Shown here in pieces: positions 1-64,000 of a stretch of 64,000 nucleotides of DNA. Made by a program: the position numbers and the translations under genes. The first letter of the stretch is position 1. Each line of letters begins with the position of its first letter. Source of the DNA: Euzebyales bacterium. GTDB lineage: Bacteria > Actinomycetota > Nitriliruptoria > Euzebyales > Egibacteraceae. The stretch is from NCBI GenBank assembly GCA_013695145.1, contig JACDBB010000172.1, forward strand, positions 1-64,000, written 5' to 3'. The notes below the pieces were generated by a model, which saw only the letters and a list, made by a program, of their open reading frames with translations, had not been told where the DNA came from and made no database searches.

Positions 1-23
1 GCGCCAGGCTTAACGCCTGGCGC
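1..23 (-). terminator. Hairpin downstream of the SBP lipoprotein gene
   Basis: Perfect 9-bp inverted repeat GCGCCAGGC / GCCTGGCGC with a 5-nt loop, 25 bases beyond the stop codon of the leftward gene. There is no T-run, as is common for high-GC terminators. The stem may extend past the left edge. Confidence 0.55.
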
Positions 24-47
24 CGGGCCCGTACCGACTGAAGCGAG

Positions 48-1844
48 CTACTCGCCCACCGTCACGATCGAGAACGGCTCGAGCGAGACCGGACTCGGCT
101 CGTAACCGCTGACGTTAGCGCTGAACGCCAGCGCTGGCTTGGTGTGCACGTAGGGCAGCCCTGGCAGGAAGTCCATGATGACGCGGTTGGCCTCCTCGTA
201 GAGCTCAGTGCGGGCGGCCTCGTCGGTCTCGGCCTCGGCCTCGGCCAGCAGGTCGAAGATCTCCTGGTTGTCGAAGCCCCACTGGCCCTGCTCCGACCCG
301 AAGAACGTCCCCAGGAAGTTGGCGGGGTCGCCGACGTCGCCGGTCCAGCCCAACAGGTACAGCCCGTAGGCGCCCTGGTTCGTCTGGGACAGGTAGTCCG
401 GACTCCAGATGGACGACTCCTGCTGGACGGTGAAGCAGCATTCCTCCAGGTCGGCCACCATCGCCTCGAAGTTCTGCTGCGGGTTCGGCATGTAGGGGCG
501 ACTCACGTCGGTCGGGTAACCGAAGGAGACCTCCACCGGCAGCTCGTAGCCCGCGTCCTCCAGGATCTGCTGCGCCATCTCGGGGTCGTAGTCGTAGGTC
601 GTGACGTCGTCGGCGTAGCCGAACAGCGCGGGCGGCATGAACTGCGTGGCCACCTCGCCCTGACCGGCGTAGAAGGCGTCGACGAGCTCCTGGCGGTTGA
701 TCGCGTGGGCGATCGCCTTGCGGACCTCGAGGTCGTCGAGCGGCTCGTTCTGCTGCGCGAAGCCGAGGTAGCCGACGTTGAACGCGGGCCGCTCGAGCAG
801 CTGCAGGTTCTCGTCGCCCGAGATCGTCTCGAAGTCCTGCGGGTCGACCAGGTCGTAGCCGTCGATGTCGCCGGCCTGCAGCGCCTGCAGCCGGGCGGCG
901 TTCTCGGGGATCGGGGTGAAGATCAGGTTCTGGATGTTGCCGGGGAACTCGCCCCAGTAGTCCGGGTTGCGCTCCAGCACCAGGCGCTGGTTGCGGGTCC
1001 ACTCGACGAACCGGAACGGGCCCGTCCCGGTCGGGTGCTCGGTCCCGTACGTGCCCGATGGACGGAAGATGCCGTCGTCGCCGACCTCGCCCTCGTCGGC
1101 GCCGAACTCCTCCAGCGCCGCCGGGCTCGCCATCGTGAAGTTCGTCAGCGACAGGCTCGACAGGAACGCCGCGGACGGACGGGTGAGGTTCATCACGACG
1201 GTGGTCTCGTCGGGGGCCTCGCAGGACTCGTAGAGGTTGTCCTCGGGGACACCCTCGACCTCGTTCTCGGCGAAGCCGCCGAACTGGGTCTGCCAGTAGT
1301 AGGTGGCGTCCGGGTTCTGGAACGTCCCGGTGAAGTTGTACCAGCGGTCGAAGTTGAAGCAGACCGCCTCGGCGTTGAACGGCTCGCCGTCGTGGAACGT
1401 GACACCCTCACGGAGGGTGAAGGTCCACTCGAGGCCGTCCTCGGACGACTCCCACTCGGTCGCGAGGCCCGGCGCGACCTCGGTGCCGCCCGCCTCGAGG
1501 GTGAGCAGACCCTCGAACATCTGGTCGATCACGCGCAGCGACTCGCCGTCCGACACCAGGATGCCGTCCAGAACGACCGGGTCGTTCGAGGTGCCGAATG
1601 TGAGGGTGGCGCCGTCGCCGGCGCTCTCGTCCTCGGTGTCTGTAGCGGCGCCCGTGCCGGCGTCGGTGGCGGTGTCGTCCCCGGCGTCAGCGTCGCCGCC
1701 TGCGTCGGTGGCGGTGTCGCCGCCGGTCTCCTCGCCGCCTGCCGTGTCATCGCCGTCGCCGTCGCCGCCGCCGCACGCCGCGGCGAGCAGCGCCAAGGCG
1801 AGGGCGAGGGCGGCAACGCGGGTCTTTCCGAGCCCTGTGCGCAT
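48..1844 (-). CDS. ABC transporter substrate-binding lipoprotein, peptide/nickel family 5
   Basis: A 598-aa extracytoplasmic solute-binding protein, probably for oligopeptides. The N-terminus has a charged start, a hydrophobic run and a lipobox (LLAAAC), so it should be diacylated and anchored outside the membrane. A long Gly/Asp/Glu/Thr-rich linker of about 60 residues follows, then the SBP_bac_5 fold with FDGLL-like, WTFTLREGVTFHDG and GTGPFRFVEW motifs typical of DppA/OppA proteins. The ATG at 1844 is chosen because GAGGAGG lies just upstream and the lipobox then sits correctly; a longer frame upstream lacks a signal. No permease or ATPase genes are adjacent in the window, so partners may lie left of it. 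Confidence 0.9.
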   Translation of the reverse strand: MRTGLGKTRVAALALALALLAAACGGGDGDGDDTAGGEETGGDTATDAGGDADAGDDTATDAGTGAATDTEDESAGDGATLTFGTSNDPVVLDGILVSDGESLRVIDQMFEGLLTLEAGGTEVAPGLATEWESSEDGLEWTFTLREGVTFHDGEPFNAEAVCFNFDRWYNFTGTFQNPDATYYWQTQFGGFAENEVEGVPEDNLYESCEAPDETTVVMNLTRPSAAFLSSLSLTNFTMASPAALEEFGADEGEVGDDGIFRPSGTYGTEHPTGTGPFRFVEWTRNQRLVLERNPDYWGEFPGNIQNLIFTPIPENAARLQALQAGDIDGYDLVDPQDFETISGDENLQLLERPAFNVGYLGFAQQNEPLDDLEVRKAIAHAINRQELVDAFYAGQGEVATQFMPPALFGYADDVTTYDYDPEMAQQILEDAGYELPVEVSFGYPTDVSRPYMPNPQQNFEAMVADLEECCFTVQQESSIWSPDYLSQTNQGAYGLYLLGWTGDVGDPANFLGTFFGSEQGQWGFDNQEIFDLLAEAEAETDEAARTELYEEANRVIMDFLPGLPYVHTKPALAFSANVSGYEPSPVSLEPFSIVTVGE

Positions 1845-2020
1845 CGCGTCCTCCTCATAACGTGGGACGGTCGGCGAGGTTGCGCCGCCGTCGAGTGCCG
1901 CGGCGTCGCCGGTGCCCGCGCACCAGCCGGTCTGGCCGATCGCACACCGCACGCCACAGGTGAGGAGTATTGCACGTCGCTACTACCGACGTCGGACAAC
2001 CCGCGTCAGCAGCTCATCGC

Positions 2021-2026
2021 TAGACT
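2021..2026 (+). promoter_or_regulatory. Possible -10 box TAGACT for moxR operon
   Basis: TAGACT matches the actinobacterial TANNNT -10 pattern and lies about 60 bases before the moxR start in the 240-base divergent region shared with the SBP gene. No convincing -35 is seen. Confidence 0.35.
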
Positions 2027-2088
2027 CGCTGTGGCGACAGCCCGAGCGGACCGTCCGCGCCGAAGGCGACCCGGCAGGGGGACACGTG

Positions 2089-3069
2089 GTGACGAGGCGA
2101 CGCGTCGGGCCTGACGTGACAGCGCTCGCGGAGCAGGTGGCCGCGCTGGAACGCCACGTCGGCAGCGTCATCGAGGGCAAGCCCGCCATCGTGCGCCTGG
2201 CGCTCGTCGCGCTGCTGGCCGAGGGCCACCTGCTGCTCGAGGATGTCCCCGGCGTCGGCAAGACGCTGCTCGCCAAGGCGATCGGGCGGGCGATCGCCTG
2301 CTCGGTCAGGCGCGTGCAGTTCACCCCCGACCTGCTGCCCAGCGACGTCACCGGCGTCACGGTCTACAACCAGGAGCACGGGGACTTCGAGTTCAAGCCG
2401 GGAGCGGTGTTCGCCAACATCGTCCTCGGCGACGAGATCAACAGGGCTGGACCGAAGACGCAGTCGGCGCTGCTCGAGGCCATGGAGGAGCGCACCGTCA
2501 CAGTCGACGGGACGACCCACGAGCTCGCCGTGCCGTTCATGGTCATCGCGACCCAGAACCCCATCGAGCTCGAAGGCACCTACCCGCTGCCGGAAGCCCA
2601 GCGCGACCGCTTCCTCATGCGCCTGTCGATCGGGTACCCCTCCGCCGACGCCGAGCTGGAGGTGCTCGAGGTGCACGGACGGGGCGACCGCATCGGGCAG
2701 CTCGAGCCGGTCACCGACGCCCAGCAGGTCGCCCACCTCATCGAGACGGTGAAGGACGTCCACGCCGCCGCGGCGCTGCGGCGCTACGTCATCGCGCTGG
2801 TGCGCGCCACACGCGAGCATCCCGACGTCGAGCTGGGCGCCTCGCCGCGCGCGTCGCTGGCGCTCTTGCGAGCCGCTCGCGCGGAGGCCGCGGTCGCCGG
2901 CCGCGACTACGTGGTGCCCGACGACGTCAAGCAGCTGGTCCGGCCGGTGCTGTCGCACCGCTTGATCCTCACACCCGAGGCGCAGATGGCCGAGCGCACG
3001 GCCGCCACCGTCCTCGACGACCTGCTGGGCCGCATCCCCATTCCTGTCCCGGACCGCGGGGGCCAGTAG
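2089..3069 (+). CDS. MoxR-family AAA+ ATPase
   Basis: About 326 aa. Walker A is DVPGVGKTLLAKA, Walker B ILGDEINRAGPKTQ, and the sensor region IATQNPIELEGTYPLPEAQRDRF-like stretch is intact; the C-terminal lid domain is present. MoxR ATPases act as chaperone-like partners of von Willebrand or DUF58 proteins. The GTG at 2089 follows AGGGGGA by 6 bases; an adjacent GTG at 2086 is possible. The neighbours DUF58 (22 bases downstream) and transglutaminase form the classic three-gene cluster, so the products probably work together at the membrane. The precise substrate is unknown in most actinobacteria. Confidence 0.92.
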   Translation: MTRRRVGPDVTALAEQVAALERHVGSVIEGKPAIVRLALVALLAEGHLLLEDVPGVGKTLLAKAIGRAIACSVRRVQFTPDLLPSDVTGVTVYNQEHGDFEFKPGAVFANIVLGDEINRAGPKTQSALLEAMEERTVTVDGTTHELAVPFMVIATQNPIELEGTYPLPEAQRDRFLMRLSIGYPSADAELEVLEVHGRGDRIGQLEPVTDAQQVAHLIETVKDVHAAAALRRYVIALVRATREHPDVELGASPRASLALLRAARAEAAVAGRDYVVPDDVKQLVRPVLSHRLILTPEAQMAERTAATVLDDLLGRIPIPVPDRGGQ

Positions 3070-3091
3070 TGGGTGCTCGCCGAAGGGGCGG

Positions 3092-4369
3092 ATGATGCTC
3101 ACGGCTCGTGGGGCGGCGCTGCTCGTCGGAGCGGTCCTGCTGTGGGGCGTCGCGCGGCTCATCGGCGTCGCCGAGCTGTACGTCGTGGCGGTCGCGGCGG
3201 CGGCGCTCGTCGGGGTGGGCGCACTGGCGGTGCGCCTGATGACGGCCACGATCGCGGTGCGGCGCAGCGCCTCGAGCGCGCGCCTGTTGCACGGGACGAC
3301 CGGAGCGGTGCAGGTCCACCTGCGCAACGACTCCCGCCTGGTCGCCCCGCCCCTGCTGGTCTCCGATGAGGTGCACTGGACCCTGGCCGACCGCCCGCGC
3401 TTCGTGGTCGCGCACCTGCGTCCCGGCTCGACCACGACGCTGGCCTATCCGGTGCGGGCCACGCAGCGCGGACGATTCCGCGTCGGTCCGCTCACCATCC
3501 GGGTGCGCGACCCCTTCGGCCTGACGCAGCTGGCACGCCGCTACGAGCGGACGGACGAGATCGTGGTCTACCCCGAGGTCGAGGCGCTGGACGCCGGCGT
3601 GGTCGGGGGCAACCACCGTGGCACCGGCAGCAGCGAGGCCCGCCGCCTGTTCAACAGCGGCGACGAGTTCCACACCATGCGCGAGTACGTCCAGGGCGAC
3701 GACCTGCGGATGATCCACTGGGCGTCCACCGCGCATCGCGACACGCTCATGGTCCGCCAGCACGAGATGCCATGGCAGGCCGAGGCCACCATCGTGTGCG
3801 ACCTGCGGTCGCGGGCGCACACCGGCGCCGGGGCGGACTCCACCTTCGAGAAGGCCCTGTCGGTCGCGGCCAGCGTCGTGTGGCACCTGGCCGACCACCA
3901 CTACCAGCTCCGCCTGCTGACCGAGGACGACGTGCGCAGTCGCGGCGTCGAGCCGTGGGAGACGCTCATGGAACGCCTGGCGGTCGCCGAGCAGTCCTCG
4001 ACGCGGGGGCTGGCGCCCACTCTACGGGCGTTGCGCGGCCGCGGCGGCGAGGGGCTCCTCGTCACGATCGTCCCGGCACCCGCGGGCAACGAGCCCGTCG
4101 CCCGACACCCGGACGTCCGCGCGCTGCTCGGCGCCGGCCGAGGGCACACGGGAAGGATCGCCGTCGTCGTCCACACCGGCCGGCATCAGAGGGCACGTGC
4201 CGACGAGTGCGCCGCGCTGCTGCGCTCGGCGGGCTGGAAGGCGACGACGACGGCGGTGGGCGGGGAGTTCGCCGCCTCATGGCGCGGGCTGTCCGGTGGC
4301 CGCCGCGCGGCGCCCGCCTACGCCCCCGACGCCCCCCGAGCAGCCGCCACCTCGACCGAGGAGCGCTGA
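3092..4369 (+). CDS. DUF58 domain membrane protein
   Basis: 425 aa. Two N-terminal transmembrane segments are followed by a cytoplasmic region with the DUF58 signature around HTMREYVQGDDLRMIHWAST and a degenerate VWA-like fold. The family partners with MoxR. A GAAGGGG Shine-Dalgarno precedes ATGATG (3092 or 3095). Its TGA overlaps the ATG of the next gene (ATGA), which indicates translational coupling with the transglutaminase. Confidence 0.9.
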   Translation: MMLTARGAALLVGAVLLWGVARLIGVAELYVVAVAAAALVGVGALAVRLMTATIAVRRSASSARLLHGTTGAVQVHLRNDSRLVAPPLLVSDEVHWTLADRPRFVVAHLRPGSTTTLAYPVRATQRGRFRVGPLTIRVRDPFGLTQLARRYERTDEIVVYPEVEALDAGVVGGNHRGTGSSEARRLFNSGDEFHTMREYVQGDDLRMIHWASTAHRDTLMVRQHEMPWQAEATIVCDLRSRAHTGAGADSTFEKALSVAASVVWHLADHHYQLRLLTEDDVRSRGVEPWETLMERLAVAEQSSTRGLAPTLRALRGRGGEGLLVTIVPAPAGNEPVARHPDVRALLGAGRGHTGRIAVVVHTGRHQRARADECAALLRSAGWKATTTAVGGEFAASWRGLSGGRRAAPAYAPDAPRAAATSTEER

Positions 4370-6801
4370 TGGCCGCCCCCGCCGACGTCCGCTCACGTCC
4401 GCCACGACCACCGACGACCGCGCGCGCGCCGATCGCGCCACGACGCCGACCCGTGCAGGAGACCGCGGCGACACCGGAGGATTCCGAGCGGGACGCTCTA
4501 CTGCTCGCGGCAACCGTGACCCTCCTGGTCGCGGCGTGCATCCCGTACGTGCGGGTGTACGTGGGTCTGGACTTCCTGCGCCCGCTGCTGGCGTCGGCGC
4601 TGCTGTCGGTGGGACTGGCGTGGGCGTGCCGCCGCGCCGGAGCGGGACCCGTGTCGGCGCTCGTCGTGAGCGTCGCGGGTTGGGCGATCCTGTCGTCCGT
4701 CGCGTTCCTGCCCGACACGCTGGCCCTTGGGGTCCTGCCCACGCTCGCGAGCGTCGATGCGGGCGTCCAGCTGTGGCTGCGCGGGCTCGAGCTGATCCGC
4801 ATCCGGCCGTCGCCGGCGTTCGCGGAGGCGGGGATGCTGTTCGTGACCTGCACGGGCGTGTGGTGGGTCGCGCACGCCGTCGAGGGTCTGGTGTTCCGGC
4901 TGCAGGCGCCGCTGCGTGCGATCGCCATGGCGATGGTGCTGTGGAGCGTGCCGCTGGCGATCGCGCAGCCGGGTGGCCGGATCTGGGTTTGGGCGGTACC
5001 GCTGCTGGTTGGCGCAGCCTGGCTGCTGCTGGTCGCTGGCAGCGCCGACCTCGCGCGCTGGGGACGCTGGGTGGGACCGGACGGCGCAGCCCGGGGAGGG
5101 GCGGCGCGCGGCCGCCAGGTGATGGTCGGCACCGGCTGGCCGGTAGCCATCACCGCGATCACCCTCGGCGCGCTGCTCGGCGGGCTGCTGCCCGGCTTCG
5201 ACGACCCCCCGTGGTACCAGCTGCGCGGCGCGGGTGGCACGACGATCACGACCAACCCCATCGTCAGCATCCGCCCGAACCTGGTGAACCAGAGCGACAC
5301 CGAGGTGGCGCGCGTCACCTCCGAGCAGCCGGTCTACCTGCGGCTGACGGCCCTCGATCTGTACGAGGGCGAGGAGTGGACGAGCACGGGGATACGGGGT
5401 GGTGACGCGGCCGGAGCGCTGCCGCTCGAGACGGACATGGCCTTCGCCCGACAGCTGGACGTCTCGATCGAGGCGCGGGGGCTCAGCAGCGCGGTGATCC
5501 TGCCTGCGCCCTATCACCCGATCCGGGTCACCGGCGACCTCGGTGACCGCCTGCAGTTCGATCGGACCAGCGCCACGTTCACCGTCGACTCCGACGAGCA
5601 GGTCGCCACCGGTGAGCGCTACGAGGTCACCGCGGCCATCCCGGCGCCACCGCCCGAGCGGCTGGAGCAGTCGCGCATCGACCAGGTCGATCCAGCCCTG
5701 TCCGCGCTGCCGGAGAACGTCCCCGAGGCGGTGACCGACCTGGCGCGCGGCATCGTGGAGGCCGCGGGGGCCAGCACCCCGTTCGACCAGGCCCTGGCGA
5801 TCCAGGACGAGCTGCGCGGCTGGGAGTACTCGCTCGAGCCGCCGCAGGGCCACAGCGCCACCGCCATGGAGAGCTTCATCGAGCAGCGGATCGGCTACTG
5901 CGAGCAGTACGCGGGGACCATGGCCGTGATGCTGCGCTCGCTCGGCATCCCCGCCCGCGTGGCCGTCGGCTTCACCCCGGGCCAGCCGGTCCCGGGCGAG
6001 GCGGGCACCTACCGCGTCACGAACGCCAACGCCCACGCGTGGGTGGAGGTGCTGTTCCCCGGACTCGGGTGGCTCACGTTCGAGCCGACGCCCCGGACCG
6101 ACGGCAACGTGCTGGTGCCCACCGCGGCCAACCTGGCCCCGACGAGCACGCAGCGGGAAGCCTCCGCGGTGCCCGACGCCGGCGGCTTGACCCCCGACGA
6201 GGAGCAGCGGCTGCTGCTCGAGCAGATGGGCGAGGGGGGCGAGCTGCCCGCCCCCAATGCGCAGTCTGGAGAGGAGATCGGCGCGGAGGAGGGCGGCGCC
6301 GGGCCGCTGGTGCCGGCGCTGCTGCTCGGCCTGGTGGCACTGGGGGGCGTCGCGGCGCTGCTCGCCAGCCGCCGTGGTGAGACGCACCTCGTGCCGGCCG
6401 ATCAGGTGCTGGCGGCGGTCGAGCGAGTCCAGCGCGCCGGCCGGGGGCTGGGACGGTTGCGGCGCCCGCACGAGACCGATGTCGAGTATCTGGACCGCCT
6501 GACCGGCGGTGCGGCTGCTGGGGCGAGGCTGGCCACAGCGGCAGGCAGGGCACGCTACGCGCCTCTGGTCCCCGCAGCGGTGGTCGTCGACGCCGAGCAC
6601 GCGGCGCGTGAGGTCATCGCGGCGCTGGGGGAGGGCGTGCCGCGGCATCGTCGGCTGGTCGGGCGAATCCGAGGTCTGTCAGCCGCCGCCCGCATGCGCC
6701 TGGGCGGACGGCTGCGCTCTGGCCGCCGTGAGTCGGAGTCCGCCGGGCCGTCACCGGTGGAGCGGATCACCCGCCTGACCCGCCGCCGCACCCTCAGGTG
6801 A
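4369..6801 (+). CDS. TgpA-like membrane transglutaminase (DUF3488/TGc/DUF4129)
   Basis: 810 aa. About six N-terminal membrane helices (DUF3488) lead to a periplasmic transglutaminase core and a C-terminal helix followed by a cytoplasmic DUF4129-like tail. The core shows GYCEQYAGTMAVMLRSLGI with the nucleophile Cys near residue 511 and NAHAWVEV with His near 556; the third position lies in FEPTP, where Glu replaces the usual Asp, as is common in actinobacterial homologues. The start overlaps the DUF58 stop and is preceded by GAGGAG. With MoxR and DUF58 it probably modifies or cleaves envelope proteins. Ends 16 bases before the convergent DUF3040 gene. Confidence 0.92.
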   Translation: MAAPADVRSRPPRPPTTARAPIAPRRRPVQETAATPEDSERDALLLAATVTLLVAACIPYVRVYVGLDFLRPLLASALLSVGLAWACRRAGAGPVSALVVSVAGWAILSSVAFLPDTLALGVLPTLASVDAGVQLWLRGLELIRIRPSPAFAEAGMLFVTCTGVWWVAHAVEGLVFRLQAPLRAIAMAMVLWSVPLAIAQPGGRIWVWAVPLLVGAAWLLLVAGSADLARWGRWVGPDGAARGGAARGRQVMVGTGWPVAITAITLGALLGGLLPGFDDPPWYQLRGAGGTTITTNPIVSIRPNLVNQSDTEVARVTSEQPVYLRLTALDLYEGEEWTSTGIRGGDAAGALPLETDMAFARQLDVSIEARGLSSAVILPAPYHPIRVTGDLGDRLQFDRTSATFTVDSDEQVATGERYEVTAAIPAPPPERLEQSRIDQVDPALSALPENVPEAVTDLARGIVEAAGASTPFDQALAIQDELRGWEYSLEPPQGHSATAMESFIEQRIGYCEQYAGTMAVMLRSLGIPARVAVGFTPGQPVPGEAGTYRVTNANAHAWVEVLFPGLGWLTFEPTPRTDGNVLVPTAANLAPTSTQREASAVPDAGGLTPDEEQRLLLEQMGEGGELPAPNAQSGEEIGAEEGGAGPLVPALLLGLVALGGVAALLASRRGETHLVPADQVLAAVERVQRAGRGLGRLRRPHETDVEYLDRLTGGAAAGARLATAAGRARYAPLVPAAVVVDAEHAAREVIAALGEGVPRHRRLVGRIRGLSAAARMRLGGRLRSGRRESESAGPSPVERITRLTRRRTLR

Positions 6802-6817
6802 GCGGCCCGCCATCACC

Positions 6818-7183
6818 TCAGCGCTCCTCGGTCTCGTCTGGGTGGCGGCGATCGCCGAGGTAGCGCGTGAAGCCGCCTCGCAGCTGGCCGCCGAGGTCGT
6901 CGGTGGTGTCCTGCCCCAGGCGCTTGAGCTGGTTCCCGCCATAGACCACCGCCGCGAGCATCACGGCGAAGCCCGCGATCCCGAGCCAGATGCTCTGCGC
7001 CGGCACGACCGAGAGGAGCAGCGCGAAGCCGACGATGAAGCCCGCGATGGACAACTTGACCCGCCGGCGGGCGTCGCGGGAGACGCTGGCGGTGCTGACC
7101 GTCTTGGCGAACTTCGGATCATCGGCACGGAGGCGAGCCTCAATGTCCTGAAGTATCTGCTGTTCACGGTCGGACAGAGGCAT
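6818..7183 (-). CDS. DUF3040 small membrane protein
   Basis: 121 aa. It starts MPLSDREQQILQDIEARLRADDP, the diagnostic DUF3040 N-terminus, followed by a basic stretch and two transmembrane helices and an acidic C-terminal tail. Function is unknown; the family is restricted to actinobacteria. The ATG at 7183 is chosen because family members begin there and GGAG lies 7 bases upstream; a longer open frame upstream is not conserved-looking. Confidence 0.85.
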   Translation of the reverse strand: MPLSDREQQILQDIEARLRADDPKFAKTVSTASVSRDARRRVKLSIAGFIVGFALLLSVVPAQSIWLGIAGFAVMLAAVVYGGNQLKRLGQDTTDDLGGQLRGGFTRYLGDRRHPDETEER

Positions 7184-7214
7184 GCGCGGACTCCGGCATC
7201 GTCCAGGACAGTCA

Positions 7215-7245
7215 AGTATACGGACGCGCAGCGATTGTGCGTCAA
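7215..7245 (-). promoter_or_regulatory. SigA-type promoter of the DUF3040 gene
   Basis: On the minus strand, TTGACG (7240-7245) and TATACT (7215-7220) are separated by 19 bases and lie about 30 bases before the ATG. These are the best consensus boxes in the window, although the spacer is long. The promoter overlaps the tail region of dinB. Confidence 0.6.
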
Positions 7246-7271
7246 GATGTCGCTGCCTGCAGGCGATCTTT

Positions 7272-8534
7272 TCAGTCTGCCCCGGATCCGGGCCGCTCAT
7301 CCCCCTCGCGTCGGCTTCGCCAGTCCTCGGCTGCGGCAGCCGCGTCCCCGCTGCGGGGGGCGTCGTCATCCAGCAGCGCGCCCCTGGTGAGCGCCGCCTC
7401 CCCGAACCGGGTGCGCGCGACGTCCGCCGCTCGCTCGAGGCGGCTCCAGCGGTCGTCGCCGAGCAGGTCCAGCTGTCGCGCCGCGCCGGACGGGACGAGA
7501 TTGGACGCCCGCACCCCGATCAGGCGCACACCCGCGCCTTTCAGGCGCAGCGCGTCGAGCAGTGCCGTCACCTCGCGATGCACCGCGGTCGCCTGGTCGG
7601 TGGGCACGGCCAACGTTCGCGACCGGCTGATCGTCGTGAAGTCCGCGTAGCGCAGCCGCAGCGACACCGTGCGCGCGGCCACGTCGCCGCGGCGGAGCCG
7701 GCGAGCGACCTTCTCGGCCAGCCGCAGCACCTCGGTGCGCAGCAGGTCCGGGTCAGCGATGTCGCGATCGAAGGTCTCCTCGGCGCTCATGCCCTTGGCG
7801 GGCTCGTAAGGGCTGACGGGCCGCGCGTCCTGTCCCCGGGACAGCCGGTGGATCTGGCCGGCTGCCGCGTCGCCCACGATCCGCGCCAACGAGGTCTCGG
7901 TGACGGCGCGCACATCGGCGACCGTGCGGAGCCCGAACCGGTCGAGGGCGGCGGCGGTCTGCTCCCCCACCCCCCACAGGTCGCGGACCGACAGCCGCAG
8001 AAGGTAGGCGTCCACCTCGGCGGCCCGCAGATGCAGCTGCCCGTCCGGCTTGGCCTTGCCGCTGCACAGCTTCGCCAGGAACTTGTTGGGTGCCACGCCG
8101 ACGCTGGCCCGCAGGCCGAGCTCGGCGTGGATGCGCGCCCGCACGTGCGAGCCGATCTGTGCGGGCTCACCGAGCAGCCGCACCGCGCCGCCCACGTCGA
8201 GAAACGCCTCGTCCAGCGACAGCGGCTCGACCAGCGGCGTCACGGATCGAAAGAGGTCAAGCAGCTGAGCGGACACCTGACGGTAGGCGTCGAACCGAGG
8301 TGGTCGGACGACCGCATGGGGACACAGGCGTCGCGCGCGGGCCATCGGCATGGCCGAGCGGATGCCGTAGTCGCGGGCCTCGTAGGAGGCACTGGCGACC
8401 ACACCGCGGCCTCCGGCTCCACCGACCAGCACGGGCACCCCGGCGAGTGCGGGGTCGTCGCGCGACTCGACGGCCGCGTAGAAGGCGTCCATGTCCACGT
8501 GAAGGATCGGCTCAGGCGGTCGCTGCATCATCAT
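7272..8534 (-). CDS. dinB: DNA polymerase IV (Y family)
   Basis: 420 aa translesion polymerase. The palm motifs HVDMDAFYAAVE and SLDEAFLDV carry the catalytic carboxylates; helix-hairpin-helix (VRDLWGVGEQTAAAL) and a little-finger domain follow. The C-terminus lacks an evident beta-clamp motif but carries an acidic/basic tail. GTG-ATG-ATG-ATG stand in tandem; the ATG at 8534 has the best spacing (6 bases) from GGAGG. The start region adjoins a strong palindrome (8561-8583) shared with the divergent kinase. No LexA-type box was found. Confidence 0.93.
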   Translation of the reverse strand: MMMQRPPEPILHVDMDAFYAAVESRDDPALAGVPVLVGGAGGRGVVASASYEARDYGIRSAMPMARARRLCPHAVVRPPRFDAYRQVSAQLLDLFRSVTPLVEPLSLDEAFLDVGGAVRLLGEPAQIGSHVRARIHAELGLRASVGVAPNKFLAKLCSGKAKPDGQLHLRAAEVDAYLLRLSVRDLWGVGEQTAAALDRFGLRTVADVRAVTETSLARIVGDAAAGQIHRLSRGQDARPVSPYEPAKGMSAEETFDRDIADPDLLRTEVLRLAEKVARRLRRGDVAARTVSLRLRYADFTTISRSRTLAVPTDQATAVHREVTALLDALRLKGAGVRLIGVRASNLVPSGAARQLDLLGDDRWSRLERAADVARTRFGEAALTRGALLDDDAPRSGDAAAAAEDWRSRREGDERPGSGAD

Positions 8535-8560
8535 CACCGGCCTCCATCACCTCCCTCCAT

Positions 8561-8583
8561 CACAACTGACCACTTCAGTTGTG
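8561..8583. promoter_or_regulatory. Perfect palindrome between dinB and kinase gene (candidate operator)
   Basis: CACAACTGA and TCAGTTGTG form a perfect 9-bp inverted repeat with a 5-base centre (CCACT). It sits between the divergent starts at 8534 and 8611, where a dimeric regulator could control both. It is AT-richer than its surroundings and does not match the actinobacterial LexA consensus. Confidence 0.5.
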
Positions 8584-8610
8584 GTCCTTCGGTGCCGATG
8601 ACTACTCCCG

Positions 8611-10161
8611 ATGGCATCTGTCAAGGCGGCGCTGCTCCGCGCGGCGGGGCTCGCGGGGCTCAGCGCGCCGGCGCTGGAAGACGTCGATCGCCGCCGCTCG
8701 CAACTGTGGGCGCTCTCCATCGTGGTGGGCGTCGCCGTGCCCGGGATCATCGTCGCCCTCGGGTACGACATCATCAACGCTGCGCTCGGAGACGCGCTCG
8801 ACGTCCGTACCGTACGTCTCGTGCTGCTGGCCCTTCTGGTGGCGCTGTTCGGGTACGTGGCCGAGCGCGAGCAGGCGCTGCGCCGACTGACCGCGGTTCT
8901 GGTCGACGAGCGTGTGCTGACCGCGCAGCTCGTGGCGACGGTGGACGAGCTCGGCTTGCTGGTGGACGCCGGCCGGGAACTCAACGCGTCCCTGCAGGTC
9001 GACACCGTGCTGGACGTCATCCTGCGCTCGGCCGCGACCCTGCTGCGGGCCGAGGAGGGCAGCATCCGGCTACGCGACCCCGACGATCCTGAGCAGCTGC
9101 GCGTGGCGGCTGTCCACGGCGAGGCCAACGCCCGGGTCGGTGACCGCATGCGCATGGACCGCGACTTCGACGCCCAGGTGGCGGCCTCCCGTGCGGCCAT
9201 GCTGATCGGCACGGGCGGCGACCGGCGCACCGGGCGGGCCGCGGCGCTGCTGGTCACCCTGGAGCACCACGGAGACCTGATCGGGGTGCTCGAACTCCGT
9301 GGACGGACGGGCGCGCCCGACTTCACCGCCGTCCAACTGCGGTCGGTGGCCGTGTTCGCGGAGACCGCCGCCGCCGCGATCGCGAACGCCCGGCTGCACG
9401 CCGAGGTCCACGACCAGGTCGCCGCGCTGACCGAGCTCGATCGCATGAAGGACGACTTCCTGGCCATGGTCAGCCACGAGCTGCGGACGCCGCTGACGTC
9501 GCTGATCGGGCTGGCCGCCACCCTGGCGAGCGAGCGGCGAGATCTGCCGACGCGGGAGGTCCGCACGCTCGCCACGACGATCCGCAACGAGGGCTGGCGC
9601 CTGGAGCGGCTGGTGCGATCCGTTCTCCAGACCGCCGCCGCCGAGCGCGGGACGCTGCCGATCGCACCGCGGTCGTTGGATCTCGCGGCACATCTGCGAC
9701 AGCTGTGCCTGAGTCTGGCGGAGGCCGTCTCCGATCACGATCTCCGAGTCGAGACCGACCCCACGACGCTCGAGTGCACCGTCGACCCCGACGCCTTCAG
9801 CCAGATCGTCACCAATCTGGTGGACAACGCCGCGAAGTTCTCACCGGCGAGCACCCGGGTCGAGGTGCGCCTGCGGCAGTACGGGGACGGCGTGGCGTTG
9901 TCGGTCTCCGATCGCGGTCCGGGGGTCGCTCCCGAGCTGCGCGAAGAGATCTTCGATCGCTTCCGCCGCGGCGTGACCAGCACCACGGGTCTGGGCTTGG
10001 GCCTGGCGATCGTCCGCAGCCTGGCCGAAGCCCACCACGGGCTCGCGCGCGTCGAACCGGGGCCCGGCGGTGGCAGCGTGTTCACCGTGACCCTCGCCGA
10101 CCAGTCAGACCTGCTGGCGCCGACCACTTCTGGCATCCTCGTAGCGCAGCGCTGGTCGTAG
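8611..10161 (+). CDS. Sensor histidine kinase with GAF domain
   Basis: 516 aa. Two N-terminal membrane helices (about residues 30-55 and 70-88), a short coiled segment, a GAF domain (about 110-265), a HisKA dimerisation helix with the phosphorylatable His in MVSHELRTPLTSLIG, and a HATPase domain with N box NLVDNAAKFSP, G1 DRGPGV and G2 GLGLGLAIVRSL. It autophosphorylates and should pass phosphate to a response regulator, but none is encoded next to it, so it is an orphan here. The ATG at 8611 has no strong Shine-Dalgarno. Confidence 0.92.
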   Translation: MASVKAALLRAAGLAGLSAPALEDVDRRRSQLWALSIVVGVAVPGIIVALGYDIINAALGDALDVRTVRLVLLALLVALFGYVAEREQALRRLTAVLVDERVLTAQLVATVDELGLLVDAGRELNASLQVDTVLDVILRSAATLLRAEEGSIRLRDPDDPEQLRVAAVHGEANARVGDRMRMDRDFDAQVAASRAAMLIGTGGDRRTGRAAALLVTLEHHGDLIGVLELRGRTGAPDFTAVQLRSVAVFAETAAAAIANARLHAEVHDQVAALTELDRMKDDFLAMVSHELRTPLTSLIGLAATLASERRDLPTREVRTLATTIRNEGWRLERLVRSVLQTAAAERGTLPIAPRSLDLAAHLRQLCLSLAEAVSDHDLRVETDPTTLECTVDPDAFSQIVTNLVDNAAKFSPASTRVEVRLRQYGDGVALSVSDRGPGVAPELREEIFDRFRRGVTSTTGLGLGLAIVRSLAEAHHGLARVEPGPGGGSVFTVTLADQSDLLAPTTSGILVAQRWS

Positions 10162-10181
10162 ACGCCGAGGAGGATGCGCCC

Positions 10182-10448
10182 GTGAGCCATGTCCCACCGC
10201 CGCCAGGGCCGGACGCGGCAGCGAAGCGGCCCTACTTCGCCGACCCAAACATCACCTGGGTGGTCGCGCTGGGCATGGCGGTCGTGTCGTTCTTCATCTT
10301 CGGCTTCCTAGCGTTCGGTGCCGCCATCGTGGCGGGTTTCGGCATCGTCGATGGCATCCGCACCAAGGCGGGTGGCATGGTGATCGGGCTCAATGTGGTC
10401 GCGTTCGTGGTCGCCTTCGCCATGAACGTCCTGCGCCAGATCCAGTAG
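10182..10448 (+). CDS. Small two-helix membrane protein
   Basis: 88 aa starting at a GTG, with AGGAGGA upstream. A Pro-rich N-terminus is followed by two hydrophobic segments (about residues 27-52 and 63-83) separated by a short basic loop. I do not recognise the family. It begins 20 bases after the kinase stop and is probably cotranscribed. Confidence 0.7.
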   Translation: MSHVPPPPGPDAAAKRPYFADPNITWVVALGMAVVSFFIFGFLAFGAAIVAGFGIVDGIRTKAGGMVIGLNVVAFVVAFAMNVLRQIQ

Positions 10449-10469
10449 CGCGGGCGGTTGGCGGAGCGG

Positions 10470-11363
10470 CTACCCGCCCTCGGTGCGGGGGCCGAAGATC
10501 TCGATCTCGCTGATCGCGGTGTCCTCGTAACGGTCGCCGGGGTAGACGTCGAGGATCGTCAGCCGTACTCGGTCGGCGGTGACCGGCTCGGGGAGGTCTA
10601 CCGCCTGCGGGCCCTGAAGGTCACGCAGATCGACGGTGAAGACGCGCTCCGCGACGCTGATCTCCATCCGGGCGACGCGCGCGTGATCGGCGAACCGGCC
10701 CTGTCGCTGGTAGCCGTTCCAGACCAGCACGCGTGACACCGGCCGCTCGGCGGCGAGCTCGACCTCGACCCACTCGTCGATGCCGCTGCCCCGCTCGCCC
10801 TCGTGCCATGCGGTGGTGGGATCGCCGTCCAGCACGTTGGCGGCGTCGTAGGTCACGTCCCCGGCCGCCGGGGCGGCGGAGGACGCGGAGGCAGCCACCG
10901 TTTCCAGCGCTGCGGGGCCGGTGACGGCCGGGGCGGGGACCACCCCGGTGAACGGACCCAAGCCGCGGGCGGCGGCGAACGCCAGCACGACGCCGACGAC
11001 CACCGAGCCCGCGACCAGCGCCAGCGCCGCGACCAGGAGTCGAAAACGCCCGGGACTGTGCGGGACAGGACGAGGCTCCTCACCGGCGTCGGCCTCGGGG
11101 GCCGGGGTGTCCAGCCGGCGGCCGCACCGCCCGCACATCATCCGGCTGGCCGCGTTGGTCGCGCCGCACTGAGGACAGGCGATCAGGCGCGCTGCCTCAG
11201 CCAGCCCTTCGGCGAGCGCATCCGCGACCCCCGCCGGCTCGTCGGCTCCCGGGCGGTGTCCCCGCCCGGCGCCCGCCCGGTCGTCGTCCTCGAGCGCCGT
11301 ACCGCAACGGAGGCAGAAGTTCGGTCGTCCGGGCAGCGACGCTGCGCACCGCGGACATCGCAC
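10470..11363 (-). CDS. Zinc-ribbon membrane protein with discoidin-like C-terminal domain
   Basis: 297 aa. Two zinc ribbons lie at the N-terminus (CPRC...CLRC and CPQC...CGRC), then one membrane helix, then an exported domain with the F5/8-type or NADase-type glycan-binding pattern (NVLDGDPTTAWHE...VSRVLVWNGYQ...AISEIEIFG). The arrangement suggests a membrane sensor or scaffold with cytoplasmic ribbons and an outer carbohydrate-binding face; this is inference. The GTG at 11363 is chosen because it follows GGAAGGG and starts right before the first ribbon. Confidence 0.8.
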   Translation of the reverse strand: MRCPRCAASLPGRPNFCLRCGTALEDDDRAGAGRGHRPGADEPAGVADALAEGLAEAARLIACPQCGATNAASRMMCGRCGRRLDTPAPEADAGEEPRPVPHSPGRFRLLVAALALVAGSVVVGVVLAFAAARGLGPFTGVVPAPAVTGPAALETVAASASSAAPAAGDVTYDAANVLDGDPTTAWHEGERGSGIDEWVEVELAAERPVSRVLVWNGYQRQGRFADHARVARMEISVAERVFTVDLRDLQGPQAVDLPEPVTADRVRLTILDVYPGDRYEDTAISEIEIFGPRTEGG

Positions 11364-11433
11364 ACCCCGCCCTTCCGCCGCACCGACCACAGGCCGCGAG
11401 CGTAGCGCGGCAGCGAACGGGCAGGCTCGCGCC

Positions 11434-11868
11434 ATGCGCTCGTTGCCGTCCCTGCTTCTCGTTCTCCTCGTCGCGGCCTGCGGTCAGGCCGCCGAGCCGA
11501 CCGCCGACCAGCCGATCGCCGTGGAGCCCACCGCGACCGCTGCCGACCCGGCCCCCACCGGCCAGACCCATCCCGATGTGGTGGACGCCGAGCTGACCGA
11601 CGAGGGGGCGTCCTGGAGCCTGGCGGTCACGTTGTCCTCGCCCTACGACACCGCGGACCGCTACGCCGACGGATGGCGGGTGCTCACACCTGACGGGACC
11701 GTTCTCGGTGAGCACGAGCTCACTCACGACCACGCCGCTGAGCAGCCGTTCACCCGCGTGCAACGCGGTCTGCGGATCCCCGAGGGCGTCGACGAGATCA
11801 CCGTCGAGGGGCGCGATCTCGTCAACGGCTACGGCGGGACGACCATGGTGGTGACCGTCCCCCGCTGA
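11434..11868 (+). CDS. Small lipoprotein of unknown function
   Basis: 144 aa. Signal peptide with lipobox LVAAC near residue 15, a Thr/Ala/Pro-rich linker, then a beta-rich domain of about 90 residues containing several Tyr/Asp pairs and a C-terminal strand ending VVTVPR. No family is recognised. Its TGA stop is the first three bases of repeat copy A. It is divergent from the zinc-ribbon gene. Confidence 0.8.
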   Translation: MRSLPSLLLVLLVAACGQAAEPTADQPIAVEPTATAADPAPTGQTHPDVVDAELTDEGASWSLAVTLSSPYDTADRYADGWRVLTPDGTVLGEHELTHDHAAEQPFTRVQRGLRIPEGVDEITVEGRDLVNGYGGTTMVVTVPR

Positions 11869-11951
11869 CACGTGAACGCGCCCGAGCTTGCGAGGGCGGT
11901 TCTCCCAATCTTGGTGGTGGCGGTCGCGGAGCGACCGTCATGGAATGCTGA
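11866..11951 (+). repeat. Two-hairpin 3'-end element, copy A
   Basis: Begins TGACACGTGAA at the lipoprotein stop. Hairpin 1 spans 11874-11902 (GAAC...GTTC outer pair, GCCC/GGGC inner pair). Hairpin 2 is CGGTCGC / GCGACCG at 11921-11937 with a GGA triloop. The tail CATGGAATGCTGA matches copies E and H. It lies between convergent genes. Confidence 0.8.
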
Positions 11952-11963
11952 GATGGCCCGGGA

Positions 11964-12932
11964 CTAGTCGACGGTGAGGACGATCTTGCCGAACTGCTCG
12001 CCGTCGGCGAGGCGGGCGTAGGCGTCCCGGCCGTCTGGCAGCGCGAACGTCGAGTCGACCAGCGGCTTCTCGGCCGCGTTGTCCAGCAGGCGCATGAGCC
12101 CGGCGAGCTCGCCGCGCGTGCCCATGGTCGAGCCGACGACGCGCAGCTGCCGGAAGAACACCCGCGACAGGTCGGCGGGCGGGTTCGGCCCGGTCGTCGC
12201 GCCGGCGACGACGACGGCGCCACCCGCCTCGAGCGCGCGGAGGCTGTGACTCCACGTGGCCTCGCCCACGGTCTCCAGCACGGCCTCGACGCGCTCGGGG
12301 AGCCTGGCGCCGGGTTCGAAGGCGGCGCGGGCGCCGAGCGCCACGGCCCGCTCGCGCTTCGCCTCGTCGCGGCTGGTGACGTACACGCGCAGGCCGGCGG
12401 CCCGACCCAGCACGATCGCCGCGGTCGCCACCCCACCGCCGGCGCCCTGCACCAGCACGCGGTCGCCGGGCTTGATCCCCGCCTGGGTGAACAGCATCCG
12501 GTAGGCGGTCAGCCACGCGGTCGGCAGGCACGCCGCCTCGGCGAACGACAACCCCCGCGGCTTGTCGAGCAGATTGCGGGCCGGCACGGCCACCAGCTCG
12601 GCGTGGGTGCCGTCGAAGCGTTCCGAAAGGATCGAGAACGACGCGTCCGGCGTCTCCGGACCGGTCCCGTCGTCTCCCGCGACCACCGCGTGCACCACGA
12701 CTTCGCGGCCGTCCGCGGTGACGCCTGCGGCGTCGCAGCCCAGCACGACCGGCAGGCGGTCCTCGCGGATCCCCACCCCCCGCAGCGTCCACAGGTCGTG
12801 GTGGTTGAGCGCCGCGGCCCTGACCCGCACGACCTCCCACCCGCCGAGCGGCTCGGGATCGGGACGGTCGCCGAGCTCGAGGCCGGCCAGCGGGTCGTCA
12901 GGGCTGAACCTGGCGGCGGTGATGGCGAACAT
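11964..12932 (-). CDS. Zinc-type alcohol dehydrogenase / quinone oxidoreductase family
   Basis: 322 aa medium-chain dehydrogenase/reductase. GroES-like N-domain with ALNHHDLWTLRGVG and a Rossmann nucleotide loop VQGAGGGVATAAI; the usual structural-zinc cysteine cluster is absent, which favours the NAD(P)H:quinone-reductase-like branch. The ATG at 12932 is chosen because a TAGGCT box ends 7 bases upstream, the signature of a leaderless transcript; an in-frame start upstream would lie inside this promoter. The substrate cannot be inferred. Confidence 0.88.
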   Translation of the reverse strand: MFAITAARFSPDDPLAGLELGDRPDPEPLGGWEVVRVRAAALNHHDLWTLRGVGIREDRLPVVLGCDAAGVTADGREVVVHAVVAGDDGTGPETPDASFSILSERFDGTHAELVAVPARNLLDKPRGLSFAEAACLPTAWLTAYRMLFTQAGIKPGDRVLVQGAGGGVATAAIVLGRAAGLRVYVTSRDEAKRERAVALGARAAFEPGARLPERVEAVLETVGEATWSHSLRALEAGGAVVVAGATTGPNPPADLSRVFFRQLRVVGSTMGTRGELAGLMRLLDNAAEKPLVDSTFALPDGRDAYARLADGEQFGKIVLTVD

Positions 12933-12939
12933 GCCGGCG

Positions 12940-12945
12940 AGCCTA
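12940..12945 (-). promoter_or_regulatory. Leaderless -10 box TAGGCT
   Basis: TAGGCT on the minus strand, seven bases before ATG at 12932. The same box with identical spacing precedes the gene at 32381, supporting a leaderless promoter class. Confidence 0.55.
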
Positions 12946-12965
12946 CCGATCGCCACCCCGCTGCG

Positions 12966-14672
12966 TCAGTAGGTGGCGATCGTGTGGCCGTACGGCAGGA
13001 AGCCCCACAGGAAGTCCATGTCGGCGTCGAACATCCTGGCGCACCCGTGGCTGGCGGGATGCAACGGCACCTCTGGGTAGCCGTGGAAGGCGTAGCCACG
13101 GTAGAAGAACACCGGCCGGTACATCGCGTTGTGCGACTGGCGGTAGTTGCGCTTCTCGTAGACATGGAACACGCCGCGCACCGTCGGGGTCGACGGGGCT
13201 CCGGTCGAGGTGTGCAGCACGTGGCGCACGTCGCCGCCGCGGATCACCAGGATCAGCTGGCGGCCGAGGTTGATCTCGACGCGATCGCCGGGCAGGTCAG
13301 GGCGGCCGGCGGCGATCCGCGGCCGCTGCAGCATCCTCGACCACTCGGCCTGGCCGAACCGCCCGCTGGCGGGCAGGCCCGCGACCTTCTGGAAGGCGTA
13401 CAGCGCCCCGATCGTCACGTGGTCGAGACGGCCGTCGACGTTGCCGGTGTGGTAGCCCTGCGCGTGCAGCTCCTGCTCCACGCACAGAAAGGCGCGGGTG
13501 TCGCCGGCCCCGAGCTGGCAGCGCGTCAGCGCGGAGATCGCCGCCGTGCCGCCCACGACGTCTACCCGAGCGTGGCCTGTGGCCTCCAGCCAGCGGGCGG
13601 GCAGCGGGTACAGCTCCTGACGCGGTGTCAGCAGCACCGGTGCGTTGTGGGCGGCGCCGGCGAGCACCCCTCCTGACAGGCCGTCGGCGAACGTGTCCGA
13701 ACCGGCGATCACCGGGCGGCCGGTCATGCCGACGCCGAACGCCTGCTCGGCGACCACGACGGCGGTCTCGGTGCGCTCCCGCCCGGCGAGCCGCTGCGGG
13801 TCGGGGACCCCGGCGACCGACGCGTCGTCGATCGCGGCGCTGCCACCGATGATCCACGTGTGCTCGGTGCCAAGCTCCGCGAGCCGGTCGAGCAGCCAGC
13901 GGCGCCCATGCTCGGTGCTGGGGGCGAACAGGATGGGCACGCCCTTGGCGGCCGCCACCGCGCTGGCCGACAGGGCGTCGGCGAAGCCGTCCGCGGAGGC
14001 GATCAGCGCGGTGGACGGATCGCCGCCGAGCTCCATGGCGCGCTGGGCGATCGCGAAGGCGGTCTCGTGGTGACCGGTCCCCGCGATGCGCTCGGTCACG
14101 AGGCCTCGCGCTTCCACCTCACGCTCGACGTCGGCCGACAGCCGGCCGATCACGTACACGACCTCCGGCCGGAGACGCACGAGCTCGTCCCCGACGCCGG
14201 GCTCCAGGTAGGACTCCGCCGTCAGCAGCAGCGGGCCACCGATCGTGCCAGCCAGCGTCGCCGCGGCGAGCGGGTCACGGTAGTCCTCGCCCGAGGCGAG
14301 CACGACCGCGTCGGCGCCGCCCTCCCAGCCGTTGCGGCTGGTGGCCACCGACGTCAGGTAGCGGTTGGAGCCGGCGAACACCTCGAGCGACTGCCCGGGG
14401 AAGCGCTGGCCGGCGCCGTCCAGGCCGTACCCCGCCCGAGGGTAGGCCCGGAACGTGGCGTCCGGGCGGGCCGGTTCGCTGGGGTCCTCGGGGTAGGCCG
14501 CCTCCCCGGGCGCGGGCGGACGCAGCTCTGCCGCGGTGTCGCCGCGCCCCGGATCCTCAGCTTGGCCGACCGCCGCCTGCGCGCCGGCCGGCGCGAGCAT
14601 CAGCGCGGCGGCCAGCGCCGCCACCCAGGCTGCCCGCAGGCGCGTCGACGCCGCTCCCGCCTCTTCCCTCAT
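12966..14672 (-). CDS. Secreted L,D-transpeptidase with cell-wall-binding-2 repeats
   Basis: 568 aa. Signal peptide, then three cell-wall-binding repeat 2 units (about residues 75-350; repeated GSNRYLTSVATS, GTGHHETAFAIA and VVGGTAAI-type segments), a peptidoglycan-binding helical module (LHAQGYHTGNVDGRLDHVTI), and a C-terminal YkuD catalytic domain with HGYPEVPLHPASHGCARM, giving the His and the Cys nucleophile. It should form 3-3 crosslinks or attach ligands in peptidoglycan. The ATG at 14672 has GGAG 8 bases upstream; an alternative ATG lies at 14705. A TAGCGT box around 14723 could be the promoter. Confidence 0.88.
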   Translation of the reverse strand: MREEAGAASTRLRAAWVAALAAALMLAPAGAQAAVGQAEDPGRGDTAAELRPPAPGEAAYPEDPSEPARPDATFRAYPRAGYGLDGAGQRFPGQSLEVFAGSNRYLTSVATSRNGWEGGADAVVLASGEDYRDPLAAATLAGTIGGPLLLTAESYLEPGVGDELVRLRPEVVYVIGRLSADVEREVEARGLVTERIAGTGHHETAFAIAQRAMELGGDPSTALIASADGFADALSASAVAAAKGVPILFAPSTEHGRRWLLDRLAELGTEHTWIIGGSAAIDDASVAGVPDPQRLAGRERTETAVVVAEQAFGVGMTGRPVIAGSDTFADGLSGGVLAGAAHNAPVLLTPRQELYPLPARWLEATGHARVDVVGGTAAISALTRCQLGAGDTRAFLCVEQELHAQGYHTGNVDGRLDHVTIGALYAFQKVAGLPASGRFGQAEWSRMLQRPRIAAGRPDLPGDRVEINLGRQLILVIRGGDVRHVLHTSTGAPSTPTVRGVFHVYEKRNYRQSHNAMYRPVFFYRGYAFHGYPEVPLHPASHGCARMFDADMDFLWGFLPYGHTIATY

Positions 14673-14779
14673 GACCACTGCTCCGTTCTCATCCGTCTTC
14701 GTCATCTTCACCGGTTGACACGCTACTCGACGCGCGCCCTCCGCAGAACGTTGCCGCACGGACCGACGTCCGCGCGATC

Positions 14780-14923
14780 AGGCGCGTAGGGGCGCTCGTC
14801 TGGGCCGGTGGCCGCAGCCAGGCAAGCGGTGAGGTCACGCTCGAGCCGGGCACCCGCACGTTCTCCTGCGCCGTCTCGGGTCACCGGCAGGCCGGCATGG
14901 AGTTCGAGGTGACCGTGCGATGA
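14780..14923 (+). pseudogene. Cupredoxin C-terminal fragment
   Basis: The frame ending at TGA 14921-14923 reads GEVTLEPGTRTFSCAVSGHRQAGM followed by EFEVTVR, which matches the end of plastocyanin/azurin-like domains: Cys, His and Met copper ligands in C-x4-H-x4-M-like spacing. No start codon or N-terminal His ligand region exists upstream; the frame runs into the promoter of the leftward gene. It is read as a remnant. Confidence 0.5.
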
Positions 14924-14957
14924 CGCGCCGCCTCGGGGCGCACGCCATACTGGAGCC

Positions 14958-15033
14958 AGCATCTGAGGGCGGTGCCTCGCACCGCCACCCCGAGATTGTG
15001 AGGATCGCCCTCGCGAGCTCGGGCGCATTCACA
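14958..15033 (-). repeat. Two-hairpin element, copy B (reverse)
   Basis: Hairpin 2 is GGCGGTGC / GCACCGCC (14968-14986). Hairpin 1 uses GAATGCGCCC and GGGCGAT; GTGAAT end at 15027-15032. Here no live gene ends at the 5' side; the opposite-strand gene at 15052 starts 19 bases away and a cupredoxin remnant lies beyond the 3' side. Confidence 0.75.
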
Positions 15034-15051
15034 GCCAGGAGGTGACGGTCG

Positions 15052-15438
15052 ATGCCCACACCCGGGATCGCAGACGCCCAGCGCTTCGAGCGGCTCATGC
15101 GCCGCCACGTCGAGGGCAAGCTCTCCGACGCCCAGCTCATCGCCGCCCAGGAGCAGCTGCTCGGTGGCAGCTCGAGGGCTGGCCGAGCCGTCGGTGCAGC
15201 GACAGATGCCGCCGGAGGCGTCGACCCGAACCAGCAGGCGACGAATCCCCCCGAGGGGCAGCCGTCGCAGGGGTCGACCCCGTGGGGCCACGATCCCACA
15301 ACGGGCGGCGCCCGCCGGCAGCGACCGCGGCAGACCTCCGAGGAGGACGCGTCCACGAAGCGGCCGCGCGTGGCCCAGCTCATCGGCTTCGCCGTCGCCG
15401 CGATCCTCCTGCTCGTCTCCCGCTGGCTCGGCGGCTGA
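15052..15438 (+). CDS. Small tail-anchored protein
   Basis: 128 aa. An N-terminal helical region (about residues 1-45, with ADAQRFERLMRRHVEGKLSDAQL) is followed by a Gly/Gln/Pro-rich disordered linker and a single C-terminal membrane helix ending SRWLGG. The GTG-rich leader contains AGGAGG 10 bases before the ATG. The family is not recognised; the topology suggests a tail anchor or a small membrane adaptor. Confidence 0.65.
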   Translation: MPTPGIADAQRFERLMRRHVEGKLSDAQLIAAQEQLLGGSSRAGRAVGAATDAAGGVDPNQQATNPPEGQPSQGSTPWGHDPTTGGARRQRPRQTSEEDASTKRPRVAQLIGFAVAAILLLVSRWLGG

Positions 15439-15680
15439 TCCGCAGCAGCTCGAGGAGCTGGTTTGATGAGCCGCAGGGCGCCGACCGGGCCATCGACCGC
15501 GCGGTGACCCCGGCCGGCCGGCCGCTGGTCGGCTCGGGGTTGTGGGACACGGTCGAGGGGCTGGGGGGCGTGGGCGTTCACGTTCCCTTCCAGCCACAAG
15601 AATGCCAGCGCGTGACCGGACGGACCAGCGTCCATACCCGCCTTCGTATCATCGGCCGTTCCCGAGAGACGAGGCGTCGC
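15439..15680. other. Gap without recognisable gene
   Basis: About 240 bases. One plus frame is open and continues into the HAD gene, but it has no start signal and no recognisable motif; no hairpin of note is seen. Probably the 5' region of the HAD gene. Confidence 0.4.
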
Positions 15681-16295
15681 GTGAGCGTCATGGCAGTGCT
15701 GTTCGACATCGGTGGGGTGCTGGAGGTCACACCGCCCACCGGTTGGCGGGAGCGCTGGGCGGCTCGCCTCGGTATCGACCGTGCGGAGCTCACACGCCGC
15801 CTGGAGCCCACCCACCGGGCCGGCGACATCGGCACGATCAGCGAGCGCGAGGTCGACGAGCGGACCGCGGCGCTGCTCGGCCTCGATGACGCGGCGCTGC
15901 GGGAATGGCGCGAGGACCTGTGGGCCGAGTACCTCGGCACCCTCAACGTCGAGCTGGCCGGATACTTCGCCGGCCTGCGCCCCCGCTACCGAACCGGGAT
16001 CCTCAGCAACAGCTTCGTGGGCGCACGGGAGCGGGAACGGGCCGCCTACGACTTCGAAGCCATGTGCGACGTGGTCGTCTACTCCCACGAGGAGGGCGTG
16101 AAGAAGCCCGACCCGCGGTTCTACCTCATCGCATGCGAGCGGCTGGGCGTCGAACCAGAGGAGGTCGTGTTCCTGGACGACGTCGAGATGTGCGTGGCAG
16201 GTGCGCGCGACGTCGGCATGAGGGCCGTCCGATTCGTCGACACCGCCCAGGCGGTCGCTGCGGTGGACGAGGTGCTGGCGCGCAGGGACTCCTGA
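15681..16295 (+). CDS. HAD-superfamily hydrolase
   Basis: 204 aa. Motif I is altered to FDIGGVL, where the second Asp of DxD is replaced by Gly; motif II Ser appears in ILSNS; motif III Lys in GVKKPDPRFY; motif IV in VFLDDVEMCVAGA. This is the IA subgroup (haloacid dehalogenase / epoxide hydrolase N-terminal type), in which DIGGV occurs naturally. The GTG at 15681 has ACGAGG 6 bases upstream; an ATG three codons later is the alternative. Confidence 0.85.
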   Translation: MSVMAVLFDIGGVLEVTPPTGWRERWAARLGIDRAELTRRLEPTHRAGDIGTISEREVDERTAALLGLDDAALREWREDLWAEYLGTLNVELAGYFAGLRPRYRTGILSNSFVGARERERAAYDFEAMCDVVVYSHEEGVKKPDPRFYLIACERLGVEPEEVVFLDDVEMCVAGARDVGMRAVRFVDTAQAVAAVDEVLARRDS

Positions 16296-16328
16296 TCGCT
16301 CCTGCATGCCGTGACCGCGATTCGACCG

Positions 16329-17351
16329 TCACGACAGGACCAGGCGCAGGATGTCCGCCGCGCGGCGCGTGTGGTCCGCGTCGACGTCGGGGTGGGTGAC
16401 CATCCGCACCGTGCGGGGGTCGATCGCGCCGGCCAGGACGCCGTGGCCGCGCAGGGCGGCGACGACCACGGCCGCGTCGACGTCGTCGATGTACACGATG
16501 TTGGTGACGACCTCGTCCAGCGCGACGCTGTGCGGACGCACCTCGTGCGCGGCCTCGGCCAGCGTCTGAGCGTTGGCATGGTCGTCCGCGAGGCGGTCCA
16601 CCATCTCCTCGAGCGCGACCATTCCAGCGGCGGCCACCACGCCGGCCTGCCGCCATGCTCCGCCGAATCGGCGCCGCCACGCTCTGGCCTCGTCGATGGC
16701 GTCCGCGTCGCCCACCATCAGCGAGCCCACAGGAGCCCCGAGCGCCTTGGAGACGCAGAAGCTGAGCCCGTTCACGAGCCCCCCGTAGGTCGCGGGATCG
16801 GTGCCGGACGCGACGGCGGCGTTGAACACGCGGGCGCCGTCCATGTACAGCGGGACGCTCCCGTCGCGACACACCCGCCGCACGGCGGTCAGCTCGTCCA
16901 CGGTGTAGTAGCTGCCCCCGCGGCGGTTGTGCGTCTGCTCGACCCACACGAGCGACGTCGCGGTCAGCGGGAACACGTCGGGACGGAGCGCGGCCGCGAC
17001 GTCACCAGGAGCCAGCTGCCCGCGGGCGCTTCCCACCGTGCGGAACTGCACCTGCCCGAAGATCGCCCCCGCGCCGGCCTCGTAGTTGACGACGTGGCTG
17101 TCCGCCTCGACCATCACCTCGGTCCCCGGGGTCGCGAGCACCCGCAGCCACACCTGGTTGCACATGACCCCGCTCGGGCAGAACAGCGCCGCCTCGCGCC
17201 CGAAGCGCGCGGCGGCCGCCTCCTGGAGCCGGATGACCGTCGGGTCCTCCCCGTAGACGTCGTCACCGACCTCGGCTTCGGCCATGGCGCGACGCATCGC
17301 CGCGGTCGGGCGCGTCACGGTGTCGGACCGCAGATCCACCAGCTCAGCCAA
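16329..17351 (-). CDS. ltaE: Low-specificity L-threonine aldolase
   Basis: 340 aa fold-type I PLP enzyme splitting threonine to glycine and acetaldehyde. N-terminal [15 protein letters not shown], the [10 protein letters not shown] substrate loop and the PLP lysine in [13 protein letters not shown] are all typical. The TTG at 17351 overlaps the phosphofructokinase stop and is preceded by GAGGG; a GTG four codons downstream would also give the usual family N-terminus. Cotranscription with pfkA is likely. Confidence 0.9.
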
Positions 17352-18381
17352 AGAAGACCCTCGCGACGTCGAAGATGGACGGTGGCACCGTCTTGAGCGT
17401 GGCGGTCGCCTCCCGGAGCGGAACGGGAATCACGCTGTGGCCGCGCACGCCGACCATCGACCCCCACTCGCCGTGCGCAGCCAGGTCCACGGCGGCCACC
17501 CCGAAGCTCGAGCCGAGCACCCGGTCGAACGCGTTGGGGGTCCCGCCGCGCTGGACGTGGCCAAGGATGGTGCCGCGCGTGTCGAAGCCGGTCCGCTCCT
17601 CGATCAGCGGGCCGAGGAACGTCGCGATGCCGCCAAGGACGGGACGGCCGAACTGGTCGGTCGGACGCTCCGGGAGCTCGATCGTGCCCTCCGCGGGCAC
17701 CGCGCCCTCCGCGACGACCACGATCGAGAAGTCCCGACCCGACCCGTGGCGGCGTTTGAGGTGCCGGCACACGCGCTCCAGGTCGAACGGCTGCTCGGGG
17801 ATCAGGATCGCGTCCGCACCGCCCGCGATGCCTGCCTGCACCGCGATCCAACCGACGTGCCGGCCCATCACCTCCAGCAGCATCACGCGGTTGTGGCTCT
17901 CGGCCGTGGAGTGCAGGCGATCTACCGCCTCGGTCGCGATGTCGCGCGCCGTGGCGAACCCGACGGTGAAGTCCGTGCCGCCGAGGTCGTTGTCGATGGT
18001 CTTGGGCACGCCGACGATGGGCATCCCGTGCCGTTCGTGCAGCGCCGTGGCCGCCGACAGGGTGCCCTCGCCACCAACGACGATCAGGCCGTCGATGCCG
18101 TGGACCTCCAGCGCCTCGCGGATCCGGGCGACGCCGTCGGGGCTCTTGATCGGATCAGTGCGGCTGGTGCCGAGGATCGTGCCGCCCCGGTGGAGGATGC
18201 CGCGCGTGGCCGCCATGTCGAGCGGCTGGGCGGACCCGTCGAGCACCCCCTGCCAGCCGTTGCGGAACCCGAAGATCCGCAGGTTGTGCTCGTCCACACC
18301 GCGACGCACCACGGCACGCAGGACCGCGTTGAGCCCCGGGCAGTCGCCGCCGCCGGTCAGGATCCCGATCCGCTGGGTCAC
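17344..18381 (-). CDS. 6-phosphofructokinase, group III PfkA type
   Basis: 345 aa. Nucleotide loop [28 protein letters not shown] and [14 protein letters not shown] substrate motifs. Gly in GGEGT is the residue associated with ATP rather than pyrophosphate use, although the following KTIDND lysine occurs in both actinobacterial types, so the donor is inferred as ATP. It catalyses fructose 6-phosphate phosphorylation in glycolysis. Start at a GTG (18381) directly before [11 protein letters not shown]. Confidence 0.92.
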
Positions 18382-18475
18382 GCCGTCTGCTCGATCATCG
18401 GTGCGGAGCCTAGAGGGTGCGGCCGCATGGGCTGGTCGACACACGGCCCTCGCCCGCGGTCGCCGAGCGGCCGTC

Positions 18476-18481
18476 TAAGGT
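18476..18481 (+). promoter_or_regulatory. Possible -10 box TAAGGT of glpK
   Basis: TAAGGT matches actinobacterial -10 elements and lies 50 bases before the glpK ATG in the divergent gap with pfkA. A -35 is not clear. Confidence 0.4.
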
Positions 18482-18531
18482 GACCGGACAGCGAGCGCCG
18501 GACCAGGCCGGACCAGCAAGAGGAACCCCAC

Positions 18532-20052
18532 ATGGGTGAGTTCGTCGCCGCGATCGACCAGGGGACGACCAGCACGCGCTGCATGCTGTTCGATCACGAC
18601 GGCGCCGAGGTATCGCGCCACCAGCTCGAGCACGAGCAGATTCTTCCCCGCGCGGGCTGGGTGGAGCACGACCCGGTGGAGATCTGGGAGCGCACCCGCA
18701 CGGTCGTCAAGCGCGCGCTGTCGGCGGCCAAGGCCGACGCGACGGCGCTGGTCGCCGTCGGGGTCACCAACCAGCGAGAGACCACGGTCGTCTGGGATCC
18801 GACGACCGGTCAGCCGCACCACAACGCGATCGTGTGGCAGGACACCCGCACCGACCGGATCGCCGCGGCGCTCCAGCGGGACGGCCGCGGCGACGTGATC
18901 CGGCACAAGGCCGGCCTGCCGCCCGCCACCTACTTCTCCGGCGGGAAGCTGCAGTGGATCCTCGACGAGGTCGATGGTCTGCGCTCCGCCGCCGAGCGTG
19001 GCGAGGCGGTGTTCGGCACCGCCGACACCTGGGTCATGTGGAACCTGACCGGCGGGGTGGACGGCGGCTCGCACGTCACCGACGTCACCAACGCCGGCCG
19101 CACCATGCTGATGGACCTTCAGACCCTCGACTGGGACGACGAGCTGCTGTCGTTCTTCGGCGTGCCGCGCCAGATGCTCGGCTCCATCCGGCCCTCCAGC
19201 GACCCGCGGCTGTACGGCACCACGAACCCGGCGGGGCCGTTCCGCGGCGAGGTGCCGGTCGCCGGCGCGCTCGGCGACCAGCACGCGGCCACCGTCGGAC
19301 AGGTCTGCTTCGACGTCGGCATGGCGAAGAACACCTACGGGACCGGCAACTTCCTGGTCGCCAACACCGGGACCGAGCTGGTCCGCTCCGAGCACGGCCT
19401 GCTCACCACCCCCTGCTACCAGATGGGTGACGCGGACTGCGTGTACGCGCTGGAGGGCTCGATCGCGGTGACCGGGTCGGCGGTGCAGTGGCTGCGGGAC
19501 CAGTTGGGCCTCATCGGCGAAGCCGCCGAGACCGAGGCGCTGGCCACCTCGGTGGACGACAGCGGCGGCGTGTACTTCGTGCCGGCGTTCTCCGGTCTGT
19601 TCGCGCCGTACTGGCGCTCCGACGCGCGCGGGGCGATCGTCGGGCTGTCGCGGTTCAACACCCGCGCGCACCTGGCCAGGGCGACGCTCGAGTCGATCTG
19701 CTACTCCAGCCGGGACGTCGCCGAGGCGATGACCGCCGACTCCGGCGTGGAGCTGGACGTGCTGCGCGTCGACGGCGGCGCGACCGTCAACGGCGCGCTC
19801 ATGCAGCTGCAGGCGGACATCCTGGGCGTGCCGGTGTCCCGGCCCGTGGTCGCCGAGACCACGGCGCTCGGCGCGGCCTACGCCGCGGGGCTGGCGGTCG
19901 GGTTCTGGTCGGATCTCGACGAGCTGCGCGCCAACTGGCGGGAGGATCGGCGCTGGGAGCCGGAATGGTCGTCCGATCGCCGCGAGTCCGGCTACGCCGA
20001 CTGGAAGCGTGCCGTCGAGCGGACCCTCGACTGGGTCACGGTCGACGCCTGA
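18532..20052 (+). CDS. glpK: Glycerol kinase
   Basis: 506 aa FGGY-family kinase producing sn-glycerol 3-phosphate from glycerol and ATP. N-terminal [15 protein letters not shown] phosphate loop, the [10 protein letters not shown] segment with substrate arginine and glutamate, and a C-terminal [17 protein letters not shown] adenosine motif are present at normal length. AAGAGGA is well spaced before the ATG. No glpF or glpD is adjacent. Its stop is the first TGA of repeat copy C. Confidence 0.95.
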
Positions 20053-20160
20053 CACGTGAATAGCCCTGGGCGCCCAGGGGTCGACACCGTGTCGAGATTC
20101 CTGCGCTATGCGTGGCCGTTCACACAGTGTCGGACCAGCCTGCGACTAGGCGATTCTCAC
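20050..20160 (+). repeat. Two-hairpin element, copy C (long variant)
   Basis: Starts TGACACGTGAAT at the glpK stop and ends GCGATTCTCAC. The hairpin-1 loop is replaced by a module of about 75 bases also found in copy E, containing GTCGACACCGTGTCGAG, ATTCCTGCGCTATGCG and ACACAGTGTCGG. Hairpin 2 is missing or unrecognisable. The remaining bases to 20217 hold no gene. Confidence 0.75.
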
Positions 20161-20217
20161 CCTCCGCCCGCGTGAGAACGCCCCTTTGGCCGGCACGGAG
20201 CGCCACGACACGCCGGG

Positions 20218-21444
20218 CTACGACGTCAGCTCAGGGAACTCCACGTCGACGCAGACGAGGTCGGCGGGGTCGGCGCCTGCCAGGTGGCTCATGCGGGCGA
20301 CGGCCTCGTCGAGCCGCGCCTGCGGCAGGTCGCCCGCCTCGACGGCGGCGACCAGCGCGTCCCGCATGGCACGGGACTGGTTGCCGTCGGTGGTCAGGGC
20401 GGCGTCCGCGCCGGCGGTCACCGACAGCACCGCGGACTCCGGGAAGGCCCATCGCCGGTGCACCGCCCCCATTCCCAGCGAGTCGGTCATCGCCACGCCG
20501 GAGAATCCGAGATCGCGCAGCAGCGCGTAGGCGCTGGGCGCCAGGCTCGCGGGCAGGTCGGGGTCCAGTGGCTCGTAGGCGACGTGGCCGAGCATCACCA
20601 CCGGGACCCCCTCGGTGATCTGCTCCGCGAACGGCACGAGGTCGGTGGCGGCCAGATCGTCGAGGTCCACCTCGACCGTCGACGCGGTCGAGTGGCTGTC
20701 GACCGTCGATCGGCCGTGCCCCGGGAAGTGCTTGGGCGCCGCCATCACCCCCGCGTCGGCGAGTCCCCGGGTGAAGGCGATGGCATAGGCGGAGGCCTCG
20801 TCGGCGTCGGCGGAGAAGGAGCGGTCGCCGATGACGCTCTGGGCAGGACCGTCGTCGAGGTCCACGACGGGTCCCAGCGCCAGGTCGACGTCGAAGCCCG
20901 CCAGCTCGGCGCCGAGGTCCGCGGCGAACGCGCGCACGTCCTCGGGCTCGTCGCGGGCGGCCATGGTCCGCGCCGACGACGACCTGCCGATCAGCTCGCC
21001 GAAGCTGGACACGCGGCCGGGCTCCTCGTCGGTGGAGATGACCAGCGGCCGGTCGGCGCGCCGCCGGAGAGCGTCGACGAGCGCGGCGACCTGCTCCTCG
21101 GAGTCCACGTTGGTCTTCGTGAGCAGGATGCCGCCGACGCCCACGTCCATGACCTCCTCGATCAGGGGGTCGTCAGGGTCGGTGACGCCGGGCAGCCCGA
21201 CGACGAGGACGCGGGCGGCCCGCTCCGCAAGCGGCGCCGGCGTGCACGAGGGCGTCGGGATCGCCGCCGCCGAGGGAGCCGCGGTCGCGGCCGCCTCCGC
21301 GACGGTTGCCGGAGCGTCGCCGGGGACGGCCACCTCGGCGCTGGTTCCCACGCCGTCCCCGGGCGCAGCTGCCCATGCCAGCGTGACGCCGGCGGTGACG
21401 CCGGCCACCAGGGCGAGGCCGAAGGCGTTGAGACCGAGCCGCAC
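20218..21444 (-). CDS. Glycoside hydrolase family 3 beta-N-acetylhexosaminidase-like lipid/secreted protein
   Basis: 408 aa. Hydrophobic N-terminal export signal and Ala-rich linker, then a TIM barrel with the NagZ-class signature APKHFPGHGRSTVDSHS, whose Asp-His pair is the acid/base unit of this subfamily, and VAMTDSLGMGAV, which holds the nucleophile Asp. It should release N-acetylglucosamine from cell-wall fragments outside the membrane. It follows plsC by 3 bases, so the two are cotranscribed. Confidence 0.88.
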   Translation of the reverse strand: MRLGLNAFGLALVAGVTAGVTLAWAAAPGDGVGTSAEVAVPGDAPATVAEAAATAAPSAAAIPTPSCTPAPLAERAARVLVVGLPGVTDPDDPLIEEVMDVGVGGILLTKTNVDSEEQVAALVDALRRRADRPLVISTDEEPGRVSSFGELIGRSSSARTMAARDEPEDVRAFAADLGAELAGFDVDLALGPVVDLDDGPAQSVIGDRSFSADADEASAYAIAFTRGLADAGVMAAPKHFPGHGRSTVDSHSTASTVEVDLDDLAATDLVPFAEQITEGVPVVMLGHVAYEPLDPDLPASLAPSAYALLRDLGFSGVAMTDSLGMGAVHRRWAFPESAVLSVTAGADAALTTDGNQSRAMRDALVAAVEAGDLPQARLDEAVARMSHLAGADPADLVCVDVEFPELTS

Positions 21445-21447
21445 GGG

Positions 21448-22206
21448 CTAGCTCGCCTGGTGGACGATGAGCTCGTCGCTGTCGTCGATCAGCTGTCCCA
21501 GCTCGTCGAGGTCGCCCGACCCGATCGCCACCTCGCCCGACTTGACCTTCTCGGCGTAGGTGTCCACGTACTCCTGACCCGACAGCATCATCAGCTCGTA
21601 CATGAGCTCGTCCGTCGCGCCGCGCAGCACGAACCGGTCGCTCTCGCGGCCGGCGTAGCGCGAGAAGTCCAGCGGCTGGCCCACACGCATGCCGACGCGC
21701 CGGATTCGCGGGATGCGGGCGTCGGGCGGCAGCACGTCACGGGTGCCCACCATCGCGATCGGGATGATCGGCGCGCCGGTCCGCAGCGCCAGCCGCACCG
21801 GGCCGGTCTTGCCGCGGTACAGCCGGCCGTCGGGGGAGCGCGTTCCCTCGGGGTAGATGCCGAGCAGGCGCTGGCGCCCGAGGATCTCGGCTCCCCGCTC
21901 GAGGCTGGCCTCACCGGCGTCGCCGCCCTGCCGGTGCACGGGCATGACGCCGACCGCCTCGAAGAAGAGCCGTCGCCGGCCGTCGAAGTAGTCGCTCTTC
22001 CCGAGGAAGTAGATCGGCCGTTCGATCGCGGCGGGCAGGAAGACGGAGTCCAGGAACGACAGGTGGTTGGAGGCCAGAATCGCGCCGCCGGCGTCCGGGA
22101 TGTGCTCGACCCCCTCGACCCACGGGCGGTACAGCGCGTTGATCAGGGGCACGAGCACGGTCTTGAGCCCCCGGTACAACAGGGGTGTGCGGTCGTCGGC
22201 TGCCAT
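21448..22206 (-). CDS. plsC: 1-acyl-sn-glycerol-3-phosphate acyltransferase (PlsC family)
   Basis: 252 aa. HX4D motif in NHLSFLDS, YPEGTRSPDGR substrate motif and PIIPIAMVGT region define the acyltransferase family making phosphatidic acid. GGGGAGGG lies before the ATG. The C-terminus has an acidic stretch of about 40 residues. The gene is divergent from the DUF2007-like gene. Confidence 0.9.
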   Translation of the reverse strand: MAADDRTPLLYRGLKTVLVPLINALYRPWVEGVEHIPDAGGAILASNHLSFLDSVFLPAAIERPIYFLGKSDYFDGRRRLFFEAVGVMPVHRQGGDAGEASLERGAEILGRQRLLGIYPEGTRSPDGRLYRGKTGPVRLALRTGAPIIPIAMVGTRDVLPPDARIPRIRRVGMRVGQPLDFSRYAGRESDRFVLRGATDELMYELMMLSGQEYVDTYAEKVKSGEVAIGSGDLDELGQLIDDSDELIVHQAS

Positions 22207-22301
22207 GCTCGACCCTCCCCATCGCGCCTCACGTTCCCGGGCCGTTCCGCCAGCGGCGGCCCCGGTCGCGGGGCCGGGCTAGAGTCTACGCCTACCGACT
22301 C

Positions 22302-22781
22302 CTGGACAGGCCCATCGCGATCGAACCCTCACGCCTGACCGACCCGACCGTCCTGGCCACCTTCCCCACCCCGCTGGCGCGCGCCGTGGTGGCCACGCTG
22401 ATGGATTCGGGCGTGCCCGCGGCGCTGGCCGAGCAGCCCGGCGAGCCCGCCGTCGTGGTGCCGAGGACCCGCAGACAGGAGGCGTTCAGGGTCCTGTCTG
22501 CGCGCATGGAACAGGTGCACGAGCGCGCCGCGGCCGGCGCCGCGGCCGCGCACGCCACCCCCGCGGGGGCCGCGGACGAGCCCACGCACCGGCCGCTGGT
22601 GATGGAGCGCTTCCGCGACATGGGGTTCATCGCGATCGCGCTGATCCCACTGCTGGTCGTGACCCTGTCCAACGTGCGGCTCCCCGGCGCGTACGTCGCG
22701 GCGATCGTCATCGGCGGCATGGTCGGCCTGGTGGCGTGGCGCAACGGGCGCAGGGCGACCGACGAGGAGGACGGCGGTTGA
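22302..22781 (+). CDS. Putative DUF2007-like protein with C-terminal membrane helices
   Basis: About 159 aa if translation begins at CTG 22302. The N-terminal half (PTPLARAVVATLMDSGVP...VVVPRTRRQEAFRVLS) resembles small DUF2007-type signalling folds; two membrane helices follow near the end. No ATG, GTG or TTG lies between the likely promoter (TAGAGT, 22280-22285) and GTG 22386, which would cut into the conserved region, so the start is unresolved; GGACAGG at 22304-22310 precedes an ATC. Its TGA overlaps the next gene's TTG. Confidence 0.55.
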   Translation: MDRPIAIEPSRLTDPTVLATFPTPLARAVVATLMDSGVPAALAEQPGEPAVVVPRTRRQEAFRVLSARMEQVHERAAAGAAAAHATPAGAADEPTHRPLVMERFRDMGFIAIALIPLLVVTLSNVRLPGAYVAAIVIGGMVGLVAWRNGRRATDEEDGG

Positions 22782-24064
22782 GCGACCAGCGGGCCAGCGA
22801 GACCGTCGAGCTGCGCGGCCATGTGATGAACTCGGGCCTGCTCAGCCAGGTCCTCGATGAGATCGTCGAGCGCGGCTGCGACTACGAGATCACCCGGTTC
22901 GACGTCGGCAAGCGCCATACCGACGCGTCCTACGTGGCGCTCCGGCTCGAGGCGAACGACGCCGACGAGCTGCGCGCTCTGGTCGAGCGGCTCCAGTCCT
23001 ACGGCGCCAACCCGGCGACCGACGAGGACGCGACGCTGGAGCCCAGCTCAATGGCCGGGGTGTTCCCCGAGGGCTTCTACTCGACCACCAACTTGCCAAC
23101 CCGCATCCGCATCGACGGCGGCTGGGTGGACGTCGCCAACCCTGAGATGGACTGCGGCATCGTCTACGACGCCGCGACTCGCACGGCGCGGACCCTGCCG
23201 ATGGACGACCTCGAGGTCGGCATGCAGGTGGTCTGCGGCGTCGGCGGTATCAAGGTCTCACCGCGCCAGCGGCAGCGCGCGGAGTCCGACGGCACGGGCT
23301 TTGCGTTCATGAGCTCCGAGATCTCATCGGAGAAGCCGCAGGGGCTGCTCGTCGAGCGCGTCGCCGATGGCATGCGCCAGTGCAAGGCCGCCGGGAGGAA
23401 GGTCCTGTGGGTCGCCGGCCCGGCGCTGGTCCACACCGGCAGTGTCCCGGCGACGTGCGCGTTGATCCGCGCCGGGTACATGGACGTGCTGTTCGCCGGC
23501 AACGCGCTGGCGACGCACGACATCGAGGCCAACCTGTTCGGCACGTCACTTGGGGTGTCGCTGTCCCACGGCATCCCGACCGAGCACGGCCACGAGCACC
23601 ATGTGCGGGCCATCAATCGCATCCGCAGGTCGGGGTCGATCGCCGCGGCCGTCGATGACGGCACCCTGGACGGCGGGATCATGTGGCACACCGTCCGCCA
23701 CGGCGTCGACGTGGTCCTGGCCGGCAGCGTCCGCGACGACGGCCCGTTGCCTGACGTGATCCGGGACGCGGTCACCGCGCAGGCCGCCATGCGCCGCCGC
23801 GTGCCCGAGGTGGGGTTCGCGCTGATGGTCGCGACGCTGCTCCACTCGATCGCCACCGGCAACATGCTGCCCGCGCACGTGCCGCTGGTGTGCGTGGACA
23901 TCAATCCCGCGTCGGTCACCAAGCTCGTGGACCGCGGCAGCGTCCAGAGCATCGGCATCGTCACCGACGTGGGCCTGTTCATCGGCGAGCTGGCCCAGCG
24001 CCTCGCCCCCGACGAGCTGGAGCGCGAGCCCTCCAGGTACGGCATGACCGCCCGCAGCCTGTGA
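22778..24064 (+). CDS. LOR/SDH-family ornithine cyclodeaminase-type protein (TIGR00300)
   Basis: 428 aa. The N-terminal LOR/SDH domain (ELRGHVMNSGLLSQVLDEI...) is followed by an NAD-binding-like region (VLWVAGPALVHTGSVPATCAL, LFAGNALATHDIEANLFGTS). Archaeal members and the cyanobacterial ArgZ/AgrE C-terminal half convert ornithine to proline. The TTG at 22778 is preceded by GAGGAGGA and overlaps the upstream TGA. It converges on the carbamate kinase gene, which would suit ornithine and carbamoyl-phosphate breakdown; that link is inference. Confidence 0.85.
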   Translation: MSDQRASETVELRGHVMNSGLLSQVLDEIVERGCDYEITRFDVGKRHTDASYVALRLEANDADELRALVERLQSYGANPATDEDATLEPSSMAGVFPEGFYSTTNLPTRIRIDGGWVDVANPEMDCGIVYDAATRTARTLPMDDLEVGMQVVCGVGGIKVSPRQRQRAESDGTGFAFMSSEISSEKPQGLLVERVADGMRQCKAAGRKVLWVAGPALVHTGSVPATCALIRAGYMDVLFAGNALATHDIEANLFGTSLGVSLSHGIPTEHGHEHHVRAINRIRRSGSIAAAVDDGTLDGGIMWHTVRHGVDVVLAGSVRDDGPLPDVIRDAVTAQAAMRRRVPEVGFALMVATLLHSIATGNMLPAHVPLVCVDINPASVTKLVDRGSVQSIGIVTDVGLFIGELAQRLAPDELEREPSRYGMTARSL

Positions 24065-24083
24065 CCCGCCACGCGGCCGCGGT

Positions 24084-24168
24084 CAGCGTCGCATGACGGT
24101 CACTGCGCGACCGTCACAACCGGTATGCGGAGAATCGCCCTCGCAAGCTCGGGCGCATTCACGACTCA
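24084..24168 (-). repeat. Two-hairpin element, copy D (reverse)
   Basis: Hairpin 2 is GACGGTCAC / GCGACCGTC (24095-24115, one G-U pair when read on the minus strand). Hairpin 1 is GAATGCGCCC / GGGCGATTC. The minus-strand 5' end TGAGTCGTGAAT starts with the carbamate kinase stop. Confidence 0.8.
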
Positions 24169-25128
24169 TGGGGCGACGAAGCGGGTGCCGGCGCGTCCGG
24201 CGAGCGCGTCGGCGGCGCAGGCCAGCGAGGAGATGACCGCCACGGCCCCGCGCGCGGCGACGTCCGCGGCCGCGGAGACCTTCGGTCCCATGCTGCCGGC
24301 CGGGAACTCGCCGTCGGCGAGCAGCTTGCGCGCGTCCTCAGGCGACAGCTCGTCGATCGGCCGCTCCTCGGGTGTGCCGTAGCCGAGGCGGACCGCGTCG
24401 ACGTCGGTCAGGACCAGCAGCGCGTCCGCCTCCACGAGCCTGGTCAGCAGCGCCGCCGTGCGGTCCTTGTCGATCACCGCCTCGACTCCCGCCAGCGCGC
24501 GCCCGCTGAGCGCGACCGGCATCCCGCCCCCCCCGGCGCACACCGTGATGACGCCCGCGCCCACCAGCGCCCGGATCGCCACCGCCTCCATGATGTCGAG
24601 GGGCTGCGGCGACGCGACGACCCTGCGCCACAGGCCGCCCTCCACTTTGCGGAACACGGCGCGGCCCACCGTCCACAGCTCGCCTGCCGGCGCCGCGGTG
24701 GCGGTGAGGAACTCCAGCTCCGTCTCGGTGTAGTGCGGACCCACCGGCTTGTCCGGCGCATCGAAGGCGGGGTCGTGCGCATCAACGAGCACCTGGGTGA
24801 CCACCGTGACGACGGGCCGCTCCAGGCCACGAGCGCGCAGCTCGTTGCCGAGCTGCTGCTGGAGGAGGACACCGAGCATCCCCTGGGTCTGCGCGCCCAG
24901 CAGGTCCAGCGGCATGGCCGGCACCTCGTGCGCGGCGGCGCGCTGCTGGATGAGCAGTCGGCCGACCTGCGGCCCGTTGCCGTGGGTGAGGATCAGCTCG
25001 TGGCCAGTCTCGACGAGGTCGGTGAGCTGAGCGCACGCCGACCGCACGGTGTCCCGCTGCTCCTCGGCGGAGCCGCGTGCGCCCTTGCGCAGGATCGCGT
25101 TGCCACCGAGCGCGACGACGACTCTCAT
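24166..25128 (-). CDS. arcC: Carbamate kinase
   Basis: 320 aa amino-acid-kinase fold. VVALGGNAILRKG, THGNGPQVGRLLIQ and AGGGGMPVALSG motifs match ArcC, which transfers phosphate from carbamoyl phosphate to ADP or the reverse. It begins 3 bases after the ROK kinase stop and belongs to the operon eRF1-like / ROK kinase / arcC. No arginine deiminase is visible nearby. Confidence 0.92.
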   Translation of the reverse strand: MRVVVALGGNAILRKGARGSAEEQRDTVRSACAQLTDLVETGHELILTHGNGPQVGRLLIQQRAAAHEVPAMPLDLLGAQTQGMLGVLLQQQLGNELRARGLERPVVTVVTQVLVDAHDPAFDAPDKPVGPHYTETELEFLTATAAPAGELWTVGRAVFRKVEGGLWRRVVASPQPLDIMEAVAIRALVGAGVITVCAGGGGMPVALSGRALAGVEAVIDKDRTAALLTRLVEADALLVLTDVDAVRLGYGTPEERPIDELSPEDARKLLADGEFPAGSMGPKVSAAADVAARGAVAVISSLACAADALAGRAGTRFVAP

Positions 25129-25131
25129 GCG

Positions 25132-26163
25132 CTAGACCGGGTCCCGCGTGGCTGGCCGCGGATGCCCCGCACCGGCCTCCAGCGCCAGGAGCGCCGCGCC
25201 GACCAGTCCCCCGTCGTCGGCCAGCCCAGCGCGCACGATCGGTGGTGCCTGCCGCCGCGAGCGGCCCATGAGGCGTTGCACCGCCGCCTCGCGCGCCGGC
25301 GCCAGGAGCAGCTCGCCCGCGTCCATGGCGCCACCGCCGACCACGACCATCTCCGGGTCCAGGGCGTTGACCAGCGACGCGATCCCCACGCCCAGCCAGG
25401 CGCCGCACTCGGCCAGCACGGCGCGCGCGGCCTCATCCCCGGCGTGGGCCGCGATCGTCACGCTCTTGCCGGTCGGCTCGCTGGCGTGATGCAGCGGGGA
25501 GTCGGTCGGCACGCCGCCCGACTCCCGTCGCTCACGGGCCGTGATCCCGATCGCCGTGCCGCTGGCCAGCGCCTCCAGGCAGCCGGTGTTGCCGCAGGGG
25601 CACCGCCGGCCGCCCTCGGCGATGACCATGTGGCCGAACTCGGCGCCGAAACCCTGGGCGCCCCGCAGCAGGGTCCCGTTGTGGATGAGCCCGCCGCCCA
25701 CGCCGGTGCCGACGGTGAGCATGACGAGGCTGGCGCGGGTGTCGCGGCCAGCGCCGCAACGATACTCACCCCAGGCGGCGGCGTTGCCGTCGTTGTCGAC
25801 CGTCACGGTGACGCCCAAGCGCCGCGTCAGCAGCGCGCCCAGCTGGCAGCCGCTCCAATCGAGGTTCGGGGCGTAGCGCACGGTGCCGCCGAGGTCGATC
25901 ATGCCCGCCGCGCCGACGCCGACCGGCACCCCGACCCCCCGCGGCGCGCTGTCGCCCGTGCCCGGTTCGCATGCCCCGGTCAACCGCTCGACAACGCCGA
26001 GGACGGCCTCGACGATCGCGTCAGCATCATGCGCCGGTGTGTCGACACGGTCGCGGGCCAGGACGCTGCCGTCAGCGCCGATCAGGCCGCCCGCGAGCTT
26101 CGTGCCCCCGATGTCGACCCCGACGGCGACGCCCTCCGCCGGCCGGGGGTCGACCGACAGCAC
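25132..26163 (-). CDS. ROK-family glucokinase
   Basis: 343 aa. VGVDIGGTKLAGGLI phosphate loop, VDNDGNAAAWGEY catalytic Asp region, GFGAEFGHM and the zinc motif CPCGNTGCLEALASG are intact, so it should phosphorylate glucose with ATP. The GTG at 26163 overlaps the TAG of the upstream gene. In other actinobacteria glucokinase genes often lie near SRPBCC and ArsA genes, as here. Confidence 0.92.
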   Translation of the reverse strand: MLSVDPRPAEGVAVGVDIGGTKLAGGLIGADGSVLARDRVDTPAHDADAIVEAVLGVVERLTGACEPGTGDSAPRGVGVPVGVGAAGMIDLGGTVRYAPNLDWSGCQLGALLTRRLGVTVTVDNDGNAAAWGEYRCGAGRDTRASLVMLTVGTGVGGGLIHNGTLLRGAQGFGAEFGHMVIAEGGRRCPCGNTGCLEALASGTAIGITARERRESGGVPTDSPLHHASEPTGKSVTIAAHAGDEAARAVLAECGAWLGVGIASLVNALDPEMVVVGGGAMDAGELLLAPAREAAVQRLMGRSRRQAPPIVRAGLADDGGLVGAALLALEAGAGHPRPATRDPV

Positions 26164-27281
26164 TAGAACCTCAGGAGGGCCGCCACGGGATGACCGTCCA
26201 GCCGGGTGCCGTCGCGGAACAGCTCGATGTGCGCGCCTGAACGCACCGCTTGCTCGATGACCTCGTCGACCACGTCGTCGACGGGTTCGACGGGCGTGCC
26301 GTAGGCGGCCGCGTCCGCCTCGTGCAGCGCGAGCGCCCCGCTTGAGCTGCGGTAGCCCGGCTGGCCGGCGCCCTCCACCACGAACAGGGTCTCGATCCGC
26401 TTGGCGTTCACCGCCTCGAGGACGTGGCGCACGCCGCGAGCGGCCTTCTCGGCCTGCCCGTGCGCCGCGGCGAGTCGCTCGAGCAGCTCACGGCGCCGGC
26501 TGGTCACCAGCTCCTGCTCGACCTGTGTCAGCCGCTTGGTCAGCTCGTCGGCGCCGACCTCGACCGGCAACGACAGGGGGTCGCCGTGGACGACCTTCTC
26601 GACGTAGGGGTGCAGCAGGCGCCGGAACTCGACGGCCTCCTCGTGCGGGCCGGCCAGCACCAGCGCGTCGATCCCCTCGTCCTCGGCCAGGCGGCGCAGG
26701 ATCTCGGCGGTGTCCTTGAAGTGGTGCAGCCGCTCGTGCTCGATGCCGCGGGAGAACCGGGCCTGGGACCAGCCGCCCTGCTCGTGCTGGCCGTGCACGT
26801 CGGACTCGATGGCCTGGTACTCCTCGGTGACGCCGAGGCGGTGCCGAAGGATGCGCGCCTTGTCGCGCTCGATGATCACGAGCGCGATGCGGTGATGCCG
26901 ACCCAGCAGCGCCTCGAGCGGCACGACGTAGGGCCGCGCGTCGACGCGGGCGATGTTGCGGATCCCCAGTGCCACCGTGACGGTCTCGAAGATGGTCCCG
27001 TCGGAGGCGAACAGCGCCAGGCCCTTCACCCCCGCGCGGTCGAACTCGGTGCGCACCCAGCGCGCGATCGCGTCGGCGTCGGCGTCGACGCAGCGCGCCA
27101 CGGCGTCGGTGTGGCACGCATCGGCGGCGCGGACGTCCTTCAGCAGCGCGTCGAGGCGCGCCTCGTAGTCCGCCGAGCGCGGGAACCGGGCGCCGTCGGT
27201 GTTCAGGTACACGCTCGTGACGGGAGCATCGGTGACGGGCCGGTCGACGAGCGTGCGGATCTCCGCTGACGTGACGTCCAC
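26163..27281 (-). CDS. Bacterial eRF1-like (Vms1/Rv2629-type) protein
   Basis: 372 aa. The three-part architecture of bacterial archaeo-eukaryotic release-factor homologues is visible: N-terminal domain to about 130 with PVTSVYLNTDGAR, central domain with RHHRIALVIIERDKARI, and an L7Ae/Pelota-like C-terminal domain with RIETLFVVEGAGQPG. Relatives (Rv2629, Balon) bind ribosomes, in some cases during hibernation; a GGQ motif is not evident, so peptide release is doubtful. The GTG at 27281 has AAAGGA 6 bases upstream; the much longer open frame beyond is a shadow of ArsA. Confidence 0.8.
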   Translation of the reverse strand: MDVTSAEIRTLVDRPVTDAPVTSVYLNTDGARFPRSADYEARLDALLKDVRAADACHTDAVARCVDADADAIARWVRTEFDRAGVKGLALFASDGTIFETVTVALGIRNIARVDARPYVVPLEALLGRHHRIALVIIERDKARILRHRLGVTEEYQAIESDVHGQHEQGGWSQARFSRGIEHERLHHFKDTAEILRRLAEDEGIDALVLAGPHEEAVEFRRLLHPYVEKVVHGDPLSLPVEVGADELTKRLTQVEQELVTSRRRELLERLAAAHGQAEKAARGVRHVLEAVNAKRIETLFVVEGAGQPGYRSSSGALALHEADAAAYGTPVEPVDDVVDEVIEQAVRSGAHIELFRDGTRLDGHPVAALLRF

Positions 27282-27355
27282 TGCGGGTCCTTTCGTCGTT
27301 CTGGTGAGGGGGCTCTTGTGGCGCACGCTACCGAACAGGCAGCGGTCCAAGTCGC

Positions 27356-27598
27356 CTAGTCCAAGTCGATCCGTTGCAGCCGCTCGGCTGGCTGCCGCTG
27401 GGACGCGGCCTGGGATTCCACGAGCGCCTGCAAAGCCTGGGTGAGCTCGCGGCCGGCGGCCAGCAGGTGCCGGGTGACCTCGGGGCGCAGGCTGGTCATG
27501 GCCTGCAGCAGGACGCACACGGGGCAGAGCAGGCACTCGTCGCTCCCCCCGATCCCCGCCGCGGGCGGGTGGTCGTGCGTGTGGTGCTGCTCCTGCAA
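27356..27598 (-). CDS. Small cysteine-cluster protein
   Basis: 80 aa. His-rich N-terminus, CxxCxxC cluster (CLLCPVC), and an amphipathic helical region (LRPEVTRHLLAAGRELTQAL). Proteins of this type accompany glucokinase/ArsA loci in actinobacteria, as I recall, but have no known role; the cluster may bind metal. It sits between ArsA and the eRF1-like gene on the same strand. Confidence 0.7.
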   Translation of the reverse strand: MQEQHHTHDHPPAAGIGGSDECLLCPVCVLLQAMTSLRPEVTRHLLAAGRELTQALQALVESQAASQRQPAERLQRIDLD

Positions 27599-27631
27599 CG
27601 TTCCCTCCGCTTCGTCCGCGGACAGCGGAGT

Positions 27632-28831
27632 CTACCGGCGGGCCCCGCCTGCGGTGGACGGGGCCGCAGGGGCAGCGAAGCGGACCTCCAGACGGCCGCC
27701 GCGCAGCTCCGCGCCGGCGACCTCGCCGCGGGCCAGGGCTGCGGGCAGCGTCAAGGTGCGCGTGTACGCGCCGACCCTGACCGACAGCTCGTCTCCGCGC
27801 CGGTACAGGTCGAGCTCGCCCTTGCTCGCGTTCGGCAGGGCAAGGCTCAGCACGAGGTCGCCCGCGCTCCGCTTGACACGGAGGGGCTCGCCGCGGTGCA
27901 GCACCGCGGCCAGGTCGACGTCGTGATACAGGGCGTCGGCCAGTCGCTGCAGCGCCTCCTGGCCCACCGGCTCGTCGTCGAACAGCGGCACCCGCAGAAC
28001 CGGAGCGCCCCCGAAGCCGTGCTCGACGGCGCGCAGGTGTGCCGCCTGGCGTTCGCGCCAGCGGTCGAAGAACGGGTCGGTGACGGCGTCCGGCAGCACG
28101 CGGTTCACGACCACCGCGTCCACGTGGTAGCCGAACAGGCTGAGGTACGTGGCGGTGCGGCGCGCCTCGGCCACGACCAGCGCCTCGGGGTTGACGACCA
28201 GCCGGACGCTGGTCGTCTCCGCGTCGACCAGGATCGCCCTGACGCGGTCGAGGGTGCCGGCCAGGTCCGCGACGGACCCGAGCACCCGGTCGGCGGGCAG
28301 CGGCATCGTCGTGACCTTGCCCAGCACCGGACGGACGGCGCCGGCGAGGCGCCGGTGCGTCGGGAACAACCGGTTGAGGTACCAGCCGAGGGCGTCGGGC
28401 AGACTCAGCAGGCGCAAGGTCTCCGCCGTCGGGGCGCAGTCGACGACCAGCAGGTCGTGGCGGGCGGCATCGACGTGCCGCCTGACGTCGATGAGGCTGA
28501 AGATCTCCTCCAGACCCGGGAGGACCGACAGCTCCTCGGCCTCGACCTCGTCGACGCCACCCCAGTGCAGCAGCTCGACGAGGTACGCCTGGATCTGCCG
28601 CCAGTTCTCCTCGAGGCGGGCGCGAGCATCGATCTGCTGGCCCTCGAGGCCAGGCGCGACAGGTGTCGGCTCCCCGCCGAGCGGCACGTCGAGAGCGTCC
28701 GCCAGCGAGTGCGCAGGGTCGGTCGACATGACCAGGGTGCGCAAACCTGAGCTGGCGGCCCGCAGCGCGGTCGCGGCCGCGGCGGACGTCTTGCCGACGC
28801 CGCCCTTGCCGGTGAACAGCAGGACCCTCAA
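27632..28831 (-). CDS. ArsA/Get3-family ATPase
   Basis: 399 aa. Deviant Walker A GKGGVGKTSAAAA (residues 8-18), switch I STDPAHSLADAL and the DCAPTAETLRLL switch II are intact. A C-terminal alpha-crystallin-like beta domain (about 310-390) matches the bacterial ArsA-HSP20 form. It is more likely a chaperone-type ATPase than an arsenite pump, since no arsB is near. It lies 9 bases after the SRPBCC gene stop. Confidence 0.9.
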   Translation of the reverse strand: MRVLLFTGKGGVGKTSAAAATALRAASSGLRTLVMSTDPAHSLADALDVPLGGEPTPVAPGLEGQQIDARARLEENWRQIQAYLVELLHWGGVDEVEAEELSVLPGLEEIFSLIDVRRHVDAARHDLLVVDCAPTAETLRLLSLPDALGWYLNRLFPTHRRLAGAVRPVLGKVTTMPLPADRVLGSVADLAGTLDRVRAILVDAETTSVRLVVNPEALVVAEARRTATYLSLFGYHVDAVVVNRVLPDAVTDPFFDRWRERQAAHLRAVEHGFGGAPVLRVPLFDDEPVGQEALQRLADALYHDVDLAAVLHRGEPLRVKRSAGDLVLSLALPNASKGELDLYRRGDELSVRVGAYTRTLTLPAALARGEVAGAELRGGRLEVRFAAPAAPSTAGGARR

Positions 28832-28840
28832 CGCGCGTCG

Positions 28841-29275
28841 TCAGCGCTGCTCGACACGGCGCTTCATGCCAGCGAGAGCCCCGTCGATGATGCGCTTCGC
28901 CGCCTGCCGACGGATCAGCCCCGGCACGGGCACGGAGGGCTCGACCTCCAGGGCGTAGGTGACTTCGGTGGTGCCGTCGCCGAGCTCGCGCAAGTCGTAG
29001 CGGCCGTCGTTGCGGCGCACGCCGTCCCCCTCGACCAGCACCCACTCCATCGAGGTGTCAGTGTAGGTGTAGTCGAGCACGAGCCGCGCCTTGATGACCC
29101 TGGCGTCGACGAGGAACCGGACGCGAGTACCCCGGCCGTCCGCGTCGGTCCGCAGGGTCTCCGCCTCCTTGACCTCCGCTTGCCACTCCGGGTAGGCGTC
29201 GAAGTCGGCGATCACGTCGAACACCGCGTCCAGGTCCGCTGCCACGACGATGCGGTCCTCAACAGCGTTGCTCAC
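28841..29275 (-). CDS. SRPBCC / polyketide-cyclase-like lipid-binding protein
   Basis: 144 aa START-like fold: VVAADLDAVFDVIADFDAYPEWQAEVKEAE at the N-terminus and a long C-terminal helix. Likely binds a hydrophobic ligand. Directly upstream of arsA in the same operon; a second SRPBCC gene follows further up. Confidence 0.85.
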   Translation of the reverse strand: MSNAVEDRIVVAADLDAVFDVIADFDAYPEWQAEVKEAETLRTDADGRGTRVRFLVDARVIKARLVLDYTYTDTSMEWVLVEGDGVRRNDGRYDLRELGDGTTEVTYALEVEPSVPVPGLIRRQAAKRIIDGALAGMKRRVEQR

Positions 29276-29304
29276 TCCGTCTCCTCCCGTCTGCGGCGGT
29301 CATC

Positions 29305-29544
29305 CTACGGGCCGGTCGCGGTCAGCACGGTCAGGAGCAGGCCGCCGGTCACCGCGGCCACGAGCCACAGCAGGCCCCGACCGGCGAGCAGCTCGCGACC
29401 GTCGCGCCGCCGCGCGGCGAGGTCGACCAGGCTGGCGGCGTAGACGACGGCGGCGCCGAGCAGCAGCGGTGCCGCGGCGAGCGCGGCGCGGGATCCCGTC
29501 GCGAGCAACGCGATCCCGCCAAGGAGCCAGATCCCGAACAGCAC
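29305..29544 (-). CDS. Small membrane protein, start uncertain
   Basis: 79 aa from GTG 29544 with two to three hydrophobic helices. The same frame stays open back to the stop of the upstream SRPBCC gene (29626) and there reads RRLPGAGHYAVDAQGSGIAR, a typical start of TM2-like small membrane domains, yet holds no ATG, GTG or TTG. Either a rare start is used or the N-terminus has been damaged. Confidence 0.5.
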   Translation of the reverse strand: MLFGIWLLGGIALLATGSRAALAAAPLLLGAAVVYAASLVDLAARRRDGRELLAGRGLLWLVAAVTGGLLLTVLTATGP

Positions 29545-29625
29545 CGCTCTGGCGATGCCCGAGCCCTGAGCGTCGACGGCGTAGTGCCCGGCACCGGGCA
29601 GTCGCCGCGCAGCGCGGACACCGAA

Positions 29626-30180
29626 TCATTCCGTGCCTGACTGGCTGCGCGAGTCGGCGCCGCGCGCGGACGCCAGCTTGCGGGCGTGCGCCTCCACCCC
29701 AGCGCGGAAGCGGAGCGCGGCCTCCCGCTGGTCGGCCAGGAGGCGAGGGTCCGGCTCGGTGCCGGGCAGCCGCGCGCCTTCGAGGCGGTCCTTCAGCTCG
29801 TGCAGCGCAACGCGCACCGAGGCGCGGTGGTCGGCCAGCAGCGCGCGCCAGCGCCGATGCCCGGTCGTGGCGCGGAGCAGGTAAGTGACGACCGTGCCGT
29901 CAACCTCGTCGAGGTAGTAGAACTCCGCCTCGCCGTCCAGATCGCCGGCGTAGGCGAAGTCGATGCCGAGCTCGGGCCGCACCTTCATGACCCGCACGGC
30001 GGTCCGGTGCGGCAATCCGAGGCGCAGGCGAGGCGGATGGGTGACCAACAGCAGGTCGCCACGCACCGCCACCTGCAGGCCCGGCCACCAGTCGGCATAC
30101 GAGGCGGGGTCCGCGAGGACGGCGTGGACCTCCGCGCGGCGAGCGCGGATGAACACCGAGTCCCAGGCATCGACCTGCAT
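29626..30180 (-). CDS. SRPBCC-family protein
   Basis: 184 aa. START-type domain beginning VFIRARRAEVHAVLADPASYADWWPG, ending in a basic Ala/Arg-rich tail of about 45 residues. Second such protein in the locus. The short tail sequence KDRLEGARLPG separates domain and tail. Ligand unknown. Confidence 0.75.
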   Translation of the reverse strand: MQVDAWDSVFIRARRAEVHAVLADPASYADWWPGLQVAVRGDLLLVTHPPRLRLGLPHRTAVRVMKVRPELGIDFAYAGDLDGEAEFYYLDEVDGTVVTYLLRATTGHRRWRALLADHRASVRVALHELKDRLEGARLPGTEPDPRLLADQREAALRFRAGVEAHARKLASARGADSRSQSGTE

Positions 30181-30186
30181 CGGTGG

Positions 30187-30470
30187 TCAGGCTAGCCCCA
30201 AGCTCCGGTGCCGTGGTATCTCCGCGCCGACCGACGTGCGCCGCGACACGCGGAAGGGGTCGCGGTCGCGGGCGATCACCGCGGCCCGCTGACGGGCGCT
30301 GGGCTGGCGTCGGGCGCGGCCGGCGTCCAGGACCGCGCCATTGCGGGTCATGCCACCAGGTGATGTCGGCGTCGCAGCAGATCTGCCGTGCGGTGGCGTT
30401 GCAGACCGCGCCCACCCCGTCCAGCCTGGACGCCGTTCCCGACGCACCGTTGGGCGACGACACCGCACGG
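30187..30470 (-). pseudogene. DUF222/HNH endonuclease fragment
   Basis: One minus frame reads TARQICCDADITWWHDP and a second continues GAVLDAGRARRQPSARQRAAVIARDRDPF; together they match the segment before the HNH motif in 13E12-type DUF222 endonucleases. The frames differ, and neither the N-terminal DUF222 region nor the HNH residues remain. A decayed mobile-type gene. Confidence 0.6.
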
Positions 30471-30472
30471 GC

Positions 30473-31047
30473 GTGACGAGGACTCACCGGCGCAGCCCGT
30501 GGCGCTTCGCCGCTCGCTACGACCGCGCCGTGGCCCCGCCGAACTGGGTCGCTTTGACCTGGCCGACGGCCGCGGCGCCTGCTACTTCGGCGCGTCGCCG
30601 CAGACCGCACTGCTCGAGTCCATGGCCGACCCCGACGAGCTCGCCTCCCTGATCGACCGTGCGGACCTGGCCGCTCGCAAGGTGTGGACCGGCCCGGTCG
30701 CCCGTCCACCATCGGTGGTCGACACCTGCTCACACGAGGCGACCGCAGCCGGCATCACCAGCGAACTGGGCACCATCACGCCCTACGAGACCACCTGGGC
30801 GTGGGCGGACGCGTTCGACATCGACCAGCGCGGCGGGGTGCGCTACGCCAGTCGCTTCGACCCCGAACCTCATGGGCTGTGCGTCGTCGGGCCGGCCGGC
30901 GCGCCCGAGATCGACGGTCCACGATGGCCGCCGCTGGACGAGGAGGTGCCGGCACTCGACTGGGCCGACTGGTTCGAAGACCTCCGCCGGTTGATCGACG
31001 CCCCCGCCCTGGACGACCTCGTGCGTGCCCCAAACCCTGAGTCGTGA
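30473..31047 (+). pseudogene. RES-domain toxin, frameshifted
   Basis: From GTG 30473 one frame reads HRRSPWRFAARYDRAVAPPNW, the RES N-terminus; near 30545 the frame must change to read GRFDLADGRGACYFGASPQTALLE and later GGVRYASRFDPEPHGLCVV, the remaining RES motifs. RES toxins degrade NAD+ and pair with Xre/MbcA antitoxins. No antitoxin gene survives upstream. A sequencing error cannot be excluded. The stop lies inside repeat copy F. Confidence 0.65.
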
Positions 31048-31110
31048 ATCGCGCAGCCTGCGGAGGCGATCCCCGGTTGTGGCCATCGCGCAGCGATGGC
31101 CATGGGATGC
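31038..31110 (+). repeat. Two-hairpin element, copy F
   Basis: Hairpin 2 is GGCCATCGC / GCGATGGCC with GCA triloop (31081-31101). Hairpin 1 is degraded (GAATCGC...GGCGATCC). The RES stop codon is the TGA within CGTGAATCG. Tail CATGGGATGC. Confidence 0.75.
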
Positions 31111-31289
31111 AATACGCCGTATCTGGGATCGGCGGGGGTCTGTGTCGGCACGGGCAGCGCTGCGCCGACACAATCGGGCGGTCGGTGCGGCCGCGGCCGG
31201 TCACCTACGCGAGAACACCGCGTGTGCGCGGTGAACTCGCGTAGGTTCGCTCGTCTGGGCGTGGCGAACGACGCCTCGTGCCGGTCGGG
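31111..31289. other. Non-coding stretch with long hairpin
   Basis: No start-supported reading frame. It contains the 44-base hairpin listed separately at 31203-31246; the rest shows nothing recognisable. Confidence 0.5.
31203..31246. other. Nearly perfect 44-base hairpin
   Basis: Outer 11-bp stem ACCTACGCGAG / CTCGCGTAGGT, symmetric AA/AA internal loop, inner 7-bp stem CACCGCG / CGCGGTG and TGTG tetraloop. It is in DNA without a gene, between repeat copies F and G. It could be an RNA structure or a terminal inverted repeat of a small element. Confidence 0.7.
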
Positions 31290-31396
31290 TTGGATGGTCC
31301 CATGTGTCGACACAGTGTCGCCGCAGGTGGCGCGCCAGCGAGCGCCTGCGCGACCGCCCAGCGGCAGGCATCTCCGAACACAACGCGTTCTGGGAG
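31290..31396 (+). repeat. Dispersed ~110-base repeat, copy 1
   Basis: Shares GATGGTCCC, GTGTCG palindrome, TGGCGCGCC, GCGGCAGGCAT and C-GAAC-CGTTCTG segments with 42677-42787. Both copies can be read as WRASERLRDRPAAGISEHN-like peptide (copy 2 RAGEHVRDCPAAGIAELEH), so it may be a protein remnant. It runs directly into repeat copy G. Confidence 0.6.
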
Positions 31397-31472
31397 GTGA
31401 ATCGCCGGAGCCCGCGGAGGCGATTCTCACAATCCAATCCCGGTGGTGGCGGTCGCGACGTGACCGTCTGAG
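31397..31472 (+). repeat. Two-hairpin element, copy G
   Basis: Hairpin 1 is perfect: GAATCGCC / GGCGATTC with a 12-base loop. Hairpin 2 is reduced to CGGTC / GACCG (31450-31466). A duplicated AATCC lies in the linker. No live gene ends at its 5' side. Confidence 0.75.
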
Positions 31473-31519
31473 ACGCCGACCGGACCCGCCGAGGCTGCGC
31501 CGGGCGGACCTCGCGGGAC

Positions 31520-32362
31520 CTACCGCAGCAGGACGGCCAGCACGGAGATCGCGCCGACCGCCACGGCGATCATGGCGCGCCGGACCGCCAGCGCCTGGCC
31601 GTCCGCGGACAGGCGGGACCACACGATGAGGATGAGGAAACCCGCGACGAGACCACCGAGGTGCGCCTCCCACGCGATGCGGGGGATCAGCAGCGGCAGG
31701 GCCAGGTTGATGGCAAGAAGGACCATGAGCTGACGGAGGTTGGCACTGCCCTGGAGGGTGTGGCGCGTCCGCAGGGACGCCGCGAGCCAGGCGCCGAACA
31801 ACCCGAAGATCGCCCCGGACGCGCCGACCGCGACCCCTGCCGTCGGCGATGCCACGAAGAACGCCGCGCCGCCGGCCAGCGCGCAGGCGACGTAGAGCGC
31901 CGCGAACGGGACGGTGCCGACGTCGCGCTCGAGCGGCGGGCCGAAGATCGTCAGCGCGTACATGTTGAAGCCGACGTGCCAGATGCTCCCAGGGCTGTGC
32001 ACCAGGGTGGCGGTCAGCAGCCGCCACACGTCGCCCTGGCCGACAGCCGCGTTGTCCTGCCACAGCGCGAGGTAGACGGGCTCCATGATCCCCGGCACCA
32101 CGAACGCCAGCACCGCCAGCACCACGCAGATCCCCACGACCGTGTAGCTGAACGGTGCGAGCCGCCAGCCGTTGCGCTGCAGGTCACGGGCGTGGATGAC
32201 CTTGGAGCGGCCCACCGGCGCGGCGCACTCCGGGCACTTCTGGCCCACCGACGCGCTGTTCATGCACTCGACGCAGATCGGCCGCTCGCAGGAGGAGCAG
32301 GCGATGCGCGTCTCGCGATCCGGGTGGCGATAGCAGGTCGGCAGGGCGGTCTCGGCGTCCAC
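31520..32362 (-). CDS. Rhomboid-family serine protease with N-terminal zinc finger
   Basis: 280 aa. N-terminal B-box-like zinc finger (CYRHPDRETRIACSSCERPICVECM, then CPEC), followed by six or seven membrane helices. Catalytic Ser lies in VGASGAIFGLFGAW and catalytic His in WEAHLGGLVAGF; the HxxxN-like oxyanion region is WHVGFNMYAL. It cleaves membrane proteins within the bilayer. Start ATG 32362 is near the divergent start at 32381. Confidence 0.92.
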   Translation of the reverse strand: MDAETALPTCYRHPDRETRIACSSCERPICVECMNSASVGQKCPECAAPVGRSKVIHARDLQRNGWRLAPFSYTVVGICVVLAVLAFVVPGIMEPVYLALWQDNAAVGQGDVWRLLTATLVHSPGSIWHVGFNMYALTIFGPPLERDVGTVPFAALYVACALAGGAAFFVASPTAGVAVGASGAIFGLFGAWLAASLRTRHTLQGSANLRQLMVLLAINLALPLLIPRIAWEAHLGGLVAGFLILIVWSRLSADGQALAVRRAMIAVAVGAISVLAVLLR

Positions 32363-32367
32363 GCGGC

Positions 32368-32373
32368 TAGGCT
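32368..32373 (+). promoter_or_regulatory. Leaderless -10 box TAGGCT
   Basis: TAGGCT ends seven bases before ATG 32381, identical in box and spacing to the one at 12940-12945. It overlaps the 5' end of the rhomboid gene region. Confidence 0.55.
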
Positions 32374-32380
32374 ACCGCGC

Positions 32381-32812
32381 ATGAGATCCGTGACGGACCG
32401 CCTGGACGCCCTCAATCCGCACCTGACGGCGACGGCTCTCGCCCTGATGCGAGCCGCGGCGGGACTCGCGATGCTGCTGCTGCCGGCGGTGTCGTGGCGC
32501 GTCCTCGGTGGGCGCAGCCCTGGCGCCGAGACGCGCACCGCTGTCCGCATCGCCGGCGGCCGCGACCTCGCGCTTGGCATCGGCGCGCTGACCGCGGCCG
32601 ACGATGTCGAGCTGGCGCGCTGGGTGCGAGCAGGTGCGCTGGCCGACGCCGGCGACGGCGTCGCCCAGCTGTCCGCCCACGATTCACGGGGACTCGCGCG
32701 GCTGCGCAGCCTGTGCATCTCCGGCGGAGCCGCGGTCGTGGGCTTCGCGGCCGCTCGCCGCCTCTCAGCATTCATGGCCATCGCTACGCGATGGCCACAA
32801 CCGGGATTGTGA
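32381..32812 (+). CDS. DUF4267-like small membrane protein
   Basis: 143 aa with three to four membrane helices and GGRDLALGIGALTA, the motif of DUF4267-type proteins. The last 15 residues (AFMAIATRWPQPGL) and the stop are encoded by repeat copy E, so the native end has been replaced by the element. Leaderless start. Confidence 0.7.
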   Translation: MRSVTDRLDALNPHLTATALALMRAAAGLAMLLLPAVSWRVLGGRSPGAETRTAVRIAGGRDLALGIGALTAADDVELARWVRAGALADAGDGVAQLSAHDSRGLARLRSLCISGGAAVVGFAAARRLSAFMAIATRWPQPGL

Positions 32813-32920
32813 GAATCGCCCTCGCAGGCTGGTCCGGCACTGTGTCGGAACAGCCGCGCATAGCGCAGGAATCTCGACAGGGTGTCGAGTTCCCGGGGGC
32901 TCGGGCGCATTCACGTGTCA
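32765..32920 (-). repeat. Two-hairpin element, copy E (long variant, reverse)
   Basis: Hairpin 2 is GGCCATCGC / GCGATGGCC (32776-32796). Hairpin-1 arms GAATGCGCCC and GGGCGATTC are separated by a module shared with copy C, containing ACTCGACA...TGTCGAG and TCCGACACAGTGCCGGA palindromes. The PIG-L stop is the TGA in ACACGTGAAT. Confidence 0.8.
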
Positions 32921-33750
32921 GTTGATGGCCCCGCTGGCTCGCCGTCGCCGGTCCAGGCCAGCAGACCCGCGCGGGTGACCAGCTCTGCGTGCGTCGCCGG
33001 GTCGAGCCGGACGAAGCCCTCGGCCCAACCGACACCACCCAGGCCGCACGATGCGCTGCGGTAGGCGGCGAGCCCCGCGGCCGCTCGGACGTAGTCCACG
33101 GAGGCCAGGGCCGTGGCGTAGCGCCGCAGGGCCCGCTCCTTGTCCGCCCAGACCTCGCCGACGTCGACGAGCACGTCCACCGGCGCCGGCGACCACACCT
33201 CGTAGCCCAGCACCTCGGCGCGCAGTCCGGCCCTGACGAGCGCGGCGTTCGCGGCGCGGTGATCACGGTGCGGGTCGAGCACCGTCGGGGCGTAGACCAC
33301 GCTCGCGTGGGCGCCCTGCTCGGCCAGCGCGCCGGCCAGCTCGTCGACCGCCTCTCCCAGCCGGCCATCGGGCAGCCGGCAGAACACGGGCGCCATGGTC
33401 ACGCCCAGATCGACGCAGGCCGCGCGACACTCGGCCTCCCTGGCCGCTGCCAGGCGGCCGCTGCCGTGCCGGATCCGCCCACCCGTGGTCGCCTCACCGC
33501 TGGTTGCCACCACCACGACGACCTCGTCTCCCCTGGCGGCATGCCTGGCGATGGTGCCCCCGGCGCCGATCGTCTCGTCGTCGGGGTGCGGCGCCAGCAC
33601 CAGCACAGGTCCCTCGGGTGGTCCGGGCAGCAGCGTCGGGCCGTCCGCGGAGCGAGTGGCCAGCGCCAGCGCGACCTCCCGTACCGCGTGAGGCACGGCG
33701 TCAGCCGACGCGCGGGCGGCGCGGTGGGCAAGGCGGCGGATCCTCCACAC
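32911..33750 (-). CDS. PIG-L family deacetylase
   Basis: 279 aa LmbE/PIG-L zinc deacetylase. LAPHPDDETIGAGGT supplies the metal ligands and the catalytic Asp; the later His lies in PHRDHRAANA. Members remove acetyl groups from GlcNAc-type substrates, including mycothiol and its conjugates, but the exact substrate is open. The GTG at 33750 follows the FadD stop by 8 bases, suggesting coupling. The C-terminal residues STDT run into repeat copy E. Confidence 0.85.
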   Translation of the reverse strand: MWRIRRLAHRAARASADAVPHAVREVALALATRSADGPTLLPGPPEGPVLVLAPHPDDETIGAGGTIARHAARGDEVVVVVATSGEATTGGRIRHGSGRLAAAREAECRAACVDLGVTMAPVFCRLPDGRLGEAVDELAGALAEQGAHASVVYAPTVLDPHRDHRAANAALVRAGLRAEVLGYEVWSPAPVDVLVDVGEVWADKERALRRYATALASVDYVRAAAGLAAYRSASCGLGGVGWAEGFVRLDPATHAELVTRAGLLAWTGDGEPAGPSTDT

Positions 33751-33758
33751 GAGGCGTG

Positions 33759-35540
33759 CTAGCCCGTGTACAGCGCCTCGATCTCGTCGCTGTGGTTCTC
33801 GATGATGTTGCGCCGCCGCAGCTTCATCGTCGGCGTCATCTCGTTGTGCTCCTCGGTGAAGTCCCGATCGAGGACGGTGATCTTGCGGATCGACTCGGCC
33901 TTGCTGACCGCCGCGTTCGCGTGGTCCACGGCCTTGCCCAGCTCGGCGAGGACCTGCGCATCGGTGCGCAGCTCGGCGGGCCCGCCGGACAGTCCGTGCT
34001 CGGCGGCGAACGCCGTCAGCTCGTCGGGCTCCAGGGTGATCACCGCAGCCACGAACGGACGGTTGTCGCCGACGACCATGGCCTGCGACACGAGGCGGTG
34101 GGACTTCAGGCGCTCCTCGAGCACGGCCGGCGCGACGTTCTTGCCGGCCGCGGTGACGATCAGCTCCTTCTTGCGACCGGTGATGCGCACGAACCCGTCG
34201 TCGTCGATCGCGCCGATGTCGCCGGTGCGGAACCACCCGTCGTCGGTGATGACCTCACCGGTGGCCTGGTCGTTGTGCCAGTAGCCGGTGAACACGCCCG
34301 AGCCGCGCATGAGCAGCTCGCCGTCCTCGGCGACCATCACCTCCGTGCCAGGCGAAGGCTGGCCGACGGTGCCGATCCGCATCGCCTTGGGCGTGTTGAC
34401 GCACGAGGCCGCCGACGTCTCGGTCAGCCCGTAACCCTCGAGGATCGTGATGCCGGCGGCGTGGAAGAAGTACGCCAGGTGCGGCGCCAGCGGAGCGCCA
34501 CCGGAGACGCAGTAGCGGATCTTGCCGCCGAGCGCGTGGCGCAGCTTGGAGTACACCAGCTTGTCCGCGAGGCCGCGCTTGAGGTTCGCCGCGAGTCCGG
34601 GGTGGTCCGTGCTGGCCCAGTCCTGCGCCGCCTGGACCGCGAAGTTGAACACCTTGGCCTTGGCGCCTTCGGCCTTGCGCTGCGCGCCGTTGAAGACCTT
34701 CTCGAACACGCGCGGCACGCTCAGCAGGAACGTCGGGCTGAACGACTCGAGATCCTCGGCGAGCTGCTCGACCGAGCGGGCGTAGCCCATCTGCACGTCG
34801 CTCTCCAGCGCTACGAACTGGATGATGCGGGCGAACACATGCGCCAGCGGCAGGAACAGCAGGGTGGATGCCTCGGGTCCGAACAGCGCGGCCAGGTTGA
34901 TCTCGGTCTGCCGAGCGGTCGACAGGAGGTTGCCGTGGGTGAGGCTGCAGCCCTTCGGGTTGCCCGTGGTGCCCGACGTGTAGATGATCGAGGCGAGGTC
35001 ACCGAGGCCCAGGTCGTCCGCGCGCTCCGTGACCTTCCCGGGGTCGCCGTCACCCGCCCGCTCGGCCAGCGCATCGAGCCCGCCGTCGTCGATGACGAAG
35101 ATCTCGCCGAGATCGGACGCCTCGGCGCGCGCCTGGTCGAGGATCTTGGCGTGGTCCGGGGTCGCGCAGACGGCCAGCTTGGTTCCCGAGTCGGACAGGA
35201 TCCAAGCGCACTGCTCGGCTGAGCTCGTCTCGTAGATGGGGACGGTGACACCGCCGACGGCCAGGATGGCCAGGTCCGTCACGGTCCACTCGACGCGCGT
35301 GTTGCTCATGAGGGCGACCCGGTCGCCCTTGTCGATGCCCATACCGATCAGGCCGGCCGCGACGGCCCGCACGCGGTCCCCCAGCTGGGCCCAGGTCAGT
35401 CCGCGCCAGGCGCCGGCGTCCCAGTAGCGCAGCACCTCCCGCGTGCCGGACGCCGACGCGCGCTGCCACAGGCGGCTGGTGAGGTGCTCGTCCGCACCGA
35501 CCTCGACGGGGGTGTTGCCCTTCACGTGCGTGGTCGCCAT
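33759..35540 (-). CDS. Long-chain fatty acyl-CoA synthetase (FadD/ACSL type)
   Basis: 593 aa AMP-forming enzyme. P-loop-like IIYTSGTTGNPKGCSLTHGN, the GYGLTETSAA A5 motif, DGWFRTGDIGAIDDDGFVRITGRKKELIV A7/A8 region and a C-terminal lysine region VLDRDFTEEHNEMTPTMKLRR. It activates long-chain fatty acids to acyl-CoA. GAGGAG lies 8 bases before the ATG. Operon with the PIG-L gene is likely. Confidence 0.93.
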   Translation of the reverse strand: MATTHVKGNTPVEVGADEHLTSRLWQRASASGTREVLRYWDAGAWRGLTWAQLGDRVRAVAAGLIGMGIDKGDRVALMSNTRVEWTVTDLAILAVGGVTVPIYETSSAEQCAWILSDSGTKLAVCATPDHAKILDQARAEASDLGEIFVIDDGGLDALAERAGDGDPGKVTERADDLGLGDLASIIYTSGTTGNPKGCSLTHGNLLSTARQTEINLAALFGPEASTLLFLPLAHVFARIIQFVALESDVQMGYARSVEQLAEDLESFSPTFLLSVPRVFEKVFNGAQRKAEGAKAKVFNFAVQAAQDWASTDHPGLAANLKRGLADKLVYSKLRHALGGKIRYCVSGGAPLAPHLAYFFHAAGITILEGYGLTETSAASCVNTPKAMRIGTVGQPSPGTEVMVAEDGELLMRGSGVFTGYWHNDQATGEVITDDGWFRTGDIGAIDDDGFVRITGRKKELIVTAAGKNVAPAVLEERLKSHRLVSQAMVVGDNRPFVAAVITLEPDELTAFAAEHGLSGGPAELRTDAQVLAELGKAVDHANAAVSKAESIRKITVLDRDFTEEHNEMTPTMKLRRRNIIENHSDEIEALYTG

Positions 35541-35600
35541 GGCCTAGCTCCTCGACTGGTCTTTCCGGCCTGATCCCAGCGCCTGCTCCCGGGCTGGGCT

Positions 35601-35783
35601 TCAGCAGGATGTTACCGGACGGTACGGCGTGGGACGGCGCCGCCGTTCGACATCCCGCCGGAACCGTTGCGCCGCGGCGGCGAACCGCGGTGGCCAGATG
35701 GTTTCCTCCGCGCCGTGCAGGATGAGGGCCGGCGCTGGTGAGGTGCGCTCCCCGTCACGCACTAGGCTGGCCGGCACCCACAC
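35601..35783 (-). pseudogene. Possible alpha/beta-hydrolase C-terminal remnant
   Basis: A 60-codon frame reads PAPALILHGAEETIWPPRFAAAAQRF, resembling the Asp-loop region of alpha/beta hydrolases. It has no catalytic Ser region and overlaps the hemQ promoter side. Weak evidence; could be chance. Confidence 0.25.
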
Positions 35784-35800
35784 ACAACAGAGAGCGCGCC

Positions 35801-36622
35801 GTGCCGACCGAAGCCGTGACCACCGACCAGGGCTGGGGCGTGCTGCACCTGTTCTTCCACCTGCGCCGCGACGTGCTCGCCGACCCGCACTTCGACCGCG
35901 AGGCCGCGGGACGCCAGCTCGCGGCCCGGATCCAGGCGTTCGGCGCCCGCGACGGCTACCAGGCTCTGGTGTTCAGCGTCCTGGGGCAGAAGGCGGACAT
36001 CGGGATCATGGCGCTGGGACCGGACCTGACGGCGCTGGACGCCTTCCACGTCGCGCTGGTCAGCGACCCGCTGGGCGCGGCGCTCGCGCCGGCCGCCAGC
36101 TATCTGTCGCTGACCGAGCTCAGCGAGTACACCTCGACCGAGACCGACGAGACTCGCCGCCTTGTCGACGAGGACGGCCTGGCAGAGGGTTCCGCCGAGC
36201 ACACCGAGGCTCTGAACGCCTTCCGGGAGCGGATGAGCGCCTACGCGGAGCACCGCCTGCACCCGCAACTGCCGCACAAGAAGGTGCTGAGCTTCTACCC
36301 GATGAGCAAGCGGCGCGACGGTGACGACAACTGGTACGCGCTAGACTTTTCGGCCCGCAAGCGGCTCATGGTCGGCCACGCGCGGGTCGGCAGGACCTAC
36401 CGGGGCAGGGTGCTGCAGCTCATCACGGGCTCCACCGGCCTGGACGACTGGGAGTGGGGCGTCACCCTGCTGGCCGACGACCCGGGTGCGCTCAGGGACA
36501 TCGTGTACGAGATGCGCTTCGACGAGGTCAGCGCCCGCTACGGGGAGTTCGGCCCCTTCGTCACCGGCCTGGTCATGCAGCCCGAGGACCTGCTGCGCCA
36601 TCAGGGCGTGCTCGCCCCCTAG
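35801..36622 (+). CDS. hemQ: Coproheme decarboxylase HemQ (chlorite-dismutase family)
   Basis: 273 aa. N-terminal LHLFFHLRRD, KVLSFYPMSKRRDGDDNWYAL with Tyr near residue 166, LMVGHARVGRTYRGRVLQLITGSTGLDDWEWGVTL with the haem-proximal His near 193, and a C-terminal FDEVSARYGEFGPFVTG. HemQ oxidatively decarboxylates coproheme to haem b in actinobacteria and firmicutes. The GTG start is 33 bases after a TAGGCT box (35763-35768). No other hem gene is adjacent. Confidence 0.9.
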   Translation: MPTEAVTTDQGWGVLHLFFHLRRDVLADPHFDREAAGRQLAARIQAFGARDGYQALVFSVLGQKADIGIMALGPDLTALDAFHVALVSDPLGAALAPAASYLSLTELSEYTSTETDETRRLVDEDGLAEGSAEHTEALNAFRERMSAYAEHRLHPQLPHKKVLSFYPMSKRRDGDDNWYALDFSARKRLMVGHARVGRTYRGRVLQLITGSTGLDDWEWGVTLLADDPGALRDIVYEMRFDEVSARYGEFGPFVTGLVMQPEDLLRHQGVLAP

Positions 36623-36655
36623 GCTGAGGCGCCGGCGGACCGCCGCGGGCAGCGC

Positions 36656-37423
36656 TCAGGTCGTCAGCCGTCCGCCCCACAGGTCCTCGATGACGCCGGG
36701 GTCCCCGTCGACGGTGAGCGCCGCGGCGGGTTCGATCCGGCGCCACAAGCTCAGCAGCAGCCCTTCGGCCGTCCCCGACAGGCGGGCGCTCGCGTCGAGG
36801 GCAGCGCCGTCGAACAGTGACACCTCGGGTGTGTGGCCGCCTGAGCTGGATCCCAGCAGCCAGCTATGCCCGGTGTCTGTGGCGTGCAGCCGCAGGGCAG
36901 CGCGCAGCTGCGGCGGCTCGCCGAACCGCGCGGCCGCCCGCGGCAGCATCACCGCCAGCAGCTCGTCAACTCCGTCGGCCGCCAGCACCGCCTCGATCGG
37001 CTCCGGAGGACCAGCCGCCTCCTGCGCATCGTGCCGGTGGACCGCCGTCTCCTGCGCCTGCCGGCGGAACCAGAAGGCCATCCGCTGCTCCGGGCCGAAG
37101 CCCCAGCATCCCGCCTCCGGCTCGGCGGCCGACAGGGCATCCAACAGGGCCCGTGCGCCCTGCTCGAACCACGCCGGGAGATCGGCGCCCTCCGGCGGAT
37201 CGGGCCGGTCGGCCTGCTCGCCCGACGTCACGATCCTCGTCGCCCAGCGGTGGACCAGGCCCAGATGCACGGTGAGGTCGGCCAGCGTCCATTCCGGCGA
37301 CATCGGCACGCGCCGGTCGAGTGAGCCGGCGCCCAGCGTCTGCGCGAAGGCCTCCGCCTCCCGCTGGATCACCCGCAGGTAGGCAGGGCAGTCGAGCGGC
37401 AGGGGATGCGGGGCGGCGTTCAC
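36656..37423 (-). CDS. Mycothiol-dependent maleylpyruvate isomerase-like (DinB-fold) protein
   Basis: 255 aa. MDMPI N-terminal four-helix domain with WTLADLTVHLGLVHRWAT and ETAVHRHDAQ, giving a three-His metal site, plus a C-terminal sterol-carrier-like domain ending TVDGDPGVIEDLWGG. The family often uses mycothiol or acts on small thiols; specific reaction unknown. Convergent with hemQ; a short CGGCG/CGCCG hairpin (36633-36645) lies between. Confidence 0.85.
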   Translation of the reverse strand: MNAAPHPLPLDCPAYLRVIQREAEAFAQTLGAGSLDRRVPMSPEWTLADLTVHLGLVHRWATRIVTSGEQADRPDPPEGADLPAWFEQGARALLDALSAAEPEAGCWGFGPEQRMAFWFRRQAQETAVHRHDAQEAAGPPEPIEAVLAADGVDELLAVMLPRAAARFGEPPQLRAALRLHATDTGHSWLLGSSSGGHTPEVSLFDGAALDASARLSGTAEGLLLSLWRRIEPAAALTVDGDPGVIEDLWGGRLTT

Positions 37424-37758
37424 AGCGGCCTTTCTGGTCGGCGTCCACTGTGCATCCTGCGCCCACGAGCGGGGTCCGTCGAGCGCCGCGGTGGCCTGTC
37501 CCGGTCACTGCGCGGCGCGGCGGCGCGCTCATCCGGACCTGCTGGCGCGCCTGGCCGAGACGATCGCCGGTCACGGGGACGCCCCAGCTCGCGGCGATCC
37601 ACTGACCGACGCGCTCCGGCGAGTCGCGGGGATCCACATCAGGTCCCACCGGACTGGGCGCCGGCTGAGTCCGGCGTCGAGGTCGCGTCTCCCCTCCTGT
37701 TGAGATTGTTGGAATGATCGGGTGCGTGGCGATACCATGACGGTCAGGAGGTGTCTCC
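37424..37758. other. Gap without gene; possible promoter
   Basis: No recognisable protein on either strand. Near the right end TTGGAA and TACCAT are spaced 18 bases apart (about 37710-37739), a plausible promoter for the damaged antitoxin-like gene that follows. Confidence 0.4.
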
Positions 37759-37822
37759 ATATCTGCGCTGATCGACCGTATCGCCGAGGAAGCCCGAGCG
37801 GGAGCCCGAGGGGGTCGTCCCC

Positions 37823-38263
37823 GTGCCCAGGGCGCTGCTCGGCGAGGAGGTCGAGGTCACGACTCGTTGCGTCCGGTGGCCGCTGGTGATGGCGGAGCGA
37901 CGCGGTGGCGTCATCGCCGCGTTCCAGGCGGGATCCCTGACCACCAAGCAGGCGTGCGCACTGTTGGACGTGTCGACCCCGCAGGCCGTCCACCAGATTC
38001 GCGAGCGTGGCAAGTTGCTGGGTCGGACTGTCGGCAAAGCCACCTACTACCCGGCCTGGCAGTTCACCGACGTCGGGCTGCGTGAGGACCTGCCGCGGAT
38101 CATCGCCGCGATCACCGCGTTCACGACCGACGCGGTGGCCGCTGACCGTATCCTGCGCCTGCCCCGCCAGGAGTTCGACGGCAAGAGCATCGCTGAGACC
38201 CTGGACGACGCCATGGCCGAGGACGCCTGGCAGATCCTGCGCCGCCTCGGGGGCGGGTTCTGA
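37823..38263 (+). CDS. Antitoxin-like DNA-binding protein with damaged N-terminus
   Basis: 146 aa from GTG 37823. A helix-turn-helix (FQAGSLTTKQACALLDVSTPQAVHQI), YYPAWQF and an Asp/Ile-rich C-terminal helical part recall Xre/MbcA/ParS-type antitoxins. No Shine-Dalgarno precedes GTG 37823. Upstream, AGGAGG is followed at good spacing by ATA (37759), from which another frame reads ISALIDRIAEEARA, a credible native N-terminus; the change of frame falls in a G-run near 37805. Gene may be inactive. No toxin follows. Confidence 0.5.
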   Translation: MPRALLGEEVEVTTRCVRWPLVMAERRGGVIAAFQAGSLTTKQACALLDVSTPQAVHQIRERGKLLGRTVGKATYYPAWQFTDVGLREDLPRIIAAITAFTTDAVAADRILRLPRQEFDGKSIAETLDDAMAEDAWQILRRLGGGF

Positions 38264-38264
38264 G

Positions 38265-38499
38265 CTGCGCGTTCGCACCTGCCGGCTCGGCCGGCTCGCG
38301 CGGGGTCGACAACGCGTCGCAGGCGCCCCGGAGGACGCGGGCGTCACGCTGATGCAACGCGCAGAAGCGGTCGACCAGCGCGGACTTCCCGACGCCGGCC
38401 TCTCCGCTGACCAGCGCCACACGCCCCCGCCCGGCCCGCGCCATCCGCGAGGCAGTCCTGCAGCGCCTCGAAGGACGCTTCCCGCTCGAGCAGCTCCAT
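38265..38499 (-). pseudogene. LuxR-type AAA ATPase regulator, N-terminal fragment
   Basis: From ATG 38499 the frame reads MELLEREASFEALQDCL, then a shift in a G-rich run (near 38440) continues GRGRVALVSGEAGVGKSALVDRF (Walker A) and RVLRGACDAL. This is the typical start of large LuxR regulators with an N-terminal ATPase; the remaining roughly 800 residues are absent. Confidence 0.65.
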
Positions 38500-38578
38500 G
38501 CTCGCCACGCATCGTAACGCGTCCGCGGCTCTTCGGGTTGCGCGTACCCGACGCGCGCGCCACACTGCGACGTGCGGG

Positions 38579-38597
38579 TTCGGTATGCCTAACCGAC
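38579..38597. promoter_or_regulatory. DtxR/IdeR-like iron box
   Basis: TTCGGTATGCCTAACCGAC agrees at about 13 of 19 positions with the DtxR/IdeR consensus and is an imperfect palindrome (CGGT...ACCG). It lies 52 bases before the permease start. A second inverted repeat TCGGGT / ACCCGA is at 38533-38551. Iron repression is inferred. Confidence 0.5.
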
Positions 38598-38648
38598 CAC
38601 CGCCCGCCGTCTTGGACTGAGAGTCCTACTGGGAAAGGCGCCATCGGC

Positions 38649-40301
38649 ATGCCAGAGGTCGCCGTCGCACCGCACGCGGCGGCTGCGCCCGAGGTGCCAC
38701 CGCGCGGCGGGCGGGCGCGGCGTGGCGGGCGCCGCCCTCCGGCCTACCTCGTGGTCCCCGGTGTGCTGGTCGCGCTCGCGATGGTGCTGCCGCTGGGCTA
38801 TCTCGTCATCAGGGCGGCCGGAGCCGGGGAGCGGGCGCTGGCCCTCGCCACCGAGCCGCAGACGCTGGTAATCTTCGCCAACACCGCCCTGCTCGCCGGG
38901 ATCGTCACCACAGCCAGCGCGCTGATCGCGGTCCCGCTCGCCTGGCTGACGACCCGCACGGACCTGCCGGGCAGGCGCGTCTGGGCGGTGCTGACCGCGG
39001 TGCCACTCGTCGTGCCCACCTACGTCGGCGGCTTCGCCTACGTGGCCGCGTTCGGGCCGCGCGGCATGCTCGCCGACCTGCTGGCGCCCCTCGGCGTCGA
39101 GCGCCTGCCCGAGATCTACGGGCTGCCCGGCGCGGCGCTGGCGCTGACCCTGTTCAGCTACCCCTACCTCCTGCTGACGGTCCGCGGCGCGCTGCTGGGA
39201 ATGGACCCGTCGCTGGAGGAAGCCAGCCGCGGCCTCGGCCGCTCGGCCGCCGCCACGTTCCGCACCGTGACCCTGCCCCAGCTGCGGCCCGCGATGGGCG
39301 CCGGCGCGCTGCTGGTGGCGCTGTACTGCCTGAGCGATTTCGGCGCCGTCAGCCTGCTGCGATTCAGCTCGTTCACGCGCGTCATCTACGTGCAGTACCA
39401 GGGGGCGTTCGACCGCACGCCTGCCGCCGTGCTCGCCCTGCTGCTGGTGCTGTTCACGGTGGCGCTGCTGATCGTCGAAGGACGGCTGCGTGGGCGCGCC
39501 GGCTACCACCGCTCCTCGGCTGGCGCGCGACGCTCGCCGCAGCCGCTGGCGCTGGGCCGCTGGCGCTGGCCGGCCGTGGCGTTCTGCGCACTCGTGGTGC
39601 TGCTGGCGCTGGTGGTGCCGCTGACCGTCCTCGGCTACTGGCTGGCGCGGGGGCTGGCCGCTGGAGAGCCGTTGCGGCTGGTGTTCACCGCCGCGCGCAA
39701 CTCCGTCCTGGCTTCTGGTCTGGCCGCCGCCGCGGCCGTGCTGGCAGCCCTGCCGGTCGCGGTCCTGAGCGTCCGCCACCGGGGTCGGCTGTCCTCGACG
39801 CTGGAACGCAGCGCCTACCTGGGCTACGCGCTGCCTGGCATCGTGGTCGCGCTGGCGCTCGTGTTCTTCGGCGCACGCTACGGCGGCCCGCTGTACCAGA
39901 CGCTGGCGCTGTTGGTCTTCGCCTACGTGGTCCTGTTCCTGCCGCAGGCCGTCGGCGCCATCCGCGCCTCAGTGCTGCAGGTGCCGCCGTCGGTCGAGGA
40001 GGCCGCCCGCAGCCTCGGCCGCAGCGGCTTCGGCACCCTCGTCGCCGTCACCGCGCCGCTGGTGCGCCCCGGCGTGGTCGCGGGTGCGGCACTGGTGTTC
40101 CTGACGGCCATGAAGGAGCTGCCCGCCACGCTGCTGCTCGGCCCCACGGGCTACTCCACGCTGGCCACCGACGTCTGGACCGCCACCAGCGAGGCGTTCT
40201 TCGCCCGCGCGGCGGCGCCAGCGCTGCTGCTCGTGGCGCTGTCGAGCATTCCGCTCGCCGTCGTGTACACCCGCACCTCCATTGCTGGGGCCCTCCGATG
40301 A
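38649..40301 (+). CDS. ABC transporter permease, FbpB-type, two fused domains
   Basis: 550 aa with about 12 membrane helices and two binding-protein-dependent permease loops, the EAA-like regions around MDPSLEEASRGLGRS and VPPSVEEAARSLGRS. Fused double permeases are typical of iron(III) (FbpB/SfuB) importers, and the upstream iron box agrees. GAAAGG-rich leader precedes ATG 38649. It overlaps the ATPase start (ATGA). No substrate-binding protein is encoded here. Confidence 0.9.
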   Translation: MPEVAVAPHAAAAPEVPPRGGRARRGGRRPPAYLVVPGVLVALAMVLPLGYLVIRAAGAGERALALATEPQTLVIFANTALLAGIVTTASALIAVPLAWLTTRTDLPGRRVWAVLTAVPLVVPTYVGGFAYVAAFGPRGMLADLLAPLGVERLPEIYGLPGAALALTLFSYPYLLLTVRGALLGMDPSLEEASRGLGRSAAATFRTVTLPQLRPAMGAGALLVALYCLSDFGAVSLLRFSSFTRVIYVQYQGAFDRTPAAVLALLLVLFTVALLIVEGRLRGRAGYHRSSAGARRSPQPLALGRWRWPAVAFCALVVLLALVVPLTVLGYWLARGLAAGEPLRLVFTAARNSVLASGLAAAAAVLAALPVAVLSVRHRGRLSSTLERSAYLGYALPGIVVALALVFFGARYGGPLYQTLALLVFAYVVLFLPQAVGAIRASVLQVPPSVEEAARSLGRSGFGTLVAVTAPLVRPGVVAGAALVFLTAMKELPATLLLGPTGYSTLATDVWTATSEAFFARAAAPALLLVALSSIPLAVVYTRTSIAGALR

Positions 40302-41326
40302 GTGAAGTCCCGATTCACGTTCGCGGCGTCGTCAAGTCGTTCGGCGAAACCCGGGCCGTGGACGGCGTGGATCTGGACGTCACACGGGGGCGGATCGTCG
40401 CGCTGCTGGGGCCTTCCGGCTGCGGCAAGACGACCATGCTGCGCCTCATCGCCGGGTTCGAGCACCCCGATGCCGGCGAGATCACCATCGACGGGAGGAT
40501 CGTCGCGGGCAACGGGCGGTTCGTGGCGCCTGACCGGCGGCGCATCGGGATGGTCTTCCAGGACTACGCGCTGTTCCCCCACCTCGACGTGGCCGGCAAC
40601 GTCGGCTTCGGGCTCCCGCGGCGCGGGCGGGATCGCGCAGAGGCGCTTGACGGGGTGCTCGAGCTGGTCGGTCTGGCCGGTCTGGAGCACCGCTTCCCGC
40701 ATGAGCTGTCCGGCGGGCAGCAGCAGCGCGTCGCGCTCGCGAGGGCGCTTGCTCCGCAGCCGGCGGTCATCCTCCTCGACGAGCCGTTCTCCAACCTCGA
40801 CGCCGCCCTGCGCGCCCAGGTGCGCTCGGACGTGCACCGGATCCTCACCGCGGCCGACGCCACCGCGGTCTTCGTCACCCACGATCAGGAGGAGGCCCTG
40901 TCGCTGGCTGACGAGGTCGCGGTCATGCACGCCGGACGGATCGCGCAGCTCGCCGCTCCCGAGCGGCTCTACCACGAGCCGGCCGACCGCCTGGTCGCCG
41001 CGTTCGTGGGCGAGGCTGAGTTCTGGGCCGGCGACTCCACCGGCGATGTCGTCCACACCGAGCTGGGCGCGCTGGCGCTGAGGGAGGAGGCTCGGGGTGG
41101 CGTCGACGTGCTGGTCCGCCCCGAGGAGATCCGCCTCACCAAGGACGCGCGCGGCACCGCCCACGTCGTCGCCCGCGAGTTCTACGGTCACGACCAGGTG
41201 CTGATCGTGCGCCTGGAGGGCGGCCGCCGCGTGCGCGTCCGCTTGGGCCCGGTCACCGACCTGACTCCTGGCGACCGCTGCCACGTCACCATCGACGGCC
41301 CGGTGCGCGCCTTCCCGCGCGCCTGA
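40298..41326 (+). CDS. ABC transporter ATP-binding protein, FbpC-type
   Basis: 342 aa. Walker A GPSGCGKTTMLRLIAGFE, signature LSGGQQQRVALARALA, Walker B VILLDEPFSNLD, H-loop FVTHDQEEA, and a C-terminal TOBE domain. Start overlaps the permease stop by four bases. With the permease it forms a putative ferric-iron importer lacking a local binding protein. Confidence 0.92.
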   Translation: MSEVPIHVRGVVKSFGETRAVDGVDLDVTRGRIVALLGPSGCGKTTMLRLIAGFEHPDAGEITIDGRIVAGNGRFVAPDRRRIGMVFQDYALFPHLDVAGNVGFGLPRRGRDRAEALDGVLELVGLAGLEHRFPHELSGGQQQRVALARALAPQPAVILLDEPFSNLDAALRAQVRSDVHRILTAADATAVFVTHDQEEALSLADEVAVMHAGRIAQLAAPERLYHEPADRLVAAFVGEAEFWAGDSTGDVVHTELGALALREEARGGVDVLVRPEEIRLTKDARGTAHVVAREFYGHDQVLIVRLEGGRRVRVRLGPVTDLTPGDRCHVTIDGPVRAFPRA

Positions 41327-41372
41327 CCTTCGACGCGAGGGCAATCCCACCGGCGCAACCGGCCACTGGTCG

Positions 41373-41401
41373 GCCTGAGCGACCTCACCGGTCGCTCAGG
41401 C
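41373..41401 (+). terminator. Perfect 12-bp stem-loop after the ABC operon
   Basis: GCCTGAGCGACC / GGTCGCTCAGGC with a TCACC loop, 46 bases past the ATPase stop. No T-run. Likely transcription terminator. Confidence 0.65.
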
Positions 41402-41665
41402 GCACCACCGCACGGGGATGGCCCCGCCGACGCCGAGCACACCGCCTTCAGGCCAGCGGCAGGGTGGCGCGGCGCGCGCCTGGTGCGCTACTCTGCCCCC
41501 GGCGCCGTCCCGCGCCTGACCTCGCACCCGGCGCTCACGCCGCCGGCACGCGCGGGGGAAAGGGGACCACGAGTCCTCGGGACGCCGGTCGTTCGCGTGA
41601 GCCCTTTCCGGCGGGGCCCAGGGAGCGTGAGTCCCCGAGGCCGCCGCCTGTGAGAGGAGCACCGC

Positions 41666-42373
41666 ATGACCAGGCAGAAGCCTTTCAAGCGTGCAGTCCG
41701 CGCGCGCATGGCCAAGACCGGCGAGCCCTACACCGCGGCTCGCGAGCAGCTGCTCGCGAAGAAGGGCGACGATGCGTCCGACGATGCTGGCGAGGCGCCA
41801 GCGCCCGCCCAGGCTCCGGGGCCCGCCCCCGCCTTCACGCCGCCCTACTCCGGCGAGGTGCTGGAGCGCCGCACCGGCAAGTCGTGGGAGCAGTGGTTCG
41901 CAGTCCTCGACGACTGGGGCGCGGCCGAGCGCACCCACCCCGAGATCGCCAGCTGGCTGGTCGACAGCCAGGGCGTGGACGGCTGGTGGGCGCAGGGCGT
42001 CACCGTCGGCTACGAGCAGGCCCGCGGCAGGCGCGTAGCCCGCCAGCGAGCAGACGGCACCTTCACCGTCAGCGCGAGCAAGACCGTGAACGCGCCCGTG
42101 GAGCGGCTGTTCGCGGCGTTTGTCGAGGCTGAGGCGCGCTGGGACTGGCTCCCCGACCTCGCGCTGTCGGTGCGCACGTCCAACCCCCACAAGTCGGCCC
42201 GCTTCGATGTTGACGACAGCACGCGGGTGCTGGTGTCGTTCACGGCCAAGGGGCCGGCGAAGAGCATGGCGGCGGTCCAGCACCAACGGCTGGAGGACGT
42301 CGAGACCACCGAGCGCATGAAGGCCTGGTGGCGCGGGCGGCTCACCGAACTCAAGGCCCGCCTGGAGGCCTGA
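41666..42373 (+). CDS. DUF4287/SRPBCC fusion protein
   Basis: 235 aa. Short N-terminal RARMAKTGEPYTAAREQLL motif, a Pro/Ala linker, DUF4287-like part (SWEQWFAVLDDWGAAERTHPEIASWLV) and an SRPBCC domain (VSASKTVNAPVERLFAAFVEAEARWDWLP). Possibly a ligand-binding or stress protein. GAGAGGAG lies before the ATG; a TACTCT box (about 41488) may be the promoter. Confidence 0.8.
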   Translation: MTRQKPFKRAVRARMAKTGEPYTAAREQLLAKKGDDASDDAGEAPAPAQAPGPAPAFTPPYSGEVLERRTGKSWEQWFAVLDDWGAAERTHPEIASWLVDSQGVDGWWAQGVTVGYEQARGRRVARQRADGTFTVSASKTVNAPVERLFAAFVEAEARWDWLPDLALSVRTSNPHKSARFDVDDSTRVLVSFTAKGPAKSMAAVQHQRLEDVETTERMKAWWRGRLTELKARLEA

Positions 42374-42543
42374 GGACTGACAACGTGTTTGGATGGGGGT
42401 CCGGTCCGCACGGGCAGCGTCGACGCGATCGGCGTCGCCGGTGCGGCCGCCGTGGTCGCGACCTTCGTCGGGCCCCCACCGCGCGGTGCCCGCGGCCGGC
42501 CGTCCGCGCGAGAACGCACGCGAGAACGCCCGAGGCCGCGGAC

Positions 42544-42658
42544 GAAACTCGCCACCCAGCGAGAAAGCTCTGGCCAGGCGCCCGCCTGCGCCCGCCGCCG
42601 CCGAAAACGGCCGAGGAAACTCGCCACCCAGCGAGAAGGCTCCGGCCAGGCGCCCGCC
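42544..42658. repeat. Direct repeat of 43 bases, two copies 72 bases apart
   Basis: Units at 42544-42586 and 42616-42658 differ at two positions. Each contains a CTCGC / GCGAG hairpin and CCAGGCGCCCGCC. Confidence 0.75.
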
Positions 42659-42676
42659 GGACCCGCCACGGGATGA

Positions 42677-42787
42677 CCGCGATGGTCCCGCCGTGTCGGC
42701 ATGGTGTCGGGGGGCGGACTGGCGCGCCGGCGAACACGTGCGCGACTGCCCGGCGGCAGGCATCGCCGAACTCGAGCACGTTCTGAG
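42677..42787 (+). repeat. Dispersed ~110-base repeat, copy 2
   Basis: Matches 31290-31396 from GATGGTCCC through the CGTTCTG end, with several substitutions. Peptide reading RAGEHVRDCPAAGIAELEH. Confidence 0.6.
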
Positions 42788-42832
42788 GCCTGTTGAGTCC
42801 AGGCGTCGAACTCCATTGCCTCCAGGTACGCG

Positions 42833-42867
42833 CAGCGCCCGCCGGCACCAGGTGCGGGCGGGCGCTG
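42833..42867 (-). terminator. Strong hairpin downstream of the HU gene
   Basis: CAGCGCCCGCC and GGCGGGCGCTG arms plus inner GCACC / GGTGC with a single A apex and one G-G mismatch; 24 bases after the HU stop. Confidence 0.7.
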
Positions 42868-42890
42868 AGCGTGAGGAGTGCGGAGCTGAG

Positions 42891-43163
42891 CTACCGCACG
42901 GCGTCCTTGAGGCCCTTGCCCGCCTTGAAGGCCGGAGCCTTCGACGCCGGGACCTGCATGGTCGCGCCGGTCTGCGGGTTGCGGCCCGTGCGGGCCGCCC
43001 GCTCGCGGACCTCGAAGCTGCCGAAGCCCGTGATCGCCACCTTCTCACCGGCGCGCAGCGCGTCGGAGATCGTCGATACGACAGCATCGACGGCTCGGCC
43101 CGCGTCGGCCTTGGTCAGCTCAGCGCCGTCGGCGACGGAGTCGATCAGCTCCTGCTTGTTCAT
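42891..43163 (-). CDS. hup: DNA-binding protein HU
   Basis: 90 aa, the short HU form without a mycobacterial-type basic tail. [11 protein letters not shown] start, [25 protein letters not shown] with the beta-arm Pro region, and [11 protein letters not shown] end. Nucleoid-associated, bends DNA as a dimer. GAAAGG precedes the ATG. Confidence 0.95.
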
Positions 43164-44139
43164 GGTGGTCTGCCTTTCGGGTCGGAGACTCGGTATATCG
43201 GCACCCAGTGCGCCGGCTTCCCGGCAGCCTCGACCGTCTACGGGGAAGGGACGGCCTCGGCGTTCCCAGCTGGTCGTCCGATCCATCGCCGAACGACGCG
43301 TCGCCGAGTCTTCAAAGGGGCGCGACGACGGGCTACGCTGCACGGTTCGCCGCGCCATTGCAAGGATCCGGCGCGTCCGGTCGGCCGAGTAACCCGCGGC
43401 GAGCGCCTGCACGAGTGGTGCCCACGGCGCCGCACCGGGCGGCGGCGGCAGGTGTCCCGCGCCAGCGGATGGCGCCGCCGCCTGCCCGTGCCTGCACCTG
43501 GTGGACCGCGGGGCGCTCGTCGGCTGCGCGGCCGGAGCTCGTCCCTCCCGCTGAACCGGGAGGGACCGAATCCCGACCGTCAGGCACCGGGCCCGCCGCC
43601 GCCGCCAGCAACCGCCGGGCACTGCTGGGTCGCCCGTGCCGGGTGCGGCATGCGGCGGCCGTGACCCGCCCCTCGGCGTCGGCCAGGAGCCGCGAGAACT
43701 TGGCCCTGACCAGCGCGAATGCCGCCGTCACGAGCGTCGTCTCTCCCCGCCCGCACGATGTCGGTGTTCCGCCAGCCCAGCCGTGGCGCTACCGTCCATG
43801 CGCCAACACACGCGTGCGCCCCACCCGGAGACACGGCGCGAACTCGCACCGGGCGGCCCTCATGAGGCCACCGTGCGCGGCGGCCGACCGTGTCCTCGCT
43901 CAGGGCACATCGGCATGCGCGGCCCGAGCGCGCGCAGCCGCGCAGCCGCGCGCCACGGGTAGCCAAGGTTGCGCGGTGGTACCGGCTACCCGGGCGGCCG
44001 AACCCCGCGCACACGGCCACCGAACCAGCCGTGATGCCCCGCGTTCACGCGTGCGCTGGCCGCACGTGCTACTGGTTCTGCCCCAGGTGGCGGAGCGTGC
44101 CGGCGATGTCGTCGGGCACTCTGTCCGCCGGGATGCCGC
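43164..44139. other. Nearly 1 kb without a convincing gene
   Basis: Open frames exist on both strands but none has a Shine-Dalgarno, a conserved motif or typical composition. A TATACC box near 43192 (minus strand) may serve hup. Two clear hairpins are present: GTCCCTCCCG / CGGGAGGGAC at 43541-43566, and CGGGTAGCC / GGCTACCCG at 43956-43992. Short GCAGCCGC repeats lie near 43935. Confidence 0.5.
43541..43566. terminator. Perfect 10-bp hairpin
   Basis: GTCCCTCCCG and CGGGAGGGAC around a CTGAAC loop, in DNA without a gene. Could terminate an unseen transcript. Confidence 0.4.
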
Positions 44140-45228
44140 CTACCCGGCCGCGTCGGCCACCGCCGCGGCCAGCCGCTCGACGCCCTCGGCGATCTGTTCG
44201 GGAGTGGCGGCGGAGAACGCGAGTCGGATGGCGTCGCGGCCGGGGGTCGCACCGTCGCCCGTGGGCACGAAGAAGTCCGTGCCGGGCACGAACGTGACGT
44301 CCCTACGGGCAGCGGCCGCTCCGAGCGTGGCCGCGTCGACGCCGGCTGGCAGCCGCAGCCACAGGAAGTAGCCGCCCTCCGGTCGCACGTAGGAGGCGTC
44401 GGGAAGGTGCAGGTCCAGCGCGTCGCACAGCGCGGCGAGCCGAGCCGCCAGGGCCTCGCGGGCCGCCGCCACACCCACCTCGAACGTGCCCCGCTCCAGC
44501 AGGTCCGCGCAGATCGCCTGCGGCAGGAACGACGGTGAGATGTAGGTGTTGGTGGCCAGCTGGGACAGCTCGCCGGCCAGCGAGTCGGGCACGATCAGGT
44601 AGCCGACGCGCAGGCCCGGCGCGACGGTCTTGGTGAACGACGTCGACCAGATGACCCGCTCCGGGGCGCTGGCGCGGAGCGTGGCGACGTCGGTGCCGGC
44701 GTAACGCAGCAGCGAGTACGGGTCGTCTTCGAACACGAGCACCTCTCGCTCCTCGGCCCAGGCGACCACACGCTCCCGCTTGGCGGCCGACAGCGTGCAC
44801 CCGGCGGGGTTCTGGAAGGTCGGGATCACATACAGCAGCGCGGGGGGCGCCAGCGCGGCCAGCGTGTCCACATCGAGGCCGTCGGCCTCCAGCGGCACCG
44901 CGTCGATGCGGTAGCCGCGGTCGCGGAAGTTCAGCAGCGAGCGGTCGTAGGTGGGCGCCTCGACCGCGACGTGCGCGCGGCGCTGGCGCGCAAGGAGCTC
45001 AGCGACGAAGGCGACGCCTTGCAGCGACCCGTTGGTGACGATGATCCGGTCGGGCGGGACCCTGTGCCGGGCAGCCAGCTGGTCTCGCAGCGCTGGGTAC
45101 CCGCCGGAAGGACCGTAGGAAAGCACCCGGTGCGCGTCCGAGGCCAGCACCCGCTCCGCGGCGTCGCGGACCGCCGCCACCGGCAGCAAGTCGGCGCTCG
45201 GCGCTCCGCGGGCGAACGAGATCAGCAT
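44140..45228 (-). CDS. PLP-dependent aminotransferase, class I/II (2-aminoadipate type)
   Basis: 362 aa from ATG 45228. LSYGPSGGYPALRDQLA, PTFQNPAGCTLS, FEDDPYSLLRY and the PLP lysine in STSFTKTVAPGLRVGYL are typical of the LysN/MocR-type fold. The frame stays open upstream and reads DSNVDLDRWTHD, part of the family N-terminus, but then only the shadow of a phosphotransferase fragment with no usual start codon. The original start may therefore have been lost by a rearrangement. Confidence 0.8.
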   Translation of the reverse strand: MLISFARGAPSADLLPVAAVRDAAERVLASDAHRVLSYGPSGGYPALRDQLAARHRVPPDRIIVTNGSLQGVAFVAELLARQRRAHVAVEAPTYDRSLLNFRDRGYRIDAVPLEADGLDVDTLAALAPPALLYVIPTFQNPAGCTLSAAKRERVVAWAEEREVLVFEDDPYSLLRYAGTDVATLRASAPERVIWSTSFTKTVAPGLRVGYLIVPDSLAGELSQLATNTYISPSFLPQAICADLLERGTFEVGVAAAREALAARLAALCDALDLHLPDASYVRPEGGYFLWLRLPAGVDAATLGAAAARRDVTFVPGTDFFVPTGDGATPGRDAIRLAFSAATPEQIAEGVERLAAAVADAAG

Positions 45229-45229
45229 G

Positions 45230-45448
45230 TCATGGGTCCAACGGTCGAGGTCGACATTCGAATCCAGCAGGGCGAGCCGTGGCGCGGTCTCGCTCGTCGA
45301 GGTGGACGATACCCGCCAGCCTCGGGGACTCGGGGCCGCCGCGGCACCCGGCCGGTGCGCCGTCCCCACCCTCGACGTGCCTGTCCAGCCAGGCGGCCAG
45401 CCGACCCGGGGAGACCAGCTCGTCGATTTCGACGTGGTGCATGCGCAT
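45230..45448 (-). pseudogene. Aminoglycoside-phosphotransferase-like N-terminal fragment
   Basis: From ATG 45448, EIDELVSPGRLAAWLDRHVEGGDG resembles the start of APH-type kinases linked to acyl-CoA dehydrogenases. Similarity ends after about 35 codons, where the aminotransferase begins in another frame. The kinase core is absent. Confidence 0.4.
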
Positions 45449-45493
45449 CCTGTAGACCTACTGATCGCGGTCAACCGAAGTGCGGAGGTCGGA

Positions 45494-46123
45494 GTGGGTC
45501 AAGCGGTGGGCACGCGGGCCGGCGTCAGAGCGCAGGGCCGCGGTGAACGCACCAAGACCGCGCTGTGCGACGCGGCGCTCGACCTGTTCGCCGCCAAGGG
45601 CGTCGAGCGCACGTCCGTCGACGAGATCACCGCGGCCGCCGCTGTCGCCAAGGGCACCTTCTACGTCCACTTCCAGCGCAAGCAGGACGTGCTGCTCGAG
45701 CGCGGCGCGCAGCTCGTGGTCGAGCTGCAGTCGGCGAGGTCAGGCGGAGCCGCGGCCCCGACGTCCGCGCTGCGCTCGCTGGCCGCCGACTTCGCGGCGC
45801 TGAATGAGGCGGGACCGCGGCCGGTGATGGGCCGCATGGTGCGCGAGATCGTCGGCAACCGGGAGGACTGGCTGCGCGTGCTGGCCGACCGGCCCACCCT
45901 GTCCGCGGTGATCCAGCCGATCATCGAGGCAGGGCAGGCGGCTGGCCGTATACGCGCTGACCAGTCCCCGCAGCGCCTGGCGCAGGCGCTGACCATCCTG
46001 TGGCTCGACAACGTCATCGGCTGGGCGGAGCGAGGAACGGCTCGCCCGCTCGGCGTAGACCTCGCCCGCGCGACCGATCTCTTCTGCGGCGGCGCGCTCG
46101 CGGGCACCGCGGTCGTGGCGTGA
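45494..46123 (+). CDS. TetR-family transcriptional regulator
   Basis: 209 aa. HTH in LFAAKGVERTSVDEITAAAAVAKGTFYVHF; C-terminal helical ligand domain. The GTG at 45494 follows GGAGG by 5 bases; the stop overlaps the next start (GTGA). Divergent from the aminotransferase, so it may regulate it and the HAD gene. The last 25 codons are duplicated at 48621. Confidence 0.88.
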   Translation: MGQAVGTRAGVRAQGRGERTKTALCDAALDLFAAKGVERTSVDEITAAAAVAKGTFYVHFQRKQDVLLERGAQLVVELQSARSGGAAAPTSALRSLAADFAALNEAGPRPVMGRMVREIVGNREDWLRVLADRPTLSAVIQPIIEAGQAAGRIRADQSPQRLAQALTILWLDNVIGWAERGTARPLGVDLARATDLFCGGALAGTAVVA

Positions 46124-46776
46124 CCGCGGCGCGGTGGGTGTGCCTCGACGTCGGCGAGACGCTCATCGACGAGACGCGGATGTGGTCGACCTGGGCAGAT
46201 GAGCTGGGGGTCTCCCGGCTGACGCTCATGGCCGCGCTGGGCGGCGCGATCGCCACAGGCGGCGACCACCAGGAGGTCTTCGCGCTGCTGGGCGTGCGGG
46301 ACTGGGCCGTCGCCGAGCCGGCGGTGCAGCGAGCCTACGGAAGGTTCGCGCCAGGGGACCTGTACCCCGACGCGCTGCCGACACTGGACGCGCTGCGGGC
46401 GGCCGGGTTCCGCGTCGCGATCATGGGCAACCAGCCGGCCAGCCGCGAGGCGGAGCTGCGCGCGCTGGGCGTAAAGGCCGAGGTCATGGCGATGAGCGAC
46501 CAGATGGGCGTCGGCAAGCCCGACCCGGCGTTCTTCGCCGCCGCCCTGCGACTCATGGGTGATGCGCCGCCCGGCAGGGTGGCCTACGTCGGCGACCGGG
46601 TCGACAACGACGTCGTGCCCGCCGCGGAGGCGGGCATGCGCGCGGTGTGGCTGCGCCGAGGGCCGTGGGGGATCCTGCAGGCAGACACCGATGGCCGCGC
46701 CGCGCTGGTCCTCGACCGGCTCGCGGACCTGCCCGGCGCGCTCGTGCGTTCCCGCGCTGAGCGGCGGGGCGGATGA
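46120..46776 (+). CDS. HAD-superfamily hydrolase
   Basis: 218 aa. Motif I LDVGETLID (second Asp replaced by Gly, as in some subfamily IA members), motif II in AIMGNQPAS, motif III Lys in VGKPDPAFF, motif IV in YVGDRVDNDVVPA. Coupled to the tetR stop. Its first 35 codons are duplicated at 48.7 kb. Confidence 0.87.
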   Translation: MTAARWVCLDVGETLIDETRMWSTWADELGVSRLTLMAALGGAIATGGDHQEVFALLGVRDWAVAEPAVQRAYGRFAPGDLYPDALPTLDALRAAGFRVAIMGNQPASREAELRALGVKAEVMAMSDQMGVGKPDPAFFAAALRLMGDAPPGRVAYVGDRVDNDVVPAAEAGMRAVWLRRGPWGILQADTDGRAALVLDRLADLPGALVRSRAERRGG

Positions 46777-46902
46777 ACACGACCACCCGCGCCCGGGGAG
46801 GCCCGCGACGCCCAGGACGCCATCCAAGCTATTTCAAGCGCCACTGCCGGCTGCGGGTGGAGGGACGGCCCCTCACAGAGCGTCGTCGACTCGTTGCGGT
46901 TC

Positions 46903-47733
46903 TCAACCGTCCGCGTTGGATACCACTGCCGCCCCCCTGCGTGGGTAGCGCTCGGCGTAGACGGTAGGAGACTCGCCGACCATCGCCGTGAAGTCACGGA
47001 TGAAGTGGGCCTGATCGGCGTAGCCGAGGTCGGCGGCGAGCCCTGCCCAGTCGATGGCCTCCCCCGTCGCCATCCGGTCGGTCACCTCCCTCAGGCGGTA
47101 GCGGCGGATCACCCACTTCGGCCCGACGCCGACGTAGTCGGCGAAGAGCCGCTGCAGCCGCCGGACGCCCATGCCGAGATCGGCCGCCAGCGCATCGGTC
47201 CTGGTGATCCCCCGATCGTCGGCGATGCGGGCGACGATGTCGGCGACCGCCTCCGCCGTCGGGTCGCGCTCAGGCAGGTTCGCGCACAGGAATTCCTCGA
47301 CGATCCCGCGCATCTCGGCGGGGTCGCTGGCCGACGCCATCGGGACCTCGGGCATCTCCACGCCGAAGACCTCGCTCGCGCTGACGGATCGATCGGTGAT
47401 CATCGACACCGGCCTGCGCAGGAACGGGCGGAACCCACCTGGGCGGAAGGCCACCCCGAAGACGCGTCCACGCTCCTCGAGTGTGCGGAGCACGTGCCCG
47501 CGGGCCACGCCGTGGATCCGCGCGACGCCGTTGACGAACGACAGGTGCACGTTCGGGTACGGGACGATCAGCTGCCGGTACGGCGGCTCCCCTGACAGGT
47601 CCCAGGCCACACTCCAGTACCGGGCCACGAAGGGGGCGAGCCGGGGCCCCGGCTCATGGTAGGCGTGGCGCTGAAAGTCTGTCCAGGCACCTCGAAGCCC
47701 CCGGACATCCCGTTCGTCAGCGAGCCTCACCAC
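46903..47733 (-). CDS. AraC-family transcriptional regulator
   Basis: 276 aa. N-terminal DUF6597-like sensing part (VARYWSVAWDLSGEPPYRQLIVPYPNVHLSF), C-terminal double HTH with MGVRRLQRLFADYVGVGPKWV and LGYADQAHFIRDFTAMVGESP. Divergent from the TIGR03086 gene it probably controls. The 126 bases before it (46777-46902) hold nothing recognisable. Confidence 0.88.
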   Translation of the reverse strand: MVRLADERDVRGLRGAWTDFQRHAYHEPGPRLAPFVARYWSVAWDLSGEPPYRQLIVPYPNVHLSFVNGVARIHGVARGHVLRTLEERGRVFGVAFRPGGFRPFLRRPVSMITDRSVSASEVFGVEMPEVPMASASDPAEMRGIVEEFLCANLPERDPTAEAVADIVARIADDRGITRTDALAADLGMGVRRLQRLFADYVGVGPKWVIRRYRLREVTDRMATGEAIDWAGLAADLGYADQAHFIRDFTAMVGESPTVYAERYPRRGAAVVSNADG

Positions 47734-47842
47734 GGCGCGAGTGTAGGCCGTCGCGATTGTTCAATACACGGCTGCGGCGAAGCGGCGACCGTGATACCGA
47801 CCGGTGCGCCGATCGACCACTGAAGGACATGGGAGGGACATC

Positions 47843-48424
47843 ATGCAGGGCCACACGCTCGTCGCCGCAGCTGCCGCGCCCACCGAGAACGTCGTTCGAC
47901 GCATCAGAGTGGACCAGCTCAACGCGCCGACCCCGTGCAGCGAGTTCGCCGTGCGCGACCTCGTCAACCACCTGCTCTTCTGGGGTCCCGCCCTCGAGGG
48001 GGCGGGTCGAAAGGAGCCTGTGGCCCCGACGGGTCCCGACGAGCGCAGCGTCGACCTCAGCCGGGACGACTGGGCCGCGGCGCTGGAGTCGCAGATCGAC
48101 CGGATCGTCGAGGCCTGGGGCGACCAGCGAGCCTGGGAGGGGACCACCCGTTTCGGCAGCCCGGAGGAGGTGCCGGCCTCGATGATCGGCGGCATGGCTT
48201 GCACGGAGCTCGTCCTGCACGGCTGGGACCTTGCCCGCGCGACCGGCCAAGAACCCGACTGGGGCGAGGAGGTCGCCGCGTTCGTCGACCGCGAACTGAC
48301 CCGAACCGCCGCGCAAGGCAGGGAGATGGGCATCTATGGACCGGCGGTCGCGGTCCCGGACACGGCCACCACGCTGGAGCGTGCGCTGGGCCTCAGCGGC
48401 CGTGACCCGCGGCGGGCCCCATAG
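47843..48424 (+). CDS. TIGR03086-type DinB-fold (mycothiol-related) protein
   Basis: 193 aa. TPCSEFAVRDLVNHLLFWG and CTELVLHGWDLARATGQ give the metal-binding His positions of this family. GGGAGGG 5 bases before the ATG. Enzymatic role unknown; likely a small-thiol-dependent isomerase or hydrolase relative. Confidence 0.85.
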   Translation: MQGHTLVAAAAAPTENVVRRIRVDQLNAPTPCSEFAVRDLVNHLLFWGPALEGAGRKEPVAPTGPDERSVDLSRDDWAAALESQIDRIVEAWGDQRAWEGTTRFGSPEEVPASMIGGMACTELVLHGWDLARATGQEPDWGEEVAAFVDRELTRTAAQGREMGIYGPAVAVPDTATTLERALGLSGRDPRRAP

Positions 48425-48484
48425 CATCCTCGTTCTCGCCCCACCCGGCGGCTGGGAACCCCCGACGCGCCGGCGTGGCTCACC

Positions 48485-48589
48485 GGCCGATCGGCACCGT
48501 GAGCGCCACCGCGAGGTCGACGTCGCTGCCAGGGTGCGCCGACGCGGTCGCGACCGAGCCGAACAGGCAGCAGAACGAGACTTGGGGCT
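48485..48589 (-). pseudogene. Copied fragment of mntA
   Basis: 105 bases align without gaps to 54560-54664 with two differences. On the minus strand it reads the nucleotidyltransferase core CYLFGSVATASAHPGSDVDL. The next 33 bases (48589-48621) copy 54794-54826, the region upstream of mntA. Confidence 0.85.
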
Positions 48590-48620
48590 TGTGGCGCGAC
48601 CTCAGGCGAGCGCACCTACG

Positions 48621-48808
48621 CCCGCTCGCGCAGACCTCGCCCGCGCGACCGATCTCTTCTGCGGCGGCGCGCTCGTGGACACCGCGGTCGTGGCGTGACA
48701 GCGGTGCGGTGGGTGTGCCTCGACGTCGGCGAGACGCTCATCGACGAGACGTGGATGTGGTCGACGTGGGCAGACGAACTGGGGGGCTCCCGGCTGGCGC
48801 TCATGGCC
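48621..48808 (+). pseudogene. Copied fragment of the tetR-HAD junction
   Basis: About 187 bases match 46045-46233 with roughly a dozen differences and one single-base gap. It contains the tetR end (ATDLFCGGALVDTAVVA) and the HAD start (VCLDVGETLIDE). Confidence 0.85.
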
Positions 48809-48954
48809 TTGAGCAGGTCGCGGCCATCCAGTGCGGCATCCTCCTGATCGATGACGCCTTGGCCGCACGCCTGGCGAGGGCCACGGGGTTCCGCAACGTC
48901 CTCGCGCACGGTCAGATCGAGAGCGACGATGACCTCGTGGTGGGCACGCCTTGA
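48809..48954 (+). pseudogene. HepT-like HEPN toxin fragment
   Basis: Starts abruptly after the HAD fragment. GLEQVAAIQCGILLIDDALAARLARATG then FRNVLAHGQI matches the C-terminal half of DUF86 HEPN proteins with the R-x4-H catalytic core; the Tyr of RX4HXY is Gln. Confidence 0.65.
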
Positions 48955-49030
48955 CGATCTCAACGACCTGTCCGTGGTCAGGACGGCGGCCCAACGGGTG
49001 CGGTCCAGAGGAGAGAGAGAGCGGAACCGT

Positions 49031-49445
49031 TCAAAGGCCCTGTCCGTGGGGGACGACCTCCCGTCCTGGGTGCAGCACCATGCCCCCGGCAAACTGGTGG
49101 TCGGCGGCCTCGGCAAGGGCTCGCAGGCCGCTGAAGTCGGCGCTGCGGATCGTCATGCTGGCTTTCACCTCGATGCCGAGCACCCGTCCCCGCCGGTCCT
49201 GCAGGACGACATCGACCTCCTTCTGGTCGTAGGTGCGGAAATGATGAAGTGCGACCTGGAGGCCCAAACCCGTCGATGAGCCGACTAGTTCGTCAGGTAG
49301 CGACGGAGGGTGGGTGCCGAGACCTCCAGGTCACTCGCCAGCCGCGACGCGTTGAGCAGCCCGGTGTGCTGCGCCGCGGCAAGGCGCATCAGCGTGGGGA
49401 TCTCGGTCAGCGGCTCGATGGGGCTGCGATCGGCGACCTCGAACC
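49031..49445 (-). pseudogene. DUF4143 AAA-family ATPase, C-terminal remnants
   Basis: Minus frames read LTEIPTLMRLAAAQHTGLLNASRLASDLEVSAPTLRRYL (winged-helix region) ending in a stop, then VALHHFRTYDQKEVDVVLQDRRGRVLGIEVKAS (nuclease-like C-terminus). The ATPase half and the connecting residues are gone. Confidence 0.7.
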
Positions 49446-49476
49446 GGGGATGGCAGCCGACGGCGCCGGGACATCA

Positions 49477-49848
49477 TCAGGTCGATACGGTCGACCTCGG
49501 CGGCGGCGCTGCGCAACCCAGGAGTGCGAGCACCCGCTCGACGTTGAACGCGCTGGCGCCACCGACCTCGGCGCCAGGACGGCGGGTCGCATCGGCGAGC
49601 ACGCTGGCGACCCGGGCGCGACCCGCCTCGTCGCGTGCGATCTCGAGCGGCACGGCGCCGTCGAGCAGCGCCGCGGGCGCCCGGACCCACGCGCGCTCGG
49701 CGTCGATGATCCGCTCCCGCAACGCGTGGCGAGCCGGGGGCGGGCCCCAGGCCGCGGACCGGCTGCACATGAATGGCGGCCAGTCGAGGGCCGCGTCGGT
49801 GACCGGTCCGCTTGAGTGCCCCGAGCCAACCCAGGCGATGTCAGTCAC
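49477..49848 (-). CDS. Unrecognised reading frame, probably a remnant
   Basis: 123 codons with ALRERIIDAERAWVRAPAALLDG and RVASVLADATRRPGAEVGG. No family recognised and no good ribosome-binding site. It abuts the DUF4143 remnant and may be another fragment. Confidence 0.3.
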   Translation of the reverse strand: MTDIAWVGSGHSSGPVTDAALDWPPFMCSRSAAWGPPPARHALRERIIDAERAWVRAPAALLDGAVPLEIARDEAGRARVASVLADATRRPGAEVGGASAFNVERVLALLGCAAPPPRSTVST

Positions 49849-49986
49849 CTAGCCGACCTGCATGCCGTTGTGATCGTATAAGCGTTTCGGGCGGGTTAGG
49901 ACCCGTCACGGATAACATCTGCGTAGTGGGAGGCGTGCCGCCCGACCCTGCGGTTGGCTGTGGCGTAGGGATGTCGCAGGCCGACC

Positions 49987-50200
49987 GTGATCGGCGTCCT
50001 CGTCGTTGACGACCAAGACCTGATACGGGTAGGGCTGCAGACCCTCATCGACGACGATGACGGCATGACCCTGGTGGGCGGGGCCTACAGCGGCGCCTCG
50101 GCGGTGGCCGCGACGACGCGCGAGTCCTGACGTCGTCCTCATGGACATCCGCATGCCCGGCATGGACGGCCTGGCGAGGTCGCGCAGCGTCTGGGACTAC
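49987..50200 (+). pseudogene. Response-regulator receiver-domain fragment
   Basis: GTG 49987 reads VIGVLVVDDQDLIRVGLQTLIDD with the acidic pair, then a stop; one base of frame change gives PDVVLMDIRMPGMDGL with the phospho-acceptor Asp. The rest of the protein is replaced by the MBL gene region. Confidence 0.75.
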
Positions 50201-50221
50201 TCACTCCTACAAGGACGTGCA

Positions 50222-51073
50222 ATGTCGCTCACGGTCCACACCCACACGGCCGGTGAGACCGGGCTGCTGGTCAACTCCTACCTGCTGGAGAGCCCCGATG
50301 GGGTGCTCGCGGTCGACACCAGCCTGCTGGTGTCCGACACGCGCGCGTTCAAGGCGCGGCTCGACGCCCTCGGCAAGCCGCTGCTGGGCGCGTTCATCAC
50401 CCACGCGCATCCCGATCACTTCAACGGCGCGGTGGAGCTGGCCGGCGGCGACGACGTGGAGGTCTACGCCACCCCGTCGGTGGCCCAGACCATCCGCGAG
50501 ATCGCCGACGACAAGCTCGCGCAGTGGTCACCGATGTTCGGCGACGAGTGGCCAGCGACCACCTACTACCCCAACAGCGCGATCGCCGACGGCGAGGCGG
50601 TCACGCTCGGGGGCGTCACGGTGCGCGCTCACGAGCTGGGACCCGGCGAGAGCCACGCCGACGCCCACTTCACCGTCACCACCTCCGACGGCGGCGGGCC
50701 GCTTGGCTTCATCGGCGACGTCGCCTTCGACGGCACCCACGCCTACACCGCGGACGGCCACACCGGAGCCTGGCTGGCCAACCTCGAGCGGCTGACCGCC
50801 CAACTGCAGGGGGCGGCGCTGCTCTACCCGGGGCACGGCCAGCCCGGCCAGGTGGAGCTGCTGGCCGCCCAGCGGACCTACCTGCTCGCCTACCGCGAGG
50901 CCGTCCGCGACCTGGCGGACGGCGGCTCCACGCTCAACGACGACGCGCTTGCCGAGGTAGTGCTCATCGAGCGCCCGGTGGGGCGTCGGCGGCCCGCTCG
51001 AGCGGGAAGGTCTGGGCGACATAGACTTCGAACGGCGGCAGATCGTCGGCGTCGGATTCGATCACGCGGTTGA
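50222..51073 (+). CDS. Metallo-beta-lactamase-fold hydrolase, 3' end altered
   Basis: 283 codons. THAHPDHFNGAVEL supplies zinc ligands, LGPGESHADAH and YPGHGQPG the later ones, so the fold is complete to about residue 245. The last 35 residues are the antisense reading of a dehydrogenase remnant, so the native end is missing. AAGGA lies 6 bases before the ATG. Confidence 0.75.
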   Translation: MSLTVHTHTAGETGLLVNSYLLESPDGVLAVDTSLLVSDTRAFKARLDALGKPLLGAFITHAHPDHFNGAVELAGGDDVEVYATPSVAQTIREIADDKLAQWSPMFGDEWPATTYYPNSAIADGEAVTLGGVTVRAHELGPGESHADAHFTVTTSDGGGPLGFIGDVAFDGTHAYTADGHTGAWLANLERLTAQLQGAALLYPGHGQPGQVELLAAQRTYLLAYREAVRDLADGGSTLNDDALAEVVLIERPVGRRRPARAGRSGRHRLRTAADRRRRIRSRG

Positions 51074-51644
51074 ACTCTTGGATCACCTTCGGTCCGGGGT
51101 CGCCGTCGTAGCTGCGCACCTCCACGCCGTCCTGCGCGGCCGGCTCAGGGACACCCTGCGGATACGCGACGCGCCTGCCGTCGCGCATCACGCTGATCAC
51201 CTGCTGGGCCGGCTCGCCCCCGGTGGTCAGGAGGGCCGGGTCGAGCCGTCGGGGGCGAACGCACGGCCGGCCTCCGCGATGTCGTGTGCACGCCCGTCGA
51301 CGACCGCGTCGGCGCCGAGGACCCCCACCGACTCGCCCGCCGCGAGGCCCAGCGTGTCGTCCAGGCCCTGCAGTGCCGTGATCGCGTCGACCGGCATCGC
51401 GCCGGCCTGCTCCACGGGTCAGCTCACCGGGAATCCGGGAGACGTAGCCGGCGTCTGTGACCACGCACTCGGAGTAGAAGCCACCAGGGGGATTCATGTA
51501 GCGGGCCGCGTATACCCGGTCGCCTGCTGCCAGGCCCGTGACGTCCTCGCCGACGGCGGTGACGGTGCCTGCCCCGTCGAAGCCGATGACGTGCGGGAAC
51601 GCAGGCTTGATGTCCATCAAGGGGCGCTTCAACGAGCAGGTCAC
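50964..51644 (-). pseudogene. NAD(P)H:quinone oxidoreductase-like remnant
   Basis: Three pieces in two frames: PHVIGFDGAGTVTAVGEDVTGLAAGDRVYA, AITALQGLDDTLGLAAGESVGVLGADAVVDG, and DLPPFEVYVAQTFPLE. The GroES N-terminus and most of the Rossmann domain are missing. Confidence 0.75.
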
Positions 51645-52186
51645 GGTGCGAGCGGGGATGGGGGGAGGTAGGTGTCAGGCAGCTCGAGAGCTGCGGCGAC
51701 GTTGAGGTACATCCCGCGGGCGAAGAAGTCCGCGACGCGGGCGGCGGGTTCGCCCGTGACGGTCATGATCTCGTCGAACAGCTCGCGGAAGCCAGCGGCC
51801 ACCGCGTCGCGGATTTGGGCATCGCCGGACGCAGCATAGCCCTGCAGTTGGCAGAGGATCTCGGTGCGGTTGCGCAGCAGGTCGCGGTAGGCCAGCCCCA
51901 TCGCGGCGAGCGACTCCTCGCCGCGGCTGTCGCCCGCAGCACAGCGGAAGACCTCGCGGATGTGATCGACGACGTGTCGCTGGCAGGACAGGAACAGCGT
52001 CTTCTTGTCGGCGAACAGCGCGTAGATGTAGGGCTGGGACACGCCGGCACGCCGGGCGATCGCCGCGGTGCTGGCGGCGTGGTAGCCGTGCTCGGCGAAC
52101 TCGTGCACGCCGGCCTGCACGATGTCCTCGCGGCGCTGTCCGGTAGTGAGTCGTCGGCGGGCACGGGGTCCCCTGCCTGCCGTCAC
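51641..52186 (-). CDS. TetR-family transcriptional regulator
   Basis: 181 aa. HTH FAEHGYHAASTAAIARRAGVSQPYIYALF; effector domain with FDEIMTVTGEPAARVADFFARGMYLNVAAAL. The GTG at 52186 overlaps the stop of the DUF1772 gene (GTGA), so they form an operon. An 11-bp palindrome before that operon (52667-52697) is a likely operator. Confidence 0.9.
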   Translation of the reverse strand: MTAGRGPRARRRLTTGQRREDIVQAGVHEFAEHGYHAASTAAIARRAGVSQPYIYALFADKKTLFLSCQRHVVDHIREVFRCAAGDSRGEESLAAMGLAYRDLLRNRTEILCQLQGYAASGDAQIRDAVAAGFRELFDEIMTVTGEPAARVADFFARGMYLNVAAALELPDTYLPPSPLAP

Positions 52187-52656
52187 GACGCAGGCTGCTC
52201 GCGGCCGACGTTGAGTGCGGCGGTGGCCAGGCACCCGAACGCGGCCAGGTCGAGCAGCACTCGGGCTAGGTGCAGCCGCTCCCAGGGTCGGCGGATCCCG
52301 GCCCATCCCTGCGCGTCGCCGTCGACCGGGTAGCGCGTGGTGCGCTGGTTGAGGGGGATGTTGCCGAGCCCGGTGATCGCGAGCATGGCCGCGGTCGCGG
52401 CCGCGGCGGTTACCGTCAGCCGGAACGCGGGGGTGCCGGCACGGTCGGCTGCGGCGGCGCCGACGGCGACCAGGGTGGCGCTGGTGTAGACGGGCATGAC
52501 CTTGCCGAGGCGGTCGGTCAGTGCCTGCTCGGCTTCGATCTGGGTTCGCAGGGGAAGCGTTCGCACCGCAGGGTGCGCGCCGATCAGCGTTGCGAGTTCG
52601 TTGCCCGCCAGCAGTCCGCTCAACGATAGTGCCGCGAACTGGATCGTGCTTCTCAT
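52183..52656 (-). CDS. DUF1772-family membrane protein
   Basis: 157 aa with four membrane helices; LAGNELATLIGAHPAV at the N-terminus and LGNIPLNQRTTRYP near the middle are typical of DUF1772 (anthrone-oxygenase-like). GGAGG is 6 bases before the ATG at 52656. Confidence 0.85.
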   Translation of the reverse strand: MRSTIQFAALSLSGLLAGNELATLIGAHPAVRTLPLRTQIEAEQALTDRLGKVMPVYTSATLVAVGAAAADRAGTPAFRLTVTAAAATAAMLAITGLGNIPLNQRTTRYPVDGDAQGWAGIRRPWERLHLARVLLDLAAFGCLATAALNVGREQPAS

Positions 52657-52666
52657 GGGTGGCCTC

Positions 52667-52697
52667 CTGCTGCGATGTCTCGCCGTCATCGCAGCAG
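52667..52697. promoter_or_regulatory. Perfect 11-bp inverted repeat, candidate TetR operator
   Basis: CTGCTGCGATG and CATCGCAGCAG flank a 9-base centre, ten bases upstream of the DUF1772 start. Placement and symmetry fit autoregulation by the TetR protein of the operon. Confidence 0.6.
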
Positions 52698-52730
52698 CGT
52701 AGTCCCCGGCGGTGTCTGGGGCGGCGCGTC

Positions 52731-53204
52731 TCACGGTGCGGTATCGGCCCTCGCCGCAGGCATGCCTGAACCACGGCGGAGCCCACTCAGCAGTGCGACG
52801 CCCAGGCCGACCACGCCTACGGTGAGCGCGGCGGCGCCAAGCCAAAGGACCACGATCAGCCCGTTCGGTTCGGTCAGTCCCTCGCCTGCGGACGACAGGA
52901 AGAACCCGGCGGACATCAGAATCGCTGCGGCGGGGATCGCCAGTCGCACGAGGTAGCCCATCGCGCCGGGCAGTTCGGTTGCATCAGCGAGGATCAGGCA
53001 GACGAGGCTGAGCACGATCAGCACGCCTGCGTGGGCGTGACCGGCGCGCGCGAAGGCGACCTGGAAGTCGGTGAGCTGTTCTCCGCCACTGGCCACGCGG
53101 ACCAGGAAGTAGCCACCGAACTCCACCGTCACTAGCGCCAGCAGCAGCAGCCCTGCGATCCTGCGCGATGGTCGTGACAACTGAACGGTCTGCACGATGT
53201 TCAC
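52731..53204 (-). CDS. Four-helix membrane protein
   Basis: 157 aa with helices at about 17-40, 58-75, 85-105 and 120-143. FARAGHAHAGVLIVLSL contains His residues conserved-looking for a membrane enzyme or haem site. Family not recognised. AGGGGTG precedes the ATG. Confidence 0.75.
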   Translation of the reverse strand: MNIVQTVQLSRPSRRIAGLLLLALVTVEFGGYFLVRVASGGEQLTDFQVAFARAGHAHAGVLIVLSLVCLILADATELPGAMGYLVRLAIPAAAILMSAGFFLSSAGEGLTEPNGLIVVLWLGAAALTVGVVGLGVALLSGLRRGSGMPAARADTAP

Positions 53205-53279
53205 CCCTGTCTAGTGCTTCGCAAGTATCGCCCGCCGGAGCCCTCCGCACCGGCCTGCACGCAAGGTTATTGATCGACC

Positions 53280-53450
53280 AATCATAATTCAAGTCTCCCA
53301 GCGCGCGGGCGGGGACATCGACGACGCAGGCGTCTGTGTCTCCGTCCTCGCGCACAAGGCCGGCATCTCCCAGCCGACCGCGTCGCGGCATCTGGGGATC
53401 CTGCGCGTGGCAGGGCTGGTCGGCACCCAGCGTCGCCCCATTCGCGAATT
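53280..53450 (+). pseudogene. ArsR-type HTH regulator fragment
   Basis: VSVLAHKAGISQPTASRHLGILRVAGLV is a clear ArsR winged helix. No start and no normal C-terminus; the frame passes into the glyoxalase remnant. Confidence 0.65.
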
Positions 53451-53489
53451 TCCTACCGCGCGGGCCTCACCTGCACGGGAACTCCTCAC

Positions 53490-53794
53490 CTACATCCAAT
53501 CGCTACTACGTCGGGTTCCTCGGCTTCACCGAGGCAATGGACATGGGCCGCATCGTCACGTTCGTCTCCCCGACCAACCCGACCGCGCAGGTCAGCATCG
53601 TCGCCCTCGACGACTCCTCGGACGTCCAGCCCGTCATCACCGTCGAGGTCGGGGATGTCGACACGGTCCATGCCGAGGCGGTGGATCGCGGCCTGCCGAT
53701 CGTCTACCCACTGACTGATGAGTCGTGGGGCGTGCGGCGCTTCTTCGTCACCGACCCCAACGGAGCCGTCCTCAACGTCATGAGCCACCGGTAG
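53490..53794 (+). pseudogene. Glyoxalase/bleomycin-resistance protein, N-terminally truncated
   Basis: RYYVGFLGFTEAMDMGRIVTF, VEVGDVDTVHAEAVDRG and RRFFVTDPNGAVLNVMSHR match the C-terminal two thirds of the fold. The first strand with its metal His is missing and no start codon fits. Confidence 0.7.
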
Positions 53795-53831
53795 TGGTGA
53801 GGGGCCGCCATGACACCGCACCGACGTGGGG

Positions 53832-54266
53832 CTACGGGCCGATGTCAGAGTCGGCCACCTGCCCCTCGTCCGGGGCCCCTTCGTCCAGATCGTCGAGGTA
53901 GCGGGTCACCGCCGCGGCAAAGCGGTCGAAGTCGTCGAGATGCTCCTTCAAGGTCTCGTGGATGCGCCCTGGCTCCACGTCCGCGTACACGTGGACCAGG
54001 CGGTTTCGCAGCCGCGCCATCGGCACGAGCTCCTCGGCGAACTCCGCGTCGAGCACACCGGCCCGACCCAGGATCTCGAACACGGCCGCATAGGTCCCGG
54101 CCTGCTCGAGACCGCGCGCGGCGATGAGGTGGTGACCGATGCTCAGCGTCGTCTCGATCGCCAGCTGCAGGAAGCGCTCGGCGCTGCCGTAGAGACGCGG
54201 GTCGGCGACGAACGTCGTCATCGCCTCCTCGCGGAGGTCGCGCAGGATCCCCACGTAGCGGGCCAA
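53832..54266 (-). CDS. HepT-type HEPN toxin, N-terminus frameshifted
   Basis: 144 aa from TTG 54266. RLRNRLVHVY gives the RX4HXY motif (R87, H92, Y94) of HepT ribonucleases, the Tyr being the site AMPylated by MntA. A better start, GTG 54304 overlapping the mntA stop, reads VDRARVDELFGS, but a one-base change near 54270 is needed to join it to ARYVGILRDLREE. The toxin may be inactive, or the frame may be a sequencing error. Confidence 0.75.
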   Translation of the reverse strand: MARYVGILRDLREEAMTTFVADPRLYGSAERFLQLAIETTLSIGHHLIAARGLEQAGTYAAVFEILGRAGVLDAEFAEELVPMARLRNRLVHVYADVEPGRIHETLKEHLDDFDRFAAAVTRYLDDLDEGAPDEGQVADSDIGP

Positions 54267-54296
54267 GAGCCGAACAGCTCATCGACGCGAGCGCGA

Positions 54297-54734
54297 TCAA
54301 CCACGGCTGAGTGCCCCTCGCCGGGCACGCGCCCGAACCGCTGCGAGATAGGCGTCGTGATAGGGCTTCATGTCCAGGTAGTCGCGCTCGGTGCGCTCGC
54401 GAAGGCGGATCCGCGCGGCCTCGTCGCGCGAGTACAGCACGATCCCCTCCCCGACGATGCGGAACCGCAACCACAATGGCGCGTGGGTCAGCACGACCAG
54501 ATCCGTCTCGGCGCCGACCGCAGCGCCGAGGCGCTCATGCAGGCGCGCCTCCTCCATCAGGCCGATCGGCACCGTGAGCGCCACCGCGAGGTCGACGTCG
54601 CTGCCAGGCTGCGCCGACGCGGTCGCGACCGAGCCGAACAGGTAGCAGAACGAGACTTGGGGCTCGTCGTCGAGCACGACAGTGACGCGCCGCCGCAGCT
54701 TGTCGAGGTCGATGCTCTCCGCGTCCGTATCCAT
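54297..54734 (-). CDS. MntA-type nucleotidyltransferase antitoxin
   Basis: 145 aa. Active site FGSVATASAQPGSDVDLAV (G34-S35, D46-D48) of minimal nucleotidyltransferases. MntA antitoxins inactivate HepT by AMPylation. Located just upstream of the hepT gene. A 105-base piece of it is copied at 48.5 kb. Confidence 0.88.
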   Translation of the reverse strand: MDTDAESIDLDKLRRRVTVVLDDEPQVSFCYLFGSVATASAQPGSDVDLAVALTVPIGLMEEARLHERLGAAVGAETDLVVLTHAPLWLRFRIVGEGIVLYSRDEAARIRLRERTERDYLDMKPYHDAYLAAVRARARRGALSRG

Positions 54735-54820
54735 GGACCCATGGTGCCCGGAGTCCGGACGTGAGAGGCGCATTCTCCGGCTCCGGCTGGCTGTTGTGGC
54801 GCGACCTCAGGCGAGGGCAC

Positions 54821-55189
54821 CTACGCGCGATCGCCGCCGCGCGCGGCGTCGGCGATGCGCCGCCAGCCATCCGGGTCGTCGCCCACAGCGAGCTCCTTGC
54901 CGCAGCGCACCAGCGGCAGCGCGAGGATCGATGGGTCGTCCCCCATGCGCCCGAGCCACGCGTCCTCGCCCGCTGACACGTACTGCAGGGCCTGCTCCCT
55001 GTAGGACTTCGAGGCCGGGTCGAGGCAGGCCTCGACGCCGAAGCGCTGCACCCATTTGCTTAGCTCACCCGGTGACAGCTTGTGCCGACGCAGGTCCAGG
55101 TCGTGGAAGGCGATGCGCCGGTCGGTGAAGAAGCGCTGCGCCTTGCGGGTGGTCTTCGACTTCGGCAGTCCCAGCAGCTGGATGTCCAT
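54821..55189 (-). CDS. ArsC/Spx-family protein lacking the catalytic cysteine
   Basis: 122 aa thioredoxin-like fold. GLPKSKTTRKAQRFF aligns with the NPRCSKSRKA-type active site; Cys is Ser here. DLRRHKLSPGELSKWVQRF and LPLVRCGKELAVGDDP are typical. Reductase activity is therefore doubtful; a regulatory or redox-independent role is possible. Confidence 0.85.
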   Translation of the reverse strand: MDIQLLGLPKSKTTRKAQRFFTDRRIAFHDLDLRRHKLSPGELSKWVQRFGVEACLDPASKSYREQALQYVSAGEDAWLGRMGDDPSILALPLVRCGKELAVGDDPDGWRRIADAARGGDRA

Positions 55190-55244
55190 CTCGCTCCCCT
55201 TGCGCTCACCCACGCGATCCCCATCCCTGCGGCATGCTACGGGC

Positions 55245-56645
55245 ATGAGCGACGAACTGGCCTTCGCCTCCGCGACCGAGCTCGCCCGTCTCGTGCGCAC
55301 CCGTGCGGTGTCCCCCGTGGAGCTGACCGAGCTGTACCTCGACCGGATCGCGCGCCTGGACGGTCGCATCAACGCGTTCGTGACCGTCGACGCGGCAGGC
55401 GCCAGGGCGGGCGCCAAGGCCGCCGAGGAGCGCGTCACGGATGGCACGGCGCTGCCGCCGTTCCTGGGCGTGCCGATCGCCGTCAAGGACCTCCACCTCA
55501 CTGAAGGACTGCCGACCACCTTCGGCTGCCGCTCGCTTGCGCACTTCGTGCCCACGTTCGACGAGGAGTGCGTCGCGCGCATCAAGCGGGCGGGCTTCGT
55601 GGTGCTGGGCAAGACGAACGTGCCGGAGTTCGGGACCGTGCCCTACACGGAGTCGCTCCTGCACGGCCCGTGCCGCAACCCGTGGGACGTGTCGCGAACC
55701 GCCGGAGGGTCGTCCGGCGGGGCGGCCGCCGCCGTCGCGGCCGGACTCACGCCGCTGGCGCACGCCTCCGACGGCGGCGGCTCGATCCGCATCCCCGCCA
55801 GCAACTGCGGGCTGTTCGGGTTGAAGCCCGCGCGTGGCCGGATCTCCGCGGCGCCGCTGTTCGGTGACCGCCTCGCGGGGCTGTCGACTGCCGGCCCGAT
55901 CACCCGCCACACCGCCGACGCGGCGGGGCTGCTGGACGTCATGGAGGGCTACGCGACCGGCGACCCGAGCTGGGCGCCCCCACCCGCGCGGCCCTTCGCC
56001 CGCGAGGTCGAGGTGGAGCCCTGCCCGCTGCGCCTCGGCGTGGTGACCGAGTGGCCGTTCGGGACGTTCGAGCGGGAGCCGCTGGCCGCGCTCGAGGGCG
56101 CGACGCGCATGCTGGACAGCCTCGGCCACCACCTCGAGCCGGTGACGCTGCCGTTGAGCGAGGGGTTCCGGGACGACTTCGAGGTCGTGTGGGCGGCGGG
56201 CTTGGCCGCCCTGCCGGTCGACCCGGCGCGGCTGGAGCCGTTCAACCGGCTGCTGTTCGACCTCGGCACGACCTGCTCGGCGGCGCGTCTGCTGCAGGCG
56301 GTCAACGGGCTGCAGGTGACTGCCAGAGCGGTGATCGGCGCCACCGCGCACCTCGACGGGGTCCTGTCCCCCACGCTCGCCGCCGAGCCCCTGTCCATCG
56401 GCGCGTTCGCCGAGCGCCCAGTCGACGAGCTGTTCGACGCGAACGCCGCCTACGTGGGCCTCGCGCCACTGGCCAACGTCACCGGCCAGCCGTCCATGAA
56501 CCTCCCACTCCACCGCTCGCCCGCCGGGCTGCCGGTGGGCGTGATGGTGACCGGCCGGCCCGCCGACGAGGCCACCCTGCTGCGGCTGGCCGCCCAGGTC
56601 GAGCGCGCGGTCGACTGGACCGCGGACCGCCCAGCCGTCCGCTGA
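55245..56645 (+). CDS. Amidase-signature family hydrolase
   Basis: 466 aa. Catalytic Lys in VPIAVKDLH, cis-Ser in TAGGSSGGAAAA and nucleophile Ser in SDGGGSIRIPAS form the Ser-cisSer-Lys triad. Acts on an unknown amide; GatA role is unlikely without gatB/C nearby. The ATG directly follows a TGCTAC box, perhaps leaderless. Confidence 0.92.
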   Translation: MSDELAFASATELARLVRTRAVSPVELTELYLDRIARLDGRINAFVTVDAAGARAGAKAAEERVTDGTALPPFLGVPIAVKDLHLTEGLPTTFGCRSLAHFVPTFDEECVARIKRAGFVVLGKTNVPEFGTVPYTESLLHGPCRNPWDVSRTAGGSSGGAAAAVAAGLTPLAHASDGGGSIRIPASNCGLFGLKPARGRISAAPLFGDRLAGLSTAGPITRHTADAAGLLDVMEGYATGDPSWAPPPARPFAREVEVEPCPLRLGVVTEWPFGTFEREPLAALEGATRMLDSLGHHLEPVTLPLSEGFRDDFEVVWAAGLAALPVDPARLEPFNRLLFDLGTTCSAARLLQAVNGLQVTARAVIGATAHLDGVLSPTLAAEPLSIGAFAERPVDELFDANAAYVGLAPLANVTGQPSMNLPLHRSPAGLPVGVMVTGRPADEATLLRLAAQVERAVDWTADRPAVR

Positions 56646-56692
56646 CCGTTTGCGGGCCGGCCGACCCTCCGCTGACCCTTTACGGTGGTCCC

Positions 56693-57135
56693 ATGGCGCC
56701 TGACATCCCCGCGAGCTGCGCTCCGGTGACTACGTGCGGGTGATCGCACCCTCCAGCTCGCGTGCCGCGATCGACGATCGCTGGGATCCCACCGCGCTCG
56801 ACCGGTTCTCCAGCTGGGGCATCGAGGTGTGTTTCGGCGCACACGCCGACGAGGTCGACGACTTCGGGTCCTCGTCGGTCGCCAGCCGCCTGGCCGATCT
56901 GCACGAGGCGTTCGCCGACCCAGAGGTGGACGGCATTCTCACCGTCATCGGCGGCTACAACGCCAACCACCTGCTCGACTGCATCGACGACGACCTGGTG
57001 CGGGCCAACCCGAAAATGTTGTGCGGGTACTCCGACATCACCGTCCTGTTGCACCGGCTACTTGTGGGGGCCGACCCGAGGCGACCCTTCCACGAGGACA
57101 TGCGCCAAGCGCGCCTGGTCGTGACTCGGCAGTGA
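56693..57135 (+). pseudogene. LD-carboxypeptidase (S66) remnant
   Basis: ATG 56693 reads MAPDIPA; a one-base shift continues ELRSGDYVRVIAPSSS, then IGGYNANHLLD and MLCGYSDITVL. The frame then ends after about 140 codons, without the catalytic Glu/His part of the 330-residue family. Confidence 0.75.
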
Positions 57136-57146
57136 GGGGGGAAACC

Positions 57147-57962
57147 GTGCGACGGGTCAGAGGAACGGATCCTGAGTTCCTTGCATCCAGCGTCTACGGG
57201 ACCAGCGCCGGGTTGTCTGCCCGCCAGGGCATCTACGACTTCCTCGACCGCCCCGACGGCTTGCCAGACTGGGCCCTGCGCCTCCTCGACGTGGCGGCCG
57301 GAGACCGCGTTGTCGACGTGGGCTGCGGCAACGGCCGCTACCTTCGCCGGCTCGACGGGAGCGTCGACGTCGTGGCGGTCGACCGCTCCCACGGCATGGC
57401 GTCCGAGGTCGCTCGCGAGCTGGGCGCGCGTGTTGGGGTCATCGTGGCCGACGCGGCGGCACTGCCGGTGCCCACAGCGACAGCTGATGCGGTGCTGGCC
57501 ATGCACATGCTCTACCACCTGCCCGACATGGACCAAGGTGTGCGAGAGCTGCGCCGGATCATCAAGCCGCACGGAACGGTGCTGGTCTCCACCAACGCCG
57601 CGGATCACCTCTCCGAGTTGGATGACCTCATGTCACGCGCGGTCGGGATGCTGACCGGAAGCCCCTCTGCACGCACGAAGTGGGCGACGCGGCTGTGGCT
57701 GTCGGATGCCGCGGCGTTGCTGGCGGGCCATTTCACCCAGGTCGAACTGCACCCCTACAAGGGTTGGCTGGTCATCCCGCGACCCGCCCCGATCCGCGCC
57801 TACGTCGACAGCCTGCGACCGTACACCGAGGACACGCTGCCGGCCTACATCTCCTGGAACGAGCTGCTGGCCGCCGTCGACCAGCAGCTGGCCGGCGTGT
57901 GCGACGACGAACCCTTCAGGATCCGCGTCTCGAGCGGCGTGGTCCGAGCGCGGGGGGCATGA
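57147..57962 (+). CDS. Class I SAM-dependent methyltransferase
   Basis: 271 aa. VVDVGCGNGRYLRRLD motif I, ADAAALPVPTATADAVLAMHMLYHL motif IV region, KPHGTVLVSTN. Substrate unknown. GAGGGGGGA is 5 bases before GTG 57147; a GTG at 57132 is in frame too. Confidence 0.88.
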   Translation: MRRVRGTDPEFLASSVYGTSAGLSARQGIYDFLDRPDGLPDWALRLLDVAAGDRVVDVGCGNGRYLRRLDGSVDVVAVDRSHGMASEVARELGARVGVIVADAAALPVPTATADAVLAMHMLYHLPDMDQGVRELRRIIKPHGTVLVSTNAADHLSELDDLMSRAVGMLTGSPSARTKWATRLWLSDAAALLAGHFTQVELHPYKGWLVIPRPAPIRAYVDSLRPYTEDTLPAYISWNELLAAVDQQLAGVCDDEPFRIRVSSGVVRARGA

Positions 57963-57999
57963 CAGCCACCGGACACGGGCCAGGTGAGGGCGAGCGCGA

Positions 58000-58216
58000 T
58001 CCCCGGGGGCTCGAGGAACCTCCGGCGTGTTGCCACCGAATCACTGGCTTCCAGCGTCCCCGGCGGTCCGCAGGATGCGTCGCACGATCTCCGATCCGGT
58101 TCGCTCGAGAACAGCACGACGGCCAGCACGCAGAGCGGGACTCCGTGAGGTGCGAGGTACCGCCAGAGCAGCCGCCAGTACCCGCAGACCGGAACTCGCA
58201 ACGAAGCTCTCCTCAC
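58000..58216 (-). pseudogene. ABC-exporter N-terminal fragment
   Basis: Minus frame reads YWRLLWRYLAPHGVPLCVLAVVLFSS, the usual start of an ABC exporter membrane domain, then loses similarity. Rest of 57963-58441 shows no gene. Confidence 0.4.
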
Positions 58217-58441
58217 GTGCTGGTCACGCAGCGGGTTCGGGAACGCTATCCATCAGGGCCTGGATGTTGCGTAACGACGCCGTATCGGTGGGATCGCTCG
58301 AGCGACGACGAACGTGCCCCATCGACGCGGCGTCACCTTGCCACCTCGGTCACATGTCTGGACAATCGCCGCCGCCCGTTCAAGAGCCAACCGACCTCGG
58401 CCAGGCTCGCGACCAGCCACACCAGACGTCGAGGAGAACAC

Positions 58442-59206
58442 ATGACCGACCTCGCAGGATCCATCGTGCTCGTCACCGGCGCATCGAGCGGCATCGGCGC
58501 GGCCACCGCCCGCGCGTTCGCGGCCGAGGGCGCCCGGCTGGTGCTGGCGGCCCGTCGCCGCGAGCGACTTGAGGAGCTCGCCGGACAGCTCGACGGCGAC
58601 ACGCTCCCGCTGGAGCTCGACGTGCGCGACCGAGCCGCGGTCGATCAGGCGCTGTCGGGCCTGCCGCCGGAGTGGGCGGCGATCGACGTGCTGGTCAACA
58701 ACGCCGGGCTGGCGGCGGGGATGGAGCCGCTCCAGGAGGGCGAGGTCGACCACTGGGCACGCATGATCGACACCAACGTCGCCGGCCTGCTGTGGGTCAC
58801 CCGCGCGGTCGTGCCAGGGATGATCGCGCGCGGCGGCGGCCACGTCATCAACATCGGGTCCGTCGCCGGGCACGAGACCTACCCCAAAGGGGCGGTCTAC
58901 TGCGCCACGAAGGCCGCGGTCGACCGCATCACCAAGGGTCTGCGCATGGACATGCTCGGCACCCGCGTCAAGGTGTCAACGGTGGATCCCGGCATGGTCG
59001 AGACCGAGTTCTCCGTCGTGCGCTTCGACGGCGACGCCGACCGGGCCTCCAAAGTCTACGAGGGCCTGGACCCGCTGACCGGCGACGACATCGCCGACGC
59101 GGTGGTCTGGGTCGCGAGCCGCCCCGCGAACGTGCAGGTCGCCGAGGTGGTCATCCTGGCGTCCGCGCAGGTGTCGGCGACGGTCGCCCATCGCGAGCCG
59201 ACCTGA
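58442..59206 (+). CDS. Short-chain dehydrogenase/reductase
   Basis: 254 aa. Nucleotide motif VLVTGASSGIGAATARAF, NNAGLAAG, catalytic Ser in NIGSVAGHE and YCATK (Tyr/Lys). Closest in pattern to YdfG-type 3-hydroxy-acid dehydrogenases. GAGGAGA precedes the ATG. Its last 56 bases overlap the convergent exporter gene. Confidence 0.92.
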   Translation: MTDLAGSIVLVTGASSGIGAATARAFAAEGARLVLAARRRERLEELAGQLDGDTLPLELDVRDRAAVDQALSGLPPEWAAIDVLVNNAGLAAGMEPLQEGEVDHWARMIDTNVAGLLWVTRAVVPGMIARGGGHVINIGSVAGHETYPKGAVYCATKAAVDRITKGLRMDMLGTRVKVSTVDPGMVETEFSVVRFDGDADRASKVYEGLDPLTGDDIADAVVWVASRPANVQVAEVVILASAQVSATVAHREPT

Positions 59207-60092
59207 GCCCGCGGGCTCTGCGGTCCGCCCGGCGTCCCAGCTCGATCGCCGCTGCCACCAGCAGCATCCCGACGACGTGCAGCGGCCCGTATGGTTCCCC
59301 GAAGGCCAGAGCGGCCCAGATGCTCGCCAGCAGGGGCACGGCCGCCAGCGCGAGCGACGACAGCGCGGCGCTGACCCGCGGGTGCGCCCAGTTGAGGAGC
59401 AGGTGGCCGTTACCGGGAATCAGCGCGAGCCCGACGATCATCGCCCCGTGCACGCCGGTGGCGGCGAACGACTCGCCGCGCAGCAGCGCGTACGGCAGCA
59501 CCACGGCCAGCGCGACCAGCATGAAGGTGGCCGTCAGGGTCAGGGTGGGGGCGCCGGTGTCCCGGGCGCGCTTCGCGCACAGGAAGTAGGCGGTGAACGC
59601 GATCAGGTTCGCGATGGCGAACAGATCGCCCGTGAGGCTGCGGCTGGGATCGTCCAGGTTGGCGCCCACCACGATGGCCACGCCGCCGACCGCGAGGACC
59701 GCGCAGCCGAGCACAGCCCTGGGAACCCGCTCCCCGAGCGTGCGGCGGCTGACCATGGCGACCAGCAGCGGCTGCAGGGCACCGAGGAGCGTGACGATCG
59801 CGATCGAGGTCTGCTTGGTCGCCAGCACGAACAGCAGCTGGTGGACGCCGAACGCCACGCCCGCGGCCACCGGCATCGTCCAGCTCCTCGGCCACGGGGA
59901 CCGCAGCAGCAGCGCGGTCACGACGAGGGCGCCGCCGCCGATGCCCAACCGCCACGCCGACAGGGCGCCGGCTTCGAGCGGGAGGGCCTTGACGATGACG
60001 AAGCCCGCTGAGAACCCCGTCGTGGCCAGCACCACGGCGGCGAGGCCGGAGCCCGGATGGTCGTCGACGCGACGCCAGCTCGGCCGATTCAC
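59151..60092 (-). CDS. EamA/DMT-family transporter
   Basis: 313 aa, ten membrane helices in two EamA repeats. The GTG at 60092 is the last start before the first helix; its context CACGTGAATCGG resembles the 5' end of the repeat element. An open frame further upstream is repeat copy H sequence. Exports or imports small metabolites; specificity unknown. Confidence 0.85.
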   Translation of the reverse strand: MNRPSWRRVDDHPGSGLAAVVLATTGFSAGFVIVKALPLEAGALSAWRLGIGGGALVVTALLLRSPWPRSWTMPVAAGVAFGVHQLLFVLATKQTSIAIVTLLGALQPLLVAMVSRRTLGERVPRAVLGCAVLAVGGVAIVVGANLDDPSRSLTGDLFAIANLIAFTAYFLCAKRARDTGAPTLTLTATFMLVALAVVLPYALLRGESFAATGVHGAMIVGLALIPGNGHLLLNWAHPRVSAALSSLALAAVPLLASIWAALAFGEPYGPLHVVGMLLVAAAIELGRRADRRARGLRSARDGRPSPTPARTPG

Positions 60093-60112
60093 GTGATCCG
60101 GCGATGCACGGG

Positions 60113-60196
60113 TCAGCTTCCATGGCGGTCGCTGCGCGACCGCCACCACCGGGATTGTGAGAATCGCCTCCGCAGGCTCCGGCGATTCACGGGTCA
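60113..60196 (-). repeat. Two-hairpin element, copy H (best preserved, reverse)
   Basis: Hairpin 2 GGCGGTCGC / GCGACCGCC (60124-60144); hairpin 1 GAATCGCC / GGCGATTC (60161-60188), both perfect. The minus-strand 5' end TGACCCGTGAAT starts with the mycoredoxin stop; the tail CATGGAAGCTGA follows hairpin 2. Confidence 0.85.
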
Positions 60197-60433
60197 GGCG
60201 GCCGACGCGGCGGCCAGCACCTCGTCGGCGCTCGGGTTCAGCAGGAATCGCCCTCCGACCTGCACGGTCGGCACGATCTCGTCGCCCCCCGACGCGGCCC
60301 GGACGACGTCGGCCTGCGACCGGTCGGCCCAGATGTCGACGCTGGCGTAGTCCACGCCGCGCCGCTCGAGCTCACCCTTCAGCACTTCGCAGTAACCGCA
60401 CATCGGGCGCCAGTAGATCGTGATCTCGGACAC
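60194..60433 (-). CDS. Mycoredoxin-like glutaredoxin
   Basis: 79 aa thioredoxin fold with CGYC redox motif (WRPMCGYCEVLK), cis-Pro in IVPTVQVGG and a GGRFLLNPS helix region. CGYC glutaredoxins of this size are mycothiol-dependent mycoredoxins in actinobacteria. The gap to gltB (60434-60545) holds nothing clear. Confidence 0.88.
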   Translation of the reverse strand: MSEITIYWRPMCGYCEVLKGELERRGVDYASVDIWADRSQADVVRAASGGDEIVPTVQVGGRFLLNPSADEVLAAASAA

Positions 60434-60545
60434 GCGTCATCCTCGGGTCGGTGCAGGGGGGCAACAGGGTGCAACGCGGTCAGGCCACGGTATCTTCCCT
60501 CCCTCCGACCGTGGCGGCTGCTCCGGCGCTGGGGAGCCGGGGCGA

Positions 60546-63500
60546 TCATGCCGGTGCGCCCACCGTGGCCTCGCGGGTGGTCTCGACGCGCGCCAGCTCG
60601 CCGCGCGGCGCGATCCGCCAGAAGGCGCGCGAACGGACCTCCCAATCGGCGAGCAGCGCCTGCGCCTGGGCCGAGCCGGTGAGCTCGGCGTGGCGGGCCA
60701 CGAGCTCGGCCAGCCCCGCTAGCTGCGGGCCGTCGGGGCGGCGCGCCTCCACCAGCTGCGCGTTGACGCGCGCGAGGATCTCCGAGGTCGCGTCCAGGAC
60801 GAAGCACGCGCCCCCGGTCATGCCGGCGCCCAGGTTGAAGCCCGTCCGCCCCAGGACCACGATTATGCCGCCGGTCATGTACTCGCAGGCGTGCTCGCCG
60901 ACGCCCTCGACGACCGCGGTTGCGCCGGAGTTGCGCACCGCGAAGCGCTCCCCCGCGCGACCGGCGACGAACAGCTCCCCGCCGGTCGCGCCGTACAGGA
61001 CGGTGTTGCCCACCAGGACGGGGTCTCCGGCGTCGTCCTCGGGTGGGCGGATCACGATGCGGCCACCCGCCATGCCCTTGCCGACGTAGTCGTTGGCCTC
61101 TCCGGTGAGCACGAACTCCACACCTGGCGACAGGAAGGCGCCGAAGCTCTGGCCCGCCTCGCCCGCGAAGCGGACGTTGACCTTGCCGTCAGGCGCTGCG
61201 CCGGTGCCGTGCTCGTCGAACTCCAGGCCGATCGCGCCGCCCAGCCGGGCGCCAACGGTGCGGTCACGGTTGCGGATGTCGTACTTCAGGTTCAGCAATG
61301 TGCCGTCCCACAGGGACTCGAACGCCTCCTCGAAGACCCGGTCGCCCAGCGCGTCGCGCGGGGCCTGGATGGGCAGCGACTCGTAGTAGCGGCGCGGCGC
61401 ATCCGGCGTCGGGGCGGTGTCCACCAGCAGCGCGGAGAGGTCGAGCGAGGCGCCGCGCGCGGACGCGCCCTCGCGCTCCGTCCGCCGCAGCAGGTCGACG
61501 CGGCCGATGGCGTCGTCCATCGAGCTGACGCCGAGCTGCGCGAGGCCGTGGCGCACCTCCTCGGCGACGAACAGCAGGTAGGTGGCGACCATCTCCGGTG
61601 TGCCGGCGAACTTGTCGCGCAAGTCACGGCGCTGGGTGGCGACCCCGACGGGGCACGTGTCACGGTGGCAGGCGCGGACCATGATGCAGCCCTCGGCCAG
61701 CAGCGCGGCCGTGCCGAACCCGTACTCGTCTGCGCCCAGCAGCGCGGCCAGGAGCACGTCACGGCCGGTCTTGAAGCCACCGTCCACCTGCAGCCGGACG
61801 CGGCTGCGCAGCCCGTTGGCCACCAGCGTCTGCTGGCTGTCGGCGAGCCCGAGCTCCCACGGCAGGCCCGCGTGCTTGATGCTGGACAGCGGCGACGCGC
61901 CGGTGCCGCCGTCGCACCCCGCGATCTGCACCGCGTCGGCCAGCCCCTTGACCACGCCGGCCGCGACCGTGCCGACGCCCGCGCACGACACGAGCTTGAC
62001 GCTCACGCTCGCGAACGGGTTGACCTGCTTGAGATCGAAGATCAGCTGGGCGAGATCCTCGATGGAGTAGATGTCGTGGTGCGGCGGCGGGGACACCAGC
62101 GGAACGCCCGGCTGCGTGTGCCGCAGCCGCGCGATCAGCTCCGACACCTTGTGGCCGGGGATCTGGCCGCCCTCCCCCGGCTTGGAGCCCTGGGCCATCT
62201 TGATCTGGATCTCGTCGGCGTAGGCGAGGTAGGTCGGCGTGACGCCGAAGCGCCCGGACGCCACCTGCTTCGCGCGAGAGTTGCGGTCGCGGCTCGTGCC
62301 GCGCGTGGCGAACCGGGCGGGATCCTCGCCTCCCTCGCCGCAGTTGGACGACCCGCCGATGAGGTTCATCGCCACGGCCAGCGTCTCGTGCGCCTCGGGG
62401 GACAGCGCGCCCAGCGACATCGCGCCGGTGTAGAACCGCTGCGCGATGGACGCGGCCGGCTCGACCCCAGCGAGGTCGATCGCCTGGGCGCCGCGCTGCG
62501 CGGCGGTGACCGGCTCGAGCAGGTCGCGGGGCTCGGCGGGGGGTCGCCGGTTCACCAGGCGGGCGAACTCCTTGTACAGGTCCCAGCGGCCCTCGTCGGT
62601 GGCCATCGACAGCAGGTGCGCGGTGGTCAGGTCCTTGCGCGCCTGGCCGTCGCCGCCGACCACGGCGAGATCGCCCTTGAGGCCCACCGTGCGGTGCAGC
62701 GCCTCGACCACCTCGGGATTGGTGGAGTGGTACTCGCCGCCCTTCCTGAACTTGTAGAAGCCGGGGCTGGCCAGCGACGGTTCGGTGCCGAACGCCTGGG
62801 CGTGGCGCGCCAGCACGTCGGCGGCGAGATCGGCCAGCCCGATGCCACCGACCTTCGAGGGCGTCCCGCGCAGGCAGCTGTCCACGACGTCACCGGACAG
62901 GCCGAGCGCCTCGAAGATCTGAGCGGACCGGTAGCTGTCGAGCGTGGAGATGCCCATCTTGGACATGATCTTCAGCAGGCCGTCGCGGACCGCATGGCGG
63001 AACGCCTCCTGCGCCTCGCCAGCCGACGCGACGTCGCGGCCGAGCCGGCCGTTGTCGGCCAGCTCGGCGATCGACTCGAACGCGAGCCGGGGGCAGATGA
63101 CGTCGGCGCCGTAGCCGACCAGGCAGGCGAAGGTGTGGGTCTCGCGGGCGTCGTCGGTCTCGCATACGAGGCTCGCGCGGGTGCGCAGGCCCTCCGCGAC
63201 GAGGCGGTGGTGGATCGCCCCGACCGCCAGGAGCGCGGGGAGGGGCGCGCGCTCAGGATCGACGCTGCGGTCGCTGCAGATCAGGATCGCGGCGCCCTCA
63301 GTCACGGCGGCCGCGGCCTCGTCGGCCAGCCTGGCGAGTCGGTCGACCATGCCGTGGGGGCCCTCTGCCGCCGGGAACGTCGCGTCGAGGCCCGCCACTG
63401 CGAGCGGGATCTTGGGGCTGAGCACGAGATCCTGCAAGCCCTGCGGGTACATGATGAATCCGTCGAGCTCCAGCAGGCGGGCGGCCTCTGGCACCTCTGA

Positions 63501-64000
63501 CAGCAGCGGACGGCGGGGCCCCAGCTGGGTGCGCAGGCTCATCACCTGCCACTCGCGCAGAGGGTCGATCGGCGGGTTGGTGACCTGCGCGAAACGCTGC
63601 TTGAGGTAGTGGTAGACGGTGCGCGGCCGCTCGGCGAGCAGGGCCATGGCGGTGTCGTCGCCCATCGAGGAGATCGGCTCCTTGGCGTCGTTCGCCATCG
63701 GCCGCACCACCGTGGTCTCCTCCTCCTTGGTGTAACCGGCGACCACCTGGCGCGCGAGGAGGTCCTCGGTCACCGCCGCCCCGCCGGCGCCGCCCACCGG
63801 CCGGCCGGTGGTGACCCTGCGCTGGTGCTCGCGCACCCACTGCCCGTAGGGGCGGCGGCCGGCCAGCCGCTGCTTGAGCTCGGCGTCCTCGGTGACCCCG
63901 CCGCCGCTCGGGTCGATCAGGAGCGCCTGGCCGGGGCCGAGGCGCTCGCGACGGACGGTGCCGTGGCCGGCCGTGCGCACCGCGCCGGCCTCGGAGCCGC
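60546..64000 (-). CDS. gltB: Glutamate synthase large subunit, N-terminus outside window
   Basis: 1151 codons visible of about 1500. Central domain (GYTKEEETTVVRPMA, GDDTAMALLAERPR), FMN-binding synthase domain (IGGSSNCGEGGEDPARF, QGSKPGEGGQIPGHKV), 3Fe-4S cysteines CxxxxxC and CHRDTCPVGVATQ, and the C-terminal beta-helix (MTGGIIVVLGRTGFNLGAGMTGG). The class II amidotransferase with the nucleophile Cys lies beyond the right edge; the frame is open to position 64000. Converts 2-oxoglutarate plus glutamine to two glutamates with GltD, which is not seen. Confidence 0.95.
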   Translation of the reverse strand, partial: GSEAGAVRTAGHGTVRRERLGPGQALLIDPSGGGVTEDAELKQRLAGRRPYGQWVREHQRRVTTGRPVGGAGGAAVTEDLLARQVVAGYTKEEETTVVRPMANDAKEPISSMGDDTAMALLAERPRTVYHYLKQRFAQVTNPPIDPLREWQVMSLRTQLGPRRPLLSEVPEAARLLELDGFIMYPQGLQDLVLSPKIPLAVAGLDATFPAAEGPHGMVDRLARLADEAAAAVTEGAAILICSDRSVDPERAPLPALLAVGAIHHRLVAEGLRTRASLVCETDDARETHTFACLVGYGADVICPRLAFESIAELADNGRLGRDVASAGEAQEAFRHAVRDGLLKIMSKMGISTLDSYRSAQIFEALGLSGDVVDSCLRGTPSKVGGIGLADLAADVLARHAQAFGTEPSLASPGFYKFRKGGEYHSTNPEVVEALHRTVGLKGDLAVVGGDGQARKDLTTAHLLSMATDEGRWDLYKEFARLVNRRPPAEPRDLLEPVTAAQRGAQAIDLAGVEPAASIAQRFYTGAMSLGALSPEAHETLAVAMNLIGGSSNCGEGGEDPARFATRGTSRDRNSRAKQVASGRFGVTPTYLAYADEIQIKMAQGSKPGEGGQIPGHKVSELIARLRHTQPGVPLVSPPPHHDIYSIEDLAQLIFDLKQVNPFASVSVKLVSCAGVGTVAAGVVKGLADAVQIAGCDGGTGASPLSSIKHAGLPWELGLADSQQTLVANGLRSRVRLQVDGGFKTGRDVLLAALLGADEYGFGTAALLAEGCIMVRACHRDTCPVGVATQRRDLRDKFAGTPEMVATYLLFVAEEVRHGLAQLGVSSMDDAIGRVDLLRRTEREGASARGASLDLSALLVDTAPTPDAPRRYYESLPIQAPRDALGDRVFEEAFESLWDGTLLNLKYDIRNRDRTVGARLGGAIGLEFDEHGTGAAPDGKVNVRFAGEAGQSFGAFLSPGVEFVLTGEANDYVGKGMAGGRIVIRPPEDDAGDPVLVGNTVLYGATGGELFVAGRAGERFAVRNSGATAVVEGVGEHACEYMTGGIIVVLGRTGFNLGAGMTGGACFVLDATSEILARVNAQLVEARRPDGPQLAGLAELVARHAELTGSAQAQALLADWEVRSRAFWRIAPRGELARVETTREATVGAPA

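Follow-up and report, generated by a model that had tools for sequence, protein, structure and literature searches.

A repeat of about 86 nt, in which two unlike hairpins stand between TCAG tetranucleotides, is dispersed through this actinobacterial genome, and we interpret it as probably a non-autonomous mobile DNA element, similar to the palindrome-associated transposable elements (PATEs) and working in the manner of an IS200/IS605-type pair of ends without a gene. The evidence for mobility comprises its dispersal, its anatomy, its TCAG flanks, one empty site, lineage-specific amplification and arrays whose units share a TCAG. The repeat is represented in the window (the whole stretch of 64,000 nt that was analysed, contig 91 of a MAG of 3.33 Mb and 235 contigs, here G000) by eight copies, A to H. 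The original prediction was that concerted changes in the hairpin arms show pairing, not sequence, to be kept, implying function as RNA or as folded single-stranded DNA. In our reading, the hairpins most likely fold to help the repeat spread, not to perform a cellular function. The repeat family is apparently undescribed and occurs in a little-studied actinobacterial family; its kind, a transposase-less palindromic mobile repeat, is already known.

The unit reads TCAG-(hairpin 2)-(hairpin 1)-NNN-TCAG, with the consensus TCAG-CATCTCATG-(hairpin 2)-CCACAACC-GGATTGTGA-(hairpin 1)-CAC-NNN-TCAG, and unit sizes in the family run from 86 to about 190 nt. TCAG stands at both edges, and beyond it the flanking sequence is unrelated between copies; tandem units have one TCAG in common. 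A palindrome lies near each end of the element, a feature by which PATEs and other elements derived from IS200/IS605 are recognised. There are no terminal inverted repeats (the ends agree at 4/20 terminal bases), so the element is not a classical MITE. All eight window copies were recovered by BLAST and alignment. The hairpin 2 arms originally quoted for A, B, E, F and H proved correct, and those for D had been given from the opposite strand: in register they are GACGGTCAC/GCGACCGTC, and the supposed wobble becomes an A.C mismatch, which reads as G.T from the complementary strand. The features of copy H and the other copies are as follows.

60113-60198, plus strand: copy H, a complete short-form element from TCAG to TCAG (right TCAG ends at 60197); covariance model, 105.7 bits, and BLAST
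60113-60116, plus strand: left TCAG of copy H, the presumed target site; sequence
60124-60144, plus strand: hairpin 2 of copy H, GGCGGTCGC-TGC-GCGACCGCC, arms at 60124-60132 and 60136-60144 around a TGC loop; sequence and fold
60161-60188, plus strand: hairpin 1 of copy H, GAATCGCC-12 nt-GGCGATTC; sequence and alignment
60194-60197, plus strand: right TCAG of copy H, in which TCA provides the TGA stop of gene 60194-60433 on the minus strand
60097-60116, plus strand: TCCGGCGATGCACGGGTCAG, what is left of the right end of a previous tandem unit; 95% match to 60178-60197
11865-11951, minus strand: copy A, whose right TCAG coincides with the stop of the plus-strand gene 11434-11868; BLAST and covariance model
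14956-15039, plus strand: copy B, with the third arm type, GGCGGTGC/GCACCGCC; BLAST and covariance model
20046-20160, minus strand: copy C, a long-form copy whose left part has diverged and whose right TCAG falls on the stop codon of gene 18532-20052; BLAST
24083-24169, plus strand: copy D, ending on the right at the stop codon of the minus-strand gene 24166-25128; BLAST and covariance model
31037-31113, minus strand: copy E, arms GGCCATCGC/GCGATGGCC; BLAST and covariance model
31390-31479, minus strand: copy G; BLAST and covariance model
32765-32921, plus strand: copy F, long form of 157 nt with a multi-hairpin module within hairpin 1; alignment and fold (z -4.3 against shuffles)

The hairpin 2 arms of the short form fall into essentially three types, CGGTCGC/GCGACCG, CCATCGC/GCGATGG and GCGGTGC/GCACCGC, and a fourth, GGGGGC/GCCCCC, marks the long form, to which window copies C and F belong. 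The long form carries a module inside hairpin 1, in which two CGACACNGTGTCG palindromes surround GCGCATAGCGCAGGAATC. Two such palindromes about 27 nt apart also constitute a second dispersed repeat, which occurs alone as well as within the long-form hairpin 1 (window 20046-20160 and 32765-32921; L150:5374-5530, L141:2638-2690 and L078:3394-3446). As related modules are found alone elsewhere, the long form looks composite. The window further holds long direct repeats, 94-97% identical and unrelated to the element, at 46053-46233/48628-48808 and 48485-48592/54560-54667.

A covariance model built from 24 copies, with 150 candidates scored, finds at least 149 copies in the source genome (about 138-150 across counts). 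Among 21 genomes of the family, the repeat is also present in G002 (113-119 copies), G010 (76-93) and G003 (22-28), and these four hosts represent four different genera. G019, from the same genus as the 76-copy G010, has 1 copy, and the remaining 16 genomes have 0. The consensus of the repeat differs genome by genome, and many long-form copies at unrelated locations match a single consensus with 95-99% identity. None of the plasmids, phages and viral contigs searched carries the element.

The left tetramer is TCAG in 83/149 genomic copies. Of five sites tried in a search for empty sites, one was clean: a single TCAG at L268 of G019 corresponds to TCAG-element-TCAG at L190 of G010, in a comparison that is cross-species with diverged flanks. 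Tandem arrays of unlike units in the source genome (L080, L082, L091 and L106, for example) have the same trinucleotide before TCAG in 17/29 cases against 11 expected, and in single copies the 3 nt preceding the left and right TCAG match slightly more often than expected, 43 times against 33.5. Neither the sharing of trinucleotides nor this excess of matches is predicted by a pure 4-nt TCAG target.

The right edge is also the TGA stop codon of a converging gene in 37/133 copies (27.8%), a count based on 582 kb around the copies and on a home-made codon-usage gene caller that is imperfect (it missed the permease-like gene beside copy H). This coincidence is among the observations that favour a selected RNA element, such as 3'-UTR hairpins, a terminator or a small RNA serving the neighbouring genes. 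The commonest mismatch in the arms, A.C at one pair in 56 copies, would likewise be G.U on the strand that follows the stop codon, and the long form folds better than shuffled sequence. However, the stop coincidence is what any non-disruptive TCAG would give (26.8%; p = 0.77), and adjoining genes are arranged in mixed orientation (54/29/22/19 over the four arrangements). The longest T-run is 1-3 in 132/134 copies and no terminator was called, so the repeats are not intrinsic terminators. The folding of short-form copies exceeds that of shuffled sequence only by a modest margin (z -1.0 to -2.5), both strands of the element fold equally well, and Rfam 15 gives no match at the gathering threshold in the whole window and none for copy F at E up to 10. 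The proposal of an RNA function thus finds no specific support, and we regard a selected RNA element as quite improbable.

Targeting of stop codons as a special property of the element was rejected, as the rate equals the TCAG null. Called genes contain only 9% of the copies, compared with 81% of all TCAG sites. With the stop coincidence at the TCAG expectation and few copies in genes, a target preference together with purifying selection suffices to account for the stop codons; under the mobile-element model, CTGA/TCAG stops would be among the few TCAG sites harmlessly occupied. Beside copy H, a possible ATG start (60121-60123) of the permease-like gene 59151-60149 (minus strand) falls within the element, and insertion of copy H may have altered the start region of that gene.

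We then asked how far the hairpins covary. From three genera (G000, G002 and G010), 169 distinct short copies were aligned with MAFFT without structure, and covariation was scored by a G-statistic with APC correction against nulls that replay parsimony substitutions on the tree, a test of our own that follows the R-scape approach. The helix sum for hairpin 2 lies above all nulls (0/200 reach it), whereas 29/200 reach the sum for hairpin 1, which has no support. No single pair is individually significant in either stem among the 169 copies. The best true pairs, columns 16-30 and 17-29 of hairpin 2, where G-C/C-G and G-C/A-T exchanges occur, have E values of 0.56 and 0.71, which become 0.68 and 0.93 when the hairpin is left out of tree building, and the non-paired columns 17 and 30 score above both. 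Single pairs fall short because the two adjacent pairs switch jointly between arm types. Hairpin 2 therefore has helix-level support that is carried by two linked pairs. The significant covarying pairs that the original prediction looked for in both stems did not emerge in this tree-aware test, which left the helix sum of hairpin 2 alone; the contrast of GAAC/GTTC in copy A with GAAT/ATTC elsewhere in hairpin 1 is real, but covariation of that stem is not borne out. In an alignment fitted to the structure, pairing holds in 94% of cells compared with 21-57% for slid-partner controls, and a pair-count tool run on the structure-fitted alignment agrees for hairpin 2 and sees few both-sided changes in hairpin 1.

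Within the arm types the picture is different. In the two main types, one-sided changes other than wobbles number 23 and 67, and the A.C state at one pair accounts for 51 of the latter; there are also 10 wobbles and 6 compensated changes, all 6 at pair 14-32. The view that pairing is kept holds between arm types, where all four arm sets are palindromic, and fails copy by copy, with about 90 one-sided changes to 6 compensated. From one arm type to another the palindrome persists, and single copies decay; paired changes do exist, in small number, and the observation is statistically thin. Replicating masters that pass through a folded stage, together with dead copies in decay, would be expected to give this pattern of one-sided excess within types and palindromic arm types.

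The concerted arm changes could also be mutational, generated without selection by gene conversion or by template switching at quasi-palindromes, a process that yields multi-base concerted arm changes of this kind (PMC8794818). Several observations fit: the two adjacent pairs switch as a block, columns that do not pair show associations as strong as those of the pairs, a tree made with the hairpin left out bears about 27 changes in the arm columns, the arms of one copy are mixed, and another copy has its loop inverted, GCA for TGC. Taken alone, however, such mutation leaves unexplained both the four unrelated, near-perfect palindromic arm sets in abundant copies and the dispersal itself. We give it a sizeable minority chance as an account of the arm changes only, in which role it is compatible with a mobile element, whose concerted arm changes may come from template switching or from gene conversion. 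As such changes arise as linked blocks in replicating masters, we caution that among repeat copies they are weak evidence of RNA function.

No Y1 transposase (PF01797) was found in the four host genomes, in a search that did detect its positive controls, and the one PF01797 match among the 21 family genomes is in G018, which is without the repeat. Nor is there an autonomous copy, with a coding core between left and right ends, within about 2 kb of each copy. An IS110 transposase was rejected as the mover, being absent from G000 and G010, and a search for IS91-type Y2 enzymes gave no match but was uninformative, as its control gave none either. Either the mover has been lost, or it is too diverged to be detected, or it is something of another kind. 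Since no Y1 gene was found in the four hosts, we assert a likeness of working and claim membership in neither IS200/IS605 nor REP/RAYT. Spread by a non-Y1/HUH enzyme that in this actinobacterial family recognises hairpins folded from single strands and mobilises elements bounded by TCAG is unlikely, though it deserves some weight; if true, it would represent a hairpin-based transposition system of new machinery.

A REP/BIME-type repeat spread by RAYT (TnpA-REP) would share several of these features, namely short intergenic palindromes, more than 100 copies and lineage-specific families, and REPs themselves resemble IS200/IS605 ends (PMC6006769). But the Y1_Tnp gene that it calls for is absent from all four host genomes, inspection of the aligned copies shows the hairpin feet to lack a GTAG/GGAG (or CGTC) tag, and the element has two unlike hairpins in fixed order with TCAG at the outer edges, not head-to-head single palindromes. 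We consider this reading distinctly unlikely.

A search for reverse transcriptases led to a group II intron (RF02005; TIGR04416 maturase) that is 88% identical between two genera, on contig 122 of G000 and contig 93 of G010 (at L280:645-1096 and L278:2598-3110, respectively). In both genera, and in the same orientation, the intron starts directly after the hairpin 2 end of a copy (...CCATGRGATGCTG|GAGCGCCGG..., with a predicted splice point). RVT_1 genes are present in the three genomes richest in the repeat, and one could imagine that the intron's reverse transcriptase spreads it. Against this, only the introns look mobile, and insertion next to stem-loops is a known behaviour of group II introns (PMC4424553); the reverse transcriptase locus of G002 has no adjoining repeat, and G003 has the repeat yet no RVT_1 match. 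Such spread is very improbable. A natural reading is that hairpin 2 DNA is the target of the intron, as group IIC introns insert at terminator or attC motifs (PMC4424553), although the intron is known here only as group II. Another mobile element thus appears to use hairpin 2.

Collectively, our data are consistent with a transposase-less mobile element whose folded stage is most likely single-stranded DNA during transposition, which explains palindromic masters and decaying copies alike. Of the two functions first proposed, folded single-stranded DNA is the better half, by the anatomy and by the intron at hairpin 2 in two genera. In this model, an enzyme supplied in trans would have recognised both hairpins in their single-stranded, folded state and cleaved the DNA at TCAG, and the element would have inserted in one orientation beside a TCAG, with TCAG left at its own right end. 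Changes in the hairpin 2 arms would have arisen in master copies, where any folding sequence may serve, and inserted copies would then decay without compensation. With intact, recent copies at hand, what moves transposase-less palindromic repeats becomes testable in a new lineage.

Several known systems invite comparison. As at the targets of group IIC introns (PMC4424553), a group II intron lies directly beside a stem-loop, in two genera; unlike those targets, the stem-loop is part of a dispersed repeat and not a terminator or attC site, and the intron is known only as group II. With REP/BIME and GTAG/CGTC repeats (PMC3733652) the element shares intergenic palindromes, more than 100 copies and frequent grouping, and the CGTC class is also without a dedicated transposase; it differs in having no GTAG/CGTC tag, two different hairpins in order and units of 86 to about 190 nt. 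It resembles the left and right ends (LE/RE) of IS200/IS605 (PMC6006769) in having a hairpin near each end, tetranucleotides at the left border and right end, and a probably oriented insertion, and departs from them in that no transposase gene was found and the left and right tetranucleotides are identical (TCAG). From the PATEs, defined in Haloquadratum walsbyi (PMC3119063), it differs in its bacterial host, 72% G+C and TCAG edges, and in that Haloquadratum has related IS605-type transposons while no Y1 gene was found in the hosts here. Like the PATEs, it is short and noncoding, has near-terminal palindromes without terminal inverted repeats, ends in a conserved oligonucleotide, is present in many copies and carries a second small repeat inside its palindromes.
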